64,000 nucleotides of DNA from Clostridia bacterium (lineage in GTDB: Bacteria; Bacillota; Clostridia; Oscillospirales; Butyricicoccaceae), in assembly GCA_017559995.1 (NCBI GenBank), contig JAFYPP010000005.1, positions 1 to 64,000 of the forward strand, in the 5' to 3' direction. The notes under the pieces are model-generated. The model made no database searches. It was not told the DNA's origin and worked only from the letters and a program-made list of their open reading frames with translations. Positions within the stretch are counted from its first letter, which is position 1; every line of letters begins with the position of its first letter. Positions 1 to 64,000 of this stretch are shown in pieces. A program made the translations under genes and the position numbers.

Positions 1-1
1 A

Positions 2-2284
2 GAAGTGTTAGATGACGCAGGAATGAATAGTGCAAACTTAACTTCTATTTCCATCCCCGAAGGCGTAACCACCATCGGACGATATGCGTTTAGGGATTGT
101 ACTAAACTGACCGATATTAGCCTCCCGCTGTCAATGGAAACTATTTCTTTAGGAGCTTTTGAATATTGTTCCAGGCTAGCAAATGTCCACTATGCAGGTA
201 TCGAGGAACAGTGGCTTAAAATTGAAATAGGAACTCATAACGACTCGTTGTTGAATGCCCGGCCACATATCTCTGTTTCCGGAACCGTGTCGTACGGTAA
301 CGCCCCGGCGGTTGGTATTGATGTATATCTCTTGTATCCGAATGGGTCGGTGAAAAAACACACTACAACTAATTCGACTGGCACCTACATGTTCCAAGAT
401 GTTGAAGTGGGATCATTTGTGGTACGGGCGGCAGACGATAGTGGAAATGTATCCAGCAGCAATATTCGGGTAAAACGGACAGGTGTCTTTTCATCCCTGG
501 TAGCTGGGGAAACAAATTTAAAACTGAAAGCAGCATTCTGCATTTTCGGACTTGTGGAACCTGCAGAGGCTTATTCAATTTCTATCCTTGATAAAAAGGG
601 AAATGTCCGCTTAACTCTCAACAGCGATTCTGCAGGACAGTTTATTGCTGCAGGCCTTCCTAATGGAACCTATGTGGTTAAAGCGGAAAATGACAACTTC
701 ATCGGAACTCAGGAGGTCACAATATTCAACAATAGTACTGAAATAACTATAACTGCCTTCGAACGATTTTCCAGCATCTATGGAACCACAAAGATCCTTA
801 CCCGAGATGGATTACATGAACTTCGTGCCAATGTAAATGTTAAGTTGTTTGATGAAAACGGAACAATCATCAATCAGGTTCTTTCGGATCCCACGGGAAA
901 ATATCAGTTTAGTATGCTGCAAAAGGGTAACTATTATTTGGTTGCCCAAACATCTGAAATTCGAAACGATCCCAAATTCCACATCAAATTCCCATATGAA
1001 TTGACTGCTTATGCCGATGTTGTCATATCTGATTCCATGGATTATTGTATCGATTTGTTGCTAACTGAAGCGCAATCGGGTTCTGCTACGATTTCAGGAA
1101 CAGTAAAAAAAGGCAAGACACCTCAGAGTGGCGAAGTTATTCTGTGTAACTGGAACGGAAACCAAATTGCAAAATATTCGGTTTCTACAGATGGTTATTA
1201 CGAATTTAATTTCCTTGAGGATGGAAAATATCGGATTACAGCAAAAACTGCGGTTGGCAGTGGTTCAATTGTTGTTGTTGTAAAACATGGTGAGGCAAAA
1301 GGAAACGTCGATATTTCTGTATCCAAGGGTAATCAAACGGCACTTCATGAGGAGAAAGTGACTGCCTGGGATATCCAAACCAGAGCGGAGGCTCTTGCCT
1401 ACAAAGAAGAAATAGCAGAAGAAAAAGCGTACTTTGACGCACTGTCTGACAAGGAAAAGAAGAAGCATTCCGATGAGTATGTGAATCTCCTGAATGAATT
1501 GATTGCGTTGATTACAGATTTGGAAGTAAGTAGCGCAGACGGTGCTTCTGTCAAAAATCTTGCACAAATCGTTTCTTCGGATGAGATCACCAACGAGGCA
1601 TCCGTCGAGTTCCATCTTGAAGTTACAGGAGCCGATGGTTGGGCTTCTCATAGTGCGAACAAATACTATGAGATCGAAGCAAACCATCTTGTGGGAAACG
1701 GAATGGTTGAAGCGTATTACGATATTTCTTTAACCAAAGATGCAAATGGTATTTCGGAGGCAGTATCGGATTTTTCGATAGATACTGATACTACTGGTTC
1801 GGTTTTGATTACTCTGGAAATCCCGGAAGATCAGCGGGGAGCCGAAGAATATATCATGATCCATGAACACAAAGGAGAATTGGCAACTCTTGCGGATCTT
1901 GACAACGATCCCAATACGATCACCTTTGAAACTAGTAGCTTTTCGACCTTTGCGCTTGTAAGCAGAGAAAAAGCAATTGGTAGTTCAGGCGCGAGTGTGC
2001 GTGCCTGCGTCAACTCAATTACTGCAAACAACGAGTCTGTTTTTGTTGATGTTGAGTGTTTTGATCCGACAGGTATCAATCTCTATGTCGCAATGTACAA
2101 CGATATGGGGAAAATGCTTAGCATTCATATAGAACCTCAGTTGATAAGCGGAACATCTGTTTATACATATTCGTTGCCGGAGAATCGTGATACTGGTGGT
2201 TCGTGTGTCATTGTAAAGGTGTTTATTTTACAGAAGAACACCTTTATGCCTGTTGCTTTCAAGGAGAATCACCTCATCGCTTAA
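2..2284 (+). CDS. BspA-like LRR surface protein, 5' end outside window
   Basis: The frame is open to the left edge, so the true start and any signal peptide lie upstream; the GTG at 5 is only the first possible start inside the window. The first 75 residues are a BspA/LRR_5-type leucine-rich repeat (ISIPEGVTTIG, then ISLPLSMETIS). From about residue 90 to 430 come several CnaB or carboxypeptidase-regulatory-like beta modules (repeated pattern of GTV, then GxYxFxxV, then GxYxVxA). A helical segment near 450-500 and more beta structure follow. The last 95 residues resemble the module before the SLH region of the 1703-residue protein at 21825. No SLH or LPXTG anchor is seen at the C terminus. 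Role is probably adhesion or a cell-surface scaffold; the ligand is unknown. It is the cargo of the cassette left of repeat R1. Confidence 0.8.
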   Translation, partial: EVLDDAGMNSANLTSISIPEGVTTIGRYAFRDCTKLTDISLPLSMETISLGAFEYCSRLANVHYAGIEEQWLKIEIGTHNDSLLNARPHISVSGTVSYGNAPAVGIDVYLLYPNGSVKKHTTTNSTGTYMFQDVEVGSFVVRAADDSGNVSSSNIRVKRTGVFSSLVAGETNLKLKAAFCIFGLVEPAEAYSISILDKKGNVRLTLNSDSAGQFIAAGLPNGTYVVKAENDNFIGTQEVTIFNNSTEITITAFERFSSIYGTTKILTRDGLHELRANVNVKLFDENGTIINQVLSDPTGKYQFSMLQKGNYYLVAQTSEIRNDPKFHIKFPYELTAYADVVISDSMDYCIDLLLTEAQSGSATISGTVKKGKTPQSGEVILCNWNGNQIAKYSVSTDGYYEFNFLEDGKYRITAKTAVGSGSIVVVVKHGEAKGNVDISVSKGNQTALHEEKVTAWDIQTRAEALAYKEEIAEEKAYFDALSDKEKKKHSDEYVNLLNELIALITDLEVSSADGASVKNLAQIVSSDEITNEASVEFHLEVTGADGWASHSANKYYEIEANHLVGNGMVEAYYDISLTKDANGISEAVSDFSIDTDTTGSVLITLEIPEDQRGAEEYIMIHEHKGELATLADLDNDPNTITFETSSFSTFALVSREKAIGSSGASVRACVNSITANNESVFVDVECFDPTGINLYVAMYNDMGKMLSIHIEPQLISGTSVYTYSLPENRDTGGSCVIVKVFILQKNTFMPVAFKENHLIA

Positions 2285-2394
2285 GCCTATCAGTGAAAAC
2301 AATGATTCATATCAAGCGTTGTTTTGTGACATAGGTCATGCCATTGAGTGACATTCTTTGATTCTATCATGTTTGCAATGAAATGATACAACCA

Positions 2395-2753
2395 CATTTT
2401 CGAGGACAATTTTTGCATCGAAAATGCAAGATTCTCCTGTTTCGGCCCGTCAGCGAATGGTCAGCGCGGTGCTGACCAAAACCCCGCTCTGTGATCGCTG
2501 TCCTCCGGGTTCTATGCCCGGAGGGAGCTGCTCATAACCCGGAGGTCGTAGGTTCAAATCCTGCCTCCGCAACCACTAGGAAAGCCTCGTCATCTTAGGA
2601 TGGCGAGGTTTTTTTCTTATGTTTTTACGGTTTCGATGTAGACGGAAGTATTCCGGTTTAGACGGGTTTAGGCAGTTCTTTTCGGTCAGCAGATGGTCAG
2701 CGAAACAGACCTTTGCCGTCACCGTCGTCAGCGCGCCGTCAGCGAGGACGACG
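2395..2753 (+). repeat. Repeat R1: tRNA-Met 3' fragment with flanking GTCAGC arms (att-like)
   Basis: First of five clear copies. The strongly conserved part starts at 2447 with GTCAGC motifs, two direct and one inverted (2449-2476). A perfect hairpin follows at 2502-2524 (CCTCCGGG, 7-base loop, CCCGGAGG). Bases 2531-2575 equal the 3' part of a tRNA-Met(CAU), from the anticodon loop (CTCATAA) through the T arm to the encoded CCA. No matching 5' half is present, so this is not a working tRNA. A rho-independent terminator lies at 2585-2615. A right arm with four more GTCAGC motifs runs to about 2750. A weaker match to R4 extends left to about 2395. Inference: an attachment-site junction between two elements inserted in the same tRNA gene. 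Confidence 0.85.
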
Positions 2754-2813
2754 GGTGGAGATCGTATGGTAGGAAGGTTGTTTGCAGCATTATCTCTATA
2801 AGTATTATTAAGG

Positions 2814-2843
2814 CGAGTAGCACATCAGTGTTGCTCGTTTTTA
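2814..2843 (+). terminator. Hairpin terminator right of R1
   Basis: The arm CGAGTAGCAC (2814-2823) pairs with GTGTTGCTCG (2828-2837), counting G-U pairs, around the loop ATCA. A T run follows. No gene reads directly into it from the left, so it may insulate cassette C1. Between here and 3036 no further gene is supported. Confidence 0.6.
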
Positions 2844-3036
2844 TATTTTGAACCGTCATTATGTAATATACGCAAAATAAACGACAAGTATCAAAGAAAT
2901 AAGCAAGGTATTTAACCTCTCCTCACCATTTTTTGATGGAGGGGTTCCTGTGGCTTTTATCGTACAGTATCCCTGATATTCTTAAGATAATAAGAGTGTT
3001 AACTGCAAATATGACGGTAACGGAGGTACACATGTA

Positions 3037-3117
3037 ATGGGTATTATCGCAGCGCTTCTGTTCCCTGCTTTGGTGGTTATAAGAGCCACGCCGAAGAGAC
3101 GTAGACATCGTCGGTAA
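3037..3117 (+). CDS. Possible 26-residue hydrophobic-basic peptide
   Basis: An ATG at 3037 follows a GGAGG at 3022-3026 with about 10 bases between them. The peptide begins MGIIAALLFPALVVI and ends in a very basic tail (KRRRHRR). A single short hydrophobic segment with a charged tail resembles type I toxin or stress peptides in general shape, but no family is recognised. It lies 27 bases upstream of the SWIM gene. It could be chance; the ribosome site and amino-acid pattern are the only support. Confidence 0.3.
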   Translation: MGIIAALLFPALVVIRATPKRRRHRR

Positions 3118-3144
3118 CTATATGTGTATGTGGAGGGCATGTAT

Positions 3145-3966
3145 ATGAAGTTTAAAATCGGATTTGTCAGTAATGTTTACGAAAAGAAGAACAACGATCA
3201 CATCGAAAGTACCCCTGCTGCAGATAGAGGCACACCTCGTAAATCTGTAGTTCAGGTTATGTTTCCCGGGCGTGGCTGCTCTCTGACATATTACAATGAT
3301 CAGTTTGATCTCCGTGTAGGTGATTTCGTATATGTAGACGGCAAGCTGGAAGGACAGCGTGGCCGTGTGACCGATGTCGCCTACGCCTTCAAAATCAAGG
3401 TGTCCGACTACAAGCGTGTTGTTGCTTTGGTGGACACTGCCGTTAAGGGCCAATTCTTTTTTGCCGGTTCTCATCTTGTAACATTTGATCGTGAGGTCAT
3501 TCCTACAGGCAAGGTCTCGACATGGTTTAATGCCCCGGCAAAGGAAGGGGATGAATACGTCTGCGGCAAGGATGATCAGACATTCCGTTTAGATGATCCC
3601 AAAGGAATGAAAGTCAGTCCTGAGATTGCCGAGCGTGGATATGATTACTACATGGGAAGTAACGTTACCTATATCGCTATCGATGGCAATCATGGATATG
3701 CGATTGTGGAAGGCAGTAAGCCCTACGAGGTCGAGTTTGATTACTGTTCCGGTGAGATAGGGAACCTTACCTGTTCCTGTTACTGCAGTTACCATTGTAA
3801 GCACGAAGTTGCCGCTATGCTTCAGCTTAAGGAAACCTTGAAAATTATTGAGAAACACTATGCTGAACAATATGAGCGCACCGGCTATTTCGCAGCCATC
3901 TTAAAGGAAACGCTTTTCACTTTTGCCGTGAACGGACAGGAACATGGCAGCTTAACGCTTAACTGA
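3145..3966 (+). CDS. SWIM zinc-finger protein
   Basis: The start at ATG 3145 is set by GGAGG at 3132-3136, giving 273 residues; in-frame starts at 3124 and 3139 are too close to that site. The N-terminal half is beta-rich (VQVMFPGRGCSLTYY, then LRVGDFVYVDG) and resembles a small beta-barrel binding module, not a named family. Near residues 227-243 is a compact SWIM-type motif, CSC then CKH, a zinc-binding fold usually involved in nucleic-acid or protein contact. A helical tail follows. It is the first sizeable gene of cassette C1, 22 bases before the radical SAM gene and on the same strand, so probably co-transcribed. Function in this setting is unknown. Confidence 0.7.
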   Translation: MKFKIGFVSNVYEKKNNDHIESTPAADRGTPRKSVVQVMFPGRGCSLTYYNDQFDLRVGDFVYVDGKLEGQRGRVTDVAYAFKIKVSDYKRVVALVDTAVKGQFFFAGSHLVTFDREVIPTGKVSTWFNAPAKEGDEYVCGKDDQTFRLDDPKGMKVSPEIAERGYDYYMGSNVTYIAIDGNHGYAIVEGSKPYEVEFDYCSGEIGNLTCSCYCSYHCKHEVAAMLQLKETLKIIEKHYAEQYERTGYFAAILKETLFTFAVNGQEHGSLTLN

Positions 3967-3988
3967 GTTGTATGGGCGGGGGAGATTG

Positions 3989-4477
3989 ATGCTACGCTAT
4001 GTAGAAGTGGCCTTAAGTCACAGGGAGATTCCGGACGAAACGGCGCTATGTATTTACATATCCGGATGTCCGAATCATTGCAAAGATTGCCACTACCCAG
4101 AACTACAATGCGCTGATATTGGTGATATTCTTTGGGACTATTTTCCGGACATTTTGGACCTGTATTCTTTGCAAGCCACTTGTGTTTGCTTCATGGGTGA
4201 GGGCGCTGCCGGTGATGCAGAAATTGCAGAGTTACGTGCACTTGCTGCGCTTGCAAGGAACGAGGGTTTTAAGGTGGCCGTTTATAGTGGACGGGATGTT
4301 GAGATCGAGCCGTGGATGAGTTGCTTTGATTATGTTAAAGTAGGAAGCTATCAAAAAGACCTTGGTGCACTAGATCAGCCCACGACAAATCAACGGTTAT
4401 ATAAACAGACAAGGCATGGATTTGATGATCTAACAGCAGTGTTTTGGGATAGGGAGGATACCAATGGGATTGTTTGA
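3989..4477 (+). CDS. NrdG-like radical SAM activating protein (no NrdD nearby)
   Basis: The ATG at 3989 follows a GGGGGAG site; 162 residues. The motif CPNHCKDC (Cys27, Cys31, Cys34) is the CxxxCxxC [4Fe-4S] site of the radical SAM family. The length and the ISGCPNHC context fit the anaerobic ribonucleotide-reductase activase group (NrdG), which makes a glycyl radical on NrdD. No nrdD or other glycyl-radical enzyme is in the window, so its partner is missing or elsewhere. It overlaps the next gene by 14 bases, implying translational coupling with the small zinc-ribbon protein. The activase assignment is by family; its role in this cassette is unknown. Confidence 0.75.
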   Translation: MLRYVEVALSHREIPDETALCIYISGCPNHCKDCHYPELQCADIGDILWDYFPDILDLYSLQATCVCFMGEGAAGDAEIAELRALAALARNEGFKVAVYSGRDVEIEPWMSCFDYVKVGSYQKDLGALDQPTTNQRLYKQTRHGFDDLTAVFWDREDTNGIV

Positions 4478-4673
4478 TTTTCTGTTTGTTTCGCATATCA
4501 TCGCTGATGAAGAAGACGATGATATCATCTTGGGAATGTTTGATAGCCCCAAGAAGAAAAAGGAACGTTACTGCCCTCGTTGTGGATCCTGGATGTTTGA
4601 GACTCGATACGGAACTTGGGAATGCTCCCGTTGTGATACCGAGCGTGACGAAGACGAGTTGGAGGACGAATAA
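4464..4673 (+). CDS. Small acidic zinc-ribbon protein
   Basis: 69 residues, starting at ATG 4464 behind an AGGGAGGA site inside the end of the radical SAM gene. A hydrophobic start (GLFDFLFVSHII) leads into an acidic stretch, a KKKK patch and a zinc ribbon with CPRC and CSRC pairs about 18 residues apart, then an acidic tail. The 14-base overlap suggests coupled synthesis with the radical SAM protein, possibly as partner or substrate. No named family is recognised. Confidence 0.65.
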   Translation: MGLFDFLFVSHIIADEEDDDIILGMFDSPKKKKERYCPRCGSWMFETRYGTWECSRCDTERDEDELEDE

Positions 4674-4745
4674 CGCGCGAATCTATTGACTTTAAGCCCC
4701 ATCTAAGCATTGAATTTTCTGAGTTTTTGGAGTAAAATTAAAGTG

Positions 4746-4823
4746 TATAATTGAACAGAGCGCTGCAGAAATTATCGCAGCTCCAGAGAGGTTCTGCATA
4801 TTACTTGCAGGCCTCTTTTTCTT
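4746..4823 (+). ncRNA. Candidate short RNA or attenuated leader before the HEPN gene
   Basis: A TATAAT at 4746-4751 has only a weak -35 upstream (T-rich, 4724-4729). A hairpin at 4762-4781 (GCTGC/GCAGC arms) and an intrinsic terminator at 4787-4823 follow (AGAGG with CTGCA pairing to TGCAG with CCTCT, then a T run). Transcription from this -10 would give an RNA of about 65 bases ending roughly 100 bases before the HEPN gene. It may equally be the terminator of the upstream operon plus a leader. No known RNA family is recognised. Confidence 0.35.
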
Positions 4824-4928
4824 AATTAACTGAATCATACAGCCAAATGTAAGCACTTACATTTGGAACACGTAATAAAATCGGTTTGGATCCCTGATGC
4901 AGAAATACTTCGGATGAGGAGTGTCGTT

Positions 4929-5573
4929 ATGGCAGTCAGTATATTCTTAAATTTTGAAAAGCTTTCACTTGAAATCGCAGAAAATGAAATAGCTCAAATG
5001 ACTGACGATAACCAGCTGGAAGAGTTCGAGGATATCGGTGCTGTTGACGATGATAAATTTAAGCACAATCTGTATCACGGAAGCATAGCTGCCGTATTTA
5101 TCGCAAATATCTATGAAGCAACATTGAATACTATTCTGAGTAGTATCTTAGGAATTGCAGATGTTGAAATTCTAAAAACTTCTCATAGCGTAAAACTCCA
5201 ACTCATATGTGCTATGTATCAAGTGGATATCAATTCTATCAAGGGAGACAATTCATATAGTTGCTTAAAGAAAATTCAACAATTACGAAATGACCTATCG
5301 CACTTCAAGTGCAACGAGGTCTCTGTGGGACATTTTATTCATCAAGAAAGCAAAATCCCGATGGGAACAAGCAAAGATTCTTTGGCAAAAATGTTCACAA
5401 AAACTTATATGCAAGCTTGTTACGATGGAGTTATCGCACTCCTTGAGTTAATCTGCCAAAAGTGTGGTCTCGTTCTCTACAAAGAATGCCAAATAATCGA
5501 TAGCGATGGGCGAGATGGCGCATGCGAGTTTGTTGTGACACAGCAAACCTATGACGAGCGAGATAGGGACTAA
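4929..5573 (+). CDS. HEPN-like protein (RNDLSH motif)
   Basis: Start chosen at ATG 4929 because GAGGAG lies 7-8 bases upstream; 214 residues. The all-helical protein carries RNDLSH (Arg120 to His125), matching the R-x4-H signature with a polar residue after Arg that marks HEPN ribonuclease-type domains. The preceding helix (YSCLKKIQQL) and following HFK are also typical. HEPN proteins are often RNases in toxin-antitoxin, abortive-infection or CRISPR contexts. No MNT nucleotidyltransferase antitoxin is adjacent. Its neighbours are a candidate short RNA upstream and zinc-ribbon membrane proteins downstream. The HEPN call rests on this motif and helical content only. Confidence 0.5.
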   Translation: MAVSIFLNFEKLSLEIAENEIAQMTDDNQLEEFEDIGAVDDDKFKHNLYHGSIAAVFIANIYEATLNTILSSILGIADVEILKTSHSVKLQLICAMYQVDINSIKGDNSYSCLKKIQQLRNDLSHFKCNEVSVGHFIHQESKIPMGTSKDSLAKMFTKTYMQACYDGVIALLELICQKCGLVLYKECQIIDSDGRDGACEFVVTQQTYDERDRD

Positions 5574-5686
5574 AAATGTCCATCAGGCAGACTCAGGAAA
5601 AGATAGAAGCGTCTTTATCAAGGTCGGCTCTATTGAGAATATGATCCGCAGATGCAAATGTGAAGTAGGGAGGAAATAGTAGTCAA

Positions 5687-6265
5687 ATGAAAACCTATGA
5701 GCTTTTACAACAAGGGCCATCTGTGTATATCCCAGTGCTTTTACTTTCTCTTGTGATTACAGTAATAGCGTACGGCGCTTTTCCTTTAACATTTGCGAAA
5801 ACAAGAAAAAGTTTTATAACCAGGAGGAAATATAATCTTCTTTGCTACGGTGTTAATTTCCTGGTAAATATATTCTTCATTGTTATAAACGATAAGTCTT
5901 CTTCAGGCGGACCTTACATGTTGTGGACTTTTGTTTTTAGCTTGACAGGCGAGAGAATATTGAAAAGCAGATACTTGTTAGAAATACATCCGACCATTAA
6001 AAACAAGAAAATGTCTTCTTCAACCCAAGCCACCGGTATTGCGAAATCAGACGCCACTATTACAACGGAGAACCCGACAATTACCCCGTTAACACCGCAG
6101 CAACTGACAGATGTCCCTGTGCAAAATGGAAACACTATTCCTGAAGCTGTAGCTGTGCATCCGAAAGAAATTCCTCAAGTCCGCTTTTGCAGAAAATGTG
6201 GATTTGAATTATTGGAAGACAGCGAGTTTTGCAGCAAGTGCGGAACAAAAGTTGTAAGGGGGTAA
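5687..6265 (+). CDS. Membrane protein with C-terminal zinc ribbon
   Basis: 192 residues, starting at ATG 5687 about 10 bases after GGAGGAAA. Two or three hydrophobic segments lie in the first 100 residues (YIPVLLLSLVITVIAYGAF; LLCYGVNFLVNIFFIVI; MLWTFVFSLTG). A Thr/Pro-rich linker leads to a zinc ribbon at the C terminus (FCRKCG, then FCSKCG). It is 5 bases from the next zinc-ribbon gene, so part of one operon. The ribbon would sit at the inner face of the membrane if the C terminus is cytoplasmic. Function unknown. The 113 bases between this gene and the HEPN gene hold no feature beyond the ribosome site. Confidence 0.65.
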   Translation: MKTYELLQQGPSVYIPVLLLSLVITVIAYGAFPLTFAKTRKSFITRRKYNLLCYGVNFLVNIFFIVINDKSSSGGPYMLWTFVFSLTGERILKSRYLLEIHPTIKNKKMSSSTQATGIAKSDATITTENPTITPLTPQQLTDVPVQNGNTIPEAVAVHPKEIPQVRFCRKCGFELLEDSEFCSKCGTKVVRG

Positions 6266-6270
6266 ACAAA

Positions 6271-7335
6271 ATGAAATGCCCAAAATGCGGATACAACATC
6301 CCTGCTGATAGTGAGTTTTGTCAGTATTGCGGCGTTAATATTGCCGAAGAGCAACGGAATCAAGCGGCGGAGCGGGCAGCGGCAGAAGCTGAACAAGCTG
6401 CAAAAAATCGTGAATACTACGGTATTGCCAAAGACCATTCCTCGGCAGATCAGGAACCCGATTCGCTTTTTACGCAGGCGTACAATTCCTACATAAGCCC
6501 TACAGCTGTGGGGCAACAGTTATTTGATGCTCTTATTGGCGGTGAGGCATTGAAAGAGGCATATCGAAAAGAACGCGAAAAACAAGCACAGCTGAACGAA
6601 GCAGGAATTAGAGTTAATTACAAGGACAGTTATCTGGAGTTCATGAGTGTTCTGAATAAGGAATATTCTTCCGGAATGCCCACTTCATCAAACCGTACCA
6701 CAAGCCCTCATCAGCCAACGAATTTCTCCGCACCGGCACCTTGCAGTTTTCAGCCTGCACCCTCAAAAAAGAAAGGGAGTTCCGCTGGAGTTCCCATAGT
6801 GATCCTTTCTGCTTTATTGGCAGTTTCAATTGGCGTAATTGCGTATTTATATTTTATTACAATTTCTGCACAGGTTACGCAAATCAAAGAAATGGAAGTG
6901 GCGGCAGCTGATAGATTGGATACAATCACCTCTTTGGAAAACACAATCACGATTAAGCAAAGTGTAATTGCTGAGCAAAAAAAAGAAATCTCCACCCTGA
7001 CCCAGAAAGGCAGTTACTTCGATGCTATATGTAAAGAACTGCGTTCTGGAAATATCGGTTACGCTGCAAATAATTTCAAATCTGATGAAAGTGTAATAGT
7101 CGTTAAAAAAAGTGAGCTGAATAGAAAGTTCACTCTCACGGCAAACTGGACGAATGGTGGCTCTGTATCTGTCGACTACTCTGGCTCTGCTGCTACGGTT
7201 TTATTTGATTCCGATTCGTGGACAACCTCTACCAAAATAACCGTTGTTCCCAAAACATCAGGTGTTACCGCTATCACCTTTAGCAATGATGTTGACTCGA
7301 ATACTTTTAAGGTTTTGATAATTGTAACCAACTGA
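6271..7335 (+). CDS. Zinc-ribbon, single-pass membrane protein with coiled coil and Ig-like end
   Basis: ATG 6271 follows AAGGGGG; 354 residues. Order of parts: N-terminal zinc ribbon (CPKCG, then CQYCG); Ala/Glu-rich coiled coil (about 25-50); a central cytoplasmic region; a Lys patch; one membrane segment (VPIVILSALLAVSIGVIAYL, about 185-210); an outside coiled coil (about 215-260); and a beta-rich end with KFTLTANWTNGGSVSV, like a bacterial Ig-like module. The arrangement suggests a sensor or scaffold joining a cytosolic ribbon to an outside domain. It shares the ribbon-membrane layout with its two operon neighbours. No enzymatic residues recognised. Confidence 0.65.
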   Translation: MKCPKCGYNIPADSEFCQYCGVNIAEEQRNQAAERAAAEAEQAAKNREYYGIAKDHSSADQEPDSLFTQAYNSYISPTAVGQQLFDALIGGEALKEAYRKEREKQAQLNEAGIRVNYKDSYLEFMSVLNKEYSSGMPTSSNRTTSPHQPTNFSAPAPCSFQPAPSKKKGSSAGVPIVILSALLAVSIGVIAYLYFITISAQVTQIKEMEVAAADRLDTITSLENTITIKQSVIAEQKKEISTLTQKGSYFDAICKELRSGNIGYAANNFKSDESVIVVKKSELNRKFTLTANWTNGGSVSVDYSGSAATVLFDSDSWTTSTKITVVPKTSGVTAITFSNDVDSNTFKVLIIVTN

Positions 7336-7370
7336 TTCAGCCCTCATTGTTCTATGTAAGGAGTGATTTC

Positions 7371-9017
7371 TTGCGTTGTTTTAACTGTAGCAATCTGGTG
7401 CCGTCGAACAGCCAATTCTGCCATTATTGTGGTGCTGACTTAACGAAAGTCGATCGCTGCGTCAAGTGCGGCAATCCTCTGGATCAAGGTATGTACTTTT
7501 GTCCTATATGCGGAACTGCGTGCAATATCCCTGCTCGTTCTACAACAGAATCGTCTGTTCTTGAGAGTGCTCTCCCTAAAAGAAAAAGGAAATGGCCAAT
7601 TGCCTTGATCTGTTTTTTGGCTGTCGCAATTACAATAGGCGGCTTATTCATTTACAAAAGCACCAGAGTAGATTTAGCAGAAATTGCAGAAAATGTTTTG
7701 TATCTGGAGGTATATGACGACACCAACACTATCATTGGCAGCGCAAGTGGTTTTCTGGTAAATGACGGAACTACATTAGTCACCAATTATCATGTGATTG
7801 AAGACGCATATCGGATTGTAGCAATGACATCAGATGGTTACCAGAAGACAGAGATTCTTTCCGTTGTTTCCTATGACGATTTGGCCGATTTGGCCGTTCT
7901 GAAATGTGTAAGCAATCCTGGCGTAAAACCATTGACATTAGCAGACTCTGATGTGGTTAAACAAGGCGATATAGTATATGCAGCTGGATATCCCTTAGGC
8001 CTTGCGAATACACTATCAGATGGCATTATAAGTTCCAGATACATCGACTCCGGGATGGATACACTGCAAATTACAGCCCCCATTTCCGGTGGCAGTAGCG
8101 GTGGAGCCTTATTGAATGGTAGAGGAGAAGTCGTTGGCATTATTTGTGCTTACTATGAGGAAGCCCAGAATCTAAATATTGCAATTGCTGCTAACGAACT
8201 GGCGTATATGCTGCAATATCCAGGAAATGAAAAAACTCTAAAACAGTTTTACACAGATAGCCATTCGCAAACCATTCAGTTGCCCAATAACACTACTGAT
8301 ATGTCTCCAAAATTTGATAGTGTTCGTATTCTTGAAATCTCCTTTGCAGACAAGCACAGTACAGATTTATTTATTGCACAGTGGGAAAGTGGCCCTTCCA
8401 CAGAAACATTTATGGCGCAGCTGATGGATAAGTATAGGCGAAAAAGTGAACGCGGATTTGGGGCTATTACAATCAAGCCCGGTGATTATGTGCCCGAAGT
8501 GGATGCGTGGTGCTTTGACCCAAGTCGACGTCCTGGGGATGTAGCTGTCATTGAATGCGCGTATGGCTATTCCGTTTGTTATTTTTCTGGAATTACTGGG
8601 CCCGAAAAGTTGAAAATTGGAATCAGTGCTGATTTTCCTCCCTATGAGTATTACGATTCGACTGGAGCGCTTGTTGGTATCGAAGTCGATCTTATGCACG
8701 CAATCGCTGAAGAAATAAACTTCCCTCTAGAGTTTGTTGATATGCACTTCGATGAGTTATTCTCCGCCTTAGCAAGTGGAAAAATTAACTGTATTGCTTC
8801 TGGACTAACAGAAACTTCAGTAAGAAACTTAGTTGCGAGTGCATCTATCCCCTGGGATGTATCAACTAGCTCGCTCGGTGAAGTTACCTCTTTTGTAATC
8901 TACGTCGATGATGAATACGAAGACTTGCTGAAACTGATTAACAATGCAATCGAGAAACTGTATAACAATGGCACCATTGATACACTCACAAGTCTCTATA
9001 ATTGCTCGTGCTTTTGA
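7371..9017 (+). CDS. Zinc-ribbon/membrane/trypsin-like protease/parvulin-like/SBP3 fusion
   Basis: The AAGGAG at 7358-7363 points to a TTG start at 7371, giving 548 residues. Parts: double zinc ribbon (Cys3/6/17/20 and Cys30/33/44/47); KRKRK then one membrane segment (about 76-95), which puts the ribbons inside the cell; an HtrA-like serine protease with His141 (NYHVIED), Asp173 (DLADLAVLK) and Ser243 (GGSSGG); a segment near 318-407 like the parvulin PPIase of SurA/PrsA (RRPGDVAVIE, YGYSVCYF); and a C-terminal solute-binding family 3 lobe (KIGISADFPPYEYY, then GIEVDLMHAIAEE). The SBP domain appears shortened (about 135 residues). Such a five-part chain suggests a surface quality-control protease gated by ligand or stress; that is inference. 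Last gene of cassette C1. Confidence 0.75.
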   Translation: MRCFNCSNLVPSNSQFCHYCGADLTKVDRCVKCGNPLDQGMYFCPICGTACNIPARSTTESSVLESALPKRKRKWPIALICFLAVAITIGGLFIYKSTRVDLAEIAENVLYLEVYDDTNTIIGSASGFLVNDGTTLVTNYHVIEDAYRIVAMTSDGYQKTEILSVVSYDDLADLAVLKCVSNPGVKPLTLADSDVVKQGDIVYAAGYPLGLANTLSDGIISSRYIDSGMDTLQITAPISGGSSGGALLNGRGEVVGIICAYYEEAQNLNIAIAANELAYMLQYPGNEKTLKQFYTDSHSQTIQLPNNTTDMSPKFDSVRILEISFADKHSTDLFIAQWESGPSTETFMAQLMDKYRRKSERGFGAITIKPGDYVPEVDAWCFDPSRRPGDVAVIECAYGYSVCYFSGITGPEKLKIGISADFPPYEYYDSTGALVGIEVDLMHAIAEEINFPLEFVDMHFDELFSALASGKINCIASGLTETSVRNLVASASIPWDVSTSSLGEVTSFVIYVDDEYEDLLKLINNAIEKLYNNGTIDTLTSLYNCSCF

Positions 9018-9085
9018 ATCGGCTAAATCCGAACGATTCTATGAAAGCAATTTGCAATCCAAATGCAAAATTGCCTTACGCATAT

Positions 9086-9516
9086 CCGTCAGCGAATGGT
9101 CAGCGCGGTGCTGACCAAAACCCCACTCTGTGATCGCTGTCCTCCGGGTTTCATGCCCGGAGGGAGCTGCTCATAACCCGGAGGTCGTAGGTTCAAATCC
9201 TGCCTCCGCAACCACTAAAAACAGTCGCCTATGGCGGCTGTTTTTCTTTTATTCTGGCAGGATTTGAACCGCCTAATCGATCAACCGGGGTCCCTGCAAA
9301 AACGCAGTTTTTGTGGGGTGAAAGAGAATCCTGCCTCCGCAACCACTAGGAAAGCCTCGTCATCTTAGGATGGCGAGGTTTTTTTCTCATATTTTCATCT
9401 TTTCGATGTAGACGGAAATATTCCGGTTTAGACCGGTTTAGGCAGCTCTTTTTGGTCAGCAGATGGTCAGCGCGGCAGACCTTTGCTGCCACCTCCGTCA
9501 GCGCGCCGTCAGCGAG
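9086..9516 (+). repeat. Repeat R2: tRNA-Met 3' fragment, doubled core
   Basis: Same layout as R1: GTCAGC arm (9088-9115), hairpin, tRNA-Met 3' fragment (9170-9214), then the right arm with further GTCAGC copies to about 9512. It differs by holding a 131-bp insertion that duplicates the last 22 bases of the tRNA fragment (annotated separately). The terminator shared by all copies lies at 9354-9385. Its right flank (9517-9540) matches that of R5, so these two copies are sisters. Bases 9018-9085 are AT-rich with weak similarity to the left edges of R1 and R4. Confidence 0.85.
9196..9348 (+). mobile_element. Mini-cassette in R2: gene-less insert between 22-bp core repeats
   Basis: Two direct copies of a 22-bp core (starts AATCCTGCCT, ends CAACCACTA) lie at 9196-9217 and 9327-9348. 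Between them are a terminator (9217-9248, ACAGTCGCC/GGCGGCTGT), a 15-bp inverted copy of the tRNA T-arm end (9256-9270 against 9190-9204), and a second hairpin at 9297-9313 (CAAAAAC, loop GCA, GTTTTTG). No coding capacity. A nearly identical insert sits in R5. It looks like a minimal element that used the same core for insertion. Confidence 0.7.
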
Positions 9517-9560
9517 ACGAATCGACCAGCGAAATCCCACAAAACACTTCATAAGAAATA

Positions 9561-9854
9561 ATGTTAAAAGGACGTAGAGTACCAAAGAAGTACGCTCTGC
9601 TCATTATAGACGAATGGCTCCTGTATCCCCTGAAGGAAACAGAAGCTAGGGACTTATTGGAAATCGTAGAGTCCCGGTACAAGCGAAACTCTACGATCTT
9701 CTGTTCCCAGTTTGATATTCCGGGCTGGCCGGAGAAGTTATCTGATCCGCTGCTGGCCGACGCCATCTGCGACCGTATAGTCCACGACGCCTACACAGTA
9801 GTGATTGGCGGCAAGGAGTCCATGCGCAAGCGAAAGGGTCTGCAGGATGTCTGA
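9561..9854 (+). pseudogene. istB: IS21-family istB fragment
   Basis: The frame encodes the C-terminal part of an IstB-type helper ATPase: Walker B LLIIDEW, then TIFCSQFDIPGW and DAICDRIVHDAY, typical of IS21 elements. The Walker A half and istA are absent. The fragment begins about 45 bases after the right arm of R2, so the IS was cut at or near that junction. Not functional. Confidence 0.8.
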
Positions 9855-9919
9855 TAACCGGCTCTGGGCATCTTCATGATACCCTGAAGGCACTACACTG
9901 TCCATATTCAACTAGAGCG

Positions 9920-9985
9920 GTGGGACTGCTCAATCCGGACGGTCCCATTGCTCAATCTCAGCGGAACGACTGCTCAATTTGGCCG
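9920..9985 (+). repeat. IS21 right-end repeats
   Basis: Three copies of TGCTCAAT at 9927, 9949 and 9971 are spaced exactly 22 bp apart. IS21-family ends carry several such transposase-binding repeats. Together with the istB fragment they mark the surviving right end of an IS21-like insertion. From 9986 to 10236 nothing further is supported. Confidence 0.65.
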
Positions 9986-10236
9986 GTCGAGGTGATTTTG
10001 CGGAGCGGCGTACGCAGGTTTTCACAAATTACTCGGCATAGGCCGGCAATTCTGGCTCGGCAACCGCCAACAAGATACGCCATCTTTTATGACAGCCGGT
10101 TCCGGCAGCGACAATATACTTCTTTAGCGAAGTACCGCACGCTGTATTGTATTTGTATAATTGATGATGATATTTCAGATGATGATATTTCACATGAACA
10201 CAAGGTATAGTAATTATTGCTTTCTTTCTGGAGCAA

Positions 10237-10270
10237 TAAAAAAGTGCCCTGGAATTCTCCAAAGCACTTA
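10237..10270 (-). terminator. Terminator of the gtr operon
   Basis: On the minus strand, AAGTGC (10264-10269) pairs with GCACTT (10242-10247) with an inner GGA/TCC stem, followed by a T run. It lies about 90 bases past the gtrA stop. Confidence 0.7.
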
Positions 10271-10360
10271 AACCCTCTCATTTGTGGATATGGAATGAGG
10301 CTTGACTTCACGTGGGCTTACAAAGAAAATATGGCTTGCATGACTATTCAAAACAGAAAA

Positions 10361-10786
10361 TCACTTACTGCGAAAAGTCAAAAATCTCTGGGAAAGATAG
10401 TTCATCATAACAAATAAACCCATGCCTAGGAACATACTGGCATTGTCCGCGATGCTCTGGCTGACACCGGTGAGGAAGTATCTAATCAGAGGCCGAGCCA
10501 TACCGTAGGCGATCAGATAGCAAGCGGCAATATTGACAGTAAAACGGAAGGCGACATCCAAGCTCTTTTCCTTATTCTGAAAGGTAAAGTTCTTGTTCAA
10601 GAAAAAGCTCAGGATACTCCCGAAAAAGTAATTGGAGGCAGAGGAGAACCAGTAACCAAAATGAAACACATTATAGAAGGTGAACATGATGGTGCTTCCG
10701 AAAAGGGTATTAACGATTCCCACTAAAAGAAAGCGCAAAAAAACCTTATCAGTGAAAATAGACAGCATACGTTTGATTTGCTTCAT
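10361..10786 (-). CDS. gtrA: GtrA-family membrane protein
   Basis: 141 residues with four hydrophobic segments (FLRFLLVGIVNTLFG, YWFSSASNYFFGSILSFFLN, FTVNIAACYLIAYG, MFLGMGLFVMMNYL) and the F-L-N-K/R pattern typical of GtrA. GtrA proteins are thought to flip polyprenyl-phosphate-linked glucose across the membrane in lipopolysaccharide, teichoic-acid or glycan modification. The ATG overlaps the stop of the gtrB remnant (ATGA), showing the two were translated together. Last gene of the three-gene minus-strand operon in C2. Confidence 0.85.
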   Translation of the reverse strand: MKQIKRMLSIFTDKVFLRFLLVGIVNTLFGSTIMFTFYNVFHFGYWFSSASNYFFGSILSFFLNKNFTFQNKEKSLDVAFRFTVNIAACYLIAYGMARPLIRYFLTGVSQSIADNASMFLGMGLFVMMNYLSQRFLTFRSK

Positions 10787-11726
10787 GAAATGATATCCTC
10801 TTTGTCAAACGAAAGCCATTCGCGAATAATATATACTGGCCGGTGTTTGCTCTCAGAATAGATTTTTGCTATATATACACCGACGATCCCCAGGGCAAGC
10901 AGCAGGATACCACTGAAGAATAGAGAAAAGAACAGCAACCAACAAAAGAGCTTTGTGTCCATAGTACGAGACACGAACTTGCTGAAAATCAAGCACAAAA
11001 AAGAAAGTACAATGAAAAAACAACCCAACAGAGAAACGGCGCACAGGGGAAGGTCGAAAAAGAAGTAATCCCGTCAACAGAGTATGCAATCAGCTTTTTG
11101 AAAGACCATTTGGTTTGCCCGGAAAAACGATCTTCCACCTTATAGGGGATATATTGGACATTGAAGCCTACCCAAGAGAATAGTCCTTTGGAAAACCGGC
11201 AATACTCACCCATTTGCAAAATGGCATCCGCCACGCTTCGCCGAAACGTTCGGAAATCGCTGGCATCCTTCCGAAAGGGGACTTCCGCGATGCTGTTAAT
11301 TACCCAATAAAAGCCGTTCTTGAACAGTTTACGGACGGGACTTTCCTTGCGGCCTTCTTGGTAAGCAACAACACAATCGCAAGAGCCGTCCGTAAGAAGT
11401 ACATCCATCATGGCTACGACAACTTCCGGCCGTTGCTGTAAGTCTGCGTCGATCAGCGAAACGCAGTCGCCTTTTGCAGCTTTGAGCCCGGCTAAGATGG
11501 CGGCTTCCTTTCCGAAATTTCTGGAGAAGCTGACGATTTGAATTTCCCGCTCTCTTTTTTCGTAAAGTTTTCGCAACTCTGCCATAGTCTGATCCGAGGA
11601 ACCATCGTTTACAAATACGAGCTCGTATTCATAATCCACCAGAGAAAATGCCTTCACGACTGCATTATAAAACGGTAGTATATTCTGTTCTTCGTTGAAA
11701 CAGGGGACAATCAGAGAAAGTTTCAT
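10783..11726 (-). pseudogene. gtrB: GtrB-like polyprenyl-phosphate glycosyltransferase, one-base frameshift
   Basis: The start ATG at 11726 follows AAGGAGGA. The first frame encodes a GT2 transferase (LSLIVPCFNEEQNI, VNDGSSDQT, SLIDADLQQRPE, GQTKWSFKKLI) up to SVDGITSFSTFP. The normal continuation, the two C-terminal membrane segments (LLGCFFIVLSFLCLIF; LFFSLFFSGILLLALGI), is in another frame ending at 10783. Adding one base in the G run at 11046-11049 (four C on the coding strand, five needed) restores a full product. This may be a true mutation, phase variation by homopolymer slippage, or an assembly error. GtrB charges the lipid carrier with sugar for GtrA to flip. Confidence 0.8.
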
Positions 11727-11754
11727 GAGTATCCTCCTTCTTTCTATCACACGC

Positions 11755-13137
11755 TCAGTTTCCGCCTCTGGCTGAAATGGATATCAGGTCATAGTAGTTG
11801 GCAATCGCAGTATTCGGCCAGATGGTCGCATCAGTAGAGATCTCGCCAAACAAACTGTAGCTGCTGTATGCACATTTTGTGGTGATGCGGTCAACGACTA
11901 ATGTGGAATCATCTGATTTGGCGATTGCAATAAGCTGCTCGCGCTCCTGAAAAGCCGCTTTGACACGGTAAAGCTCGGGTGCCACATTAAAATAGCTTAC
12001 AGCGATTGCCGCGATCAGGATTGCGGAAGCAAGCCTTCCACCGTGAGACAGAAGCCGACGGCTTGAAAAATCAACTACTGCTACCATGTTCAGTACAGCA
12101 ATCAAGCAGAAGGAGAGGATGCTGCTCCAAACCCATACAGGGAACTCCGGACTGCCTACCATGGAGTACACAGAAATACCGGTACCTACAACAAACACAA
12201 AAGCAGGTGCCAGGGCAATCAAACTGCTACGGTCTATTACTTTTTTCTTTCGCTTTCGCTTTTCCTGTAAAAAGAAAAAGACAAGAGCTACAGCAAAAAT
12301 CAGGATCGGGAGCCACAAATAACGAATAACATTATAGGAAATGGATATGAATCTGTGTACCCATTGCATCAAGCCGCCAAAACCACCCGCAGCAGCTAAA
12401 CGCTTTCCTTGTGCGGGCGAAAGAAAAAGGAACGCACAGCCGACCAGATTACCAACAAGACCAGTCCACATCCAGGGAAATATCTTCTGTTTCTCGAGTG
12501 CTTGTACGACAATGACCATTATAACGATTACGATCAGCGCTAAACTTGTATTTTCGTTGGTCCATCCGGCAAGCACACCGCAAACAGCCCACACAATTGC
12601 GAGAAGCCATGAGGGAGAAGTGTTTTCCTTTTTGTAATTAGGATTTAAAAGCAAGCGGTAGGGAATAAGGAACAATAAAATGATTTGAGGGGAGTACATA
12701 TAGTTGGCAGCGCCCATCACCCACAGATAGCTTCCACCGAAATGGGGTGTTAGGAACCATAAGGCTGCAAACACTGAAAGCATATGCCAGCTCTTGATTT
12801 TAAAAAAGGAGCCCAGACCATGGAAGCAAATCAGAAGACAAAAGGTAAAAAAAGCGGCGCCGTTTACGATATTTAACACGGGTTTCCCGATCCACAGTAA
12901 TACCTGAGCAAGTGTGTGTACGACACTTCTTCCGTTTGTTGAAAAATAGTGAAGGTATTGAGAGCGCAAGACGTCCTCAAAAGAAGTAAAGGGTTCTTTT
13001 GTTACAAAAGAGACACTATATGAGAAATCATCTGCAAACAGAGGCGTTAGAAAATTCAAATGGGAAATAAACAATATGATGGATAAAGATATCACGAAAA
13101 GGGAAAGACGTGATATCGACTTAGATTTAGGAGTCAA
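11755..13137 (-). CDS. Polytopic membrane glycosyltransferase-like protein (DUF6056 type)
   Basis: About 460 residues; AAGGAG at 13146-13151 favours a TTG start at 13137 (TTG 13140 is the alternative). Ten or more hydrophobic segments, an early LFADDFSYS motif in the first outside loop and a C-terminal soluble tail fit the DUF6056 group of GT-C-fold-like membrane proteins. Acidic residues in the first loop are typical of lipid-linked sugar transferases. It is first in an operon with GtrB and GtrA, matching the third, specific member of Gtr glucosylation cassettes carried by temperate phages. The acceptor glycan cannot be told. Confidence 0.7.
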   Translation of the reverse strand: MTPKSKSISRLSLFVISLSIILFISHLNFLTPLFADDFSYSVSFVTKEPFTSFEDVLRSQYLHYFSTNGRSVVHTLAQVLLWIGKPVLNIVNGAAFFTFCLLICFHGLGSFFKIKSWHMLSVFAALWFLTPHFGGSYLWVMGAANYMYSPQIILLFLIPYRLLLNPNYKKENTSPSWLLAIVWAVCGVLAGWTNENTSLALIVIVIMVIVVQALEKQKIFPWMWTGLVGNLVGCAFLFLSPAQGKRLAAAGGFGGLMQWVHRFISISYNVIRYLWLPILIFAVALVFFFLQEKRKRKKKVIDRSSLIALAPAFVFVVGTGISVYSMVGSPEFPVWVWSSILSFCLIAVLNMVAVVDFSSRRLLSHGGRLASAILIAAIAVSYFNVAPELYRVKAAFQEREQLIAIAKSDDSTLVVDRITTKCAYSSYSLFGEISTDATIWPNTAIANYYDLISISARGGN

Positions 13138-13399
13138 CAATAACACTCCTTGTTATGATAATCAGGAATAAATGACAAGAGCGTGGGTCAACGAAGAGGC
13201 TTTACGCATATGTTGTCCATATCATAGCATACCCCATAGGGTAAGTCAATGACTTCAAAACTGCTGATGCGCTTTGGCTTGTCGGTATTTTCCCTTGGCG
13301 TTATTGTTTCAAATGGTCTATTTTTCCAACCTACTCCATACGTCCGTGTAAACCTGCAAACTATCCAGAATGGTCAACAGCGCAGGGCGGTGAGCCGGA

Positions 13400-13600
13400 T
13401 CGATCTTCAAAAGTGATTTGATGACCAAAGACACATTGATCCCGGCAACATATTCCGTGGAGAATATGAAGGATTTGTCCGTTCTGCAGGAAGCACCCTT
13501 CACCGACAAGGGCAGCGTGGTGGAGATTTTCACCGACCTGTCTGTTTGGGCAGGTATCCGAAAAATCATTGAGCAGATCAATGTCAACGCGGTTGCATAA
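13400..13600 (+). pseudogene. Gene remnant, possibly the C-terminal tail of a type I restriction subunit R
   Basis: A short frame encodes PFTDKGSVVEIFTDLSVWAG followed by IRKIIEQINVNAVA and a stop, with no gene upstream. The pattern reminds me of the tail of HsdR proteins, but I cannot confirm it. A diverged copy of about 130 bases of this DNA recurs at 31360-31490, before R6. Bases 13138-13399 contain the gtr promoter region and no gene I can support. Confidence 0.35.
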
Positions 13601-13616
13601 AGATTCCCTTGACAAT

Positions 13617-13916
13617 CCGTCAGCGAATGGTCAGCGCGGTGCTGACCGAAACCCCACTCTGTGATTGCTGTCCTCCGGGTTCCATGCCTGAAGGCAGCTG
13701 CTCATAACCCGGAGGTCGTAGGTTCAAATCCTGCCTCCGCAACCACTAGGAAAGCCTCGTCATCTTAGGATGGCGAGGCTTTTTTCTCATGTTTTCACGT
13801 TTTCGATGTAGACGGAAATATCCCGGTTTAGCCCGAAACAGGCAGTTCTTTTCGGTCAGCAGATCGTCAGCGCAGCGGATCTTTGCCACCACCTCCGTCA
13901 GCGCGCCGTCAGCGAG
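13617..13916 (+). repeat. Repeat R3: tRNA-Met 3' fragment with arms
   Basis: GTCAGC arm from 13618; an imperfect hairpin (CCTCCGGG/CCTGAAGG, changed from the other copies); tRNA-Met 3' fragment at 13701-13745; terminator at 13755-13787; right arm with GTCAGC copies to 13913. Single core, no mini-cassette. It separates the gtr cassette (C2) from the cobalamin cassette (C3). Confidence 0.85.
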
Positions 13917-13955
13917 AAAGAGGACGTCAGTGCAAACCGGAATTGCGGGAACCTC

Positions 13956-13983
13956 TTGACAATTCGCTTTGCCGGGTTATAAT
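13956..13983 (+). promoter_or_regulatory. Consensus sigma-A promoter for the B12 operon
   Basis: TTGACA at 13956-13961, a 16-base spacer, TATAAT at 13978-13983. Both hexamers are perfect. Transcription should start near 13990, at the 5' edge of the riboswitch. Confidence 0.85.
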
Positions 13984-13994
13984 GATACCAGACA

Positions 13995-14300
13995 ATCGAA
14001 CACACGCTGGATAGAGTCCGCTGCGCTAAAGGCCCATCGCCCATGTGCATCGGATGAGGAAATGGGGTGAAACTCCCCGCTGTACCGCAGCTGTAAGCGT
14101 TGAGACCGTGACTTGGGTGAAAACCCGCCATTGGGAAACCGAGAAGGCCGTCACGGGCGCAGGAGCAAGGCTCCACAAACGCAAGCCAGAAGACCGACTA
14201 TCAGAGCGCCGGAACATACTGCCCGGATCAGGCAGCACCGGAAACAGAAACACGCAGGAATATCGGCTGCGGCGAGTTTTCGCCGCAGCTTTTCTTTTTG
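13995..14300 (+). promoter_or_regulatory. Cobalamin riboswitch with transcription terminator
   Basis: The leader contains the hallmark B12-aptamer core: GGATGAGGAAATGGGGTGAA followed by ACTCC and GCTGTACCGCAGCTGTAAGC (about 14050-14100), and the late conserved GCCAGAAGACC box (14185-14195). A strong intrinsic terminator follows at 14266-14299 (GCTGCGGCG, loop, CGCCGCAGC, T-rich run). With adenosylcobalamin bound, transcription is expected to stop here. Without it, RNA polymerase would read into yezD and the intrinsic-factor-like genes. Confidence 0.92.
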
Positions 14301-14320
14301 TCGGAAAGGAGGCGTATTCC

Positions 14321-14467
14321 ATGGCGGACAAGACCCCCAACCCCACCGAGCAGGCCATTTTGCAGGCCGTCCGCACGCTGGATTACGGCACGGTGGCGAT
14401 AACCGTCCACGACGGCAAACCCACTCTGCTGGAGGTCAGCAAGAAAATCAAACTCGTTTCATCTTAG
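14321..14467 (+). CDS. yezD: YezD-family small protein (DUF2292)
   Basis: 48 residues, starting at ATG 14321 behind GGAAAGGAGG. The sequence ILQAVRTLDYGTVAITVHDG, then a KK-IKL ending, matches the short YezD/DUF2292 family (one helix, then strands binding an unknown partner). Family members are often found with sulfur or methionine genes, which depend on B12. It is the first gene after the cobalamin riboswitch and is followed by its own terminator, so it may be expressed more than the genes behind it. Confidence 0.8.
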   Translation: MADKTPNPTEQAILQAVRTLDYGTVAITVHDGKPTLLEVSKKIKLVSS

Positions 14468-14494
14468 TTATCCATACTTCACCTTACCGACCGG

Positions 14495-14549
14495 AAAACC
14501 GGAGGTTCGGCAGGCGCAAAAGCGCTTTGTCGGCCTCCGGTTTTTCTTT
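14495..14549 (+). terminator. Terminator between yezD and the surface genes
   Basis: AAAACCGGAGG (14495-14505) pairs with CCTCCGGTTTT (14534-14544), with an inner GGCGC/GCGC stem and a T run. Readthrough, or an unseen promoter in 14550-14600 (TATAAAT near 14585), is needed for the next gene. Confidence 0.8.
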
Positions 14550-14613
14550 TGTCGGTGAAAGCAATACCGTTTCCTGCGGTTTCATATAAATATCATTTTT
14601 AGGAGGAACACAC

Positions 14614-17600
14614 ATGAAAAAAAGATTGTTGAGTCTGGTATTGGCAGTTGCCATGATCTGCGCGCTGCTGCCTGCGGCGGCCTTTGCAGGGCAGGAGGAC
14701 ACGGTATATCTGTCGGCCTCTTATGACGGTGAATATCTGCCCGGTCTGGCCTATGCGGCGGTCAGTCTGTCCGAGCTGCAGTCCATTGATCTTGCGGATT
14801 ATGGTTTGAGCGACTTTGACACCGGTGAGATCACGGCGCTGCATCTGACCATCTATGCCCACACGGTCTGTCTGGACAAGGATTGGGACGATGTGCGGGT
14901 CAGCGGCTATCCGGGCGCCATTTTCTTTGAGGGCGGCCTCTTTGGATTTGCCGACTGTAATATGAACTACTACGTCAACGGCGAATACCCTGCCATTGAC
15001 GGCTGGGGCGTGACGATGGATCAATGCACGCTGTCCCCCGGCGATTTCATCGACTTTGCGGCCTATTCCAGCTGGAGCTTCTTTTATGACTCGGCGGCAG
15101 GCTTCCACTACTTTATGGACGGAGATCAGATCACCCACAATTACGAAATCGAGGAAGGCGAAAAGCTGACCGTCAAACTGGGCAGAACCTCCGGCGGACT
15201 GGGCGGCGAGACCCTGCTGAACGCCGAGGCCGATTATCCCATCTTCTGCGGTAAAACCCTTTTTGCAGAGGATGCGGAAACTGCAACGACGAACGGCAAC
15301 GGTGAAACCGAGTTTTCTTTTAACGGAGCGGGGACTTACTATCTTTGGGCCGACGGTGCCTATGGTAATGAAGATTTCATGAGCGTCGTATCCTCTCCGG
15401 CCTATGCGGAAGTGACGGTGGAGGCGGCACCCTGCACCCACGAGACTTGGAACGATGCTACCTGTACCACGCCCAAGACCTGTGCAGACTGTGGCGCAAC
15501 CGAGGGTAAAGCCGATCCCGAGGCCCACAGCTATGTGGAAGGCACTTGCGAGCATTGCGGCGCAGCCGAGCCTGTGGTCATCCCTTCCTACATCGTGACA
15601 TTACCCAGCGGCAGCGGTTATACCGTGACTGCAGCCGAAGGCAGCACCTCTCCTGTCACCGAGGGTGGCAGCTATCGTTTTACCGTAACCATCGCCGATG
15701 GCTACGAGGACGGTGCAGACTTTGCGGTCAAGGCCAACGATGTTGTGCTGACTGCTGTTGACGGCGTTTATACCATCGAAAATATCACGGCTGATCAGAC
15801 CATTGCTGTTGTGGGCGTGGTTGAGAAGACGCAAGAACCTGCCCCCACCTGGCGGGAAGTCATGGCGCTGACCCGCGATTACCTCACCGGACAGGCGGAG
15901 GAACAGACGCTCGGCGTTGGCTCCACCAAGGGTGAATGGCAGGTGTTGGGCCTGGCCCGCGACGGTGTGGAGGGTGACTTCTACGTAGCTTATTACGAAA
16001 TCGCGAAGGCGTATATCGAAGAAAATGCCGACGCCAACGGACGGCTGCACGCCAGCAAATCCACCGATAACTCCCGCTTGATCCTTGCGTTGACCGCCGT
16101 GGGCAAGGATGTCACCGATATCGCAGGCTGTGACCTGATCGCCGGCCTGTCCGACCTGAATTATGTAAAAAGTCAGGGAATCAACGGCGCGGTTTTTGCG
16201 CTGATCGCGCTGGATTCCTATGGTTATGACACCGCGGAAACTGCCACCGCCACCCGCGAGGCGCTCATTGACTACATTCTCGGAAAGGAACTGTCCGGCG
16301 GCGGCTGGGCGCTGTCCGGTCAGATCCCCGACGATATGACCCCTATGGCGGTGCAGGCATTGGCGCCCTATTACGATACCGATACCGCCGTCAAGACCGC
16401 CGTGGATAAGGCCCTCACCGTTACGGATGTCATGGTGGAGACTGCCTCCCCCGAAACCTGCGCTCAGATCATCGTGGCCCACGGCGCACTGGGACAGGAC
16501 AGCAGCGACGCCATGACCCGTATGCTGACCTTTGCGCTGAAGGACGGCAGCTTTGAAAAGGCGCCCGGCACGGGTGTCAACCAGATGTCCACCGAGCAGG
16601 CGTTTTACGCCATGGTGGCCTATGACCGCTATCTTTCCGGCGAAAATGCCCTGTACGATATGACCGATGTGGAACTGGAGCAGGTCCAGCCCGAACAGCC
16701 CACGACGGCAGAGACCGTCAAAGCAGCCATGGAAGCCTTGAAGGTCGAGAAGGCCGACAAAAATACCTACACTGCCATGCAGGCCATCCTGGAGGATTAT
16801 GCCAAGCTGACCCGCGAGGAAAAGGCGCTCATCTCCGACGCTTACGAGGCCTTCCTGGACAAGGAAGAGGATTTTGAAGATCTGCTGAAGGACGCCATCG
16901 ACGATGCCAAACTGGATCTGGAAGATCTCTACGAGGAGCTGGACAGCGCCGACTATACCGAAGAAAACTGGGACGAGATCCGTGCCTTGTATCGAGACAT
17001 CCGCGATCGGATGAAGAAGGTGCGCTACACCGAAGAACTGGAAGCGCTGCTGGAAACCTTTGAAGAAGAGGTGGACTGCATTCTGGTGGGTGCCATGGAG
17101 GTCACTTTCCGCCTGATCGGCGACTTCAAGCACGATAGCGGCGTTTCCGATCATGAAGGATACGTTACCTGGATCAAGACCACCGAGTACACCCTGCCCG
17201 CCGAAAGCACGGTCTATGATCTGCTGATGGAGGCGCTGGAGGAGTACGATCTGAACCAGAAGGGCGCGTCCAAAAACTATGTGGAATCCATCCAGGCGCC
17301 TGCGATCCTGGGCGGTTACTGGCTGGGTGAGTTTGACAACGGCCCCAATTCCGGCTGGATGTATACCATCAACGGCGACCATCCCGGCACCGGCCTGAAG
17401 GATCACGAGCTGGAGGACGGCGACGAGGTCATCTGGCACTATGTGGATGACTACACGCTGGAGCAGCGCAAGCCTTCTTCCAAATATTACGAGCATTGGC
17501 TGGAGGCCGATGATATCACTCCCGAAACCTATGTCAAGCGCAATCTGGACAGCATTGTCACCATCGAGGGCAAGGGCGAAGTTAAGCCCGAGCTGAAAAA

Positions 17601-18330
17601 CTCTCACATTGGCAAGGATGTGAAGTTTACCTTCACGCCTGCCGAGAGTTGGGTCATCCAGTCTGTCTCTGTGGACGGCAAGGACAAGGGCGCGATCGAA
17701 ACCTATACCTACAAAAAGCTGGCCATGGATGCCCGTATTGAGGTGATTTTTGAGCAGGCAGCGGAGGTTGCCGAGCCGCTGAACTTCACCGACGTACAGC
17801 CCGGCGACTGGTTCTATGACGACGTGTGCTTCGCCGTGTCCAACGGTCTGTTCAACGGTGTGGATGCCCAAATCTTTGCGCCCAATGCATCCATGACCCG
17901 TGCCATGCTGGTCACTGTGCTCTATCGGCTGGAGGGTCAGCCTGCCGTTGCCGGCAGCAGCACCTTTGCCGATGTGGCAGCCGGCGCATGGTATACTGAT
18001 GCCGTCATTTGGGCCACTCATAACGGCATTGTCAACGGTGTTGGCAACGGTCGGTTCGGCACCAATTACAACGTAACGAGGGAGCAGATCGCCGCCATCC
18101 TGTACCGCTATGCACAGACCTGCGGTTACGATACCGCTGCCCGTGCAAATCTCAGCGGCTATACCGATGGGGCAAGCATCGGCAACTATGCAAAGGACGC
18201 TATGGCGTGGGTCAATGCTGTGGGATTGATCAACGGCCGTGCCGCCGCCACGCTGGCGCCCACCGGCACCGCTACCCGTGCCGAAGTGGCTGCTATGCTC
18301 CACCGCTTTGCGGAAACTGTCGCAAAATAA
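14614..18330 (+). CDS. SLH-anchored intrinsic-factor/transcobalamin-like protein
   Basis: 1238 residues; ATG 14614 after AGGAGG. Signal peptide 1-25 (cut after AFA). Parts in order: N-terminal beta region; a CxxC-rich stretch near 270-320; an InlB-type beta repeat (about 329-405); an alpha/alpha-barrel domain (about 412-690) with terpenoid-cyclase/prenyltransferase repeats (INGAVFALIALDSYGY, SGGGWALSGQIPDDMTPMAV); a charged helical linker (about 700-820); a DUF4430 domain (about 831-950; NSGWMYTINGDHPG, LEDGDEVIWHYVDDY); another beta module; and three SLH domains (about 1056-1236). Alpha barrel plus DUF4430 is the domain pair of intrinsic factor and transcobalamin, which bind cobalamin between them. 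Control by the B12 riboswitch supports a cobalamin-capture role at the cell wall. Binding itself is inferred. Confidence 0.82.
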   Translation: MKKRLLSLVLAVAMICALLPAAAFAGQEDTVYLSASYDGEYLPGLAYAAVSLSELQSIDLADYGLSDFDTGEITALHLTIYAHTVCLDKDWDDVRVSGYPGAIFFEGGLFGFADCNMNYYVNGEYPAIDGWGVTMDQCTLSPGDFIDFAAYSSWSFFYDSAAGFHYFMDGDQITHNYEIEEGEKLTVKLGRTSGGLGGETLLNAEADYPIFCGKTLFAEDAETATTNGNGETEFSFNGAGTYYLWADGAYGNEDFMSVVSSPAYAEVTVEAAPCTHETWNDATCTTPKTCADCGATEGKADPEAHSYVEGTCEHCGAAEPVVIPSYIVTLPSGSGYTVTAAEGSTSPVTEGGSYRFTVTIADGYEDGADFAVKANDVVLTAVDGVYTIENITADQTIAVVGVVEKTQEPAPTWREVMALTRDYLTGQAEEQTLGVGSTKGEWQVLGLARDGVEGDFYVAYYEIAKAYIEENADANGRLHASKSTDNSRLILALTAVGKDVTDIAGCDLIAGLSDLNYVKSQGINGAVFALIALDSYGYDTAETATATREALIDYILGKELSGGGWALSGQIPDDMTPMAVQALAPYYDTDTAVKTAVDKALTVTDVMVETASPETCAQIIVAHGALGQDSSDAMTRMLTFALKDGSFEKAPGTGVNQMSTEQAFYAMVAYDRYLSGENALYDMTDVELEQVQPEQPTTAETVKAAMEALKVEKADKNTYTAMQAILEDYAKLTREEKALISDAYEAFLDKEEDFEDLLKDAIDDAKLDLEDLYEELDSADYTEENWDEIRALYRDIRDRMKKVRYTEELEALLETFEEEVDCILVGAMEVTFRLIGDFKHDSGVSDHEGYVTWIKTTEYTLPAESTVYDLLMEALEEYDLNQKGASKNYVESIQAPAILGGYWLGEFDNGPNSGWMYTINGDHPGTGLKDHELEDGDEVIWHYVDDYTLEQRKPSSKYYEHWLEADDITPETYVKRNLDSIVTIEGKGEVKPELKNSHIGKDVKFTFTPAESWVIQSVSVDGKDKGAIETYTYKKLAMDARIEVIFEQAAEVAEPLNFTDVQPGDWFYDDVCFAVSNGLFNGVDAQIFAPNASMTRAMLVTVLYRLEGQPAVAGSSTFADVAAGAWYTDAVIWATHNGIVNGVGNGRFGTNYNVTREQIAAILYRYAQTCGYDTAARANLSGYTDGASIGNYAKDAMAWVNAVGLINGRAAATLAPTGTATRAEVAAMLHRFAETVAK

Positions 18331-18337
18331 ATTGAAC

Positions 18338-18383
18338 GCACAAGGCCAGCCTCGATTTCCCGGGGCTGGCACCTGTGCTTTTT
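18338..18383 (+). terminator. Intergenic hairpin between the two SLH genes
   Basis: GCACA/TGTGC and GGCCAGCC/GGCTGGC stems close a loop, followed by five T, just before the next ribosome site. It probably lowers expression of the downstream genes or protects RNA ends. Confidence 0.6.
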
Positions 18384-18398
18384 CAAAGGAGGATGCAA

Positions 18399-19751
18399 AT
18401 GTTCCGTTTTCAAAGAATCTGTGCTCTGCCGCTGGTCATCCTGCTGGCTGTCAGCATGATCCTGCCCGCTTCTGCTGCCGATTCCCTGACCGACACCGGC
18501 AGTTGGCTGCAGAAAAAGATCACCGCCCCGGCCGTTGCTTCGGTGGGCGGTGAGTGGGCGGTGATCGGTCTGGCTCGCTCGGATATCGAGGTGCCGCAGA
18601 ACTGGTACGATTCCTATTATAATAATGTTGTAACCACGGTAAAAGCCTGCGGCGGTGTACTGCACAAGCGGAAATATACCGAATACTCCCGTGTGGTGCT
18701 GGCCCTTACCGCCATCGGCAAGGATCCCGCCAATGTTGCGGGTTATAACCTGCTGAACCCCCTTTCCGACTTCGATGCCACCGTTTGGCAGGGAGTCAAC
18801 GGCGCCATTTGGGCGCTCATCGCCTTGGACAGTGGCAGCTATGTAAGCACCGTGCGGCAGGATTATGTGGATCACATCGCGGCGCATCAGCTTTCTTGCG
18901 GAGGTTGGGCGCTGTCGGGAGAAACACCCGATACCGATCTCACGGCCATGGCTTTGCAGGCGCTGGCCGGATACCGAACCCAGCCTGCCGTCAAAAGAGC
19001 CGTCGACAGGGCCTTGAGCTGGCTTTCCAAAACCCAGAACGCCGACGGCAGTTTTTCGGTGGAGGGGATCCCCACCTGCGAATCTACCGCGCAGGTGCTG
19101 GTGGCAATGGGCGCTCTTGGCATGGATCCGGAGGATAGCCGTTTCGTCAAAAACGGTTGTACGGCAGAGAAAGCGCTGTTGTCCTTTTACACCGCTGGTA
19201 AAGGGTTTTCCCATGCCCGGGGTGGCGGTACCGACGGCATGGCCACTGAACAGGCCTTTTATGCGTTGGTATCTTTGCGGCGTCAGCGTGAAAACCGACC
19301 TGCGCTGTATGATATCTGTCCCTTTGCCGATTTGAACGGTCATCCTAACCGCAAGGCCATTTTGTCGCTGTATGACCGAGGCATCGCCAACGGCATGGGG
19401 GATGGCAGCTTTTCGCCTGACGCCACCATGACCCGGGCACAGTTCTGCACCATGGTCAGCCGTGCGTTGGAGTTAAAGCCGACCTACCGCCCGGTGTTTT
19501 CTGATGTGAAGCAGAGTGACTGGTATGGCGGCTGGGTCAGCGCCGCCAATGCCAATGGCATTGTCAACGGTGTTGGCAGCGGTCGTTTCGACCCGGAAGG
19601 CACCATCATCGGTCAGCACGCCGCCCTGATGGTCAATCGTGCCGCCGCGGTGCTGGGCGTGTCGCACACCGCTGTCAATTCATCTGCCAAGCCCATCCGC
19701 CGGTGCGAGATGGCACAAATGGTCTTTGACCTGTTGGAGGCGGCAAAATGA
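18399..19751 (+). CDS. SLH-anchored alpha-barrel (intrinsic-factor alpha-domain-like) protein
   Basis: 450 residues; ATG 18399 placed 6 bases after AAAGGAGG. Signal peptide about 1-27 (ends ASA). Residues about 35-300 form the same terpenoid-cyclase-like barrel as the larger protein (GVNGAIWALIALDSGSY, SCGGWALSGETPDTDLTAMAL, GMATEQAFYALV). Two clear SLH domains and a degenerate third follow (about 305-450). It lacks DUF4430, but the next gene encodes that domain alone. Together they could form a two-part version of intrinsic factor, one part on the cell wall and one on the membrane. Same operon, B12-controlled. Confidence 0.8.
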   Translation: MFRFQRICALPLVILLAVSMILPASAADSLTDTGSWLQKKITAPAVASVGGEWAVIGLARSDIEVPQNWYDSYYNNVVTTVKACGGVLHKRKYTEYSRVVLALTAIGKDPANVAGYNLLNPLSDFDATVWQGVNGAIWALIALDSGSYVSTVRQDYVDHIAAHQLSCGGWALSGETPDTDLTAMALQALAGYRTQPAVKRAVDRALSWLSKTQNADGSFSVEGIPTCESTAQVLVAMGALGMDPEDSRFVKNGCTAEKALLSFYTAGKGFSHARGGGTDGMATEQAFYALVSLRRQRENRPALYDICPFADLNGHPNRKAILSLYDRGIANGMGDGSFSPDATMTRAQFCTMVSRALELKPTYRPVFSDVKQSDWYGGWVSAANANGIVNGVGSGRFDPEGTIIGQHAALMVNRAAAVLGVSHTAVNSSAKPIRRCEMAQMVFDLLEAAK

Positions 19752-20233
19752 GAAAACTATGTGTACTTTTGTGTCTGCTGCTGACCCTTTCCGGCTGCAG
19801 CAAACCTGCAGCGGTGGAGATCACCGGCCCGGCATGCACCATCTCTATCTCCTGTGCCACGATCTTGAACAATCCGGAAAAGCTGGATTCCGAAAAGTCC
19901 GAACTGGTGCCTGTTGATGGCTGGCTGCTGACGGAAACAAAGGTAGCGCTGCAGGAGGGGGACAGCGTCTTTGAATTGCTGCTGCGGGCCTGTCATGAGA
20001 ACGATCTGCACATGGAATATGTGGACACACCCCTGTATGATTCGGCCTATATCGAGGGTATCGGCAACCTGTACGAGTTCGACTGCGGCAACGAGTCGGG
20101 GTGGATGTACAGCGTAAACGGCATATTCCCCAATTACGGCTGCAGTCAGCACAAGCCCCAGGACGGCGACGTGATCCGCTGGGTCTACACCTGTGATCTC
20201 GGGCGGGACGTGGGCGAACGGATGGCGGAGTGA
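19748..20233 (+). CDS. DUF4430 (transcobalamin beta-domain-like) lipoprotein
   Basis: 161 residues. The ATG overlaps the stop of the previous gene (ATGA), so the two are translationally coupled. A lipoprotein signal ends at LSGC (Cys18). The rest is a single DUF4430 domain: DSVFELLLRACHENDLHMEY, then YIEGIGNLYEFDCGNESGWM, NGIFPNYGC and DGDVIRWVYTCD. This domain is related to the C-terminal cobalamin-covering domain of transcobalamin. It is anchored in the membrane, where it could receive B12 from the SLH proteins and pass it to a BtuF/BtuCD-type importer, none of which is in the window. Confidence 0.82.
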   Translation: MRKLCVLLCLLLTLSGCSKPAAVEITGPACTISISCATILNNPEKLDSEKSELVPVDGWLLTETKVALQEGDSVFELLLRACHENDLHMEYVDTPLYDSAYIEGIGNLYEFDCGNESGWMYSVNGIFPNYGCSQHKPQDGDVIRWVYTCDLGRDVGERMAE

Positions 20234-20365
20234 CAGCTTTTCGGGAGGAGGCAGTGGACTGGGCATAGTAATGACAGTGTATATTATGAAAATCCTCGTC
20301 TGGCGGTGGCAATTGCGCTATCATAAAAGTAAATGCGCGATATGCGCAAAGAAAGGATGTTTTTT

Positions 20366-20767
20366 ATGAAAAAGACCGCATTGCCACGCACGATGTTCAC
20401 GCAGAAAATGGTCCCGGCCTCCACGATGAACCAGATCACCTGTGTAAACATCTACAAAGACGGTAAGTTCAACATGAATGGAAAATTGGCCGCCAGTCTA
20501 GGCGGAAAAACGCTGGAACTTTCGTTTACCGATGATGGACAGCATTTCTTGCTGGAGGAGTCTTCCGGAGGTGCGCAAAGTGTTCGATTCCCGAAAAGCG
20601 GCTCCAGAAGAATGCTTATGGTCACAGAACTTTTGGAGCAGCAGCATATCATGCTGCCTGCCAAATACGAAGTTTGGCTGACAGAAGATGGTGTATGGCA
20701 GGGGGATCTTCTGGAAAACCCTATGCTGTCGCAATCGCCAAAGCTCCGCAGTTCGAAAAAACATTGA
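20366..20767 (+). CDS. Unknown protein; may continue by -1 frameshift
   Basis: 133 residues, starting at ATG 20366 after GAAAGGA. Beta-rich middle (ITCVNIYKDGKFNMNGKLA, KTLELSFTDDGQHFLL) and a short basic end (RSSKKH). I recognise no family. The stop lies just after a run of six A (20756-20761); slipping back one base there would continue in the open -1 frame to 21090. It stands after the B12 operon without a terminator I can see, but with different base composition from it. Confidence 0.5.
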   Translation: MKKTALPRTMFTQKMVPASTMNQITCVNIYKDGKFNMNGKLAASLGGKTLELSFTDDGQHFLLEESSGGAQSVRFPKSGSRRMLMVTELLEQQHIMLPAKYEVWLTEDGVWQGDLLENPMLSQSPKLRSSKKH

Positions 20768-21090
20768 TTGCGTTACCGCGGCAGTACCTTGCCGTTCTAA
20801 ACCAATACTTGCATCCGTACACAACGGAAGATGATTTTCAGCAAATGGTTCTGCGGTGCTGCGAAGTCTGGCGAAAACCGCATAGAAATAAATATGAAAC
20901 AGTGCATCGGTTCATTCAACGGGATATTGCCGAGCGCAGAAAAGAGACAAATCGCTTGTACAGCCGAAGAAATATTTCCTTTGATCAGTGTATCGGAGAT
21001 AGCAGATGGCCGGTTTCCGATTGGTTTAACCCCTGCAATAGCGAGGAGGATGAGGAAGCGGCGATAGATTTGCTTTTAAATTGCAACTGA
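20695..21090 (+). CDS. Unknown helical protein in the -1 frame, likely the second half of the previous gene
   Basis: The open frame from ATG 20695 (no good ribosome site) overlaps the previous gene by 73 bases. The part past the overlap (LIALPRQYLAVLNQYLHPYT, then DDFQQMVLRCCEVWRKPHRN) is helical and charged, ending in an acidic stretch. With no proper start signal, it is more likely the distal part of one protein of about 240 residues, joined by frameshifting at the A run or split by a mutation. Family unknown. Confidence 0.4.
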   Translation: MAGGSSGKPYAVAIAKAPQFEKTLIALPRQYLAVLNQYLHPYTTEDDFQQMVLRCCEVWRKPHRNKYETVHRFIQRDIAERRKETNRLYSRRNISFDQCIGDSRWPVSDWFNPCNSEEDEEAAIDLLLNCN

Positions 21091-21191
21091 GGGATTGCTG
21101 CATTGTGCGCCGCCCCCTTCCCAGAATCAGTTACTTGTAGGAATACTTGATGCTCGTTTCAGATTATTTTCCTTCATGTAGTTGGGAGTAG

Positions 21192-21224
21192 AAAAGCAGG
21201 CTGTTTTGTGAACAGCCTGCTTTT
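21192..21224 (+). terminator. Strong intrinsic terminator ending cassette C3 genes
   Basis: AAAAGCAGGCTGTT pairs with AACAGCCTGCTTTT around TTGTG, a near-perfect stem with T run. The bases between 21225 and R4 hold only AT-rich sequence resembling the left edge of R1. Confidence 0.85.
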
Positions 21225-21392
21225 GCTCAATATTCCATATTCAAATATCCATTCACTATATAGAGTTCAGAAAAAACAGCAAGACACTATACCACTCAAT
21301 CTTTACGCTTGGGCTATGCTTACAATGGGTGGCACAATCACCTTTCCGAGGATAATTCTTGCACTCGAAACATAAAATTATCCTGTTTTTGC

Positions 21393-21690
21393 CCGTCAGC
21401 GAATCGTCAGCGCGGTGCTGACCAAAAAACGACTCTATGATCGCTGTCCTCCGGGTTCTATGCCCGGAGGGAGCTTCTCATAACGGAGGTCGTAGGTTCA
21501 AATCCTGCCTCCGCAACCACTAGGAAAGCCTCGTCATCTTAGGATGGCGAGGCTTTTTTCTCATGTTTTCACGCTTTCGATGTAGATGGAAATAACCGGT
21601 TTAGATGGGTTCAGACAGTTCTTTTCGGTCAGCAGATTGTCGGCGAGACAGACCTTTGCTGCCACCCTCGTCAGCGCGCCGTCAGCGCGG
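21393..21690 (+). repeat. Repeat R4: tRNA-Met 3' fragment with arms
   Basis: GTCAGC arm at 21395-21422, hairpin (CCTCCGGG/CCCGGAGG), tRNA-Met 3' fragment at 21477-21519 with a 2-base loss in the anticodon stem, shared terminator at 21524-21560, right arm to about 21688. The left edge (21340-21392) also resembles R1. It divides C3 from C4. Confidence 0.85.
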
Positions 21691-21824
21691 ACGGCGGAAG
21701 AAGAGACACTCCCCTTTTTCATTAGTGTAGCGCAACGCTATTGCATATTGAAATTGTCAGAACTATAATGGACTCAAGAAGCCCTATAGAATTGTCGAAA
21801 TATAAGAAATGCGAGGGTACAGCT

Positions 21825-24800
21825 ATGAAACGAACACAAAGATGGATTTCGTTGGTTCTGTGTGTGGCCATGGTTTTTACTGTGTTACCAACACAGGTAT
21901 TGGCCGCTTCAAGAACTTTGTCAAAAAGCCGTAGTGCTAGCACAAAGACCTATTCGGATGCGATAAAGCCGGGTGATTTTTTGATATTGGGAAATTATAA
22001 TGGACATCCATTGCTGTGGACGGTTGTTAACTCAGCGGGCGGAGAGGTAACGCTGTTTTGCAGTGAGGTTCTCTTCGAGGGTGAAATCGACGCATCAATG
22101 CATGAGGTTATTGCCTATGCAAACTTAGTTGGTGGTGCGTGGGAAGGCGATAGCAATTGGCACACCAGTGATATCCGGAATTACCTGAACTCGGATGAAA
22201 AAGTAGTTAGCTATAAAGGGGCATCAAAAAATGAGTTACCGAGTTATTCTTCTTTGCCTGGCTTTCTCAACAATTTTACCCAAGATGAACTTTCGCTGAT
22301 TGTCGATACTACTCATAAATCTCATATACAATACCACCGTACACTAACTGATAAGGACGGTGGAAGTTCGTTTGCAAGAATAGAGATGTTTGATGATCTT
22401 TTGGGTTTCAACGAGAACGCATACAGGGGTTTAGCTTATAAAAATACTACAGAAAAGTTTTTTCTGCCCGATGCGATGGACTTGAAACGGGCAAACGAGA
22501 ACATTGGCAGCATGATGTATATGGAGTATGCTTATGATACTGCTAATGGTCAGCATTATGCCCCTGCATACAGAGAAGGGTTTTGGTTACGTGAACCTGT
22601 AATTTCTGGATCGAACTATCTTTTTTGGGGTATATATTTTTTGGATACCTTCAGCAGTAATGGGGCCGGGTATGCAGTTTTCAAGAGAGGCATTCGACCA
22701 ATGTGCAATATCCAGTTCCCTTACAAGCAAACTCTTTCAGGCGAAGGCACACTCAAATCGCCGTATGAAATTAACCATGGAGATAATGAGGCACAAAAGG
22801 TTCAGAAGCCACAGACTCTTGACGTGCCTAACGGGAAATATTGTATCTGCGTAGTGGATGAAACCGGACAGCCGATAGAAAATGCATCTGTTAATTGGAC
22901 TGTCTACTGGGATGATAGCGATGGCATAACCGAGGAACAATTTACAGACGAAAAAGGTTGTGTATTCTTTGATCGCTTTACGGTAGATCTTCCACTTATT
23001 ACAGTCGAAAAAGACAACTATATTAAATGGACAAACCAGGATACCAATTGGCAAAAGAGTGAGGAGCATTTCGAGAAGGTTGTGCTTTATCCCAAAGCGT
23101 ACGGCGCGTATAAACTGAAAGAGGCTCGGTTCTCCGCAAATAATCTTGTTTGGACCTGGGATCTGTTGACTAAAACGAAAAAACGAACACTTGGCACGGA
23201 TGCAGATCTTGTATGGGATGCAAATAATGCCACTTTCTACCTTTCCTGTTCCGCATATGAAGCAGATCGTATTTCCTCCTATGAGTTGTGGCAAAAGGAC
23301 CAACTCATCGCAACAAGCACGACTGGTTTCTTTGAAGAACTATCCAATGAACAATTCTCTGAGGGTGGCGGCTGTTTCGTTCGCGTTATCTCAACGGACA
23401 ATACCAAAGTAGATACTGCAATCAACCTAGAGTTTATCAAGGCGGAGATCAATAAGAATATGTCGCTAAATCTTATGAGTGACAGACTAACGTTTAAGAT
23501 AGCGGACAGTATACCTTTTGTGGGTGGAACCACGGTGAACTTTTCTTGGCCCATCACCGTGCCTGTTACTGCAGTTTTGACCGACGGAAAAGTTCAGTTT
23601 GGCTTTAATGTAAACATGGAAGGCGGGAAATCTGACGAAGAAAAAATTAAAGACGTAAAAGAAGTGATTACAAAGGCTCGCGATCTTAAAAGCGCATTCA
23701 CCAAACAAAACTATGCCAAATATTTGTCACTGGTACATGAACCTTCTCCTGTTGAGTTTTTTGGAGATGCAGAAGTTAATATACTGGGTTATGCTGAAAT
23801 GGACCTCGGGAGTCCTGTTGCTTCTGGATATATCATACTGGAAATGGAGGCCAGTCTGGTTGAGTATGGTTACGATACATTGGTGCCGGTTTTGACTATA
23901 ATTCTCCCCGTTACGGTACAATGCGAACTAAGTGCCGGCATGGATGTGCAGGCAGGCGTTTCTTACGACTGGGAGAACGCAACATTTCGCAGTGCTCTGA
24001 CATTCAACCCGTGGGCTGAACTAGAGGCTTTTGGCGGAGTTGGTGCTAAAAAAATTGCGGGCGTTGGTGCATATGGTAGTGCGCTATTAGAGGCAGAAAT
24101 TAAAACCAAAGGCACGCCGAATGGTCTGCAATACATCGATCTTACCGGTGAACTGGGTATAAAGGCATATCTGGGTCCGTTTTCCGGTGAACGACCGTTT
24201 GCATATGATACGTGGCATATCTATTCTGCCAATAATGTTAAGCGGCTTACCTTGGATGACCGGGCAACGCTTTGGAACTCGATTTTTGATGCCTCAACCT
24301 ACCAACTGCAAGATTTAAGCTATCTTAGCGAGGAAAGCGGGCAACTTGGCGAAGTAGTTTTCGCCGAACCAATGGCCGCTGCTGCAGGCAGCGCAAAGAC
24401 GGCGTTTACAAACCTGCTGCAAAACACCTATCGGAATGCACAACCTGTAATGGTCGCAACAGAAGATGCTGTCTATGTGGCCTTTCTGCATGCGAACTCA
24501 GAAACGGGAAACATTTATGTTGTCACGGCAAAATACGATGGAGAAGGTTGGTTTGGAACAGTTCGTGCGGATGACAACGCGCTTTTGGATGATGCGCCCA
24601 GCCTGTGCGTCGACGAAAACGGTACGATTCACTTAGCCTATGCCAGAACTGATTCTGCCTTTGATGGCGAAACGCTTTTGAGTTATGCCGAGAACCAAAG
24701 CATTGTTGTAGGAACACTTGATCCGGATACACTGGAGTTTACTGAAACAGAGGAGTATTTTGCCGAAGGATATGCAAATAAGCAACAGTTAGTTCTCATT

Positions 24801-26936
24801 GACGGCACCCCCACGCTGGGCTGGTTAGACTCTGTCGTATCGGATGATAATAGTGTGCTATTCCCAGCGAGTGCTGACATCTGCTACGCTGAGTATCGAT
24901 CCGGAAAATGGAGCACCGCGAACGTGTTTGCTTCGGTGGATCAAGCTGTAATATCCATGGTGGTTGGAGAGACAGATTCGTCTCTTTCTGTCGGATATAT
25001 TGCTGATACCGATGGCGATTCAGCAACCACAGATGATTACACGCTATATGAGGTAACTGACGAGGGCATTACTGAACTTGCAACTGGTGTTACGGGTAAA
25101 ATCTCTTATGGCGTGTTCCCTGGAACAAAAGTAACTACTTTGCTTTGGAATGACAGTAGCCATCTGTACTCGGCACTTGGCGATGAGATTGCAATCAGTG
25201 GAATCACTAATGAGTATGCAATTGTCAATGATCGTATCTACTTCAGCGCGGCAGAAGAAGACAGCGCAAACTTGTGCGTAGTCCAGTATGAAGACAACAA
25301 CTGGTCTCTCCCGATGACACTAACCGATGGAACGCGTTATCTTGAGGATCTGTCGGTCATTTCCTGGAATGGTGAAGACTATGTATTGGGAATGCATACT
25401 TTAGCAACAATCTACTCTACCGAAATTGTCGATGCAAAGAACCTGGTATGGTCGAAGGTTGCTCCGGTAAATGATTTGAAATTAGAAAGTGTGGATTATG
25501 ATGCCAACAGTTTAGAGCCAGGTGAAGAAACTGAACTCACGCTTTCTATTGTCAACGCAGGTGAAGGAATCGTCGAAAACATCGATATTTACATTGACGA
25601 TACACTTGTAAGCACCGAAATCATTGACTTGTATCCTGGAGAAAATGCAGAAATTGTTATTGAAATCGAATGTCCTGATGCGCTAAAGATGTATGATGTG
25701 TCTATTGCTGAGCCAGACGTCAATGACTATACACCAGAGGATAATACTTTTGCGATAACGGTAGGTTATTCAGATGTCTCTATAGCGATGGTATATGAAC
25801 AGATCGGCGAATACAGCGCGGTGCTCGCATACGTCACTAATGATGGTGTTGATATTGCCTCTGGACATGTTGCCTTTTATGATGACAACCATTACTTTAT
25901 GGGTTCCGGTGAGTTTGCTGATCTACCTGTCGGTGAAACCATCGTAGTCACATGCATTTTGAGTGATGCATTTGTCGGAAATGGTGACATTGACATTTCT
26001 GCCGAGGTGATATGCGCCGCTGAGGATCTCTACGGTTATAACAATGTTGCCACTGTCCATATTGGTGAAATTACGTATGCTACCGAGGTTCAGTTGGTAA
26101 GATTCGATGGCAAAACAGCAACTTCTCTTATTACTTGTGCGCCTGGCACCCATAATACTGCGTTGTTGGCAGCCTATAGCGCTAGTGGCCAGATGCTTGA
26201 GGCATACACCTTCCCTCTTGACGAAGGCGTAAATCAAATCAAACAGAACATTGCGGCTACGGAAGTCGTCTGTGTTCGGGTCTTTTTGCTCAATAAACAC
26301 TATGAGCCTCAAGGCTCTGCGGTGACGGAGATTAATAGAAATGATTTCCGCGCAGAGTTTGCTGAAGCATTATCGGGGCTGACGTATACTCGTAATGCAA
26401 CCTCGGTGGATATTTTCCGGGACGCAGAGGAAATCGATGCAAAATGTGCAGGTTCTGTTTTACGGATGTTTAACTTCGGCCTTATGCTTGGTGATAATAG
26501 AGGTGTTTTCCATCCTGAATCAGCAATAACCCGCGCGGAGTTGGCACAAATAATTTACGTCGCATTGAATGGCGGCGTAGATGATGGTGCTGGTGCTTAT
26601 GCTGACGAGGAACGTTTTTCCGATGTAACCGCTGATGATTGGTATGCTGGATATGCACATTATTGCGCAGAATACAATCTGGGCCCAGCCTCTGGTTATT
26701 TTGACGGTATGGCTCCTGTGACTGTTCCCGAAGCCGCAAGAATAATTTTGGGCGCTATGGGTTATTCTTCTGAATCGTGTGGTTTTGTTGGAGCTAATTG
26801 GTTTAACAATGTCTTGGCTGCTGCAGAGGTTAAAGGCTTGCTCGATGGATTCAATTACTCAACCAACACGTATATTCCTCGCCAGTGGCTTGCGGTCATG
26901 TTCTGTAATGCAATTGACAAAGTACAATCTCAATGA
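21825..26936 (+). CDS. Giant SLH surface protein with DUF6273 and CARDB-like modules
   Basis: 1703 residues; ATG 21825 after GAGGG. Signal peptide about 1-27 (VLPTQVLA). Near 35-300 is a DUF6273-type domain (WTVVNSAGGEVTLFCSEVLF, SDIRNYLNS, FLPDAMDL, GIRPMCNI). A Cna-like beta module follows, then long beta-rich stretches with propeller-like repeats (about 850-1180). A CARDB-like adhesion module lies near 1220-1300 (LTLSIVNAGEGIVENIDIYI). A module shared with the BspA-like protein in C0 (VRVFLLNKHYEP) and a C-terminal SLH region (about 1535-1700; AITRAELAQIIYVAL, FSDVTADDWYAG) complete it. Single-gene cargo of C4. AT-richer than the B12 genes before it. Probably an adhesin or surface-layer-attached scaffold. 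Confidence 0.78.
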   Translation: MKRTQRWISLVLCVAMVFTVLPTQVLAASRTLSKSRSASTKTYSDAIKPGDFLILGNYNGHPLLWTVVNSAGGEVTLFCSEVLFEGEIDASMHEVIAYANLVGGAWEGDSNWHTSDIRNYLNSDEKVVSYKGASKNELPSYSSLPGFLNNFTQDELSLIVDTTHKSHIQYHRTLTDKDGGSSFARIEMFDDLLGFNENAYRGLAYKNTTEKFFLPDAMDLKRANENIGSMMYMEYAYDTANGQHYAPAYREGFWLREPVISGSNYLFWGIYFLDTFSSNGAGYAVFKRGIRPMCNIQFPYKQTLSGEGTLKSPYEINHGDNEAQKVQKPQTLDVPNGKYCICVVDETGQPIENASVNWTVYWDDSDGITEEQFTDEKGCVFFDRFTVDLPLITVEKDNYIKWTNQDTNWQKSEEHFEKVVLYPKAYGAYKLKEARFSANNLVWTWDLLTKTKKRTLGTDADLVWDANNATFYLSCSAYEADRISSYELWQKDQLIATSTTGFFEELSNEQFSEGGGCFVRVISTDNTKVDTAINLEFIKAEINKNMSLNLMSDRLTFKIADSIPFVGGTTVNFSWPITVPVTAVLTDGKVQFGFNVNMEGGKSDEEKIKDVKEVITKARDLKSAFTKQNYAKYLSLVHEPSPVEFFGDAEVNILGYAEMDLGSPVASGYIILEMEASLVEYGYDTLVPVLTIILPVTVQCELSAGMDVQAGVSYDWENATFRSALTFNPWAELEAFGGVGAKKIAGVGAYGSALLEAEIKTKGTPNGLQYIDLTGELGIKAYLGPFSGERPFAYDTWHIYSANNVKRLTLDDRATLWNSIFDASTYQLQDLSYLSEESGQLGEVVFAEPMAAAAGSAKTAFTNLLQNTYRNAQPVMVATEDAVYVAFLHANSETGNIYVVTAKYDGEGWFGTVRADDNALLDDAPSLCVDENGTIHLAYARTDSAFDGETLLSYAENQSIVVGTLDPDTLEFTETEEYFAEGYANKQQLVLIDGTPTLGWLDSVVSDDNSVLFPASADICYAEYRSGKWSTANVFASVDQAVISMVVGETDSSLSVGYIADTDGDSATTDDYTLYEVTDEGITELATGVTGKISYGVFPGTKVTTLLWNDSSHLYSALGDEIAISGITNEYAIVNDRIYFSAAEEDSANLCVVQYEDNNWSLPMTLTDGTRYLEDLSVISWNGEDYVLGMHTLATIYSTEIVDAKNLVWSKVAPVNDLKLESVDYDANSLEPGEETELTLSIVNAGEGIVENIDIYIDDTLVSTEIIDLYPGENAEIVIEIECPDALKMYDVSIAEPDVNDYTPEDNTFAITVGYSDVSIAMVYEQIGEYSAVLAYVTNDGVDIASGHVAFYDDNHYFMGSGEFADLPVGETIVVTCILSDAFVGNGDIDISAEVICAAEDLYGYNNVATVHIGEITYATEVQLVRFDGKTATSLITCAPGTHNTALLAAYSASGQMLEAYTFPLDEGVNQIKQNIAATEVVCVRVFLLNKHYEPQGSAVTEINRNDFRAEFAEALSGLTYTRNATSVDIFRDAEEIDAKCAGSVLRMFNFGLMLGDNRGVFHPESAITRAELAQIIYVALNGGVDDGAGAYADEERFSDVTADDWYAGYAHYCAEYNLGPASGYFDGMAPVTVPEAARIILGAMGYSSESCGFVGANWFNNVLAAAEVKGLLDGFNYSTNTYIPRQWLAVMFCNAIDKVQSQ

Positions 26937-27030
26937 TTACAACGCACTAAAAGCTGGAGTGAGACATACACAAAAACACATTTTTATGGATGGGTCTTGC
27001 ATTTTGAATGTAAAATTGTCCGTTTTGTCT

Positions 27031-27430
27031 CCGTCAGCGAATGGTCAGCAATCTGCTGACCAAACCCCCACTCTGTGATCGCTGTCCTCCGGGTTCCAGA
27101 CCCGGAATCAATTGCTCATAACCCGGAGGTCGTAGGTTCAAATCCTGCCTCCGCAACCACTAAAAACAGTCGCCTATGGCGGCTGTTTTTCTTTTTATCC
27201 GGCAGGATTTGAACCGCCTAATCGATCAACCGGGGTCCCTGCAAAAACGCAGTTTTTGTGGGGTGAATAAGAAATCCTGCCTCCGCAACCACTAGGAAAG
27301 CCTCGTCATTTTAGGATGGCGAGGTTTTTTTCTTATGTTTTCACGCTTTCGATGTAGATGGAAATATACCGGTTTAGACGGAAACAGGCAGTTCTTTTCG
27401 GTCAGCAGATCGCCAGCGCGGACGAGCGAC
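27031..27430 (+). repeat. Repeat R5: tRNA-Met 3' fragment, doubled core
   Basis: GTCAGC arm (27033-27062, inverted copy changed to ATCTGCTGAC), a hairpin with weakened right arm, tRNA-Met 3' fragment at 27115-27159, a mini-cassette like that of R2, shared terminator (27300-27331), then a shorter right arm ending near 27430. Its right flank matches that of R2 (GACGA, then CCGGCGAAATC against CCAGCGAAATC), so R2 and R5 descend from one event. Confidence 0.85.
27141..27294 (+). mobile_element. Mini-cassette in R5, near-identical to the one in R2
   Basis: Core copies at 27141-27162 and 27273-27294 are 132 bp apart. The insert has the same three parts as in R2: a CAGTCGCC/GGCGGCTG terminator, the inverted T-arm piece GGCAGGATTTGAACC (27201-27215) and the CAAAAAC/GTTTTTG hairpin. 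No gene. Confidence 0.7.
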
Positions 27431-27450
27431 CGGCGAAATCGAATAAAGAT

Positions 27451-27497
27451 AAAAGGACGCAGAGTTCAGTCTGCAGTGACTGCTCTGCGTCCTTTTT
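27451..27497. terminator. Two-way terminator right of R5
   Basis: AAAAGGACGCAGAG (27451-27464) pairs with CTCTGCGTCCTTTT (27483-27496). Flanking A and T runs let it work on both strands, notably for the ABC transporter operon arriving from the right. Confidence 0.8.
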
Positions 27498-27557
27498 GCT
27501 GTGCGTTAAAGATATGGAAACTTCTGCGCTGTTTTGCAGGCGGAGCGGGCCGAACCT

Positions 27558-30500
27558 TTATTCTCTTTCGCCCAGCAGAAGCATCAGATTGGTCCTGCCG
27601 ATCACCAGCACCGACAGGGCTGTGCCGAAAAGATAACAGGCGGCAAAAATGCCTACCGATGTCAGCCAACCCACAAAACCGGTGGCAAGACTGAGGATCA
27701 CAGCGGCACCCACGCAGCCCAGCAGGCAGAGCATGGCCTGTTCCAGGAAGAAGGAGAGGAACACCCGGCTGCGGCTTGTGCCAAGGCCGCGGAGGATGGC
27801 GAACTCCATTCGTCTGGTGTTCATGACAAGCCAGCTGATAATAAAACCGAGCACTGCCACCAGCACAAAGAGCACCGGGAAGAGCAATTGGGAGAACCGA
27901 ATATAGCGTCCGAGGCCGCCTGCCGTTTCCACAAAGGCGCGGTCATATAAAAGCAAAGCGGTGCGGTTTGAACGGCGCCCATCCACGCGGGTATAGTTGT
28001 TTTCCTGGAGATAATCCCGCAGTTCATCCAACTGCGAGGGATCGGTAAGGGTAAACACACAGGTGGAAAACCGGGAGTTGAAGTAGAAAAGCTGATCTCG
28101 CTCCTGCGGCGTGTGGACTTGCATGGTGACACGCTGGCCGGCGGGCAGGATTTCCTCCTGTCCGGTGATCCAGTCCTGATCACACCAAAGGGTGAGGGGA
28201 GCGTAGATGTTCAGATCCGCTCCGGCCTGGGTAAAACGGCCCACAGGGATGAACTCCCACAGCACTTCATGGGCCTCGTTGTTCACCCAGTAGCGAATGG
28301 CGATCGGAATACTGTCGCCCAGCTCCAACCCAAAGCGCTCCATGACTGTGTCGGGCATCAGACAGGGAACTGCCGTGGCCTCCCGCTCGGCGGCCAGCAG
28401 GACGATCTGCCAATGGTAAAAGGTCGTGGCTTCTGGCAGAGAGACACAGGCCTCCGGGTCGGCCAGAAAATCCTCGTCCCAACCCTCCAGCCAATCTATC
28501 TCGGGGGCGCCGGAATAAAGAAACTCCGGTGCGGCATCCATGTCGCTTAACGCAAAGATTTGAGGCTGGTTGTCGATCCAGGCGTCACGGCTTTCCTGGG
28601 CAAAGCCGCCGCTGCCGAAGGCCGGGATGTCCTCCGGGAACCAGTAGTGGAATCCCATGGAAACATGGATATCCTTGAGAAGGCCGCTTTTCCAAAGGGT
28701 ACGGGCGTGTTCTGTGGGAATGACAAGATCGGTGGAGCGCCGCCCGTCGAGGCTGACGGCACGGCCCCGGATGTGGGAATCCCGATAGAGGATGTCCATC
28801 TGGCCCTCCCAGTCGGCGGAAGCGCTGGCCAAAATGCCCAGCAGCAAGCTGAGAACCAGTGCGGCAGCCGGAACCAGACCGCTGCGCCAGCCGCCTCGCC
28901 GGGTGCTGAGCAGCGCAAAACGCAAAGGGCCTCTGCCCAGCAGGGAGGTGCCGCCTTTGGGCACACGCACCGAAAGTTTGCCCTTTTTGGGGGCAGACCG
29001 TCTGCGAGCCAGGCGAAGAAAGACGACGCAGAACATGAGACTGGCAAAAAAGACCAGACAAAATGCGACCACGGCCGGCCAACGGGGGACGGCTCCCATT
29101 TCCGGTGCCTGACGGACCACACCCACGGTGCTTTCACTGTAGCGGCTATCCACAGCGTAAAGGGAGCTTGCGGCAGCCAGGGCCATTTCCAGCAGTTTGC
29201 CCAGCATCGTATTTCCCAGCCAGGCGCCTGCTGCCGATGCGGCGGCAGAGATAAGTACGGCGCCCGAAAGCAGCCACAGGGCGATCTTGCCTTTGGGCGT
29301 GCCGAGACTGACCAGAATGTTCACATTTTCCTGCTGACGGCCCACGAAAAGATAGGCGAACAGGATAAGCACCACCAAAGCGCCCAGGGCAGAGGCCAGG
29401 GTGACGGCGGTGGCGGTGGAGCGCATGGCTTCCAGCGGCTGGGCCGCGCCGGAGTAGCCCTGATCGAACAGGGTGACCCGCACGCCGTCGGGGCACAGGG
29501 CCTCGATGGCTTCGGCGGCCTGTCTCGCGGTGCGGTTGTCCAACACCGCCCGGCCTAACGTATAACCGTAAAGGTCGGCGGCAAAGCCGCCCTCGGCGTC
29601 GCTCAGCCACACATAGCCGTAAGTATCCTGGGGACCGGTGGCGATGCCCACCACCTCCAGCCTGCGCTGCAGGCCGTTTTCACGCACCTTCATGCGGTCG
29701 TCGCTGTCGGAGTCAAAATCCTTCACGTCGATGTAGTCGCCCGGAGACAGCTTCATCTGCAGGGCCATGTCGCTGCTGACGACGCACACGCCGCTTTCGC
29801 CCTTTTGGGGAAAGCGTCCCGTGTCCAGACGGAAGATGTCCTGCTGAAAAACCTCCAGAGCGGCAATGTCCGCGCTGGCGCAGAGGGTGACAAAGTTGTT
29901 TGCGCGTGCGTAGTATTCGGCATATTCATAGAAAATGGGGGCAGGCGCACTTTCCTTGGTGTCCTGCCAGGGCAGGGTCTCGCAGCCCTCGTAAAATTCC
30001 GTGATGGCAAAGCACCGGTTCGTGGAGTTGGTGACGGTGAACCGGCCGTGGAGGGTATACCGGCGGCCTTTTTCCGGGACGAAGTCAAAGCCGTTGGTCT
30101 CGACGATCATGGCGGTGGTGCCCTCCAGCTCGCGGGCATAGAGGATGTCGTTTGTCACGGCCGCATAGCCTTGGTTGTCGTTCTGTTTGAACTCGGTAAA
30201 CTGGATGAACTCGATGACGGCATAGTCGGGATAGGCCGCGTTGCCCATGCGCTCAAAGCCTTCCACATGGGCGAGAGTGCTGTCCTGCCGTTCCCAGAGT
30301 TTTACACCCGGTATGGCTGCGAGCGCTGCGTTGTCCAAAGCCGCTGCCGCGGCGCGGGCATAGACGTCTGCCGCGTTTTCGTCGGGATAGTCCGCGCCCA
30401 TGTATTCCACAAGGGCGATGGAGACATAGTTTTCATCCAAGGATGCCAGCTGATTGCCGCAATAGGCCCACATACCCAACCCCAGAGTGAAGGAAAGGCA

Positions 30501-30584
30501 CATCAGCAGGAGCAATGCTGTAAAAAGGATCGTTCGCGTCCTGGCGCGGACGGTGGACAGGATTCCGTTTCGTAAAATCATCAT
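27558..30584 (-). CDS. FtsX/MacB-type ABC transporter permease
   Basis: About 1008 residues, starting at ATG 30584, just after the stop of the ATPase gene (TAACATG), so tightly coupled. Layout: an N-terminal membrane helix (ILFTALLLLMCLSFTLGLGM), a large outside MacB_PCD-like region, an FtsX block of three helices (about 390-540), a second outside region, and a final FtsX block (FPVLFVLVAVLGFIISWLVM; MLCLLGCVGAAVILSLATGF; FAACYLFGTALSVLVI). This is the two-FtsX plan of macrolide/peptide/lipoprotein exporters that work by moving outside domains instead of passing substrate through the membrane. Substrate unknown. GC-rich like the right half of the window. Confidence 0.85.
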   Translation of the reverse strand: MMILRNGILSTVRARTRTILFTALLLLMCLSFTLGLGMWAYCGNQLASLDENYVSIALVEYMGADYPDENAADVYARAAAAALDNAALAAIPGVKLWERQDSTLAHVEGFERMGNAAYPDYAVIEFIQFTEFKQNDNQGYAAVTNDILYARELEGTTAMIVETNGFDFVPEKGRRYTLHGRFTVTNSTNRCFAITEFYEGCETLPWQDTKESAPAPIFYEYAEYYARANNFVTLCASADIAALEVFQQDIFRLDTGRFPQKGESGVCVVSSDMALQMKLSPGDYIDVKDFDSDSDDRMKVRENGLQRRLEVVGIATGPQDTYGYVWLSDAEGGFAADLYGYTLGRAVLDNRTARQAAEAIEALCPDGVRVTLFDQGYSGAAQPLEAMRSTATAVTLASALGALVVLILFAYLFVGRQQENVNILVSLGTPKGKIALWLLSGAVLISAAASAAGAWLGNTMLGKLLEMALAAASSLYAVDSRYSESTVGVVRQAPEMGAVPRWPAVVAFCLVFFASLMFCVVFLRLARRRSAPKKGKLSVRVPKGGTSLLGRGPLRFALLSTRRGGWRSGLVPAAALVLSLLLGILASASADWEGQMDILYRDSHIRGRAVSLDGRRSTDLVIPTEHARTLWKSGLLKDIHVSMGFHYWFPEDIPAFGSGGFAQESRDAWIDNQPQIFALSDMDAAPEFLYSGAPEIDWLEGWDEDFLADPEACVSLPEATTFYHWQIVLLAAEREATAVPCLMPDTVMERFGLELGDSIPIAIRYWVNNEAHEVLWEFIPVGRFTQAGADLNIYAPLTLWCDQDWITGQEEILPAGQRVTMQVHTPQERDQLFYFNSRFSTCVFTLTDPSQLDELRDYLQENNYTRVDGRRSNRTALLLYDRAFVETAGGLGRYIRFSQLLFPVLFVLVAVLGFIISWLVMNTRRMEFAILRGLGTSRSRVFLSFFLEQAMLCLLGCVGAAVILSLATGFVGWLTSVGIFAACYLFGTALSVLVIGRTNLMLLLGERE

Positions 30585-30585
30585 G

Positions 30586-31257
30586 TTATTCCTTTGTGTG
30601 CACCTGGCCGTCACGCAGTTCCAAAATTTCGTCGGCCTTGGCTGCCAGATCCATATCGTGGGTGACGATGATCACGCAATAGCCCTCTTCATGGGCCAGA
30701 CGGCACAGCAGCGAGGCGATGTTTTCGCTGTTGGCGGTGTCCAGATTGCCGGTGGGCTCGTCCGCAAGGAGGATGCCGGTGTCCATGCCCAGCGCCCGGG
30801 CGATGGCCACGCGCTGCTGCTCACCGCCGGAGAGCATGGTGGGATAGCGGTCCAGCACCGACTCGGGCAGACCCACCCGGGCGACCAGCTGGGCGGCCTT
30901 TTCCTTGGCGGCTTTGGGCTTCATGCCCCGCAGCTCCATGGGATACATGACGTTTTCCGCCACGGTGAGCAGGGGGAACAGCCGGAAGGACTGGTAGATG
31001 ACGGCCACCTTTTCCCGGCGATAGCGGTCCAGGCTGAGGGAGGCGGTGGGCACGCCTTCACAGATGACCTCACCGCCGGTGGGCAGGTCCAGACCGGCCA
31101 TCAGGCTCAGCAGGGTGGTCTTGCCGCTGCCGCTGCGGCCCACGATGGCGTGGACCTTTCCGGCGTCAAAGGCATGATTGATGCCCTTCAGGGCCTCCAC
31201 TTTCTGATATTGGGTCTGATAGGTATATCGCACGTCGCGCAGCTGCAGGATCGCCAT
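30586..31257 (-). CDS. ABC transporter ATPase (LolD/MacB type)
   Basis: 223 residues; ATG 31257 after TTGGAGG. Walker A GRSGSGKT, Q-loop YQSF, signature LSGGEQQR, Walker B GILLADEP, and switch His in IVTHD are all intact. The sequence groups with LolD/MacB/YknY ATPases that pair with FtsX-type permeases, here the gene directly downstream. It drives the mechanotransmission cycle from the cytoplasm. Confidence 0.92.
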   Translation of the reverse strand: MAILQLRDVRYTYQTQYQKVEALKGINHAFDAGKVHAIVGRSGSGKTTLLSLMAGLDLPTGGEVICEGVPTASLSLDRYRREKVAVIYQSFRLFPLLTVAENVMYPMELRGMKPKAAKEKAAQLVARVGLPESVLDRYPTMLSGGEQQRVAIARALGMDTGILLADEPTGNLDTANSENIASLLCRLAHEEGYCVIIVTHDMDLAAKADEILELRDGQVHTKE

Positions 31258-31359
31258 AGAATACCTCCAAGCGGGAAGATGATAGATGATGAAAGAATTA
31301 TAGCACATGGAGCCTCAAATGACGAGGATAAACCGAGGAAATTTCGTGTTTTGGTCGCT

Positions 31360-31665
31360 TAAGGAAAGCGCCCTTTGCCGACAAGGGCGTGTGGTGGAGA
31401 TCATTGCCGGTCTAACGCCCTGCGCGGGTATCCCTAAATCATTGAGCCGACCCATGGCAGCACGGCTGTGTAAGAGATACCTTAAACAATCCGTCAGCGA
31501 ATCGGCAGTGAGAGGATGCGTGACGAAGATCGATGAACTACTTTTTGGTATTCCGTCTGCTGCAGATATAGACTTTCAAAAATGGTTATGCTATTCGGTC
31601 GGTCGCAGGTTCCTCTGCTGCCGATGCAACTATTAAGACAGTCGCCTTTGGCGGCTGTCTTTCTT
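31360..31665 (+). repeat. Decayed repeat R6 with remnant left flank
   Basis: Bases 31360-31490 align with 13480-13617 (shared GACAAGGGC, GTGGTGGAGAT, GGTATCC, ATCATTGAG pieces). Then CCGTCAGCGAATC at 31490 matches the start of the left arm. The end (31605-31664) resembles the tRNA 3' end plus terminator of the mini-cassette (TCGCAGGTTC, GATGCAACTA, then ACAGTCGCC/GGCGGCTGT). The middle is diverged. It marks the probable right edge of the island. No gene is supported from 31258 to 31786. Confidence 0.55.
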
Positions 31666-31727
31666 TGCGTTCAAACGATTTTTTACAAAAACTGCCATGA
31701 GTCGTGGGGCGGAACTGGGAAAATCTG

Positions 31728-31756
31728 TTGACGGTGCAACCAGTTTATGGTACAAT
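31728..31756 (+). promoter_or_regulatory. Sigma-A promoter of scfA
   Basis: TTGACG at 31728-31733, exactly 17 bases, TACAAT at 31751-31756. Start of transcription is expected near 31763, with AGGAGG-like ATCTGGAGG before the ATG at 31787. Confidence 0.8.
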
Positions 31757-31786
31757 TACCATAGTTTTCTATCTGGAGGTACAATT

Positions 31787-31927
31787 ATGGAGCGTATTCT
31801 GACCATCGAAACCCGCAACCTGTGCGAGAGCGCAAAGAACGGCGGCTGCGGTGAGTGCCAGACTTCCTGCCAGTCTGCCTGCAAGACCAGCTGCGGTATT
31901 GCTAACCAGCAGTGCGAGAATAAGTAA
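31787..31927 (+). CDS. scfA: SCIFF ranthipeptide precursor (six Cys in forty-five)
   Basis: 46 residues, ATG 31787 behind TGGAGG. The C-terminal half has the strongly conserved SCIFF core CGECQTSCQSACKTSCGIAN, with a last Cys at 43. Seven Cys in total (13, 21, 24, 28, 32, 36, 43). SCIFF peptides are near-universal in Clostridia and are modified by the neighbouring radical SAM enzyme to carry thioether bonds between Cys and Thr-type residues. The exact role is debated (signalling or regulation). Confidence 0.95.
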   Translation: MERILTIETRNLCESAKNGGCGECQTSCQSACKTSCGIANQQCENK

Positions 31928-31939
31928 TTGGAACTGTTA

Positions 31940-31966
31940 AAATGCCGCCGATGGCGGCATTTTTTC
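31940..31966 (+). terminator. Terminator between scfA and scfB
   Basis: AAATGCCGCC, loop GAT, GGCGGCATTT then T run. It would let scfA be made in excess over the maturase, as fits a precursor-enzyme pair. Confidence 0.85.
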
Positions 31967-31986
31967 GTGTAAGGAGAATAAACTAT

Positions 31987-33369
31987 ATGATTCATCAATA
32001 TCAGCTTGGCGGTTTCAACATCGTGCTGGACGTTTGTTCCGGCTCTGTTCATGTGGTGGACAGCGTGGCTTATGACCTGATCGGTCTGTTTGAAACCAAA
32101 AGGAAAGAAGAGATCCTGGCGCAGCTGGCGGAAACCTACAAGGACCGGCCGGATATTTCCGCTGCCGATCTGGAGGAGTGCTATCAGCAGGTGCAGACGC
32201 TGAAGGAACAGGGCAAACTGTTCACCCCGGACACCTTTGTCCCCATGGCCGGAACGCTGAAGGAAAAGACCGCCGGCGTGGTAAAAGCCCTGTGCCTGCA
32301 CGTGGCCCACACCTGCAATCTCAACTGTTCCTACTGCTTTGCCAGCCAGGGCAAGTATCACGGTGACCGGGCGGTGATGTCCTTTGACGTGGGCAAACGG
32401 GCGCTGGATTTTCTGGTGGAAAACTCCGGGTCCCGCCGCAATCTGGAGGTGGACTTCTTCGGCGGTGAGCCGCTGATGAACTTCCGGGTGGTGAAGGATC
32501 TGGTGGCCTATGCCCGCTCCATCGAACAGGAAAAGGGCAAAAACTTCCGCTTTACCCTGACCACCAACGGTATGCTGGTGGACGACGACGTCATCGAGTT
32601 CGCCAACAAAGAGTGTCACAACGTGGTGCTGTCGCTGGATGGCCGCAAGGAGATCCACGACGAGTTCCGCGTGGATTATAACGGCAAGGGCAGCTGGGAC
32701 ACCATCGTGCCCAAGTTCCAGAAGTTCGTGGAGGCTCGGGAGGGCAAAGGCTATTACATGCGCGGCACCTTCACCCACCGCAATCCTGATTTTCTGGAGG
32801 ATATCCGCCAGATGCTGGATCTGGGCTTTTCCGAATTGAGCATGGAGCCGGTGGTCTGCGCCGAAGGCGATCCTTCCGCCTTGACGGAGGAAGATCTCCC
32901 CGTGATCATGGAGCAGTACGAACAGCTGGCCGAACTGATGCTGCAGCGGGATGAAGCGTGCAAGCCCTTCACCTTCTACCATTACATGATCGATCTGACC
33001 GGCGGTCCCTGTATCTATAAGCGGATCTCCGGCTGCGGCAGCGGAACCGAATATATGGCGGTCACCCCCTGGGGCGACCTGTACCCCTGTCACCAGTTTG
33101 TGGGTGAGGAAAAGTTCCGTCTGGGCGACATCTGGGAGGGCGTCACCAATACCGCCATCCGGCAGGAGTTCGCCAACTGCAACGTCTATGCCCATCCCGA
33201 GTGCCGGGACTGCTGGGCACGGCTGTATTGTTCCGGCGGCTGTGCCGCCAATGCCTATCACTCCACCGGCTCGGTGACCGGCGTGTATGAATACGGCTGC
33301 AAGCTGTTCCGCAAGCGCATGGAGTGCGCCATCATGGTGGCTGTCGCCCGCGCGGTCAGGGGTAAATGA
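31987..33369 (+). CDS. scfB: SCIFF peptide maturase, radical SAM/SPASM
   Basis: 460 residues; ATG 31987 after AAGGAG. The N-terminal about 90 residues form the peptide-binding (RRE-like) part. The radical SAM motif CNLNCSYCF places Cys at 110, 114 and 117. The C-terminal SPASM region has the Cys cluster (GGPCIYK, GCGSG, YPCHQFVGE, CRDCWARLYCSGGC) for auxiliary Fe-S clusters. The family installs thioether links in SCIFF. It overlaps the next gene by four bases (ATGA). Confidence 0.95.
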   Translation: MIHQYQLGGFNIVLDVCSGSVHVVDSVAYDLIGLFETKRKEEILAQLAETYKDRPDISAADLEECYQQVQTLKEQGKLFTPDTFVPMAGTLKEKTAGVVKALCLHVAHTCNLNCSYCFASQGKYHGDRAVMSFDVGKRALDFLVENSGSRRNLEVDFFGGEPLMNFRVVKDLVAYARSIEQEKGKNFRFTLTTNGMLVDDDVIEFANKECHNVVLSLDGRKEIHDEFRVDYNGKGSWDTIVPKFQKFVEAREGKGYYMRGTFTHRNPDFLEDIRQMLDLGFSELSMEPVVCAEGDPSALTEEDLPVIMEQYEQLAELMLQRDEACKPFTFYHYMIDLTGGPCIYKRISGCGSGTEYMAVTPWGDLYPCHQFVGEEKFRLGDIWEGVTNTAIRQEFANCNVYAHPECRDCWARLYCSGGCAANAYHSTGSVTGVYEYGCKLFRKRMECAIMVAVARAVRGK

Positions 33370-34706
33370 TGAATACGCCCGTCTGTGATTTTTGCCGCGA
33401 ATATGCCCAAAGCGGCGCCCTGCGGCTGCATATGCCCGGGCACAAGGGCGTATCCTTGACCGGTTTTGAACCGCTGGATCTCACCGAGATCGACGGTGCC
33501 GACAGTTTGTTTGAGGCCGATGGGATCCTGCGGGAAAGCGAGGAAAACGCTTCCCGTCTGTTCGGCGCCCACACGTTTTATTCCACCGAAGGCTCCTCGC
33601 TCTGTATCCGTGCCATGCTGCAGCTGGCCTGCCAGTACGCCAGGAGCAAGGGCCGGCGCCCTCGTGTTCTCGCGGGGCGGAATGCTCACAAGACCTTCCT
33701 CAGCGCCGCCGCCCTTCTGGATTTTGAACTGGAATGGCTGTATCCCGACCGGGGGGCTTCGTATCTGTCCTGCCCGGTGGAGGCGGATCAGCTGGAGCGG
33801 CTGCTGGCGGAGGGAAACGCCCCCACGGCAGTGTATATCACTTCTCCCGACTATCTGGGTGGTATCGCGGACCTGTCTGCCTTGGCAGAGGTCTGTCACC
33901 GATACGGCGTCCTGCTGCTGGTGGACAATGCCCACGGCGCGTATCTCAAGTTTTTGCGGCCCTCCCGTCACCCGATGGATCTGGGTGCCGATCTTTGCTG
34001 CGATTCGGCCCATAAGACCCTGCCGGCCGTTACCGGCAGCGCCTATCTGCACATTTCCCGGCAGGCGCCGGCCTTTTTCGCGGAACAGGCCAAAAACGCG
34101 CTGGCGCTGTTCGCCTCCACCAGCCCGTCCTATTTGATCCTGCAGTCCCTGGATGCCGTCAACGGCTATCTGGCGGCGGGGTATGAGGCCCGGTTGGCGG
34201 CCTTCGCCGCGCAGGTGGACGGTTTGAAGTGCCGGCTGCGGGAAGCCGGATATTCCCTGCTGGGGGAGGAACCGCTGAAGATAACGCTGAAAACACGCCC
34301 TTACGGTTACGAAGGCATTGAACTGGCAGCGCTGCTTGCGGAGCAGAATCTGTTCTGCGAGTTCTGCGACCGGGATTATCTGGTGCTGATGGTGACGCCC
34401 GAAACAGCGGAGGCTGGTTTGAAGCGGCTGGAGGATGTGCTGGCCGCCATTCCCCGTAAACCCGCGCTGCCCGACCTCGCGCCTGCGTTTTGCCGCTGTG
34501 AACGGGTGTGCTCTCCCCGGGAGGCCATGCTGGCGGCCTGTGAAAACCTGCCCGTGGAGCAATGCGCCGGACGGATCCTGGCCAGCCCGTCGGTTGGCTG
34601 TCCGCCGGCAGTGCCCATCGTGATCTGCGGTGAGCGCATCACGGCGCAGGCGCTGGAGGCCTTTGCGTATTACGGGATCTCCGGCTGTACCGTTATGGTC
34701 GAGTAA
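33366..34706 (+). CDS. Orn/Lys/Arg decarboxylase-family PLP protein
   Basis: 446 residues, ATG overlapping the scfB stop. Fold type I PLP enzyme: LHMPGHKG near residue 21, Asp187 in LLVDNAHGAY, and the PLP-binding Lys217 in DSAHKTLPAVTG. The length fits the short Firmicute class (YaaO/SpeA-like, about 450-490) rather than the 700-residue proteobacterial enzymes. It probably makes a polyamine precursor (agmatine, cadaverine or putrescine); the substrate cannot be told. It ends in a strong terminator at 34778. Confidence 0.85.
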   Translation: MMNTPVCDFCREYAQSGALRLHMPGHKGVSLTGFEPLDLTEIDGADSLFEADGILRESEENASRLFGAHTFYSTEGSSLCIRAMLQLACQYARSKGRRPRVLAGRNAHKTFLSAAALLDFELEWLYPDRGASYLSCPVEADQLERLLAEGNAPTAVYITSPDYLGGIADLSALAEVCHRYGVLLLVDNAHGAYLKFLRPSRHPMDLGADLCCDSAHKTLPAVTGSAYLHISRQAPAFFAEQAKNALALFASTSPSYLILQSLDAVNGYLAAGYEARLAAFAAQVDGLKCRLREAGYSLLGEEPLKITLKTRPYGYEGIELAALLAEQNLFCEFCDRDYLVLMVTPETAEAGLKRLEDVLAAIPRKPALPDLAPAFCRCERVCSPREAMLAACENLPVEQCAGRILASPSVGCPPAVPIVICGERITAQALEAFAYYGISGCTVMVE

Positions 34707-34777
34707 AAAACGTCCGCCTCGGCGGCCGGGTGATCGGTTTGCGCGCGGAAGCCGCCGCGGAAAAACGTTGCTCTGCG

Positions 34778-34814
34778 ACAGGAGGATACCGCAAGAGGTA
34801 TCCTCCTGTTTTTT
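34778..34814 (+). terminator. Terminator of the scf-decarboxylase run
   Basis: ACAGGAGGATACC, loop GCAAGA, GGTATCCTCCTGT and a T run: a perfect 13-bp stem. Confidence 0.92.
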
Positions 34815-34874
34815 GTCCTTTGGAAAGGGCGGAAAGCTGCCTTCCCCCATACCTTTTCCGTAGTGCGCCGCGTA

Positions 34875-34903
34875 TTGCGTGCCGGAAGGTAAGGTGCTAT
34901 AAT
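34875..34903 (+). promoter_or_regulatory. Sigma-A promoter of the C45 peptidase gene
   Basis: TTGCGT at 34875-34880, 17 bases, TATAAT at 34898-34903. Confidence 0.7.
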
Positions 34904-34964
34904 TGATTGGCAACCACAAATGTCCGCGAGATATAAAAGCGAAAAGAGTAAAGGGGAAACCATT

Positions 34965-36035
34965 ATGATGTTCAAAGAAGTTACCCTCACCGGAACACCC
35001 TATGAGCGGGGTGTTCAGTACGGCGCTGCCTGCAAAGCGGAAATTGAACACAGTATGCGTGCCTATGAAGCAATGTTCGCGCAGCACAAAAATATGATGT
35101 GGGATCAGGCGCGGACGATGTCTCTGCAGTTCCTGCCGGCCATCCGTGAACTGGATGAAGCCTACGTTCAGGAGATGCAGGGTATTGCCGACGGTGCCGG
35201 TATTTCTTTTGAGGATGTGCTGGTCATCAACGCCCGCAGCGAATTGCTGTACAGCAATCTGCCGTTTAGCGCAGCGGCTCCGCAGGAATGTACTGCCTTT
35301 TCCCTGCTGCCTCCCGCCACCGCGGACGGCGCGGTGATCGCCGGGCAGAACTGGGATTACACCCTGGGCCAGCGGGACGCGGTGGTCATCGTCCGCATCC
35401 CCGGAGAAGGCGATCGGCCGACCATTCTGTTTTTCCCCGAAGCCGGTATGATCGGCGGAAAGGGCTGCAACAGCGCGGGCCTCAGCCTGACCCTCAACGC
35501 CCTTCGCGCGAAGGAGTATGACATCGGCGTTCCTGTACATATCCGTATGCGCCGAATTTTGGAATGCTCCACATTAAGCATTGCTTATAACGCGGCCGTA
35601 AAAGGCTCGATCCCCGCGCCTGCCAACCTGATCATGACCCATAAGGACGGCTTGGCGCTGGAGGTGGAACTGTCCCCCGTGGGCGCGGAAGTGCTGATGC
35701 CGGAACAGGGCGTTCTGGTGCACACCAACCATTTCCTCGGCCCGCGCTTGAGCGCCCTTCATACCCATGCCAGCGGCAGCTCCTGTGTCCGGCTGCAGCG
35801 GGCGCGGCAGCTCTTCTGCGGAAAGAGCGGTTTGACCGTAGCCGATGCCCAGGCGGCGCTGCGGGATCACAAGGGCTATCCCGCGTCCATTTGTGACCAT
35901 TCTGCCATGCACATGGCGCAGACAAACGACGACTCTGCCACCAATTTCGGCTTGGTGATGGACCTCACCCACAACGAAGTCTGGCTTGCTCCCGGCAATC
36001 CCTGCGAAAATCCCTTCGTTAAAATCCCGCTGTAA
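34965..36035 (+). CDS. C45-family peptidase/acyltransferase (Ntn hydrolase)
   Basis: 356 residues from ATG 34965 (a second ATG follows at once; GGGGAAAC upstream). The PQECTAFS segment offers Cys109 as the N-terminal nucleophile after self-cleavage, followed by AGQNWDY, the substrate-site signature of the acyl-CoA:6-aminopenicillanic-acid acyltransferase (C45) family. Such proteins are self-processed and hydrolyse or transfer amide-linked acyl groups. No signal peptide, so cytosolic. Bacterial substrates are mostly unknown. Confidence 0.85.
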   Translation: MMFKEVTLTGTPYERGVQYGAACKAEIEHSMRAYEAMFAQHKNMMWDQARTMSLQFLPAIRELDEAYVQEMQGIADGAGISFEDVLVINARSELLYSNLPFSAAAPQECTAFSLLPPATADGAVIAGQNWDYTLGQRDAVVIVRIPGEGDRPTILFFPEAGMIGGKGCNSAGLSLTLNALRAKEYDIGVPVHIRMRRILECSTLSIAYNAAVKGSIPAPANLIMTHKDGLALEVELSPVGAEVLMPEQGVLVHTNHFLGPRLSALHTHASGSSCVRLQRARQLFCGKSGLTVADAQAALRDHKGYPASICDHSAMHMAQTNDDSATNFGLVMDLTHNEVWLAPGNPCENPFVKIPL

Positions 36036-36069
36036 TACATTTCCCGGGTAAATCTCTCCCACAACAAAC

Positions 36070-36113
36070 AAAGACGCTGTCTGGCCAGTAACTGTTGGCC
36101 AAACAGCGTCTTT
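36070..36113. terminator. Two-way terminator between C45 gene and ssrA
   Basis: AAGACGCTGT and TGGCCA pair with TTGGCCA and ACAGCGTCTT, with A and T runs on both sides. It ends the C45 gene on the plus strand and the tmRNA transcript on the minus strand. Confidence 0.85.
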
Positions 36114-36142
36114 CTGTATTTCTCACTTTCCGTGAGAATGAG

Positions 36143-36490
36143 TGGTGGAGGTGAGGGGAGTCGAACCCCTGTCCGAAAACCCATCCACAAGTCCTTCTCC
36201 GAGCGCAGACGGTTGATTACATTCCCTTGGGCTGACGGCAGCCGTCAGTCTTCAGCCCTTGGTAGCTTCATGATGCATGGCACGGGCAAAGCTTACCGTA
36301 CTCACGGACGCCACTAGTCGACGCCTTTATCCGGGCCGTGGCACTCCCGGTAAAGACGGCCGCCATTAATTAGGCAGCGTAAGACAGCTTAGAGTTGTCG
36401 TTTGTTTTAAGGTTTGCCCGTTTTATAGAGGCCAGGCGCCTCTGCTCGCTAAACCGGCTTCAAGATCCCCGTCGAAACCTTTACACCCCC
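36143..36490 (-). ncRNA. ssrA: tmRNA
   Basis: On the minus strand it begins GGGGGTGTAAAGGTTTCGAC and ends with GGTTCGACTCCCC, then CACCTCCACCA, forming the tRNA-like acceptor with encoded CCA. Length is 348 bases, one piece. The tag frame (about 36370-36405) ends in ...NDNSKLSYAA and a TAA stop. The resume codon is not certain from the sequence (ACA is the codon before AAC). It frees stalled ribosomes and tags products for breakdown, working with SmpB encoded 12 bases away. Confidence 0.95.
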
Positions 36491-36502
36491 GTATCAACTT
36501 GT

Positions 36503-36976
36503 TTACTTGTTGCGATCACGCATGGCGCGGTCCATCTCGCGATGGGCGTCCCGCCGCGCGGCGTCGTCACGCTTGTCGTGCAGCTTTTTACCTTTGCACA
36601 GACCCAGCTCCAGCTTCACCCGGCTGCCCTTGAAGTACAGGGACAGGGGGATCAGGCTGTAGCCGTCCCGCTTGACGTAACCGAACAGCTTCATGATCTC
36701 CCGCTTGTGCATCAGCAGTTTGCGCTGGCGCAGCGGATCGCGGTTGAAGATATTTCCCTGCTCATAGGGAGAGATGTGCATACCCACCACAAAGATCTCG
36801 CCGTCCTTGATGGAGCAGTAGCTGTCCTTGAGGTTCACCGAGCCGGCACGGAGGCTTTTGACCTCGGTACCCGCCAGGGAGATGCCGCATTCATAGGTCT
36901 CCTCCACGAAATAGTCGTGCCGGGCCTTGCGGTTGACGGTGATGATCTTGCCGTCGGTCTTCTTTTTTTCTGCCAT
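36503..36976 (-). CDS. smpB: SsrA-binding protein SmpB
   Basis: 157 residues; ATG 36976 after AAAGGAG. Conserved [23 protein letters not shown], the N[13 protein letters not shown] strand and a basic C-terminal tail ([20 protein letters not shown]) that enters the mRNA channel. Partner of the tmRNA just downstream in the same transcription direction. Confidence 0.97.
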
Positions 36977-37040
36977 GGCCCAACACTCCTTTCGCCTTGG
37001 ATTTGATTATATAATAGGGGAAAACGCCTTCGCAGTCAAG

Positions 37041-37787
37041 TTACGGTTTCATTACACTGGCGGGCAGGGTTTTCTTCACCAGGATCTCACAGATCTGCCG
37101 GGCGATGGCGCCATACTGCTCTCCGATGGCCCCGCGGACGGATTCCCGCACCGCCTGCCGCTCCAGATACTCCTCCAGACACAGGCCGCTCTCGTAAATG
37201 GCCCTGGCGTTGTCCCGGCCCACCCAGCGGTAGTGCCAGGGTTCGTAAATGATGCCGGTGACCTCGCTTTTGCCTACAGGATAACGGAGGAGGAAGCCGT
37301 ATTCCCAGCTGTGTTCCATCAGCCAGATCTGCGTGGGCATGGTGGCCTGCTTTTCGTTGAGGCTATGGTAGCGGTCGTCCACGATATCCACCGCCCAGCC
37401 CAGCTGATGCTCCGACGTGCCGGGGATCGCTACGATGGTGGCAGCCTGCTTGCGTGCCTCTTCCTCGCTGTAGCCGTAGCCCTTCCACTGGCGCACCTTG
37501 TTTTCGTACAGCTGCTTTTGGGCGTTTTGGGTGCGGTAGGAGGATTTCACCGCCGGTGTATGCCCGGCCGCCTTGCAGGCCGCCAGCATTTCCATCAGGT
37601 CGTTATAGCAGGCTCTGTCCACCTTGTGTCCGTTGCCGATGCCCACAAGGTCCACCGACCAGTCCGCCGGGACGGTGTTCCCGGGGTTCACCAGCGTCAG
37701 CGTCCGGTCGGCCTCCGCGGCGCAGGCCGGCAGGCACATGGCGGCGGCCAGGGCGGTTATCATCAGAAAAATCAACGCTTTTTTCAT
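37041..37787 (-). CDS. D-alanyl-D-alanine carboxypeptidase, VanY/M15B family
   Basis: 248 residues with a signal peptide (ALIFLMITALAAAMCLPACA, cut near 23; Cys22 could also make it a lipoprotein). Zinc ligands and active-site motifs of M15B are present: SSYRT, SEHQLGWAVD (His and Asp), and EPWHYR (Glu, His). It trims the terminal D-Ala of cell-wall peptides outside the membrane. The C-terminal 40 residues are an amphipathic extension. No van resistance genes nearby, so a wall-remodelling role is more likely than glycopeptide resistance. Confidence 0.9.
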   Translation of the reverse strand: MKKALIFLMITALAAAMCLPACAAEADRTLTLVNPGNTVPADWSVDLVGIGNGHKVDRACYNDLMEMLAACKAAGHTPAVKSSYRTQNAQKQLYENKVRQWKGYGYSEEEARKQAATIVAIPGTSEHQLGWAVDIVDDRYHSLNEKQATMPTQIWLMEHSWEYGFLLRYPVGKSEVTGIIYEPWHYRWVGRDNARAIYESGLCLEEYLERQAVRESVRGAIGEQYGAIARQICEILVKKTLPASVMKP

Positions 37788-37828
37788 GCTTCACCTTCTT
37801 TGCGGCCTATTATACCGCAAGAAACGGG

Positions 37829-37855
37829 AAAAAGCACACGAACGGTGTGCTTTTT
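37829..37855. terminator. Two-way terminator after pcp
   Basis: AAAAGCACAC, loop GAACG, GTGTGCTTTT with flanking A and T runs. It serves pcp transcription on the minus strand. Confidence 0.85.
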
Positions 37856-37871
37856 CATAAAAAATTAAAAA

Positions 37872-38465
37872 TTACAGCGTGCCGATGGCCGCCAGCAGGC
37901 CCTTTGCCACCGTTTCGGGGGCAAGGCTGGGCGTAGGCCGCTCCACCGCCTGGGCAGGGGTGGCAGGGATGTGGATGAAGCCGGTGGGGATGGGCCGCCC
38001 GGTTTGGGCCAGATGATCCAGCAGGCCGTACATCAGGTCGTTGCACACGAAGGTGCCGGCCGTATTGGACAGGGAAGCCGGAACGCCTGCCTCCTTCATG
38101 GCCTGTACCATGGCCTTTACCGGCAGGGTGGAGAAATAGGCCGCCGGGCCGTCCTCCCGCACGGGCATGTCCTGGGGCTGCCGGCCGCCGTTGTCGGCGA
38201 TGCGGGCATCCATCACGTTGATGGCCACCCGTTCCGGGGTGATATCCGCTCTGCCGGAGGCCTGCCCCAGACAGACGACGGCGTCGGGGTTCAGCTCCTC
38301 CACCAGACGGACGGCGGCGGTGACGGCACCGCCGAACTCTACCGGCAGGATGCGCTTGACGAGGGTGTGGCCGTGGGCGTTGTCGGGCAGCAGGGCCAGC
38401 GCTTCCATGGTGGCGTTGACGGTCTCCTGCTGGAAGGGTTCAAAAGCGGTGACCAGGATGTGCAT
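37872..38465 (-). CDS. pcp: Pyroglutamyl-peptidase I
   Basis: 197 residues; ATG 38465 after AGGAGG. The C15 catalytic triad is visible: Glu78 (TPERVAIN), Cys141 (GTFVCND), His165 (GFIHIP), and the start MHILVTAFEPF is the family opening. It removes N-terminal pyroglutamate from peptides in the cytosol. It stands apart from the oxoprolinase-like genes at 59.8-63.5 kb, though both could act on 5-oxoproline-type substrates. Confidence 0.95.
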   Translation of the reverse strand: MHILVTAFEPFQQETVNATMEALALLPDNAHGHTLVKRILPVEFGGAVTAAVRLVEELNPDAVVCLGQASGRADITPERVAINVMDARIADNGGRQPQDMPVREDGPAAYFSTLPVKAMVQAMKEAGVPASLSNTAGTFVCNDLMYGLLDHLAQTGRPIPTGFIHIPATPAQAVERPTPSLAPETVAKGLLAAIGTL

Positions 38466-38571
38466 ACGGTTTCCTCCTGTAATGGTCTGATTTGGTATCA
38501 TTATCCCACATTTCCTCTTCCAGTGCAACGGAAAATCTGGTATGATAGATACAAAAACGGAGGTCTGCGCT

Positions 38572-39210
38572 ATGAAAAAGCATCTGCACACCTATTCCTT
38601 TGACGGAATTGAAACCATGTACTGTCAGGTCTGGCTGCCCGACGAGGTGGAAGGCCCTCTGCCTGCCATTCTCTTCCTTCACGGCGCCGGCGAGCGGGGT
38701 CTGGACGAAACCCTGCTGGCCTTCCAGGCTTTGCCCAAATATCTCACCGCCGGACGGGAGATCCCCGCCGCGGTCATCTGTCCCCAGTGCCCCGAAAACA
38801 TCAAGTGGAAGGAGATCCTGCCCCAGCTGGGTTATCTGCTGGAGGATGTCCTGAAGCAGTATCCCATCGACCGCAGCCGGGTGTCCATCACCGGTCTTTC
38901 CATGGGCGGTTTCGGCACCTGGTACGCCGCCTGCACCTGGCCGGAAAAGTTCTGCCGTGCCGCCGCTATCTGCGGCGCCGGTGATCCCGTGCTTGCACCG
39001 CTGGTCAAGGACATTCCCTGGCGCCTGTACCACGGCGACGCCGATCAGGCGGTGGAGCCTGCCTATTCCGAAAAGGCTTACGCCGCCCTGCAGGCCGCCG
39101 GCGCCCGGGCGGAACTGACCATCTATCCCGGTGTCACCCACAATTCGTGGGACAAGGCCTATCTGGAGACCGACCTCATCGATTGGCTGGTCGTCAAAGA
39201 AAACCGTTGA
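38572..39210 (+). CDS. Alpha/beta hydrolase, prolyl-oligopeptidase/esterase type
   Basis: 212 residues; ATG 38572 after CGGAGG. Oxyanion region LFLHGAGERG, nucleophile elbow GLSMGG (Ser), later LYHGDADQAVEP (Asp) and GVTHNSW (His) complete the triad. No signal peptide. The family includes feruloyl or acetyl esterases and phospholipases; the substrate is unknown. Read with the GH3 gene 40 bases downstream, which suggests carbohydrate-linked use. Confidence 0.85.
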   Translation: MKKHLHTYSFDGIETMYCQVWLPDEVEGPLPAILFLHGAGERGLDETLLAFQALPKYLTAGREIPAAVICPQCPENIKWKEILPQLGYLLEDVLKQYPIDRSRVSITGLSMGGFGTWYAACTWPEKFCRAAAICGAGDPVLAPLVKDIPWRLYHGDADQAVEPAYSEKAYAALQAAGARAELTIYPGVTHNSWDKAYLETDLIDWLVVKENR

Positions 39211-39250
39211 AAATCCGCCCGTTTGCGGGCATCACAAGGAGGTCCTCTTT

Positions 39251-40810
39251 ATGGACAAAACACTTCGTCATCAAATCGGCCAGATGATCATTGCCGGTTT
39301 CCCCTCTCTTGAGGTGGATGACCAGGCTCGGCTGCTGGCCCGGGAATACGGCGTGGGCAACTTTATCCTGTTTGCCCGCAATATGAAAACCGCCCGTCAG
39401 ACCGCCGCCCTGTGCGGTGAGCTGTCGGAGCTGGCCTTTGCCGCCAACGGCCTGGCGCCCTTTATCGCCGCCGACCAGGAGGGTGGTCTGGTGGCCCGCA
39501 TCAACGAAGGCGCCGCCATGTTCCCCGGCGCCATGGCGCTGGCTGCCTGCGCTTCCCCCGAGGAGGCCCGTCAGGTGGGCAAAAACTGCGGTGAAATGCT
39601 CCGCGCCATGGGCGTCAACGTAAACTTCGCCCCCGTGCTGGACGTGAACATCGAGCCCCTCAATCCCATCATCGGCAACCGCTCCTTCGGCGACCAGCCC
39701 CAGGCTGTGGCCGATCTGGGCTGCGCCGTTATGGAGGGTATGGTGGAGGGCGGCGTCATCGCCACCGTCAAGCACTACCCCGGCCACGGCAACGTCGCCA
39801 CCGACTCTCATCTGGCGCTGCCCACCAACGACACCGACCCCGACGTGCTGGAAAAGACCGAGTTCCTGCCCTTCCAGCAGGCCTTTGACCGGGGCGCTCC
39901 CGCGCTGATGAGCTGCCATATCCGTTTCCCCAAGATCGATCCCGAACTGCCGGCCACCCTGTCTCCCACCATCATCACCGATATGCTGCGCAAGAAGCAG
40001 GGCTTCCAGGGGCTGGTGTTCACCGACTGTATGGAGATGGATGCCATCCGCGCCAACTGGGGCACCCCCCGGGGCGCCGTGCTGGCCGTAGCCGCCGGCT
40101 GTGATGTCCTGTGCATCTCCCACCACGCCGACGCTGTCCGTGACGCCATCGAGGCCATCGAGCAGGCGGTGGAGTCCGGCGAGATCCCCCGCAGCCGTAT
40201 CCAGGAGTCCTACGACCGCATCGTGGCCGCCAAAAAGCGCATGGGTCTGCTGACCGCCCAGACGGTCTGCGCCGACAAGGCCCACGCCGTCGTCCACGAG
40301 GAGGAAAAGGTGGCCCTCCACCGTCGGCTGTCCCGCCGCAGCATCACCCGTATTTCCGGCGACGAAACGCTGCTGGAAAAGGGCGGCGCCCTGCGTGTTC
40401 TGGCCCCCGTGTCTCTGGCGTCCAGCGGCGTGGAGGATAAGGAACGCAATGGTCTGTCCTTTGCCCGTCTGGCCGGCGAGAACCTGCAGGCCCCCTGGCA
40501 GGAGACGCCCATGAACCCCACCGATGAGGAGATCGCCGCCATTCTCGCTTCCGTCCAGCCCGGCGAGACCGTGGTGCTGGGCCTGTACAACGCCCGGTTC
40601 CGCAAGGGTCAGGTGGCGCTGCTCCGTGCGCTGGAGGCTTCCGACCACCGGCTGGCCGTCATGCTCATGGGCGGCCCTTACGACGCCTCTCTGGTGCAGC
40701 GAGCCGATCTTGTGGCTGTGGCCTACGAGTACAGCGCCCTGTCGGGCATTTCCGCGGCAACCGCTCTGTCCGAAGGCAAGTTCTTCGGCAAGCTGCCCAT
40801 CACACTGTAA
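39251..40810 (+). CDS. Glycoside hydrolase family 3, beta-N-acetylhexosaminidase type
   Basis: 519 residues; ATG 39251 after AAGGAGG. NagZ-like TIM barrel: APFIAADQEGGLVARI, NFAPVLDVN, the hallmark KHYPGHG with a following D-S-H loop (the catalytic His/Asp pair of NagZ), and TDCMEMDAI with the nucleophile Asp. A C-terminal domain of about 170 residues follows, as in Firmicute members. No signal peptide, so it may recycle muropeptides or dietary chito-sugars inside the cell. Confidence 0.9.
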   Translation: MDKTLRHQIGQMIIAGFPSLEVDDQARLLAREYGVGNFILFARNMKTARQTAALCGELSELAFAANGLAPFIAADQEGGLVARINEGAAMFPGAMALAACASPEEARQVGKNCGEMLRAMGVNVNFAPVLDVNIEPLNPIIGNRSFGDQPQAVADLGCAVMEGMVEGGVIATVKHYPGHGNVATDSHLALPTNDTDPDVLEKTEFLPFQQAFDRGAPALMSCHIRFPKIDPELPATLSPTIITDMLRKKQGFQGLVFTDCMEMDAIRANWGTPRGAVLAVAAGCDVLCISHHADAVRDAIEAIEQAVESGEIPRSRIQESYDRIVAAKKRMGLLTAQTVCADKAHAVVHEEEKVALHRRLSRRSITRISGDETLLEKGGALRVLAPVSLASSGVEDKERNGLSFARLAGENLQAPWQETPMNPTDEEIAAILASVQPGETVVLGLYNARFRKGQVALLRALEASDHRLAVMLMGGPYDASLVQRADLVAVAYEYSALSGISAATALSEGKFFGKLPITL

Positions 40811-40815
40811 ATAAA

Positions 40816-40850
40816 GTGCACCGCATTCCTTCGGGAGTGCGGTGTTTTTT
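40816..40850 (+). terminator. Terminator after GH3
   Basis: CACCGCATTCC, TTCG-type loop, GGAGTGCGGTG and T run. Confidence 0.9.
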
Positions 40851-40911
40851 ACCGTTTCTTTAGCGGTGCTATGCTATAATTAATAAAATAACCCTTTGCG
40901 AGGAACCGCCT

Positions 40912-41982
40912 ATGAAAACGCCTGTACCTCCCAAAATGAACCTGCTGATCACCGTGCTGATCCTGTCACTGTCCTTCGGTATCAGCCTGCTGATGCAAAA
41001 GGTCATTTTCATCGACGAGCACGTCACCACCCTGTTCGTGTTCGCGGTATTTTTGATCTCACTGGTCACCGACAGTTATATTTACGGTGTTTCGGCAGCC
41101 GTGGTCAGTATGTTGTTGGTCAACTATGCCTTTACCTATCCCTATTTCCTTTTGAACTTCACCATTCCGCAGAACCTGTTTTCGGCGGTAGTGATGATCA
41201 TCATCGCCCTGCTCACCAGTACCCTCACCACCAAAGTCCGCCGACAGGAGGCTATCAAGGCGGAAAGTGAAAAGGAGCGTATGCGGGCCAACCTGCTGCG
41301 GGCCATCTCCCACGACCTGCGGACGCCGCTGACCACCATTTTCGGCTCCAGCACCGCCCTTCTGGAGGAGGGCGACCGGCTGACCGACGCCCAAAAGACC
41401 TCTATTCTGCAGGGTATCCGGGAGGACGCCGACTGGTTGGTGCGCATGGTGGAAAATCTTCTGTCCATCACCCGTATCGACAGCGGACAGGTACAGATCC
41501 GCAAAACCGTCACCGTGCTGGAGGAACTCATCGACTCCGTGCTGGTGAAGTTCCGTGCCCGTTGTCCGCAACAGGCGATAGAGCTGGAACTGCCGGAGGA
41601 GATGCTGCTTATCCCCATGGATGCCCTTTTGATCGAGCAGGTACTGCTCAATCTGCTGGACAACGCCGTCAAACACGCCCAGGGCATGACACAGCTTTCC
41701 CTTCGTGTTTTCCGACGGGAAAACGACGCCCTTTTTGAGGTGTCCGACAACGGCTGCGGCGTCCCCGCCGAGCGGCTGCCCCATATTTTCAGCGGAACGC
41801 TGCACCAGGACGAGCGTCCGGCGGACAACAGCAAGCGCAGCGCCGGCATCGGCCTTTCGGTGTGTGCCACCATTGTCAAAGCCCACGGCGGCACCATCCG
41901 GGCGGAGAACAATCCCGACGGCGGCACCGCCTTCCGCTTCACCCTTGCTTTGGAGGAGGAATCCCATGAACAACAAATATAA
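40912..41982 (+). CDS. KdpD-like sensor histidine kinase without the USP domain
   Basis: 356 residues; TATAAT at 40875-40880 is its likely -10. Four membrane helices of the DUF4118 type (about 10-110) are followed by HisKA with the phospho-acceptor His134 (AISHDLRTPLTT) and an HATPase domain (LLNLLDNAVKHA, DNGCGVP, GIGLSVCATIVKAHGG). The long N-terminal KdpD domain that senses K+ is absent. It overlaps the response-regulator gene by 17 bases. No kdpFABC pump genes are near; the antiporter downstream may be its target. Confidence 0.88.
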   Translation: MKTPVPPKMNLLITVLILSLSFGISLLMQKVIFIDEHVTTLFVFAVFLISLVTDSYIYGVSAAVVSMLLVNYAFTYPYFLLNFTIPQNLFSAVVMIIIALLTSTLTTKVRRQEAIKAESEKERMRANLLRAISHDLRTPLTTIFGSSTALLEEGDRLTDAQKTSILQGIREDADWLVRMVENLLSITRIDSGQVQIRKTVTVLEELIDSVLVKFRARCPQQAIELELPEEMLLIPMDALLIEQVLLNLLDNAVKHAQGMTQLSLRVFRRENDALFEVSDNGCGVPAERLPHIFSGTLHQDERPADNSKRSAGIGLSVCATIVKAHGGTIRAENNPDGGTAFRFTLALEEESHEQQI

Positions 41983-42679
41983 GATCCTGCTGGTGGAGGA
42001 TGAAGCCAACATCCGCAATCTGGTTTCCGCCATGCTGGAGTCTGCCGGCTATCAGGTGCTCTCCGCGGGCACCTGCGCCACCGCGAAGGTGCTGTACGGC
42101 TCCCACCGGCCCGACCTGATCATTCTGGATCTGGGCCTGCCCGACAGGGACGGCCGGACACTGCTGGAGCTGGTGCGCCGGGAGTCGGCCACACCGGTGA
42201 TCGTCCTGTCCGCCCGCAGCGACGAGCAGGATAAGGTGGAGGCGCTGGATATGGGTGCCAACGATTACATCACCAAGCCCTTTGGCTCGGCGGAGCTGCT
42301 GGCCCGGGTGCGGTCCGCCCTGCGCAGCACCCACCAGACCTCGGGCAGCGCCTATCTGCCCGAAGGCAAGTTCCGCACGGCGGATCTCGTGATCGACTAC
42401 GATGCCCGCCGGATATTCCGCGGCGATGTGGAGGTCCACCTGACCCAGACCGAATATAACATCGTTGCCCTGCTTTCCCGCCACCCCGGCAAGGTGCTCA
42501 CCTATACCGCCATCATCCGGGAGATCTGGGGATATCCCGACGAGGGCAGCACCAAAAAGCTGCAGGTGAACATGGCCAACATCCGCAAAAAGCTGGGTGT
42601 CCGCCCCGGCGAAAACTCCTACATCGTCAACGAACTGGGTGTGGGCTACCGTATGTGCGCTGCCGATAACCATTCTTAA
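41966..42679 (+). CDS. OmpR/KdpE-type response regulator
   Basis: 237 residues; ATG 41966 after GGAGGAGGA inside the kinase gene. Receiver domain with Asp55 (IILDLGLPD) and TKPF, then a winged-helix Trans_reg_C domain (LTQTEYNIVALLSRHPGKVL, NMANIRKKLG, GVGYRM). Overall closest in look to KdpE. It is co-translated with its kinase and precedes the antiporter leader by about 75 bases. Confidence 0.92.
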   Translation: MNNKYKILLVEDEANIRNLVSAMLESAGYQVLSAGTCATAKVLYGSHRPDLIILDLGLPDRDGRTLLELVRRESATPVIVLSARSDEQDKVEALDMGANDYITKPFGSAELLARVRSALRSTHQTSGSAYLPEGKFRTADLVIDYDARRIFRGDVEVHLTQTEYNIVALLSRHPGKVLTYTAIIREIWGYPDEGSTKKLQVNMANIRKKLGVRPGENSYIVNELGVGYRMCAADNHS

Positions 42680-42755
42680 CCCCATCTTTACCGCACCTCT
42701 GTTATGATGTGCGTACTGAAAAGCAGCTCGTTTTCCGATCATTGATAAATACTCT

Positions 42756-42813
42756 CTTGGAGGACGCTCCCGCTACGGCAGGAGCGTTCTTCCGTCAAAC
42801 GGCTGCGCCAATA
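42756..42813 (+). promoter_or_regulatory. Candidate ion-sensing leader RNA (nhaA-I-like) before the antiporter
   Basis: A compact three-way shape can be drawn. The outer stem is TTGG (42757-42760) with CCAA (42808-42811). One arm is ACGCTCC/GGAGCGT (42764-42787), the other CCG-TCAAA-CGG (42792-42802). The outer stem sits directly before the GGAG ribosome site. From memory it resembles the nhaA-I RNA class, described as Li+ sensing and found before Na+/H+ antiporters. The class is not certain. Confidence 0.45.
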
Positions 42814-42831
42814 AAGAACGGAGTGACTACA

Positions 42832-44100
42832 TTGATTCCTGCCATTGCCCTTTTCGCAGTGACCTATGTCCTTATGCTGATCTTCAGCAAATACCGTCCC
42901 TATATCGCCCTGGCATCCGGCCTGATCTTTATTATCACCGGCATGCTGCCCGCCGGTCAGATCGCCGCCTCCATCGACTTCAACGTATTGATGATGATCG
43001 CCGGCACTATGGGTCTGGTGGCCCTGTTTATCGAGAGCAAGATGCCCTCCCTGCTGGCCGATCTGGTGATGGAAAAGGTCCCCAACGTCCGTTGGGCCGC
43101 CGTCTGCCTGTCTCTCTTCGCCGGCGTGATCTCCGCTTTTGTGGATAACGTGGCCACCGTGCTGATGATCGCTCCCGTGGCGCTGGAGATCTGCAAAAAG
43201 CTCAAGACCAACCCCGTGCCCTTCATCATCGCCATCGCCGTGTCCTCCAACCTGCAGGGTGCCGCCACCCTGGTGGGTGACACCACCGCCATCATGCTGG
43301 GCTCCTATGCCGGCATGAGCTTCCTGGACTTCTTCTGGTACATGGGCAAGCCCTCCATCTTCTTCGCAGTGGAGCTGGGCGCGGCCCTGTCTGCCCTCAT
43401 CATCTATATCCTCTTCCGCAAGGAGACCGGCGCCATTCCCAAGGGCGCGCCCCGGACGGTCGTCACCGATTATGTGCCCTCTGTCCTGCTGGCAGGTACC
43501 ATCGTGCTGCTCATCGCCGCCTCCTTCATCCCCAATAAGCCGGACATCACCAACGGTCTGATCTGCTGTGCGCTGCTGGTCATCGGCCTGGTGTACAACT
43601 ATATGAAGAAAAAGACCGTCGAATCGGTTCTTGCGCCCCTGAAGGAGATCGACGTGCAGACCATCGGCCTGCTGCTGGGTCTGTTCCTGATGATCGGCGG
43701 TATTTCCAACATGGGCGTCATCGACGCGGCAGCCCATCTGCTGGCGGAACTGGGCGGCGGCAACGTCTTCCTGCTGTATACCGTCATCGTCTGGGCCTCG
43801 GTGCTCATCTCCGCCTTTATCGACAACATCCCCTACGTGGCCACCATGCTGCCCGTGATCCAGGGTCTGGCCGCCACGCTGGGCATCGATCCCACCCTGC
43901 TGTACTTTGGCCTGCTGTCGGGCGCCACGCTGGGCGGCAACTGTACCCCCATCGGCGCTTCGGCCAACATCACCGGCATCGGCATCCTGCGCCGTGACGG
44001 TCACGAGGTGCGGAACAGCGACTTCTTCCGCATCGGTATCCCCTTCACTCTGGCAGCCATCATCCCTGCCTATCTGTACTTCTGGTTTATTTTCGCGTAA
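42832..44100 (+). CDS. ArsB/NhaD-type ion transporter
   Basis: 422 residues from TTG 42832, chosen because CGGAG lies 6 bases upstream and the residues before it have no membrane character. About eleven hydrophobic segments. The repeated motifs FVDNVATVLMIAPV and FIDNIPYVATMLPV and the GATLGGNCTPIGASANI loop are typical of the ion-transporter superfamily (ArsB, NhaD, CitMHS, P protein). It probably exchanges Na+ or Li+ for H+, or extrudes arsenite; no ars genes are nearby, and the leader RNA favours the former. Confidence 0.85.
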   Translation: MIPAIALFAVTYVLMLIFSKYRPYIALASGLIFIITGMLPAGQIAASIDFNVLMMIAGTMGLVALFIESKMPSLLADLVMEKVPNVRWAAVCLSLFAGVISAFVDNVATVLMIAPVALEICKKLKTNPVPFIIAIAVSSNLQGAATLVGDTTAIMLGSYAGMSFLDFFWYMGKPSIFFAVELGAALSALIIYILFRKETGAIPKGAPRTVVTDYVPSVLLAGTIVLLIAASFIPNKPDITNGLICCALLVIGLVYNYMKKKTVESVLAPLKEIDVQTIGLLLGLFLMIGGISNMGVIDAAAHLLAELGGGNVFLLYTVIVWASVLISAFIDNIPYVATMLPVIQGLAATLGIDPTLLYFGLLSGATLGGNCTPIGASANITGIGILRRDGHEVRNSDFFRIGIPFTLAAIIPAYLYFWFIFA

Positions 44101-44110
44101 GCGTCATACA

Positions 44111-44139
44111 AAAGCCGCCGGTCATCCGGCGGCTTTTTC
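44111..44139 (+). terminator. Terminator after the antiporter
   Basis: AAAGCCGCCGG, loop TCAT, CCGGCGGCTTTTT. Confidence 0.92.
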
Positions 44140-44168
44140 TTGCGGAAAGATCTCTGTCATGCTATAGT
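44140..44168 (+). promoter_or_regulatory. Sigma-A promoter of the ZIP gene
   Basis: TTGCGG at 44140-44145, 17 bases, TATAGT at 44163-44168; AAAGGAG lies before the ATG. Confidence 0.65.
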
Positions 44169-44201
44169 GGATACAGAGTTCCGGAAAGGAGATCACCCTT
44201 T

Positions 44202-44960
44202 ATGACCATGGTTTTGCTTACCGCTTTGGGCGTGGGCGGCGCCACTGTGCTGGGCGCCGTACTGGGCCTTGTGTTCAAAAATATCACCCATAAGTTCAGC
44301 GATCTCGTCCTGTCCTTCGCGGCAGGCATCATGATGGCCGCCGCCGTGCTGGGCCTGATCCTGCCCTCGCTGGAATACGGCGGGCAGTACGGTCTGGTGA
44401 CTACGGTGGCCGGCATTTTCGCCGGTGCGGTGGCCATCAACCTCATGGACCGCTTCGTGCCCCATCTGCACCGGCTGGCCGGTGTGGACATCGAAAACCA
44501 CCCCGACAGCGGGCAGGTCAGCCGTGTGCTCCTGTTCGTTCTGGCTATCGCCATCCACAATCTGCCCGAAGGCGTGGCCGCCGGCGTTGGCTTCGGCTCG
44601 GGCAACGTTCACGACGCTTTGCTCATCTCCGGCGGTATCGCCCTGCAGAACATACCCGAAGGCATGGTCATCATCGGCCCCATGCTGGCCTCCGGCATTT
44701 CCCGGGGCCGAACCTTTGCCCTGGCGCTGGCCACCGGATTGGTGGAGGTCGCCGGCACCCTGCTGGGCTTTTTCGCCGTCAGTCTGTCCCAGGCGGTGCT
44801 GCCCTTTGCGCTGGCTTTTGCCGGCGGCAGCATGCTTTATGTGATCAGCGATGAAATGATCCCGGAGACCCACGCCCACGGCGGAGAACGGGGCGCCACC
44901 TACGCCCTGCTGGCCGGTTTTTGCGTGATGCTGATCTCCGACGTATTGTTAGGTGGTTAA
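44202..44960 (+). CDS. ZIP-family metal transporter
   Basis: 252 residues with about eight membrane helices. HNLPEG and QNIPEG in the fourth and fifth helices are the metal-site motifs of ZIP proteins (ZupT/GufA group). A short His-containing loop (HLHRL) lies before them. It would import Zn2+ or related metals. The next gene follows after 13 bases. Confidence 0.92.
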   Translation: MTMVLLTALGVGGATVLGAVLGLVFKNITHKFSDLVLSFAAGIMMAAAVLGLILPSLEYGGQYGLVTTVAGIFAGAVAINLMDRFVPHLHRLAGVDIENHPDSGQVSRVLLFVLAIAIHNLPEGVAAGVGFGSGNVHDALLISGGIALQNIPEGMVIIGPMLASGISRGRTFALALATGLVEVAGTLLGFFAVSLSQAVLPFALAFAGGSMLYVISDEMIPETHAHGGERGATYALLAGFCVMLISDVLLGG

Positions 44961-44973
44961 AGGAGGCTTTTTT

Positions 44974-46533
44974 ATGACGCTGCAGCAAAAAATCGACAGC
45001 CTGTTTCCCCTGTGGCAGCAGGAAACCTGCCCCGGCGCACAGGTTTTGGTGCGCCATAAGGGCGAGATGATCTACGACCGCACCTTTGGCATGGCCGACG
45101 TAGAGAAGGGCATCCCCATGACCCACGACCACGTGTTTCACGTGGCTTCCATCTCCAAGCAGTTCACCGCCATGGCCATTCTGCTCCTTTGGGAGGACGG
45201 CAAACTGTCCCTGGACGCCGATATCCGGGAATATATCCCCGACCTGGTGGCCTTTGACGAACCCATGCCCCTGTGGACGCTGCTGCACCAGGTCAGCGGC
45301 CTGCGGGATATGCTGGAGCTTATGGACGACAGCGGCGTCCGCAACGTGGACACCATCACCCAGCAGGACATCCGCACCATCCTGGCCCACCAAAAGGGCC
45401 TGAACTTCCCGCCCAAGAGCCGCCACGCCTACTGTAACTCCAACTATATGTATCTGGCGGAGATCGTGGAGCGGGTGTCCGGAAAGGGCTTCAACGACTT
45501 CCTCCGGGAGCGTATTTTCGCGCCTCTGGGCATGGACAGCACGGTGGTGCGGGAAAATTACTGGCAGTTCATCCCCAACCGCGGCGTTTCCTATTGGGAC
45601 AACGGCACCGAATACTGCCATTGCGTGCTCAACTACGGCAACTACGGCACCACCTCCCTCCACAGCAATGCCCGGGATCTGATGAAGTGGATGGACAACT
45701 ACCGCAATCCCACCGTCTGCAAGCCCGAAACCCTGGAGCGCATGCTGTGGGTGCCCACGCTGAAGAGCGGCGCCCCCACCAACTATGCCTGCGGCCTGCG
45801 GGTAGATGTGCTGGACGGTTACCGCCATCTGCGCCACGCCGGTGAGGATGCCGGCTTCCGCGCCTTCCTCCTCCGTCTGCTGGACGAGGATCTGGACGTG
45901 GTCATCGTGGCCAACACCGCCAACACCTTTACCGAGCGGGCGGCCTACAACGTGGCCCGCACCGTGCTGGGCCTGCCGGTGGATCTCCAGCGCGCGCCCC
46001 AGCCCTCCACCGCCGACTTTGACGAAAAAACTGCCCCGGGTTTCTATTTCTCCCGGGTTCCCGACGGCTATACCCTCACCGTCACCGAAAAGGATGGCGT
46101 TTTATACGCCACCGACGAGGCCAAGGCAGCGCCCCTCACCCATGTGGCCGGCGACCTGTACCGCCAGGGTCGGCTGCTCCAGTGGTTCCGCCTGGGGGAC
46201 GGTGCTCCCCGCTACGTCAACGAGGAGATGGATCTGCCTCTGGAAAAGGCCTGTGACGGCCCGCTGTCCGCCCTCCAGCTGGACGGCAAAGAAGGCCGCT
46301 ACGAAAGCCGGGAGGTGGACACCGCCTACGAGGTGCGGCAAAAAGACGGCCGCCTGTGGCTGTGGCATTTCCGCCGCGGCCTGACCCCCCTGTACCCCGT
46401 GGAGGGCGACCTGTTCGTCACCACCTACTACCGTCCCTGTTTTATCCGGTTCACCAGAGATGCCGGCGGCGCCGTCACCGGCCTGACGCTGACGGGAAAC
46501 CGTGTGCAGGAACTGCCCTTCAAGAAAGTGTAA
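44974..46533 (+). CDS. Class C beta-lactamase-like serine hydrolase
   Basis: 519 residues; ATG 44974 after AAAGGAGG. Beta-lactamase fold with Ser59-x-x-Lys62 (ASISKQF) and Tyr153-Cys-Asn155 (AYCNSN). A C-terminal beta domain of about 150 residues follows, as in DUF3471-type or D-aminopeptidase-like members. No signal peptide, so a cytosolic esterase or peptidase is more likely than drug resistance. Read with the ZIP gene, 13 bases apart. Confidence 0.85.
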   Translation: MTLQQKIDSLFPLWQQETCPGAQVLVRHKGEMIYDRTFGMADVEKGIPMTHDHVFHVASISKQFTAMAILLLWEDGKLSLDADIREYIPDLVAFDEPMPLWTLLHQVSGLRDMLELMDDSGVRNVDTITQQDIRTILAHQKGLNFPPKSRHAYCNSNYMYLAEIVERVSGKGFNDFLRERIFAPLGMDSTVVRENYWQFIPNRGVSYWDNGTEYCHCVLNYGNYGTTSLHSNARDLMKWMDNYRNPTVCKPETLERMLWVPTLKSGAPTNYACGLRVDVLDGYRHLRHAGEDAGFRAFLLRLLDEDLDVVIVANTANTFTERAAYNVARTVLGLPVDLQRAPQPSTADFDEKTAPGFYFSRVPDGYTLTVTEKDGVLYATDEAKAAPLTHVAGDLYRQGRLLQWFRLGDGAPRYVNEEMDLPLEKACDGPLSALQLDGKEGRYESREVDTAYEVRQKDGRLWLWHFRRGLTPLYPVEGDLFVTTYYRPCFIRFTRDAGGAVTGLTLTGNRVQELPFKKV

Positions 46534-46538
46534 AAAAG

Positions 46539-46567
46539 AACGACCGCTCGGTTGAGCGGTCGTTTTT
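46539..46567. terminator. Terminator between convergent genes
   Basis: AACGACCGCTC, loop GGTT, GAGCGGTCGTT then T run; it also has A residues on the left, so it may serve metA on the minus strand. Confidence 0.88.
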
Positions 46568-46570
46568 CTG

Positions 46571-47506
46571 TTATTCGGTTCGGGTGCCGGATTTGATCTC
46601 GCTGATGTCGTAGGGCGTGGTCTGGTACACGCAGTAGTTCAGCCAGTTGGCGTACAGCAGGTGGGCACAGGAACGCCAGCGCACCATGGGGGGCTGGGTG
46701 GGATCGTCGTTGGGGAAGTAATTCTCCGGGGGCAGGATGTCGATGCCAGCCTTCACGTCACGGATATATTCCTTGTTCAGGGTGCCGGGATCGTACTCGG
46801 CGTGGCCCATGAGGAACACCTGCTTGCAGCCCTCGCTCTTGACGGCGTACACGCCGGCCTCGGGGGACACCGACAGCACCTTCAGGCCGGGAACGGCCTC
46901 GATATCGGCACGGTCCACCGTGGTGTTGCGGGAATGGGGCACCCAGAAGTTGTCGTCAAAACCGCGGAAGAGGATAAAGTTGGGATCTTCCACCGTGTGC
47001 TGATACACGCCGGACAGCTTCTTGTCCAGCAGCTTCTTCTGAATGCCGTAGTGGTAGTACAGACCGGCCTGGGCACCCCAGCAGATATGCAGGGTAGAAT
47101 GGGCGTGGGTCTTGCTCCACTCCATGATCTCGCACAGCTCGGGCCAGTAGTCCACCTCTTCAAACTCCATCAGTTCCACCGGCGCGCCGGTGATGATCAG
47201 ACCGTCAAAGGAGCGGTGCTTCACCTGGTCAAAAGACTTGTAGAAGGACAGCATATGCTCCTGGGAGGTGTTTTTGGACACATGGCTGGAAGGGGCGATG
47301 AGCTCCAGCTCGATCTGCAGGGGCGTATTGCCCAGCACCCGGGCCAGCTGAGTCTCGGTGTCGATCTTGGTGGGCATCAGATTGAGCAGCAGCAACTGCA
47401 GGGGACGGATGTCCTGGGTCATGGCTCGGGTCTCGGTCATGACGAAAATGTTTTCGGAACGCAGCGTGTCGGTAGCCGGCAGCGCGTTTGGAATTTTAAT
47501 GGGCAT
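46571..47506 (-). CDS. metA: Homoserine O-acetyltransferase (MetA fold)
   Basis: 311 residues. Its ATG shares one base with the metY stop (TAATG). Catalytic Cys142 in HICWGAQAG and later His/Glu residues (GHAEYDP) are in place. Residue 111 is Glu (GAPVELMEFEEVDYW). In this family Glu at 111 goes with acetyl-CoA use, while E. coli has Gly there and uses succinyl-CoA. It therefore most likely makes O-acetylhomoserine, the substrate of MetY encoded in the same operon. Confidence 0.93.
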   Translation of the reverse strand: MPIKIPNALPATDTLRSENIFVMTETRAMTQDIRPLQLLLLNLMPTKIDTETQLARVLGNTPLQIELELIAPSSHVSKNTSQEHMLSFYKSFDQVKHRSFDGLIITGAPVELMEFEEVDYWPELCEIMEWSKTHAHSTLHICWGAQAGLYYHYGIQKKLLDKKLSGVYQHTVEDPNFILFRGFDDNFWVPHSRNTTVDRADIEAVPGLKVLSVSPEAGVYAVKSEGCKQVFLMGHAEYDPGTLNKEYIRDVKAGIDILPPENYFPNDDPTQPPMVRWRSCAHLLYANWLNYCVYQTTPYDISEIKSGTRTE

Positions 47507-48792
47507 TAGTTCATGGCCTCCAGTGCCTGCTTGATGTCGGCGATCAGGTCGTCCTTATGCTCCAGACCGCAGGAGATGCGCACCAGGCCCACGGGCACGC
47601 CGGCGGCCTTCAGCTGCTCTTCGCTCATCTGGCGGTGGGTGGAGGTGGCGGGGTTCAGGCAGCAGGTACGGGCATCGGCCACGTGGGTCTCGATGGCGGC
47701 CAGCTTGAGAGCCTTCATGAACGCCTCCACGGCGGGACGGCCGCCCTTCAGCTCAAAGGACACCACACCGCAGGAGCCGTTGGGCAGGTACTTCTGGGCC
47801 ACGGCATGATAGGGGTCGCTTTCCAGACCGCAGTAGTGGACGCATTCCACCTGGGGCTGGGCGGCCAGGAACTCGGCCACGGCCTGACCGTTTTCACAGT
47901 GGCGGGCCATACGGACGTGCAGGCTCTCCAGACCCAAATTGAGGTAGAAGGCGCTCTGGGGGGAGGCGGTGCAACCGAAGTCACGCATCAGCTGGGCGGT
48001 ACACTTGGTGATGAAGGCGCCTTCCTTGCCGAACTTTTCGGCATAGGTGATGCCGTGGTAGCTGTCGTCGGGGGTGCACAGACCGGGGAACTTGTCGGCG
48101 TGGGCCATCCAGTCGAACTTGCCGCTGTCCACGATGGCGCCGCCGACCTGTACGCCGTGGCCATCCATGTACTTGGTGGTGGAGTGGGTGACGATGTCGG
48201 CGCCCCACTGGATGGGACGGCAGTTGACGGGGGTAGCAAAGGTGTTGTCGATGATCAGGGGCACGCCGTGAGCGTGGGCGGCATTGGCCCACTTTTCAAT
48301 GTCCAGCACGGTGAGGGCGGGGTTGGCGATGGTCTCGCCGAACACCACCTTGGTGTTGGGACGGAAGGCGGCGTTCAGTTCTTCCTCCGAGCAGTCGGGG
48401 GACAGGAAGGTGACGTCGATGCCCATGCGGCGCATGGTCACGTCCATCAGATTGAAGGTGCCGCCGTAGATGGTGGAAGAGGACACGATGTGGTCGCCGC
48501 AGCTGGCCAGATTGAACAGAGCGAAGAAGTTGGCGGCCTGACCGGAAGAGGTCAGCATGCCGGCGGTACCGCCCTCCAGCTGGGTGATCTTCGCGGCGAC
48601 ATAGTCACAGGTGGGGTTCTGCAGACGGGAGTAGAAATAGCCGCTGGCCTCCAGATCGAACAGCTTGCCCATATCCTCCGAAGTGGCATACTTGAAGGTG
48701 GTGGACTGGATGATGGGGATCTGACGGGGCTCGCCGTTGCCGGGAGTATAGCCGCCCTGCACACAGATGGTTTCCTGCCGATACTTGTTCAT
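47506..48792 (-). CDS. metY: O-acetylhomoserine sulfhydrylase
   Basis: 428 residues; ATG 48792 after AAAGGAAG. Cys/Met-metabolism PLP family with Lys207 (THSTTKYMDGHG), YSRLQNPT, and VQVGGAIVDSG. The length of about 430 and the insertions fit MetY rather than MetB or MetC. It makes homocysteine directly from O-acetylhomoserine and sulfide, followed by B12-linked or B12-free methylation elsewhere. It comes first in the metYA operon. Confidence 0.92.
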   Translation of the reverse strand: MNKYRQETICVQGGYTPGNGEPRQIPIIQSTTFKYATSEDMGKLFDLEASGYFYSRLQNPTCDYVAAKITQLEGGTAGMLTSSGQAANFFALFNLASCGDHIVSSSTIYGGTFNLMDVTMRRMGIDVTFLSPDCSEEELNAAFRPNTKVVFGETIANPALTVLDIEKWANAAHAHGVPLIIDNTFATPVNCRPIQWGADIVTHSTTKYMDGHGVQVGGAIVDSGKFDWMAHADKFPGLCTPDDSYHGITYAEKFGKEGAFITKCTAQLMRDFGCTASPQSAFYLNLGLESLHVRMARHCENGQAVAEFLAAQPQVECVHYCGLESDPYHAVAQKYLPNGSCGVVSFELKGGRPAVEAFMKALKLAAIETHVADARTCCLNPATSTHRQMSEEQLKAAGVPVGLVRISCGLEHKDDLIADIKQALEAMN

Positions 48793-48861
48793 GGGAGACG
48801 CTTCCTTTCTCTTTGGAATCATGGGACAGAGATCCCAATATCATGTTAGGTTAATTATTTT

Positions 48862-48890
48862 ATTATAAAGCGCTAAAGGATGACTGTCAA
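48862..48890 (-). promoter_or_regulatory. Consensus sigma-A promoter of metYA
   Basis: On the minus strand TTGACA (48890-48885), 17 bases, TATAAT (48867-48862). The leader to the ATG is about 60 bases with only a small GGGA/TCCC hairpin; no SAM riboswitch or T-box is visible. Confidence 0.85.
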
Positions 48891-48977
48891 CCACAGACGG
48901 ACACATTTTGCCGCCCCGGCGCATAGGATGAAGTGCGGCACCCTGCCGCATACTATCTGTTCAGGAGGCTGTTGCCA

Positions 48978-49832
48978 ATGCCTACATTTACCAACCAGGC
49001 CACTCTTTCCTATAACAATATCACCACCAACTCCAATGTGGTCACCGGCCAGCTGCTGGAGGTGATCTCCGCCGTCAAGACCGCCGTGGGGGACACCTAT
49101 TCCGCGCAGGAAGTGGTGACCTATGTGGTCAGCGTCCTCAATTCGGGGACAACCGCCATCAACGGCTTGACGGTCACCGATGATCTGGGGGCCTACACCT
49201 TCGGCACCGAGACCCTGTATCCCCTGGACTATATCCCCGGCTCCATCCGCTATTATATCAACGGCGTGCTGCAGGCGGCTCCCGCCGCCACCACCGAACC
49301 GCCCCTGACGGTCACCGGCATCAATATCCCCGCCGGCGGCAACGCCATTCTGGTCTATGAGGCACGGGTCAACCAGTACGCGCCTCTGGCGGAGGGCAGT
49401 ACCATCAATAACACCGTCACCATCACCGGCGACGGCCTCAGCGCCCCTGTTATCGCCACCGATACCATCACCGCAGCCTCCCAGCCCCAGCTGACCATCA
49501 GCAAGAGCATCTGTCCCGCCACCGTTGCGGAAAACGGGCAGCTGACCTACACCTTCGTCATCCAGAACAGCGGCAGCCAGCCTGCTGACGCCGACGTGGG
49601 CGCCGTTATCCGTGACGTGTTCGATCCCATTCTGGAGGGCGTCACCGTCGCCTTTGACGGCACGCCCTGGGTGGTCGGCACCAACTATACCTACGACCAG
49701 GCAACCGGCGAGTTCGCCACCGTTGCCGGTCAGGTCACCGTCCCCGCTGCCACCTACGTCCAGGATCCCACCACCGGCCTGTGGTCCATCCAGCCGGGCA
49801 CCGCCGTGCTCACCGTCACCGGCACCGTTTAA
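48978..49832 (+). CDS. DUF11-repeat protein without signal peptide
   Basis: 284 residues; ATG 48978 after CAGGAGG. Two or three beta-sandwich DUF11-type modules (VVTYVVSVLNSGTTAINGLT, GSTINNTVTITGDGL, LTYTFVIQNSGSQPA). The start MPTFTNQATLSYNN has no signal peptide or membrane segment. Thr/Ala/Val-rich, no Cys cluster beyond one. Family members are surface or envelope proteins; secretion here would need another route, or the protein may be released on spore formation. It stands alone. Confidence 0.7.
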   Translation: MPTFTNQATLSYNNITTNSNVVTGQLLEVISAVKTAVGDTYSAQEVVTYVVSVLNSGTTAINGLTVTDDLGAYTFGTETLYPLDYIPGSIRYYINGVLQAAPAATTEPPLTVTGINIPAGGNAILVYEARVNQYAPLAEGSTINNTVTITGDGLSAPVIATDTITAASQPQLTISKSICPATVAENGQLTYTFVIQNSGSQPADADVGAVIRDVFDPILEGVTVAFDGTPWVVGTNYTYDQATGEFATVAGQVTVPAATYVQDPTTGLWSIQPGTAVLTVTGTV

Positions 49833-49906
49833 CCGCTTAACCAACGCATAAATCCCCTCGGCGCCGGGTACACTGTTCAGCAGTAAACCGGACCGGAGGG
49901 ATCGTT

Positions 49907-51301
49907 ATGGAAAGGCTGACCCAGCTGCTGCTGCCGGCGGTGCAGACCGTCAACAATTATCTGTCGGACTACGTGCTGTTGTTCCTGTTGGTGGGCACCG
50001 GCCTGTTTTTTACTCTGAAAACCGGCTTCGTACAGGTGCGGTGTCTGGGGGAAGGTATGCGGCAGGTCTTTGGCGGTCTGCTCCGTCGGGGCCAAAAGCA
50101 GGAAAGCGGCATGAGCTCCTTTCAGGCGCTGACCACCGCCATCGCCGCCCAGGTGGGCACCGGCAATATCGTGGGCGCCAGCGGCGCCATCCTGCTGGGC
50201 GGCCCGGGGGCCATCTTCTGGATGTGGGTCATCGCCTTTTTCGGCATGGCCACCGTCTATGCCGAGGCCGTCCTCGCCCAAAAGACCCGGGTGCGGGACG
50301 AAACCGGGCAGGTGCTGGGCGGCCCGGTCTATTATATCCGTGCCGCCTTTCCCGGAGCGGTGGGGCGGTTTTTGGCGGGGTTTTTCGCGGTGGCCCTTAT
50401 GCTGGCGCTGGGCTTTTTGGGCTGCATGGTGCAATCCAACTCCATCAGCGCCGCCTTTGAGACCGCCTTCGGTGTTCCGGCGTGGATGTCGGGGGCGGTG
50501 CTGGTAGTGCTGGGCGGCTTCGTGATGCTGGGCGGTACCCAGCGGCTGGCTTCGGTCACCGAAAAGCTGGTGCCCGCCATGGCCGTCCTGTACCTGCTTG
50601 GCGGACTTGCGGTGCTGGCCGCCCGTTGGCAGAATGTTGGCGAAGCCTTCCTCATGATCTTCCGCTATGCCTTCGCGCCCCAGGCCGTGGTGGGCGGCAG
50701 TGTGGGCGCCGCCCTCAAGGCTGCCGTCAGCCAGGGAGCCAAGCGGGGCCTGTTCGCCAACGAGGCCGGTATGGGCTCCACACCCCACGCCCACGCCCTT
50801 GCCAACGTCAAAACGCCCCATGAACAGGGGTGTGTGGCCATGGTGGGCGTCTTCATCGGCACCTTCAGCGTGGTGACCATCACCGCGCTGGTGGTCATCG
50901 TGACGCTCTACGCCGGCGGAGGGCCGCTGCACGTGGCCGGGTCCGCCCTGCGTGCCGAAGCGTTGGGCCTCAACCCCTCCAATCTGGCGCAAACCGCCTA
51001 TAGCAGTGTGTTCGGCCAGCGGCTGGGCACTGCCTTCATCGCCATCGCCCTGTTTTTCTTCGCCTTTTCCACCGTCCTCAGCTGGAATCTTTTCGGCAAG
51101 CTCAACGCTCAGTATTTGTGGGGCCCGGGCGCGGTGCGCCCCTATACCCTGCTGTCCCTGGCCTTTCTGTTTTTGGGCACGGTGACCTCCGCCGAGCTGG
51201 TGTGGGGGCTGGCCGACCTGTGCAACCAGCTGATGGTGCTGCCCAACGTGCTGGGCCTGCTTGGCTGCGCCGAAACGGTGAAGAAACTGACACGGAAATA
51301 G
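49907..51301 (+). CDS. Alanine/glycine:cation symporter (AGCS family)
   Basis: 464 residues; ATG 49907 after GGAGGGAT. Membrane protein with the family motifs TAIAAQVGTGNIVGASGA and NEAGMGSTPHAHA. It imports Ala or Gly with Na+ or H+. It ends at a clear terminator. Confidence 0.93.
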   Translation: MERLTQLLLPAVQTVNNYLSDYVLLFLLVGTGLFFTLKTGFVQVRCLGEGMRQVFGGLLRRGQKQESGMSSFQALTTAIAAQVGTGNIVGASGAILLGGPGAIFWMWVIAFFGMATVYAEAVLAQKTRVRDETGQVLGGPVYYIRAAFPGAVGRFLAGFFAVALMLALGFLGCMVQSNSISAAFETAFGVPAWMSGAVLVVLGGFVMLGGTQRLASVTEKLVPAMAVLYLLGGLAVLAARWQNVGEAFLMIFRYAFAPQAVVGGSVGAALKAAVSQGAKRGLFANEAGMGSTPHAHALANVKTPHEQGCVAMVGVFIGTFSVVTITALVVIVTLYAGGGPLHVAGSALRAEALGLNPSNLAQTAYSSVFGQRLGTAFIAIALFFFAFSTVLSWNLFGKLNAQYLWGPGAVRPYTLLSLAFLFLGTVTSAELVWGLADLCNQLMVLPNVLGLLGCAETVKKLTRK

Positions 51302-51334
51302 AAAAAGCTGCAGCCAATCGGCTGCAGCTTTCTG
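51302..51334. terminator. Terminator between symporter and MATE genes
   Basis: AAAGCTGCAGCC, loop AATC, GGCTGCAGCTTT; both strands have suitable runs, so it serves the two convergent genes. Confidence 0.88.
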
Positions 51335-52690
51335 TTATTCGCTGTATTTTGCCTGTACCCGCTCCAGCCAGTGGGACTTGTTGTAGTACCAGAGGAAGCA
51401 GGCGGTGCTGACCATCCAGGTCATGGGATAGGCGGCATACACCAGGCTGATATTATGGAAGAGGTTGGTGACGATGGTGATGTAGGTGACACGCAGCACA
51501 CACCAGGCACCCAGCATGATATACATGGGCACTTTGGAATAACCGGCGCCCCGGCAGACGGCGGCGATGCCGTGGCTGCAGGCCAGGAACAGGTAAAACG
51601 GGGTGCACAGATGGGCACGCAGCACGCCGGAGGCCACAGCCTCGGGGGATTTGCCGAACAGGCCGATGAGGGGCGTGGCAAAGATGAAAAATACGATACC
51701 GATGACCACCGCGCAGACACAGGAGAACACCACCGAGAACTTGGCACCCTGTTTCACACGGTCAAACTGCCGGGCACCGATGTTCTGGCTGACGAAGGTG
51801 GTACAGGCCGCGCCGAAGGCGTTGACCGGGATGAAGGCAAAGCCCTCCAGTTTGACGAAGGCGCCGTTGCCCGCCATGGCCGCCGAGCCGAACACGTTGA
51901 CGCTGGACTGTACCATGACGTTGGCGAAGGCGATCACCGAGTTCTGCACGCCGGAAGGCAGACCGATGCGCAGCATCTCCCGCAGCAGGGTCTTGTCCAG
52001 ACACAGGCCCTTGAGGGTGACGCGCCAGGCGCCCTGCGCCCGGGACAGACGGAAAAAGGCCAGACCGGCGGACAGACCCTGGGCAATGACGGTGGCCAGG
52101 GCGGCGCCCTTGACGCCCATGTTCATGGGGCCAACGAACAAAATGTCCAGCGCAACGTTGGCCACCGAGGAAATAATCAGGTAATACAGCGGCCGTTTGC
52201 TGTCGCCGATGGCCTGAAAAATACCGGTGGCGCTGTTGTAGAGCACCACGAACAGGATGCCCAGGAAATAGATCCCCAGATAGTCCACGGCGTCGCCCAT
52301 GACCTCGGCAGGGGTGTCCATCCACCGCAGCAGGATGGGGGAGCCGAACACGCCAAGGAAGGTGAGGAAGATGCCCGAGATCACCGTGCCCAGCACGGCG
52401 GTGCCCACCGCACGCTTCACCTGATACTCGTCACCGGCGCCGTAGCAGCGGGCGATGACCACGCCCACGCCGCCGTACACGCCGCCGAAAAAGCCCACGA
52501 TGAGGAAGATCAGCGAGCCGGTGGAGGTGACGGCCGCCAGGGCGTTTTCGCCGCACAGGTTGCCCACCACCAGGGCGTCCACCATATTGTACATCTGCTG
52601 AAAGACCTGTCCCAGAAACAGGGGCAGCGCGAACCGCAAAAGTCCGCTTTTGATATCTCCCTGCAGCAGATCGACCGATTGTTTGGACAT
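51335..52690 (-). CDS. MATE-family efflux transporter
   Basis: 451 residues, about twelve membrane helices in two similar halves (FALPLFLGQVFQQMYNMVDA; IGLPSGVQNSVIAFANVMVQ). Family of Na+- or H+-driven exporters of cationic drugs and flavin-like molecules; the substrate is not predictable. It is downstream of the Mrp gene in the same direction, with a hairpin at 52712-52738 between. Confidence 0.92.
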   Translation of the reverse strand: MSKQSVDLLQGDIKSGLLRFALPLFLGQVFQQMYNMVDALVVGNLCGENALAAVTSTGSLIFLIVGFFGGVYGGVGVVIARCYGAGDEYQVKRAVGTAVLGTVISGIFLTFLGVFGSPILLRWMDTPAEVMGDAVDYLGIYFLGILFVVLYNSATGIFQAIGDSKRPLYYLIISSVANVALDILFVGPMNMGVKGAALATVIAQGLSAGLAFFRLSRAQGAWRVTLKGLCLDKTLLREMLRIGLPSGVQNSVIAFANVMVQSSVNVFGSAAMAGNGAFVKLEGFAFIPVNAFGAACTTFVSQNIGARQFDRVKQGAKFSVVFSCVCAVVIGIVFFIFATPLIGLFGKSPEAVASGVLRAHLCTPFYLFLACSHGIAAVCRGAGYSKVPMYIMLGAWCVLRVTYITIVTNLFHNISLVYAAYPMTWMVSTACFLWYYNKSHWLERVQAKYSE

Positions 52691-52711
52691 AAAGCGTCTC
52701 CTTTCAGAGGG

Positions 52712-52738
52712 AAAGCGGCCTGCCGCAGGCAGGCCGCA
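52712..52738 (-). terminator. GC-rich hairpin after mrp
   Basis: GCGGCCTGCC and GGCAGGCCGC form a perfect 10-bp stem; the following T run is short on the minus strand, so termination may be partial. Confidence 0.55.
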
Positions 52739-52745
52739 AAGGGGT

Positions 52746-53576
52746 TTACTTGTTCAGCAGGCCGTTCAGCAGGTCGTCCATGAAGGGGGCGTGTACGGTC
52801 TCGATCATGCCGTTGTCCACGGCGGCAGTGATGGCGGGATCCACGGGGATCTTTGCCAGATAGGGGATGCCGTACTGCTGGGCAGTTTCCTGCACGCGGC
52901 TGGGGCCGTAGATCTGGTGCTGGCCGCCGCAGTCGGGGCACTGGAAGTAGCTCATGTTCTCCACGATGCCCAGAACGGGGACGTTCATCAGGCGGGCCAT
53001 CTTGACGGCCTTCTCCACGATCATGCCCACCAGCTCCTGGGGAGTGGTGACGATGATGATGCCCTCGATGGGCAGGGACTGGAAGACGGTCAGGGGCACG
53101 TCGCCGGTGCCGGGAGGCATATCCACGTACATATACTCCACGTCATCCCACAGCACTTCGCTGTAGAACTGCTTGACGGCGCCGGCAATGACGGGACCGC
53201 GCCACACCACGGGGTCGGACTCGTTTTCCAGCAGCAGGTTGACACTCATCAGCTGCAGGCCGGTCTTGGTCACGGCGGGCAGGATGCCGCCGTCGGTGCC
53301 CTGGGCACGGCCGTGGATGCCGAAGGACTGGGGAATGGAGGGGCCGGTGATATCGGCGTCCAGCACGGCGGTATTATAGCCGCGCAGCTGGGTCTGGGCA
53401 GCCAGCAGGGAGGTCACCAGGGACTTGCCCACGCCGCCTTTGCCGCTGACAACAGCGTAAACGTGCTTGACGGAAGCGCCCTCAGCCAGAGGGGCGATGA
53501 GATCCTGGGGCTCGGTGCGGGACGCACAGTTCTCGCCGCAGGTGGAACAGTTATGGGTGCAGTTTTCAGCGCTCAT
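52746..53576 (-). CDS. mrp: Mrp/NBP35 P-loop ATPase (Fe-S cluster carrier)
   Basis: 276 residues; ATG 53576 after AAGGAGTG. Cys-rich N terminus (CTHNCSTCGENC), deviant Walker A SGKGGVGKS, DADITGPS, MPPGTGD and a C-terminal CPDC pair that binds a bridging cluster in this family. It carries [4Fe-4S] clusters to target proteins in the cytosol; useful to a cell with many radical SAM enzymes. Confidence 0.93.
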   Translation of the reverse strand: MSAENCTHNCSTCGENCASRTEPQDLIAPLAEGASVKHVYAVVSGKGGVGKSLVTSLLAAQTQLRGYNTAVLDADITGPSIPQSFGIHGRAQGTDGGILPAVTKTGLQLMSVNLLLENESDPVVWRGPVIAGAVKQFYSEVLWDDVEYMYVDMPPGTGDVPLTVFQSLPIEGIIIVTTPQELVGMIVEKAVKMARLMNVPVLGIVENMSYFQCPDCGGQHQIYGPSRVQETAQQYGIPYLAKIPVDPAITAAVDNGMIETVHAPFMDDLLNGLLNK

Positions 53577-53713
53577 AAGAAAAAACACTCCTTTTCGGGG
53601 TAAAAGTCTCAAACAGATATATTATAGCACATTTTTTCAGAAATGGTAGTCCCTCTTTACTTTTACGCGATAAAGTGGTATGCTTGGACAAGAACACCGA
53701 AAGGAGCATCGCC

Positions 53714-53998
53714 ATGTGTGATAAACCCTATTGGGAAGGCAAGAAATACGCCTTTTTCCAGCATAAAGAATGTGAGTTTTTCCCCTGCCATCCAGTGGCG
53801 GATGACAGCAAGTTCAACTGCCTGTTCTGTTACTGCCCCCTGTACGCTCTGGGCGACAAGTGCGGCGGCGGCTTTACCTATACCGAGGACGGCATCAAGG
53901 ACTGCTCCAAGTGCCTGCTGCCCCACAAGCCTGAAAATTACGGCTATATCATGGAGCGCTACGGCGATTTGATGGAACTGGCCAGAAAGAAGGACTGA
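53714..53998 (+). CDS. Cysteine-rich small-domain protein
   Basis: 94 residues; ATG 53714 after AAAGGAG. About nine Cys in the order KECEFFPCHP, NCLFCYCPLY, DKCGG, DCSKCLLPH. This is the pattern of the Cys-rich small domain of anaerobes, presumably binding zinc or an Fe-S cluster. Some members sit beside cobalamin genes; here the neighbours are Mrp and a DUF554 protein. Function unknown. Confidence 0.8.
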   Translation: MCDKPYWEGKKYAFFQHKECEFFPCHPVADDSKFNCLFCYCPLYALGDKCGGGFTYTEDGIKDCSKCLLPHKPENYGYIMERYGDLMELARKKD

Positions 53999-54002
53999 TC
54001 CC

Positions 54003-54716
54003 GTGTTTGCCGTTATCGTCAACACCATTACCGTTCTCATCGGCAGCACCGTGGGTCTGCTGTTCAAAAAAGGCATCCCCAAGCGGCTCACCGACGCCGT
54101 CATGCTGGGCATCGGCCTGTGCACCCTGTACATCGGCATTTCCGGCACCCTGAAGGGAGAAAACACCATCGTTCTTATCCTGTCCATGGTGCTGGGCGCC
54201 ATCATCGGCACCGCTCTGGATATCGACGGCGCCATCAACCGGCTGGGCGGATGGATTGAGCGCAAATTCTCCCGTCAGGGGGAAAAGGTCTCGGTGGCCC
54301 AGGGCTTCGTCACCGCCTGTCTGCTGTTCTGCGTGGGCGCCATGACCATCGTCGGCTCCCTCAACGCCGGCCTCACCGGTGACTACGAGATGCTGCTCAC
54401 CAAGTCGGTGCTGGATCTGATCTCCTCTTCCATGCTGGCGGTCAGCCTGGGCATCGGCGTCATGTTCGCCGCAGCCTTCGTATTCGTGTTCCAGGGCGCT
54501 CTGGTGCTGCTGGCCGGCGTTTTGCAGCCGCTGCTCACCATCGCCGCCATCAACGAGATCATCTGCGCCGGCTCCCTGCTCATTGTGGCCCTCGGCCTCA
54601 ACCTCATGGGCATCACCAAAATCAAGGTGGCCGACTATCTCCCCGCCATCGTCATCGCCCCCATCCTGTGCGCCGTCATTCAGGCGGTCCCCGCTCTGGC
54701 GGCCTTTTTCGGATGA
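54003..54716 (+). CDS. DUF554 membrane protein
   Basis: 237 residues from GTG 54003, four bases after the previous stop with GAAGGA upstream. Six or seven hydrophobic segments, starting FAVIVNTITVLIGSTVGLLF with the GTALDID and NAGLTGD features of the family. Likely a transporter or membrane channel; no activity can be assigned. Confidence 0.85.
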   Translation: MFAVIVNTITVLIGSTVGLLFKKGIPKRLTDAVMLGIGLCTLYIGISGTLKGENTIVLILSMVLGAIIGTALDIDGAINRLGGWIERKFSRQGEKVSVAQGFVTACLLFCVGAMTIVGSLNAGLTGDYEMLLTKSVLDLISSSMLAVSLGIGVMFAAAFVFVFQGALVLLAGVLQPLLTIAAINEIICAGSLLIVALGLNLMGITKIKVADYLPAIVIAPILCAVIQAVPALAAFFG

Positions 54717-54722
54717 AATTGT

Positions 54723-54755
54723 GAAATACCGGCTCGGGTGAGCCGGTATTTTTTT
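54723..54755 (+). terminator. Terminator after DUF554 gene
   Basis: AAATACCGGCTC, loop GGGT, GAGCCGGTATTT then T run. Confidence 0.9.
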
Positions 54756-54763
54756 GAAAACGC

Positions 54764-54791
54764 TTGAAAAAAACCGAAATTGCGCTACAAT
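54764..54791 (+). promoter_or_regulatory. Sigma-A promoter of the peptide-ABC operon
   Basis: TTGAAA at 54764-54769, 16 bases, TACAAT at 54786-54791. It lies about 65 bases ahead of the binding-protein start. Confidence 0.65.
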
Positions 54792-54854
54792 AAGGGTGAC
54801 AATGAAATAGTGTATTATTATGTGAGAAATGCAGAAAAGAAAGGAAGCAAAACC

Positions 54855-56408
54855 ATGCCCAAAGTATTCAAACGGGTCCTTTTGCTGCTGACGGTTGCCT
54901 CTCTGCTTCTGATCTCACTGTGCGGCTGCGCAGGAGATACGGATAAGGGCAAGGAGGATCCGTCGTCTGCAGTATCGGACGAGCTATCCGACGGAAGCTC
55001 AGTCACGGTCGGTATCGCACAGGATCTGGACAGCCTCGACCCCCACCGCGCCCTCAACGCCGGTACCAGCGAGGTCATGTTCAACATCTTTGAAGGCCTG
55101 ATGAAGGCCAGCCCCGACGGCGGTGTCATTCCTGCCGTGGCCAGTGACTATGAGATCTCCCCCGACGGAAAAACCTACACCTTCACCCTGCGGGAAGGCG
55201 TCACGTTCCACAACGGCAACGCGGTCACTCTGGAAGATGTCCTGTATTCCCTGAAACGCTGCGCCGGATCTGAGAGCGATGGTACGCCCCTGATCGCGGC
55301 GTTTTCCAATGTTGCGGACATTTCCGCCAACGACACCGGTCAGGTGGTCATCACCCTCACCGAGCCCAGTCTGGAGTTCCTCAACGCCACCACCGCCGCC
55401 ATCATCCCCCAGAGCACCGGCGACAGCCAGTCCACTGCCCCCGTGGGTACCGGCCCCTTCTCCTTCGTGTCCTATATGCCCCAGAACAGCATGGAGATGG
55501 TGCGCTATGACGGCTACTGGGGCACCGCTCCCAAGCTGGAAAAGGTCACCTTCAAGATCATCACCGACGTGAACACCCTGGTGATGGGCCTCAACGGCGG
55601 CACTCTGGATATGGTCATCCACCTGCCCAACACCGCCGCTCCCGAGATCAAGGAAGGCTACACCGTCCTGACCGACACCATGAAGCTGGTGCAGGCTCTG
55701 TACCTGAACAACTCGGTGAAGCCCTTTGACGACGTCCGGGTGCGTCAGGCCATGTACTACGCCATCAACGTGCCCGAGGTCATCGACTTCGTCTGCGACG
55801 GCGCCGGCGTTCCCACCGGTACCAGTATGTACCCCGCCTTTACCAAGTATTTCGTCCCCGAGCTGGCCGACAAGTATCAGCAGGATCTGGCAAAAGCCAA
55901 GCAGCTGCTGGCCGAGGCCGGCTACCCCAACGGCTTCGAAATGACCATCACCGTTCCCGGCAACTATGAGCAGCACGTGGACACCGGTCTGGTGCTGTCC
56001 CAGCAGCTGGCAGCCGTGGGCATCACCGCCAACGTGCAGGAAGTGGCCTGGGAAACCTGGGTCAGCGACGTGTACAAGGGCAGCCAGTTCGAGGCTACCG
56101 TCAGCGGCATCGCCGCCAGCAACATGACCGCCCGGGAGATGCTGGAGCGGTACACCACCGGACACAGCAAGAACTTCATCAAGTTCAGCGACAAGGAGTT
56201 TGACGATGTGGTCGCCCGTGCCATGACCACCATGGACATGGACGAGCAGGTCACCCTCTACAAGCGTGCGCAGGAGATCCTCAACGAGCAGGCCGGCAGT
56301 CTGTGGCTGCAGGATCTGTGCGATCTGGTAGTCATGAACGCCAAACTGGACGGCATGACCTTCTACGCCACCTATGTGCTGGATATGTCCACCATCTACT
56401 ACAAATGA
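54855..56408 (+). CDS. Peptide/nickel-type ABC substrate-binding lipoprotein
   Basis: 517 residues; ATG 54855 after AAAGGAAG. Lipoprotein signal with LCGC lipobox (Cys near 24), then the family 5 extracellular binding fold (SLDPHRALNAGTSEVMFNIF, FTLREGVTFHNGNAVTLEDV, VPTGTSMYP). It captures small peptides or similar ligands outside and feeds the two permeases encoded next. A hairpin after it (56413-56438) may keep its level above that of the permeases. Confidence 0.92.
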   Translation: MPKVFKRVLLLLTVASLLLISLCGCAGDTDKGKEDPSSAVSDELSDGSSVTVGIAQDLDSLDPHRALNAGTSEVMFNIFEGLMKASPDGGVIPAVASDYEISPDGKTYTFTLREGVTFHNGNAVTLEDVLYSLKRCAGSESDGTPLIAAFSNVADISANDTGQVVITLTEPSLEFLNATTAAIIPQSTGDSQSTAPVGTGPFSFVSYMPQNSMEMVRYDGYWGTAPKLEKVTFKIITDVNTLVMGLNGGTLDMVIHLPNTAAPEIKEGYTVLTDTMKLVQALYLNNSVKPFDDVRVRQAMYYAINVPEVIDFVCDGAGVPTGTSMYPAFTKYFVPELADKYQQDLAKAKQLLAEAGYPNGFEMTITVPGNYEQHVDTGLVLSQQLAAVGITANVQEVAWETWVSDVYKGSQFEATVSGIAASNMTAREMLERYTTGHSKNFIKFSDKEFDDVVARAMTTMDMDEQVTLYKRAQEILNEQAGSLWLQDLCDLVVMNAKLDGMTFYATYVLDMSTIYYK

Positions 56409-56412
56409 TCGG

Positions 56413-56440
56413 ACAGGGGCTGCGCCTGCAGCCCCTGTTT
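56413..56440 (+). terminator. Intercistronic hairpin after binding-protein gene
   Basis: ACAGGGGCTGC, loop GCCT, GCAGCCCCTGT; only three T follow, so more likely an RNA-stabilising or partial stop than a full terminator. Confidence 0.6.
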
Positions 56441-56463
56441 CCACATAAGGAGTGGTTTTCTCC

Positions 56464-57408
56464 ATGCTGAAAACTGTCTGCAAGCGGCTGGCGCTGCTGG
56501 TTTTCACCCTGCTTTTGGTGACGGCGCTTGCCTTCTTTGCCTTTTCCATCATCCCCGGCGATCCTACCGACACCATCCTGGGTCTGGAGGCCACCGAGCA
56601 GCAGATCGCGGCCCTGCGGGCCGAACTGGGGCTGGATCTTCCTCTGCCGGTGCGGTACGTCCGCTGGCTGGGTGATTTCCTTCGGGGCGATCTGGGTGTT
56701 TCCTACAACTTTGATATGCCGGTCTCCGCCCTGCTTTCCGACCGCATTGCCCCCACTCTAACCCTGACGCTGATGGCGGCCGTGCTCATCGTGCTGTTTT
56801 CCATCCCGCTGGGCCTGTTGGCGGCCCGGTACGAGGGCGGCTGGATCGACCGCATTCTGACGGTGGTCAATCAGATCGCCATGTCGGTGCCCAATTTCGT
56901 CATGGGTATCTCGCTGGTGTTCCTGTTCGGTCTGGTGCTTCACTGGTTCCAGCCGGGCGGCTATGTGGCCCCCGAAAACGGTCTGGGCAGCTATCTGTGG
57001 TTCATGCTGTTCCCCTCGCTGGCGGTGGCACTGCCCAAAAGCGCCATGACCATCAAAATGCTCCGCGGTTCGGTGCTCACCGAGCTTACCGCCGACTACA
57101 TCCGCACCGCCTATTCCAAGGGCAACAGCCGCGCCTCCGCCCTGTGGCGGCACGTGCTGCGCAACGCCATGATCCCGGTGGTCACCTTCCTGGCCACCAC
57201 CATTGCCGAACTGGTGGCCGGCTCCATCGTGGTGGAGCAGGTCTTTGCCATCCCCGGACTGGGCCAGATGCTCATCTCCTCCATCAGCAACCGGGACTAT
57301 CCCGTGGTGCAGGCTATCATCGTGCTGGTGGCCTTCGTGGTGGTGCTGTGCAACTTTTTGGCCGACGCACTGTACCGGGTGATGGATCCCCGGCTGAAAG
57401 GACGGTGA
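56464..57408 (+). CDS. DppB/OppB-type permease
   Basis: 314 residues; ATG 56464 preferred over GTG 56452 because AAGGAG overlaps the latter. Six helices, the periplasmic loop before helix 2 typical of DppB, and the coupling motif DYIRTAYSKGNSRASALWRH (EAA loop). Forms the channel with the next gene product. Confidence 0.92.
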   Translation: MLKTVCKRLALLVFTLLLVTALAFFAFSIIPGDPTDTILGLEATEQQIAALRAELGLDLPLPVRYVRWLGDFLRGDLGVSYNFDMPVSALLSDRIAPTLTLTLMAAVLIVLFSIPLGLLAARYEGGWIDRILTVVNQIAMSVPNFVMGISLVFLFGLVLHWFQPGGYVAPENGLGSYLWFMLFPSLAVALPKSAMTIKMLRGSVLTELTADYIRTAYSKGNSRASALWRHVLRNAMIPVVTFLATTIAELVAGSIVVEQVFAIPGLGQMLISSISNRDYPVVQAIIVLVAFVVVLCNFLADALYRVMDPRLKGR

Positions 57409-57415
57409 TCCGGGA

Positions 57416-58213
57416 ATGAAAAAACGCAATTGGTACCTCACCTTCGGCAGTGTGCTCACTGCCTGTATGCTGGTGTTTACCCTGGTGGGCTATCTGTGGA
57501 CGCCCTATGATCCCGGCGCGCTGAGCCTGCGGGATAAACTGGCCAAACCTTCGGCGGAACACCTCTTCGGCTGCGACCAGCTGGGCCGGGATATCCTGTC
57601 CCGCACCCTGGACGGCGCCGGCAATACCCTCATCATCGCTCTGGCCGTTCTGGCGGTGGGCTTTGTATTCGGTCTGCTCCTCGGCGCCCTGTGCGGTTAT
57701 TACGGCGGCGCGGTGGACGCGGCCGTCATGCGGGTATGCGACGCCATCACCGCCTTCCCCAGCATCCTGCTGGCCATGGTGGTCATCGCCATCATCGGCC
57801 CGGGCACCTATAACATCATCGCCGCCCTGGGCATCCTGTTCATTCCCAGCTTTGCCCGTCTGGTGCGCGGCGAGTTCATCAAGTACCGTGGCCGGGACTT
57901 CGTCCACGCCGCCCGGTTGGAGGGTGTTCATCCTCTGCGCATCATCTTCGTGCACATTCTGCCCAACACCTGGCCGGTGCTGCTGTCCGGTCTGACCATC
58001 GGCTTCAACAACGCCGTGCTGTCCGAGGCTTCCATGAGCTTTTTGGGCATCGGTGTTGGTCCTGCCGACGCCAGCCTGGGCCGTATGCTCAGCGAAGGCC
58101 AGGGCTGCCTGTTCTCCGCCCCCTGGTGCACCCTGTTCCCCGCGCTGGCAGTGATCCTGCTGGTGCTGGGTGTTGGCATGGTGGGCGAGGGCATCCGTGA
58201 AAGGATCCGGTGA
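57416..58213 (+). CDS. DppC/OppC-type permease
   Basis: 265 residues; ATG 57416 seven bases after the previous stop. Contains HLFGCDQLGRDILSRTLDGA, the usual DppC opening, and an EAA loop RGRDFVHAARLEGVHPLRII. Second half of the channel. Confidence 0.92.
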   Translation: MKKRNWYLTFGSVLTACMLVFTLVGYLWTPYDPGALSLRDKLAKPSAEHLFGCDQLGRDILSRTLDGAGNTLIIALAVLAVGFVFGLLLGALCGYYGGAVDAAVMRVCDAITAFPSILLAMVVIAIIGPGTYNIIAALGILFIPSFARLVRGEFIKYRGRDFVHAARLEGVHPLRIIFVHILPNTWPVLLSGLTIGFNNAVLSEASMSFLGIGVGPADASLGRMLSEGQGCLFSAPWCTLFPALAVILLVLGVGMVGEGIRERIR

Positions 58214-58217
58214 GCCT

Positions 58218-59027
58218 ATGCTGTTGGATATTCAAAATCTTTCGGTGGTGTTCCACGATCAGGACGCCCCCTTTTCCGCCGTCAAAGGCGTCGATCTGCA
58301 GGTAGCCAAAGGTGAGATCGTCGGTATCGTGGGCGAGTCCGGCTCGGGCAAATCCATGATCGCCCACACCATCATGGGCCTCATTCAGCGTTCGGCCTGC
58401 AAGATCTCCGGCAAGGTGCTGTTTGACGGCACCGACCTGCTGACCATGGATCGGGAGACCCTGCGCACCTATCAGGGTGACGAGCTGTCCATCATCTTCC
58501 AGGAACCCATGACCTCCCTCAACCCCACCATGCGCATCGGCAAGCAGGTGGAGGAATCCCTCCGCATCCATACCGATATGACCAAGGAGGCCCGCCGGGC
58601 CCGCGCGCTGGAGGCCATGGAACTGGCCGAACTGGACGATCCTGCTTCCCTGTACGACAAATACCCCCACGAACTGTCGGGCGGTATGCGTCAGCGCGTG
58701 ATGATCGCCTCTGCTCTGGTGCAGCGGCCCCAGCTGCTCATCGCCGACGAGCCTACCACCGCGCTGGATGTGACCATCCAGGCCGAGATCCTCAAGACCC
58801 TCAAGGAGATCAACCGCAAGGAGGGCACCGCCATCCTGTTCATCTCCCACGACCTGGGCGTGGTGCGCCATCTGTGCCAGCGGGTCGTGGTCATGCAGAA
58901 GGGCCAGATCGTGGAGCAAGGCCCCGCCGACCAGGTCTTTCATCAGCCCCAGGAAGACTATACCAAGCGGCTCATCGCCGCACGGCCCACCCGCCGCAAG
59001 CTGAAAGGAAGTGTCCGCCATGGCTGA
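58218..59027 (+). CDS. DppD/OppD-type ATPase
   Basis: 269 residues; ATG 58218 just after the dppC-like stop. Walker A GESGSGKS, signature LSGGMRQR, Walker [13 protein letters not shown], His in FISHDLG. The usual C-terminal oligopeptide extension with Fe-S Cys residues is missing, so this is a short version. It overlaps the next gene by eight bases. Confidence 0.92.
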
Positions 59028-59745
59028 ACCGGTATTTGAAATGCGGGATCTTTCCAGCTTTTACGGCAAGGGCAAGGAGCGCCTGCGGTACCTGAAAAAC
59101 GTCAACCTCTCCCTGCAACAGGGTGAGGTGCTGGGCCTGGTGGGCGAGTCCGGCTCGGGCAAATCCACCCTGGCCAAATGCCTGCTGGGCATGGTCACCG
59201 ACACCGAGGGATACCTCGAGGTCAACGCCCCCCGGCCCCAGATGGTGTTTCAGGACCCCTACGGTTCGCTGAACCCCGCCAAGACCATCGGCTGGATCCT
59301 GGAGGAACCCCTCCGGGCCATCGGTGTCAAGGACAAAGCGGAGCGCCGCCGCCGTGTGCTGGAAATGATCGGTCTGGTGGGTCTGGAAGAAAAACATCTG
59401 GACCGCCGTCCCTCCCAACTGTCGGGCGGTCAGCGCCAGCGTGTGGCCATCGCCGCCGCCCTCATTCAGGGCAGCAAGTTCATCATTCTGGACGAGCCGG
59501 TTTCGGCGCTGGATGTGACCCTGCAGGCCCAGATCCTGCAGCTGCTGGTGGATCTTAAAGCGCAGCTGGGCCTGTCCTACCTGTTCATCTCCCACGACCT
59601 GTCGGTGGTCTATCAGATCTGTGACCGGGTGGCCGTGCTGTATCACGGCGAGATCGTGGATCAGGGCGACGTGGACACCGTCTACGACCGGCCTGCCAGC
59701 GACTACACCAAGCGCCTTCTGGAGGCCTCTCTGGCTCTGGATTAA
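59020..59745 (+). CDS. DppF/OppF-type ATPase
   Basis: 241 residues; ATG 59020 after AAGGAAG inside the previous gene. Walker A GESGSGKS, signature LSGGQRQR, Walker [12 protein letters not shown]. It is the second ATPase of the importer and the last gene of the operon. Short compared with typical DppF (about 320). Confidence 0.92.
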
Positions 59746-59760
59746 CGCAAAACAACAAAA

Positions 59761-59793
59761 AAAGACGCCGATCTTTCGATCGGCGTCTTTCTT
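59761..59793. terminator. Terminator between Dpp and hydantoinase operons
   Basis: AAAGACGCCGATC, loop TTTC, GATCGGCGTCTTT; shared by the converging operons. Confidence 0.92.
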
Positions 59794-59802
59794 TATACGG
59801 TT

Positions 59803-61455
59803 TTACAGGGTGACGCCGGCTTCCTTCAGCCAGTTCTCGTCAATGATACCCTCTTCCAGCTCGCGGCGCAGCAGTTCGGGGTCACGCTCGGACACGGGGC
59901 CGTAGCCGCCGGCGCCGGCAGTGATCATCTCCACCACGTCGTTGGTCTGCAGGGGGATGTTGCGGGGCTTGGGATTGGACAGGAACATCTCGCCGTCACG
60001 GTAGAACTTGATGCTGGCGTTGCCGCCTTCCTGACCGCCTTCCAGACCCCAGGGACGGCTGACGGCGCGCTCGGTGGCGGCGGAGATCAGCACGGAGTCG
60101 GCGCTCTCTTCCAGGATGCGGATGGTACGGACGATACCCATACCGCCGCGGTACTTACCGGCGCCGCCGCTGTTTTCGGACAGGGCGTACTTTTCCACCA
60201 TCAGGGGATACTCCATCTCCAGCGCCTCAACGGGCAGGTTGGAGGTGTTGGTCATGTGCACGTGAACGGCGTCCATACCGTCCTTGTTGTACCGGGCGCC
60301 GGAACCGCCGCCGATGGTCTCAACGTAAACGTAGGGATTGCCGTTGCGCTTGTCGGTACCGGAGAAGAAGAAGTAGCTCATAGCGCCGTTACCGGCAGAG
60401 GTGACACGGGTGGGATCCATCTGGGCGAAGGCGCCGAAGATGATGTCGGCGATACGCTGGGTAGTGGTCTCACGGTCAGAAGTGGGAGCAGGCTCCTTGG
60501 CCCAAACGATGCTGCCTTCTTCCGCCACGATGTTGATGCTGTCAAAGAAGCCGGAGTTGGCGGGGATGGACTTATCCAGGATGGCCAGCATGGCGTAGTA
60601 AACGGTGGCCTTCAGGGCGCAGGGCACGCAGTTATGGGGACCTCTGTTCTGGGGATCGGAACCGGTGAAGTCAAAGGTGATCTGGTCGTCCTTGATGATG
60701 ACCTTGGTCTTGATGCGCACGCGGCCGCCGCCGGCGCCGTCATCATCCATAAAGTCCTCGAAGCAGTATTCGCCGTCGGGCAGTTCCTTGATGGCGATAC
60801 GGGCCTTCTTTTCGCCGTATTCCAGCCACTTCTTGCAGAACTCTTCATAGGTGTCCAGACCGATCTTGTTGATCAGCTCGATCAGCTTGTCGGCGCCGAA
60901 CTGGTTGGTGATCAGCTGGGCATTCAGGTCGCCCTGACGCTCGTACTTCATCTGGAAGTTCAGCATGATCAGATCCATGACGTCACGGACCAGCTCGCCC
61001 TTGCTGTACATCTTCACCAGGGGGATACGCAGACCTTCGTCATAGATGGTGGGACCCTTGCGGCTCTTGTCGGCGTGGTGGCCGGTGTTGACCATGTAGG
61101 CGACCAGCTTGCCCTCATAGAAAACGGGCTTCAGCAGCACCAGGTCGGGCAGGTGGGAACCGCCGCCGGTGTAGGGGTCGTTGGCGATGAACACGTCACC
61201 GTCGTGGATCTCGTCGATGCTGTACTTCTGGGTCAGTACCTCGACGGCACCGGACAGGGAGCTGAAGTGCAGGGGGATGTGCTGTGCCAGAGACAGCAGC
61301 TTACCTTCGGGACTAAAGACGGCGACAGACAGGTCCTTACGCTCTTTGATGTTGGTGCTGTAGCCGGTCTTGGCCAGAATGACGCCCATCTGTTCGGCAA
61401 TGGACGTAATGCCGTTGGAGATGATCTCCAAAGTGATGGAATTGATTTCTTTCAT
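59803..61455 (-). CDS. hyuB: Hydantoinase B/oxoprolinase-family subunit
   Basis: 550 residues; ATG 61455 after AAGGAGG. HyuB/acetone-carboxylase-alpha-like fold: ANDPYTGGGSHLPDLVLLKP, NTGHHADKSRKGP, GGGSGARYNKDG. It works with HyuA in ATP-driven ring opening of hydantoins or 5-oxoproline, or in related carboxylation. The acetone-carboxylase gamma subunit is absent, favouring a hydantoinase or oxoprolinase. Substrate not certain. Confidence 0.9.
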   Translation of the reverse strand: MKEINSITLEIISNGITSIAEQMGVILAKTGYSTNIKERKDLSVAVFSPEGKLLSLAQHIPLHFSSLSGAVEVLTQKYSIDEIHDGDVFIANDPYTGGGSHLPDLVLLKPVFYEGKLVAYMVNTGHHADKSRKGPTIYDEGLRIPLVKMYSKGELVRDVMDLIMLNFQMKYERQGDLNAQLITNQFGADKLIELINKIGLDTYEEFCKKWLEYGEKKARIAIKELPDGEYCFEDFMDDDGAGGGRVRIKTKVIIKDDQITFDFTGSDPQNRGPHNCVPCALKATVYYAMLAILDKSIPANSGFFDSINIVAEEGSIVWAKEPAPTSDRETTTQRIADIIFGAFAQMDPTRVTSAGNGAMSYFFFSGTDKRNGNPYVYVETIGGGSGARYNKDGMDAVHVHMTNTSNLPVEALEMEYPLMVEKYALSENSGGAGKYRGGMGIVRTIRILEESADSVLISAATERAVSRPWGLEGGQEGGNASIKFYRDGEMFLSNPKPRNIPLQTNDVVEMITAGAGGYGPVSERDPELLRRELEEGIIDENWLKEAGVTL

Positions 61456-61472
61456 TTGAAGCACCTCCTTGA

Positions 61473-63518
61473 TTACTTGCGCTCGATCATCATGTTGAGA
61501 TAGGTGTCCACGGTGGCCTTCTGGTTGGACAGAACGATGGTGGTGCTGTCCATCTGCTCAATGATGGCCGGGCCCTGGATCACGTTGCCGCAATGCAGCT
61601 TATCGCGGTCGTACAGGATATAGTCGGCGAACTTGCCGTTGCCTTCGTAAACGTGGCGGCTGCCGATGACGGCGGCGGAGGGAGCCTCGCCGGCGTACTC
61701 GTCCTTGGTGACCACGGGATAGACGATATCGCCCAGAGCGGACAGACCGAAGTTGACGATCTGGACGGCGTCGTCGGAGCTGAAGGAGTACAGACGCTCA
61801 TAAGCCTTGATGAACTCGGCACGCAGGGCTGCGGCGGAATCCACGGCTTCGATCTGGATGGGTACACGGATCTCGTGGTTCTGGCCCTTGTAGCGCATAT
61901 CCAGGAAGTACTCACGGTGACGCTGGGTGGGATCGATCTTCTCTTCGCCGAACCAGATGTCGGCGTCGGCTTCCAGAGCGCGGAACTGACGGTCCAGAAT
62001 GGCCTTGGTGTCCTCGGACAGATCCATGACGTAGGTCTGGACGAAGTCACGGCGCATATTCTCGGTCAGCAGACCGTAGGCAGCCAGCAGACCGGGGGTC
62101 TTGGGGATCAGAGCCTTTTTGATGGTCATTTCTTCGATCAGCTCGGCAGCGTGCAGGGGACCGGAACCGCCGAAGGCAACCAGACAGAACTCACTGGGGT
62201 TGTAGCCCTTGGCCACGGTGACGTTCTTGATTTCCTTGGTAATGTTGGAGTTGGAGACCGAGATGATGCCGCGGGCGGTTTCCAGCAGCCCCATGTCGAT
62301 CTTGTCGGCCAGATCCTGAACGGCCTTGCGGGACAGGTTGGCGTCGATGGGCAGACGGCCGGCCAGCAGGTTTTCCTGGTTCAGGTGACCCAGCACCACG
62401 CGGGCGTCGGTGATGGTGGCCTTGGTGCCGCCCAGCTGATAGCAGGCGGGGCCGGGGTTGGCGCCGGCGCTCTGGGGGCCGACCTTCAGGATTCCGCCGC
62501 TGTCGATCCAGCCGATGGAGCCGCCGCCGGCACCGATGGTGGAAATGTCGATGGAGGGGATACGGACGGGATAGCCGCTGATGGTCTTTTCATCGGAGGC
62601 CTCGAAACGGCCGTCAACCACCAGGCTGATGTCGGTACTGGTACCGCCGATATCCACGGTGATCAGGTCCTTCTCGTCGATCAGGTCGGTGATGTACTGG
62701 GCACCCACGACGCCGGCGGCAGGACCGGACAAAGCGGTCTTTACGGGGAACTTCATGGACTCGTCAATGGACATCAGACCGCCGTTGGAGTGGTTGATAT
62801 AGGTGTTCTTGATGCCGATGGAGGCCAGGGTGTTCTTCAGGTTGTTCATGTACTTCTTGACCTCGGGGCCAACGAAGGAGTTGAGCACGGTGCCGCACAG
62901 ACGCTCGTACTCACGGAACTGCTTGGACAGGTCGCTGGAGATGGTGAGGAAGGCCTCGGGATACTTTTCGGTGATGATCTCCTTGATCTTGGCCTCGTTC
63001 TCGTTGTTCAGGTAGGCGTTCAGCAGCATGACGACGACGGCCTTGGCCTCTTTGTCCTTGATCTGGTCAACGACCTTCTCCACTTCGGCGGGATCGATCT
63101 CACGGATCACTTCGCCCTTATAGTTCAGGCGCTCGTTGACCTCAAAGCGCAGGTCGCGGGTGACCAGGGTGCGGGCCTTGTCGGCCTGGATGTCATACAG
63201 ATCGGGGCGCTTCTGGCGGCCGATCTCCAGCAGGTCACGGAAACCGCCGGTGGTGATCAGCGCGGTCTTGGCGCCTCTGCCTTCCAGAATGGCGTTGGTA
63301 GCGACGGTGGTACCGTGCATAAAGCGGTCGACATCTTCGCCGTTAAAGCCATACTCCTTGGCGATGACCTGAACGCCTTCCACAACAGCGGCAGACTGGT
63401 CATGCAGGGAGGAGGGCAGCTTGTATACCATCAGTTCACCGGTCTTTTCATCAACCGCACAGATATCGGTGTTGGTACCGCCGACGTCAACACCGATTCG
63501 GATCGTTCTTTTTTCCAT
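61473..63518 (-). CDS. hyuA: Hydantoinase A/oxoprolinase-family subunit
   Basis: 681 residues; ATG 63518 after AAAGGAG. Actin-like ATPase fold of HyuA: RIGVDVGGTNTDICAVDE, MHGTTVATNAILEG, DIGGTSTDISLV, IGAGGGSIGWID, FGGSGPLHA. It binds ATP and activates the substrate; HyuB is encoded 17 bases downstream. The operon is transcribed away from the LysR gene. Confidence 0.92.
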   Translation of the reverse strand: MEKRTIRIGVDVGGTNTDICAVDEKTGELMVYKLPSSLHDQSAAVVEGVQVIAKEYGFNGEDVDRFMHGTTVATNAILEGRGAKTALITTGGFRDLLEIGRQKRPDLYDIQADKARTLVTRDLRFEVNERLNYKGEVIREIDPAEVEKVVDQIKDKEAKAVVVMLLNAYLNNENEAKIKEIITEKYPEAFLTISSDLSKQFREYERLCGTVLNSFVGPEVKKYMNNLKNTLASIGIKNTYINHSNGGLMSIDESMKFPVKTALSGPAAGVVGAQYITDLIDEKDLITVDIGGTSTDISLVVDGRFEASDEKTISGYPVRIPSIDISTIGAGGGSIGWIDSGGILKVGPQSAGANPGPACYQLGGTKATITDARVVLGHLNQENLLAGRLPIDANLSRKAVQDLADKIDMGLLETARGIISVSNSNITKEIKNVTVAKGYNPSEFCLVAFGGSGPLHAAELIEEMTIKKALIPKTPGLLAAYGLLTENMRRDFVQTYVMDLSEDTKAILDRQFRALEADADIWFGEEKIDPTQRHREYFLDMRYKGQNHEIRVPIQIEAVDSAAALRAEFIKAYERLYSFSSDDAVQIVNFGLSALGDIVYPVVTKDEYAGEAPSAAVIGSRHVYEGNGKFADYILYDRDKLHCGNVIQGPAIIEQMDSTTIVLSNQKATVDTYLNMMIERK

Positions 63519-63605
63519 AAGAAAACTCCTTTCCGAAACTACAATTTATTCCAGTTTAATTGATTATCTAAACCAAATATACCATTGATTTCCCATAAAG
63601 TCCAA

Positions 63606-63632
63606 GATATAATAGATTATATCATTATAATC
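63606..63632. promoter_or_regulatory. Overlapping inverted repeats between hyuA and lysR
   Basis: GATATAAT (63606-63613) and ATTATATC (63616-63623) form a perfect dyad around AG. A second dyad GATTAT (63615-63620) with ATAATC (63627-63632) overlaps it. Position in the divergent intergenic region, 28 bases before the lysR start, suits a LysR binding site that controls both directions. Some of the signal may instead be the -10 boxes. Confidence 0.5.
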
Positions 63633-63659
63633 TTTTGTTTATGGATTGGAGGCATCCGC

Positions 63660-64000
63660 ATGGATCTTCTGCAGCTGGAATATTTTCTCCGTCTGGCAGC
63701 CAACGAACACGTATCCAAAACCGCCGAGCAGCTTCACATCTCACAGCCCTCCCTCAGCGCCACCATCAAGAAACTGGAGGCGGAACTGGGCGTGCCGCTG
63801 TTTATCCGTCAGGGACGAAACATCGCCCTTTCGCCCTACGGACAGGCCTTCAAGGTTTATGTAGAGGAGGCCTTTCTGGCCCTGAACAACGGCAAACAGG
63901 CCATCGACCAGCTGCGGGGCACCGATGACTGTCAGCTCAATCTGGGCCTGTTGAGCCCCTATGTGTGGACCGAGGTGTTCCAGGACTTCGCTGCCCTCTA
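63660..64000 (+). CDS. LysR-family regulator, 3' end outside window
   Basis: ATG 63660 after TTGGAGG; 113 residues to the edge with no stop. N-terminal winged helix-turn-helix MDLLQLEYFLRLAANEHVSK, then TAEQLHISQPSLSATIKKLE and FIRQGRNIALSPYG is standard LysR. The start of the effector domain (QLNLGLLSP) follows. Divergent from hyuA, so it probably controls the hydantoinase operon in response to its substrate or product. Confidence 0.9.
   Translation, partial: MDLLQLEYFLRLAANEHVSKTAEQLHISQPSLSATIKKLEAELGVPLFIRQGRNIALSPYGQAFKVYVEEAFLALNNGKQAIDQLRGTDDCQLNLGLLSPYVWTEVFQDFAAL

Follow-up and report, generated by a model that had tools for sequence, protein, structure and literature searches.

The vitamin B12 carriers of animals, transcobalamin, intrinsic factor and haptocorrin, combine an alpha/alpha barrel with a beta-grasp domain of the DUF4430 type. 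Produced as separate proteins, the two domains of human transcobalamin (TC-alpha and TC-beta) come together only if cobalamin is there (PMC5599065); binding starts at the beta-domain, after which the alpha-domain closes and exerts its selection (PMC11107200). In bacteria, toroid-SLBB proteins were predicted to be B12 scavengers by Burroughs et al. in 2007 (PMC1796856). As described there, these proteins have the same two domains and a surface location, and they belong to CbiQ/CbiO-like operons, often alongside one more SLBB protein outside the cell. How many gut bacteria take up B12 and its precursors has been described as an open problem (PMC6593275).

We analysed a 64,000-nucleotide stretch of DNA from a Clostridia bacterium of the gut (contig JAFYPP010000005.1, hereafter the window), in which the barrel and the DUF4430 domain also occur on two coupled genes, one for a secreted SLH protein and one for a lipoprotein. 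We propose, with a probability of about 0.68, that this pair is a corrinoid (B12) receptor of the transcobalamin type, split by nature into two proteins, which feeds an ECF importer.

The window cluster: a riboswitch, a fused protein and a split pair

The cluster (Table 1) is headed by a cobalamin riboswitch, which had escaped the sequence-only reading and whose RF00174 aptamer scores above the gathering threshold. Together, the promoter-like site, the aptamer and the terminator-like hairpin appear to be arranged as a transcriptional OFF switch. They are followed by the DUF2292 gene, the 1238-aa gene and the pair, in that order. A small ORF equivalent to the DUF2292 gene lies at the same place in a sister locus (L071, 595-738). 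On the 3' side of the pair, the window carries a 1731-aa SLH protein with DUF6273 (21741-26936), which has neither barrel nor DUF4430 and is probably an unrelated surface protein.

Table 1. Features of the window cluster, in window coordinates
Feature	Position	Strand	Basis and remarks
Promoter-like site TTGACA-16-TATAAT	13956..13983	+	5' of riboswitch; 12/12 consensus matches, consensus match only
Cobalamin riboswitch aptamer (RF00174)	14013..14216	+	46.1 bits vs gathering score 31.5; full model length
Terminator-like hairpin and T-run 3' of aptamer	14265..14300	+	11-pair stem, then TTTCTTTTTG; probable expression platform
48-aa DUF2292 protein, gene 1 after riboswitch	14321..14467	+	Pfam PF10055, E 2e-10
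1238-aa SLH protein, barrel and DUF4430 in one chain (fused form)	14614..18330	+	Pfam; own profiles; AF2 model
Alpha/alpha barrel domain of the 1238-aa fused protein	15871..16647	+	Residues 420-678
DUF4430 domain of the 1238-aa fused protein	17149..17463	+	Residues 846-950; Pfam 865-943, E 1.2e-12
Hairpin and TTTTT between fused gene and pair	18345..18384	+	Fold z-score -4.7; inverted repeat
450-aa secreted SLH protein, barrel only (alpha half of split pair)	18399..19751	+	Pfam, own profile
Barrel domain of the split pair	18492..19301	+	Profile match E 1e-131
161-aa DUF4430 lipoprotein (beta half of split pair)	19748..20233	+	Pfam PF14478 E 8e-19; lipobox by pattern
DUF4430 domain of the split pair	19889..20209	+	Residues 48-154

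The 450-aa gene has a ribosome site, AGGAGG, at about 18386, and its product consists of a signal peptide, an alpha/alpha toroid and SLH repeats. Pfam found two significant SLH matches (E 1.7e-21), and the C-terminus resembles a truncated third repeat; the Prenyltrans/SQHop matches of the barrel fell just under the cut-off, and Pfam detected no DUF4430 in this protein. In the 161-aa protein, for which Pfam detected no barrel, the lipobox LSGC ends at residue 17 according to a pattern match, with the Pfam LPAM_1 match below cut-off. The beta-grasp domain PF14478, of the transcobalamin clade, was found by Pfam in this lipoprotein and in the 1238-aa protein. At least 90% of the DUF4430 domains of the split group share three cysteines, in TC..SISC and YTC (alignment A3; P0002 residues around 30-36 and 148). 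The stop of the barrel gene and the start of the DUF4430 gene overlap as ATGA (19748-19751). Hence, the sequence-only reading had been right in its coordinates and frames when it claimed a four-base overlap, and its assignment of the barrel alone to the SLH protein and of DUF4430 alone to the lipoprotein agrees with both Pfam and our profiles. Its placing of one part on the wall and the other on the membrane fits the SLH repeats of the one as opposed to the lipobox, or N-terminal hydrophobic anchor, of the other.

As had also been claimed, the upstream 1238-aa protein unites both domains in one chain: its barrel is followed by a mostly helical linker and then by DUF4430, and SLH repeats are present as well. 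Its barrel and the one in the 450-aa protein are homologues (iterated profile, E 7e-88), and its DUF4430 falls in another subgroup than that of the split pair. The idea that one operon holds a fused and a split form of the same pair was therefore correct in that both forms are present, but the fused protein is no simple twin, since its DUF4430 subgroup differs and other genomes show other architectures for it.

Between the fused gene and the pair lies a stable hairpin (18345-18370) followed by TTTTT. Similar hairpins with T-rich tails and a different stem sequence occur in two sister loci, just before the ribosome site of the barrel gene (L070, about 7005-7045; L071, 9798-9905). The window hairpin may be a partial terminator or a processing site. 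Because of it, full co-transcription of the fused gene with the pair is likely but not certain.

Relation to the fold of the B12 carriers

An AF2 model was computed for residues 412-956 of the fused protein with 17 natural fused sequences, and it reached a pLDDT of 90.5 and a pTM of 0.57. Its top 14 PDB matches were all transcobalamin, intrinsic factor or haptocorrin, with alignments across both domains and E values from 9e-7 to 2e-4; the first unrelated match was squalene-hopene cyclase, at 4e-4. The beta part matched 5no0 and 5np4, which are structures of the isolated human transcobalamin beta-domain, as well as 3u7z, a structure from Ruminococcus gnavus that carries the annotation putative metal-binding protein. 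Both domains aligned with transcobalamin at 6-7 A rmsd over about 334 residues, a deviation that makes the relative placement of the domains in the model unreliable. A second structural comparison of the barrel listed mainly generic alpha/alpha toroids. AF2 models and PDB fold matches identify an alpha/alpha toroid as in the transcobalamin/intrinsic-factor carriers, and the fold match of the fused form supports the proposal that the barrel corresponds to the alpha half, and DUF4430 to the beta half, of the B12-carrier fold. The two halves share one chain in the 1238-aa protein and in a natural fusion from another genome (L141, see below), and lie on two chains in the window pair. The model of that natural fusion was very good for its split-group barrel and weak for its DUF4430 part, and we left it out of any reading of domain arrangement.

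At the sequence level, there is very weak similarity to the carriers of vertebrates. The beta-domain of transcobalamin-2 came second among the matches of the DUF4430 profile, at an E value of 0.29; a profile of the split-group DUF4430s only, searched against PDB sequences, gave chance matches only. The barrel profile search found cyclases, with no vertebrate carrier among its matches.

Conservation of the pair and linkage to importer genes and riboswitches

We scanned a species-genome collection with split barrels as queries, which returned 382 relatives, and kept the best 80; these loci come from Clostridia, Paenibacillus and Desulfotomaculum. A separate DUF4430 gene lay 3' of the barrel gene in 75 of these best 80, mostly within about 25 bp or overlapping. 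Among the exceptions, two loci reach a contig end just past the barrel (L087 and L101), one has a fused barrel-DUF4430 gene next (L135), one is a natural DUF4430-barrel fusion of 506 aa with a lipobox (L141), and one has no adjoining DUF4430 gene (L103). With a separate DUF4430 gene following in 75/80 loci, the barrel-then-DUF4430 arrangement is far beyond chance. The check that had been suggested for other genomes thus came out in favour of the pairing, by these loci and by the L141 fusion. In the same family, DUF4430 was found in 25 of 87 genomes, and 13 further genomes examined with their flanks had the DUF4430 gene 3' of the barrel gene. The L141 genome (2533-4216 and 9344-10864) contains both a split pair and the DUF4430-barrel fusion lipoprotein; in the split pair, a barrel protein with a C-terminal hydrophobic segment and a DUF4430 lipoprotein are followed by EcfT and EcfA. 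Some DUF4430 proteins stand without an adjoining barrel gene (L037, 1-543; L039, 2012-2821; L042, 2742-3413; L045, 2778-3542). They belong to the subgroup of the split pair, and three have lipoboxes, the L037 protein being cut by the contig start.

Anchors and neighbours were counted over the 76 loci that we called pairs, L141 included. The barrel protein carries SLH in 65 of them; the DUF4430 protein has a lipobox in 11, and in most others a hydrophobic N-terminus without one. Anchors vary, whereas the pairing stays. The giant SLH gene upstream is likewise variable between genomes (barrel and DUF4430 in 21 loci, DUF4430 only in 29, no recognised neighbour in 23), whereas the split pair is constant.

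EcfT is the next gene after the pair in 68/76 loci. In these relatives, a divergent CbiQ-like EcfT is followed by a protein of about 900 aa that comprises two ECF ATPases and, at its C-terminus, an ECF S component. Adjacency of EcfT and EcfA to the pair thus holds in most relatives but not in the window, whose genome has an EcfT-EcfA pair on a separate 3-kb contig. In a sister locus (L063), the corresponding EcfT lies 3' of another barrel-SLH gene, with no DUF4430. EcfT-EcfA is apart from the pair in this genus (L062, which is the genome's own contig C68, L063, L065 and L069), and metK is next to it in L065 and L069. Because of the adjoining metK, we searched these second-type barrel-EcfT loci for other riboswitches and found none.

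Among three partners compared, the DUF4430 protein was the most conserved, with a mean identity of 73% (barrel, 59%; EcfT, 57%). A role as a hub in contact with ligand, importer and barrel alike would fit this conservation, which is no proof of it. Distances correlated at r 0.69 for barrels and DUF4430s and at 0.67 for barrels and EcfT. Since the latter is about as high, we attribute the former to operon co-inheritance.

Cobalamin riboswitches recur at these loci. They lie directly 5' of the split pair in three genomes (G062, G073 and G074) and just 5' of the barrel gene in two Paenibacillus loci (L080 and L085); in the G024 genome, two tandem cobalamin riboswitches precede an HNH homing-repeat gene and then the barrel gene (L047, 13589-14988). 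When the 80 loci were scanned for the core motif, about 27 had a site at most 900 bp upstream of a cluster gene, where simple shuffles predict 1.7 sites in the whole set, and an Rfam re-test of core-motif loci confirmed 7 of 7. Two cobalamin riboswitches were found in the window's own genome; the second, on contig C105, is directly 5' of another DUF4430-SLH gene, without barrel (L038, 3431-4968). Together, the riboswitches and the ECF importer linkage in relatives lend independent support to B12 as the ligand.

In the owner genome, which is 97% complete with assembly gaps, we detected no FecCD (BtuC-type) permease, CbiC or CbiB, all of which are present in the same-genus genomes tested, and we found three proteins with B12-binding domains. 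For these reasons, and allowing for the assembly gaps, the owner looks dependent on imported corrinoid.

A proposed split corrinoid receptor and its known counterparts

Collectively, a role of the pair in B12/corrinoid uptake is well supported, and the pair probably catches B12 as a device of two parts. Most likely, the two close in dependence on the ligand, which is then transferred to the S component. The SLH protein would keep the barrel within the cell wall, and the lipoprotein would present the DUF4430 beta-domain at the external face of the membrane; a corrinoid would be sandwiched between them and then passed to the ECF importer, that is, EcfT and the protein with two ATPases and the S component. 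We infer the corrinoid nature of the ligand and its hand-over to the importer, and closure of both halves on one ligand is suggested by the natural fusion and by analogy with the separated human domains. The fused 1238-aa protein would serve as a further surface binder from the same riboswitch-headed cluster, in which plentiful B12 would cause the riboswitch to stop transcription. Several observations weigh against this reading: the very weak sequence similarity to vertebrate carriers, the likeness of the barrel on its own to many toroid enzymes, the modest pTM and deviating domain placement of the fused model, the importer genes lying away from the pair in this genome, the hairpin that may part the pair from the fused gene, and the barrel tree, which agrees with the DUF4430 tree no better than with that of EcfT.

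One alternative is that the barrel protein on the wall (with the fused giant) and the DUF4430 lipoprotein at the membrane each bind corrinoid alone and pass it on without ever forming one sandwich. The isolated human beta-domain does bind cobalamin alone (PMC5599065), and both the solo DUF4430 lipoproteins of the same genus and the barrel-ECF locus without DUF4430 would suit such a relay. Against it stand the near-constant pairing and the L141 fusion, as well as the vertebrate carriers, which need both halves for high affinity (PMC5599065, PMC11107200), and we consider a relay without closure unlikely.

We give still less credit to a genuine receptor for another ligand, for instance another large cofactor or a fragment of a cobalamin precursor. 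The DUF4430 family is broad, toroids are a generic fold and some loci have no riboswitch detected beside them; yet cobalamin riboswitches lie directly 5' of the pair in several genomes and B12 carriers are the top fold matches. Finally, the isolated barrel finds its best sequence and fold matches in squalene-hopene and drimenyl diphosphate cyclases, as if it were a terpene-cyclase or glycosidase toroid enzyme, with DUF4430 acting alone and the adjacency structurally meaningless. However, the barrel is secreted and wall-anchored, it is tied to an importer and to B12 riboswitches, and it is joined to DUF4430 in one chain in the upstream protein and in L141; we set the enzyme role aside as highly improbable.

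Coming back to the split receptor, a more detailed version of it is attractive, although we hold it only tentatively and at somewhat less than even odds. The ligand itself would join two differently anchored proteins, and closing of the wall-borne alpha half on the membrane-borne beta half would commit B12 to the ECF importer. The whole would be a corrinoid importer widespread among Gram-positive bacteria, with the split pair as its constant core and the fused giants as an outer layer of capture proteins that varies. If so, nature would have produced in the ligand-joined pair what was made artificially by separating the transcobalamin domains. A receptor with one half on the wall and the other on the membrane would be an unusual means of carrying a bulky and scarce cofactor through a thick wall. 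A conserved, riboswitch-linked split receptor would offer a specific route of uptake that can be put to the test, here in a genome in which no CbiC, CbiB or BtuC-type genes were detected. Since one bacterial cluster carries fused and split forms of the fold, it also bears on the origin of animal intrinsic factor and transcobalamin.

To our knowledge, the folds of BtuG and BtuH of Bacteroides are unrelated to the barrel-DUF4430 fold and are not split into half-domains. In the accounts cited here, these lipoproteins likewise capture B12 at the surface ahead of a transporter in gut bacteria, and they work with the outer-membrane transporter BtuB (PMC6143338, PMC10404256, PMC8941943). The vitamin B12 importer ECF-CbrT resembles our system in that an ECF-type importer is the likely destination of the corrinoid; CbrT uses a shared ECF module, whereas here the module is dedicated, ATPases and S component form one protein, and putative receptors stand on wall and membrane; we liken the two by type (PMC5997447). 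A literature search returned six papers that mention DUF4430 and no paper combining cobalamin-binding with an SLH domain, which is weak evidence of novelty as most subscription journals lay outside the search. Compared with the animal B12 carriers, the window pair is encoded by two genes and has different anchors, sequence similarity is very weak, and binding is a prediction. The toroid-SLBB proteins are another close precedent. The portions of that work on which we draw concern toroid-SLBB fusions and do not describe separate, coupled toroid and SLBB genes with riboswitch linkage (PMC1796856). Set against them, the present case extends that picture by a core pair that is carried on two coupled genes with different anchors, is the constant element of the operon, is directly linked to a riboswitch and has a natural fusion.
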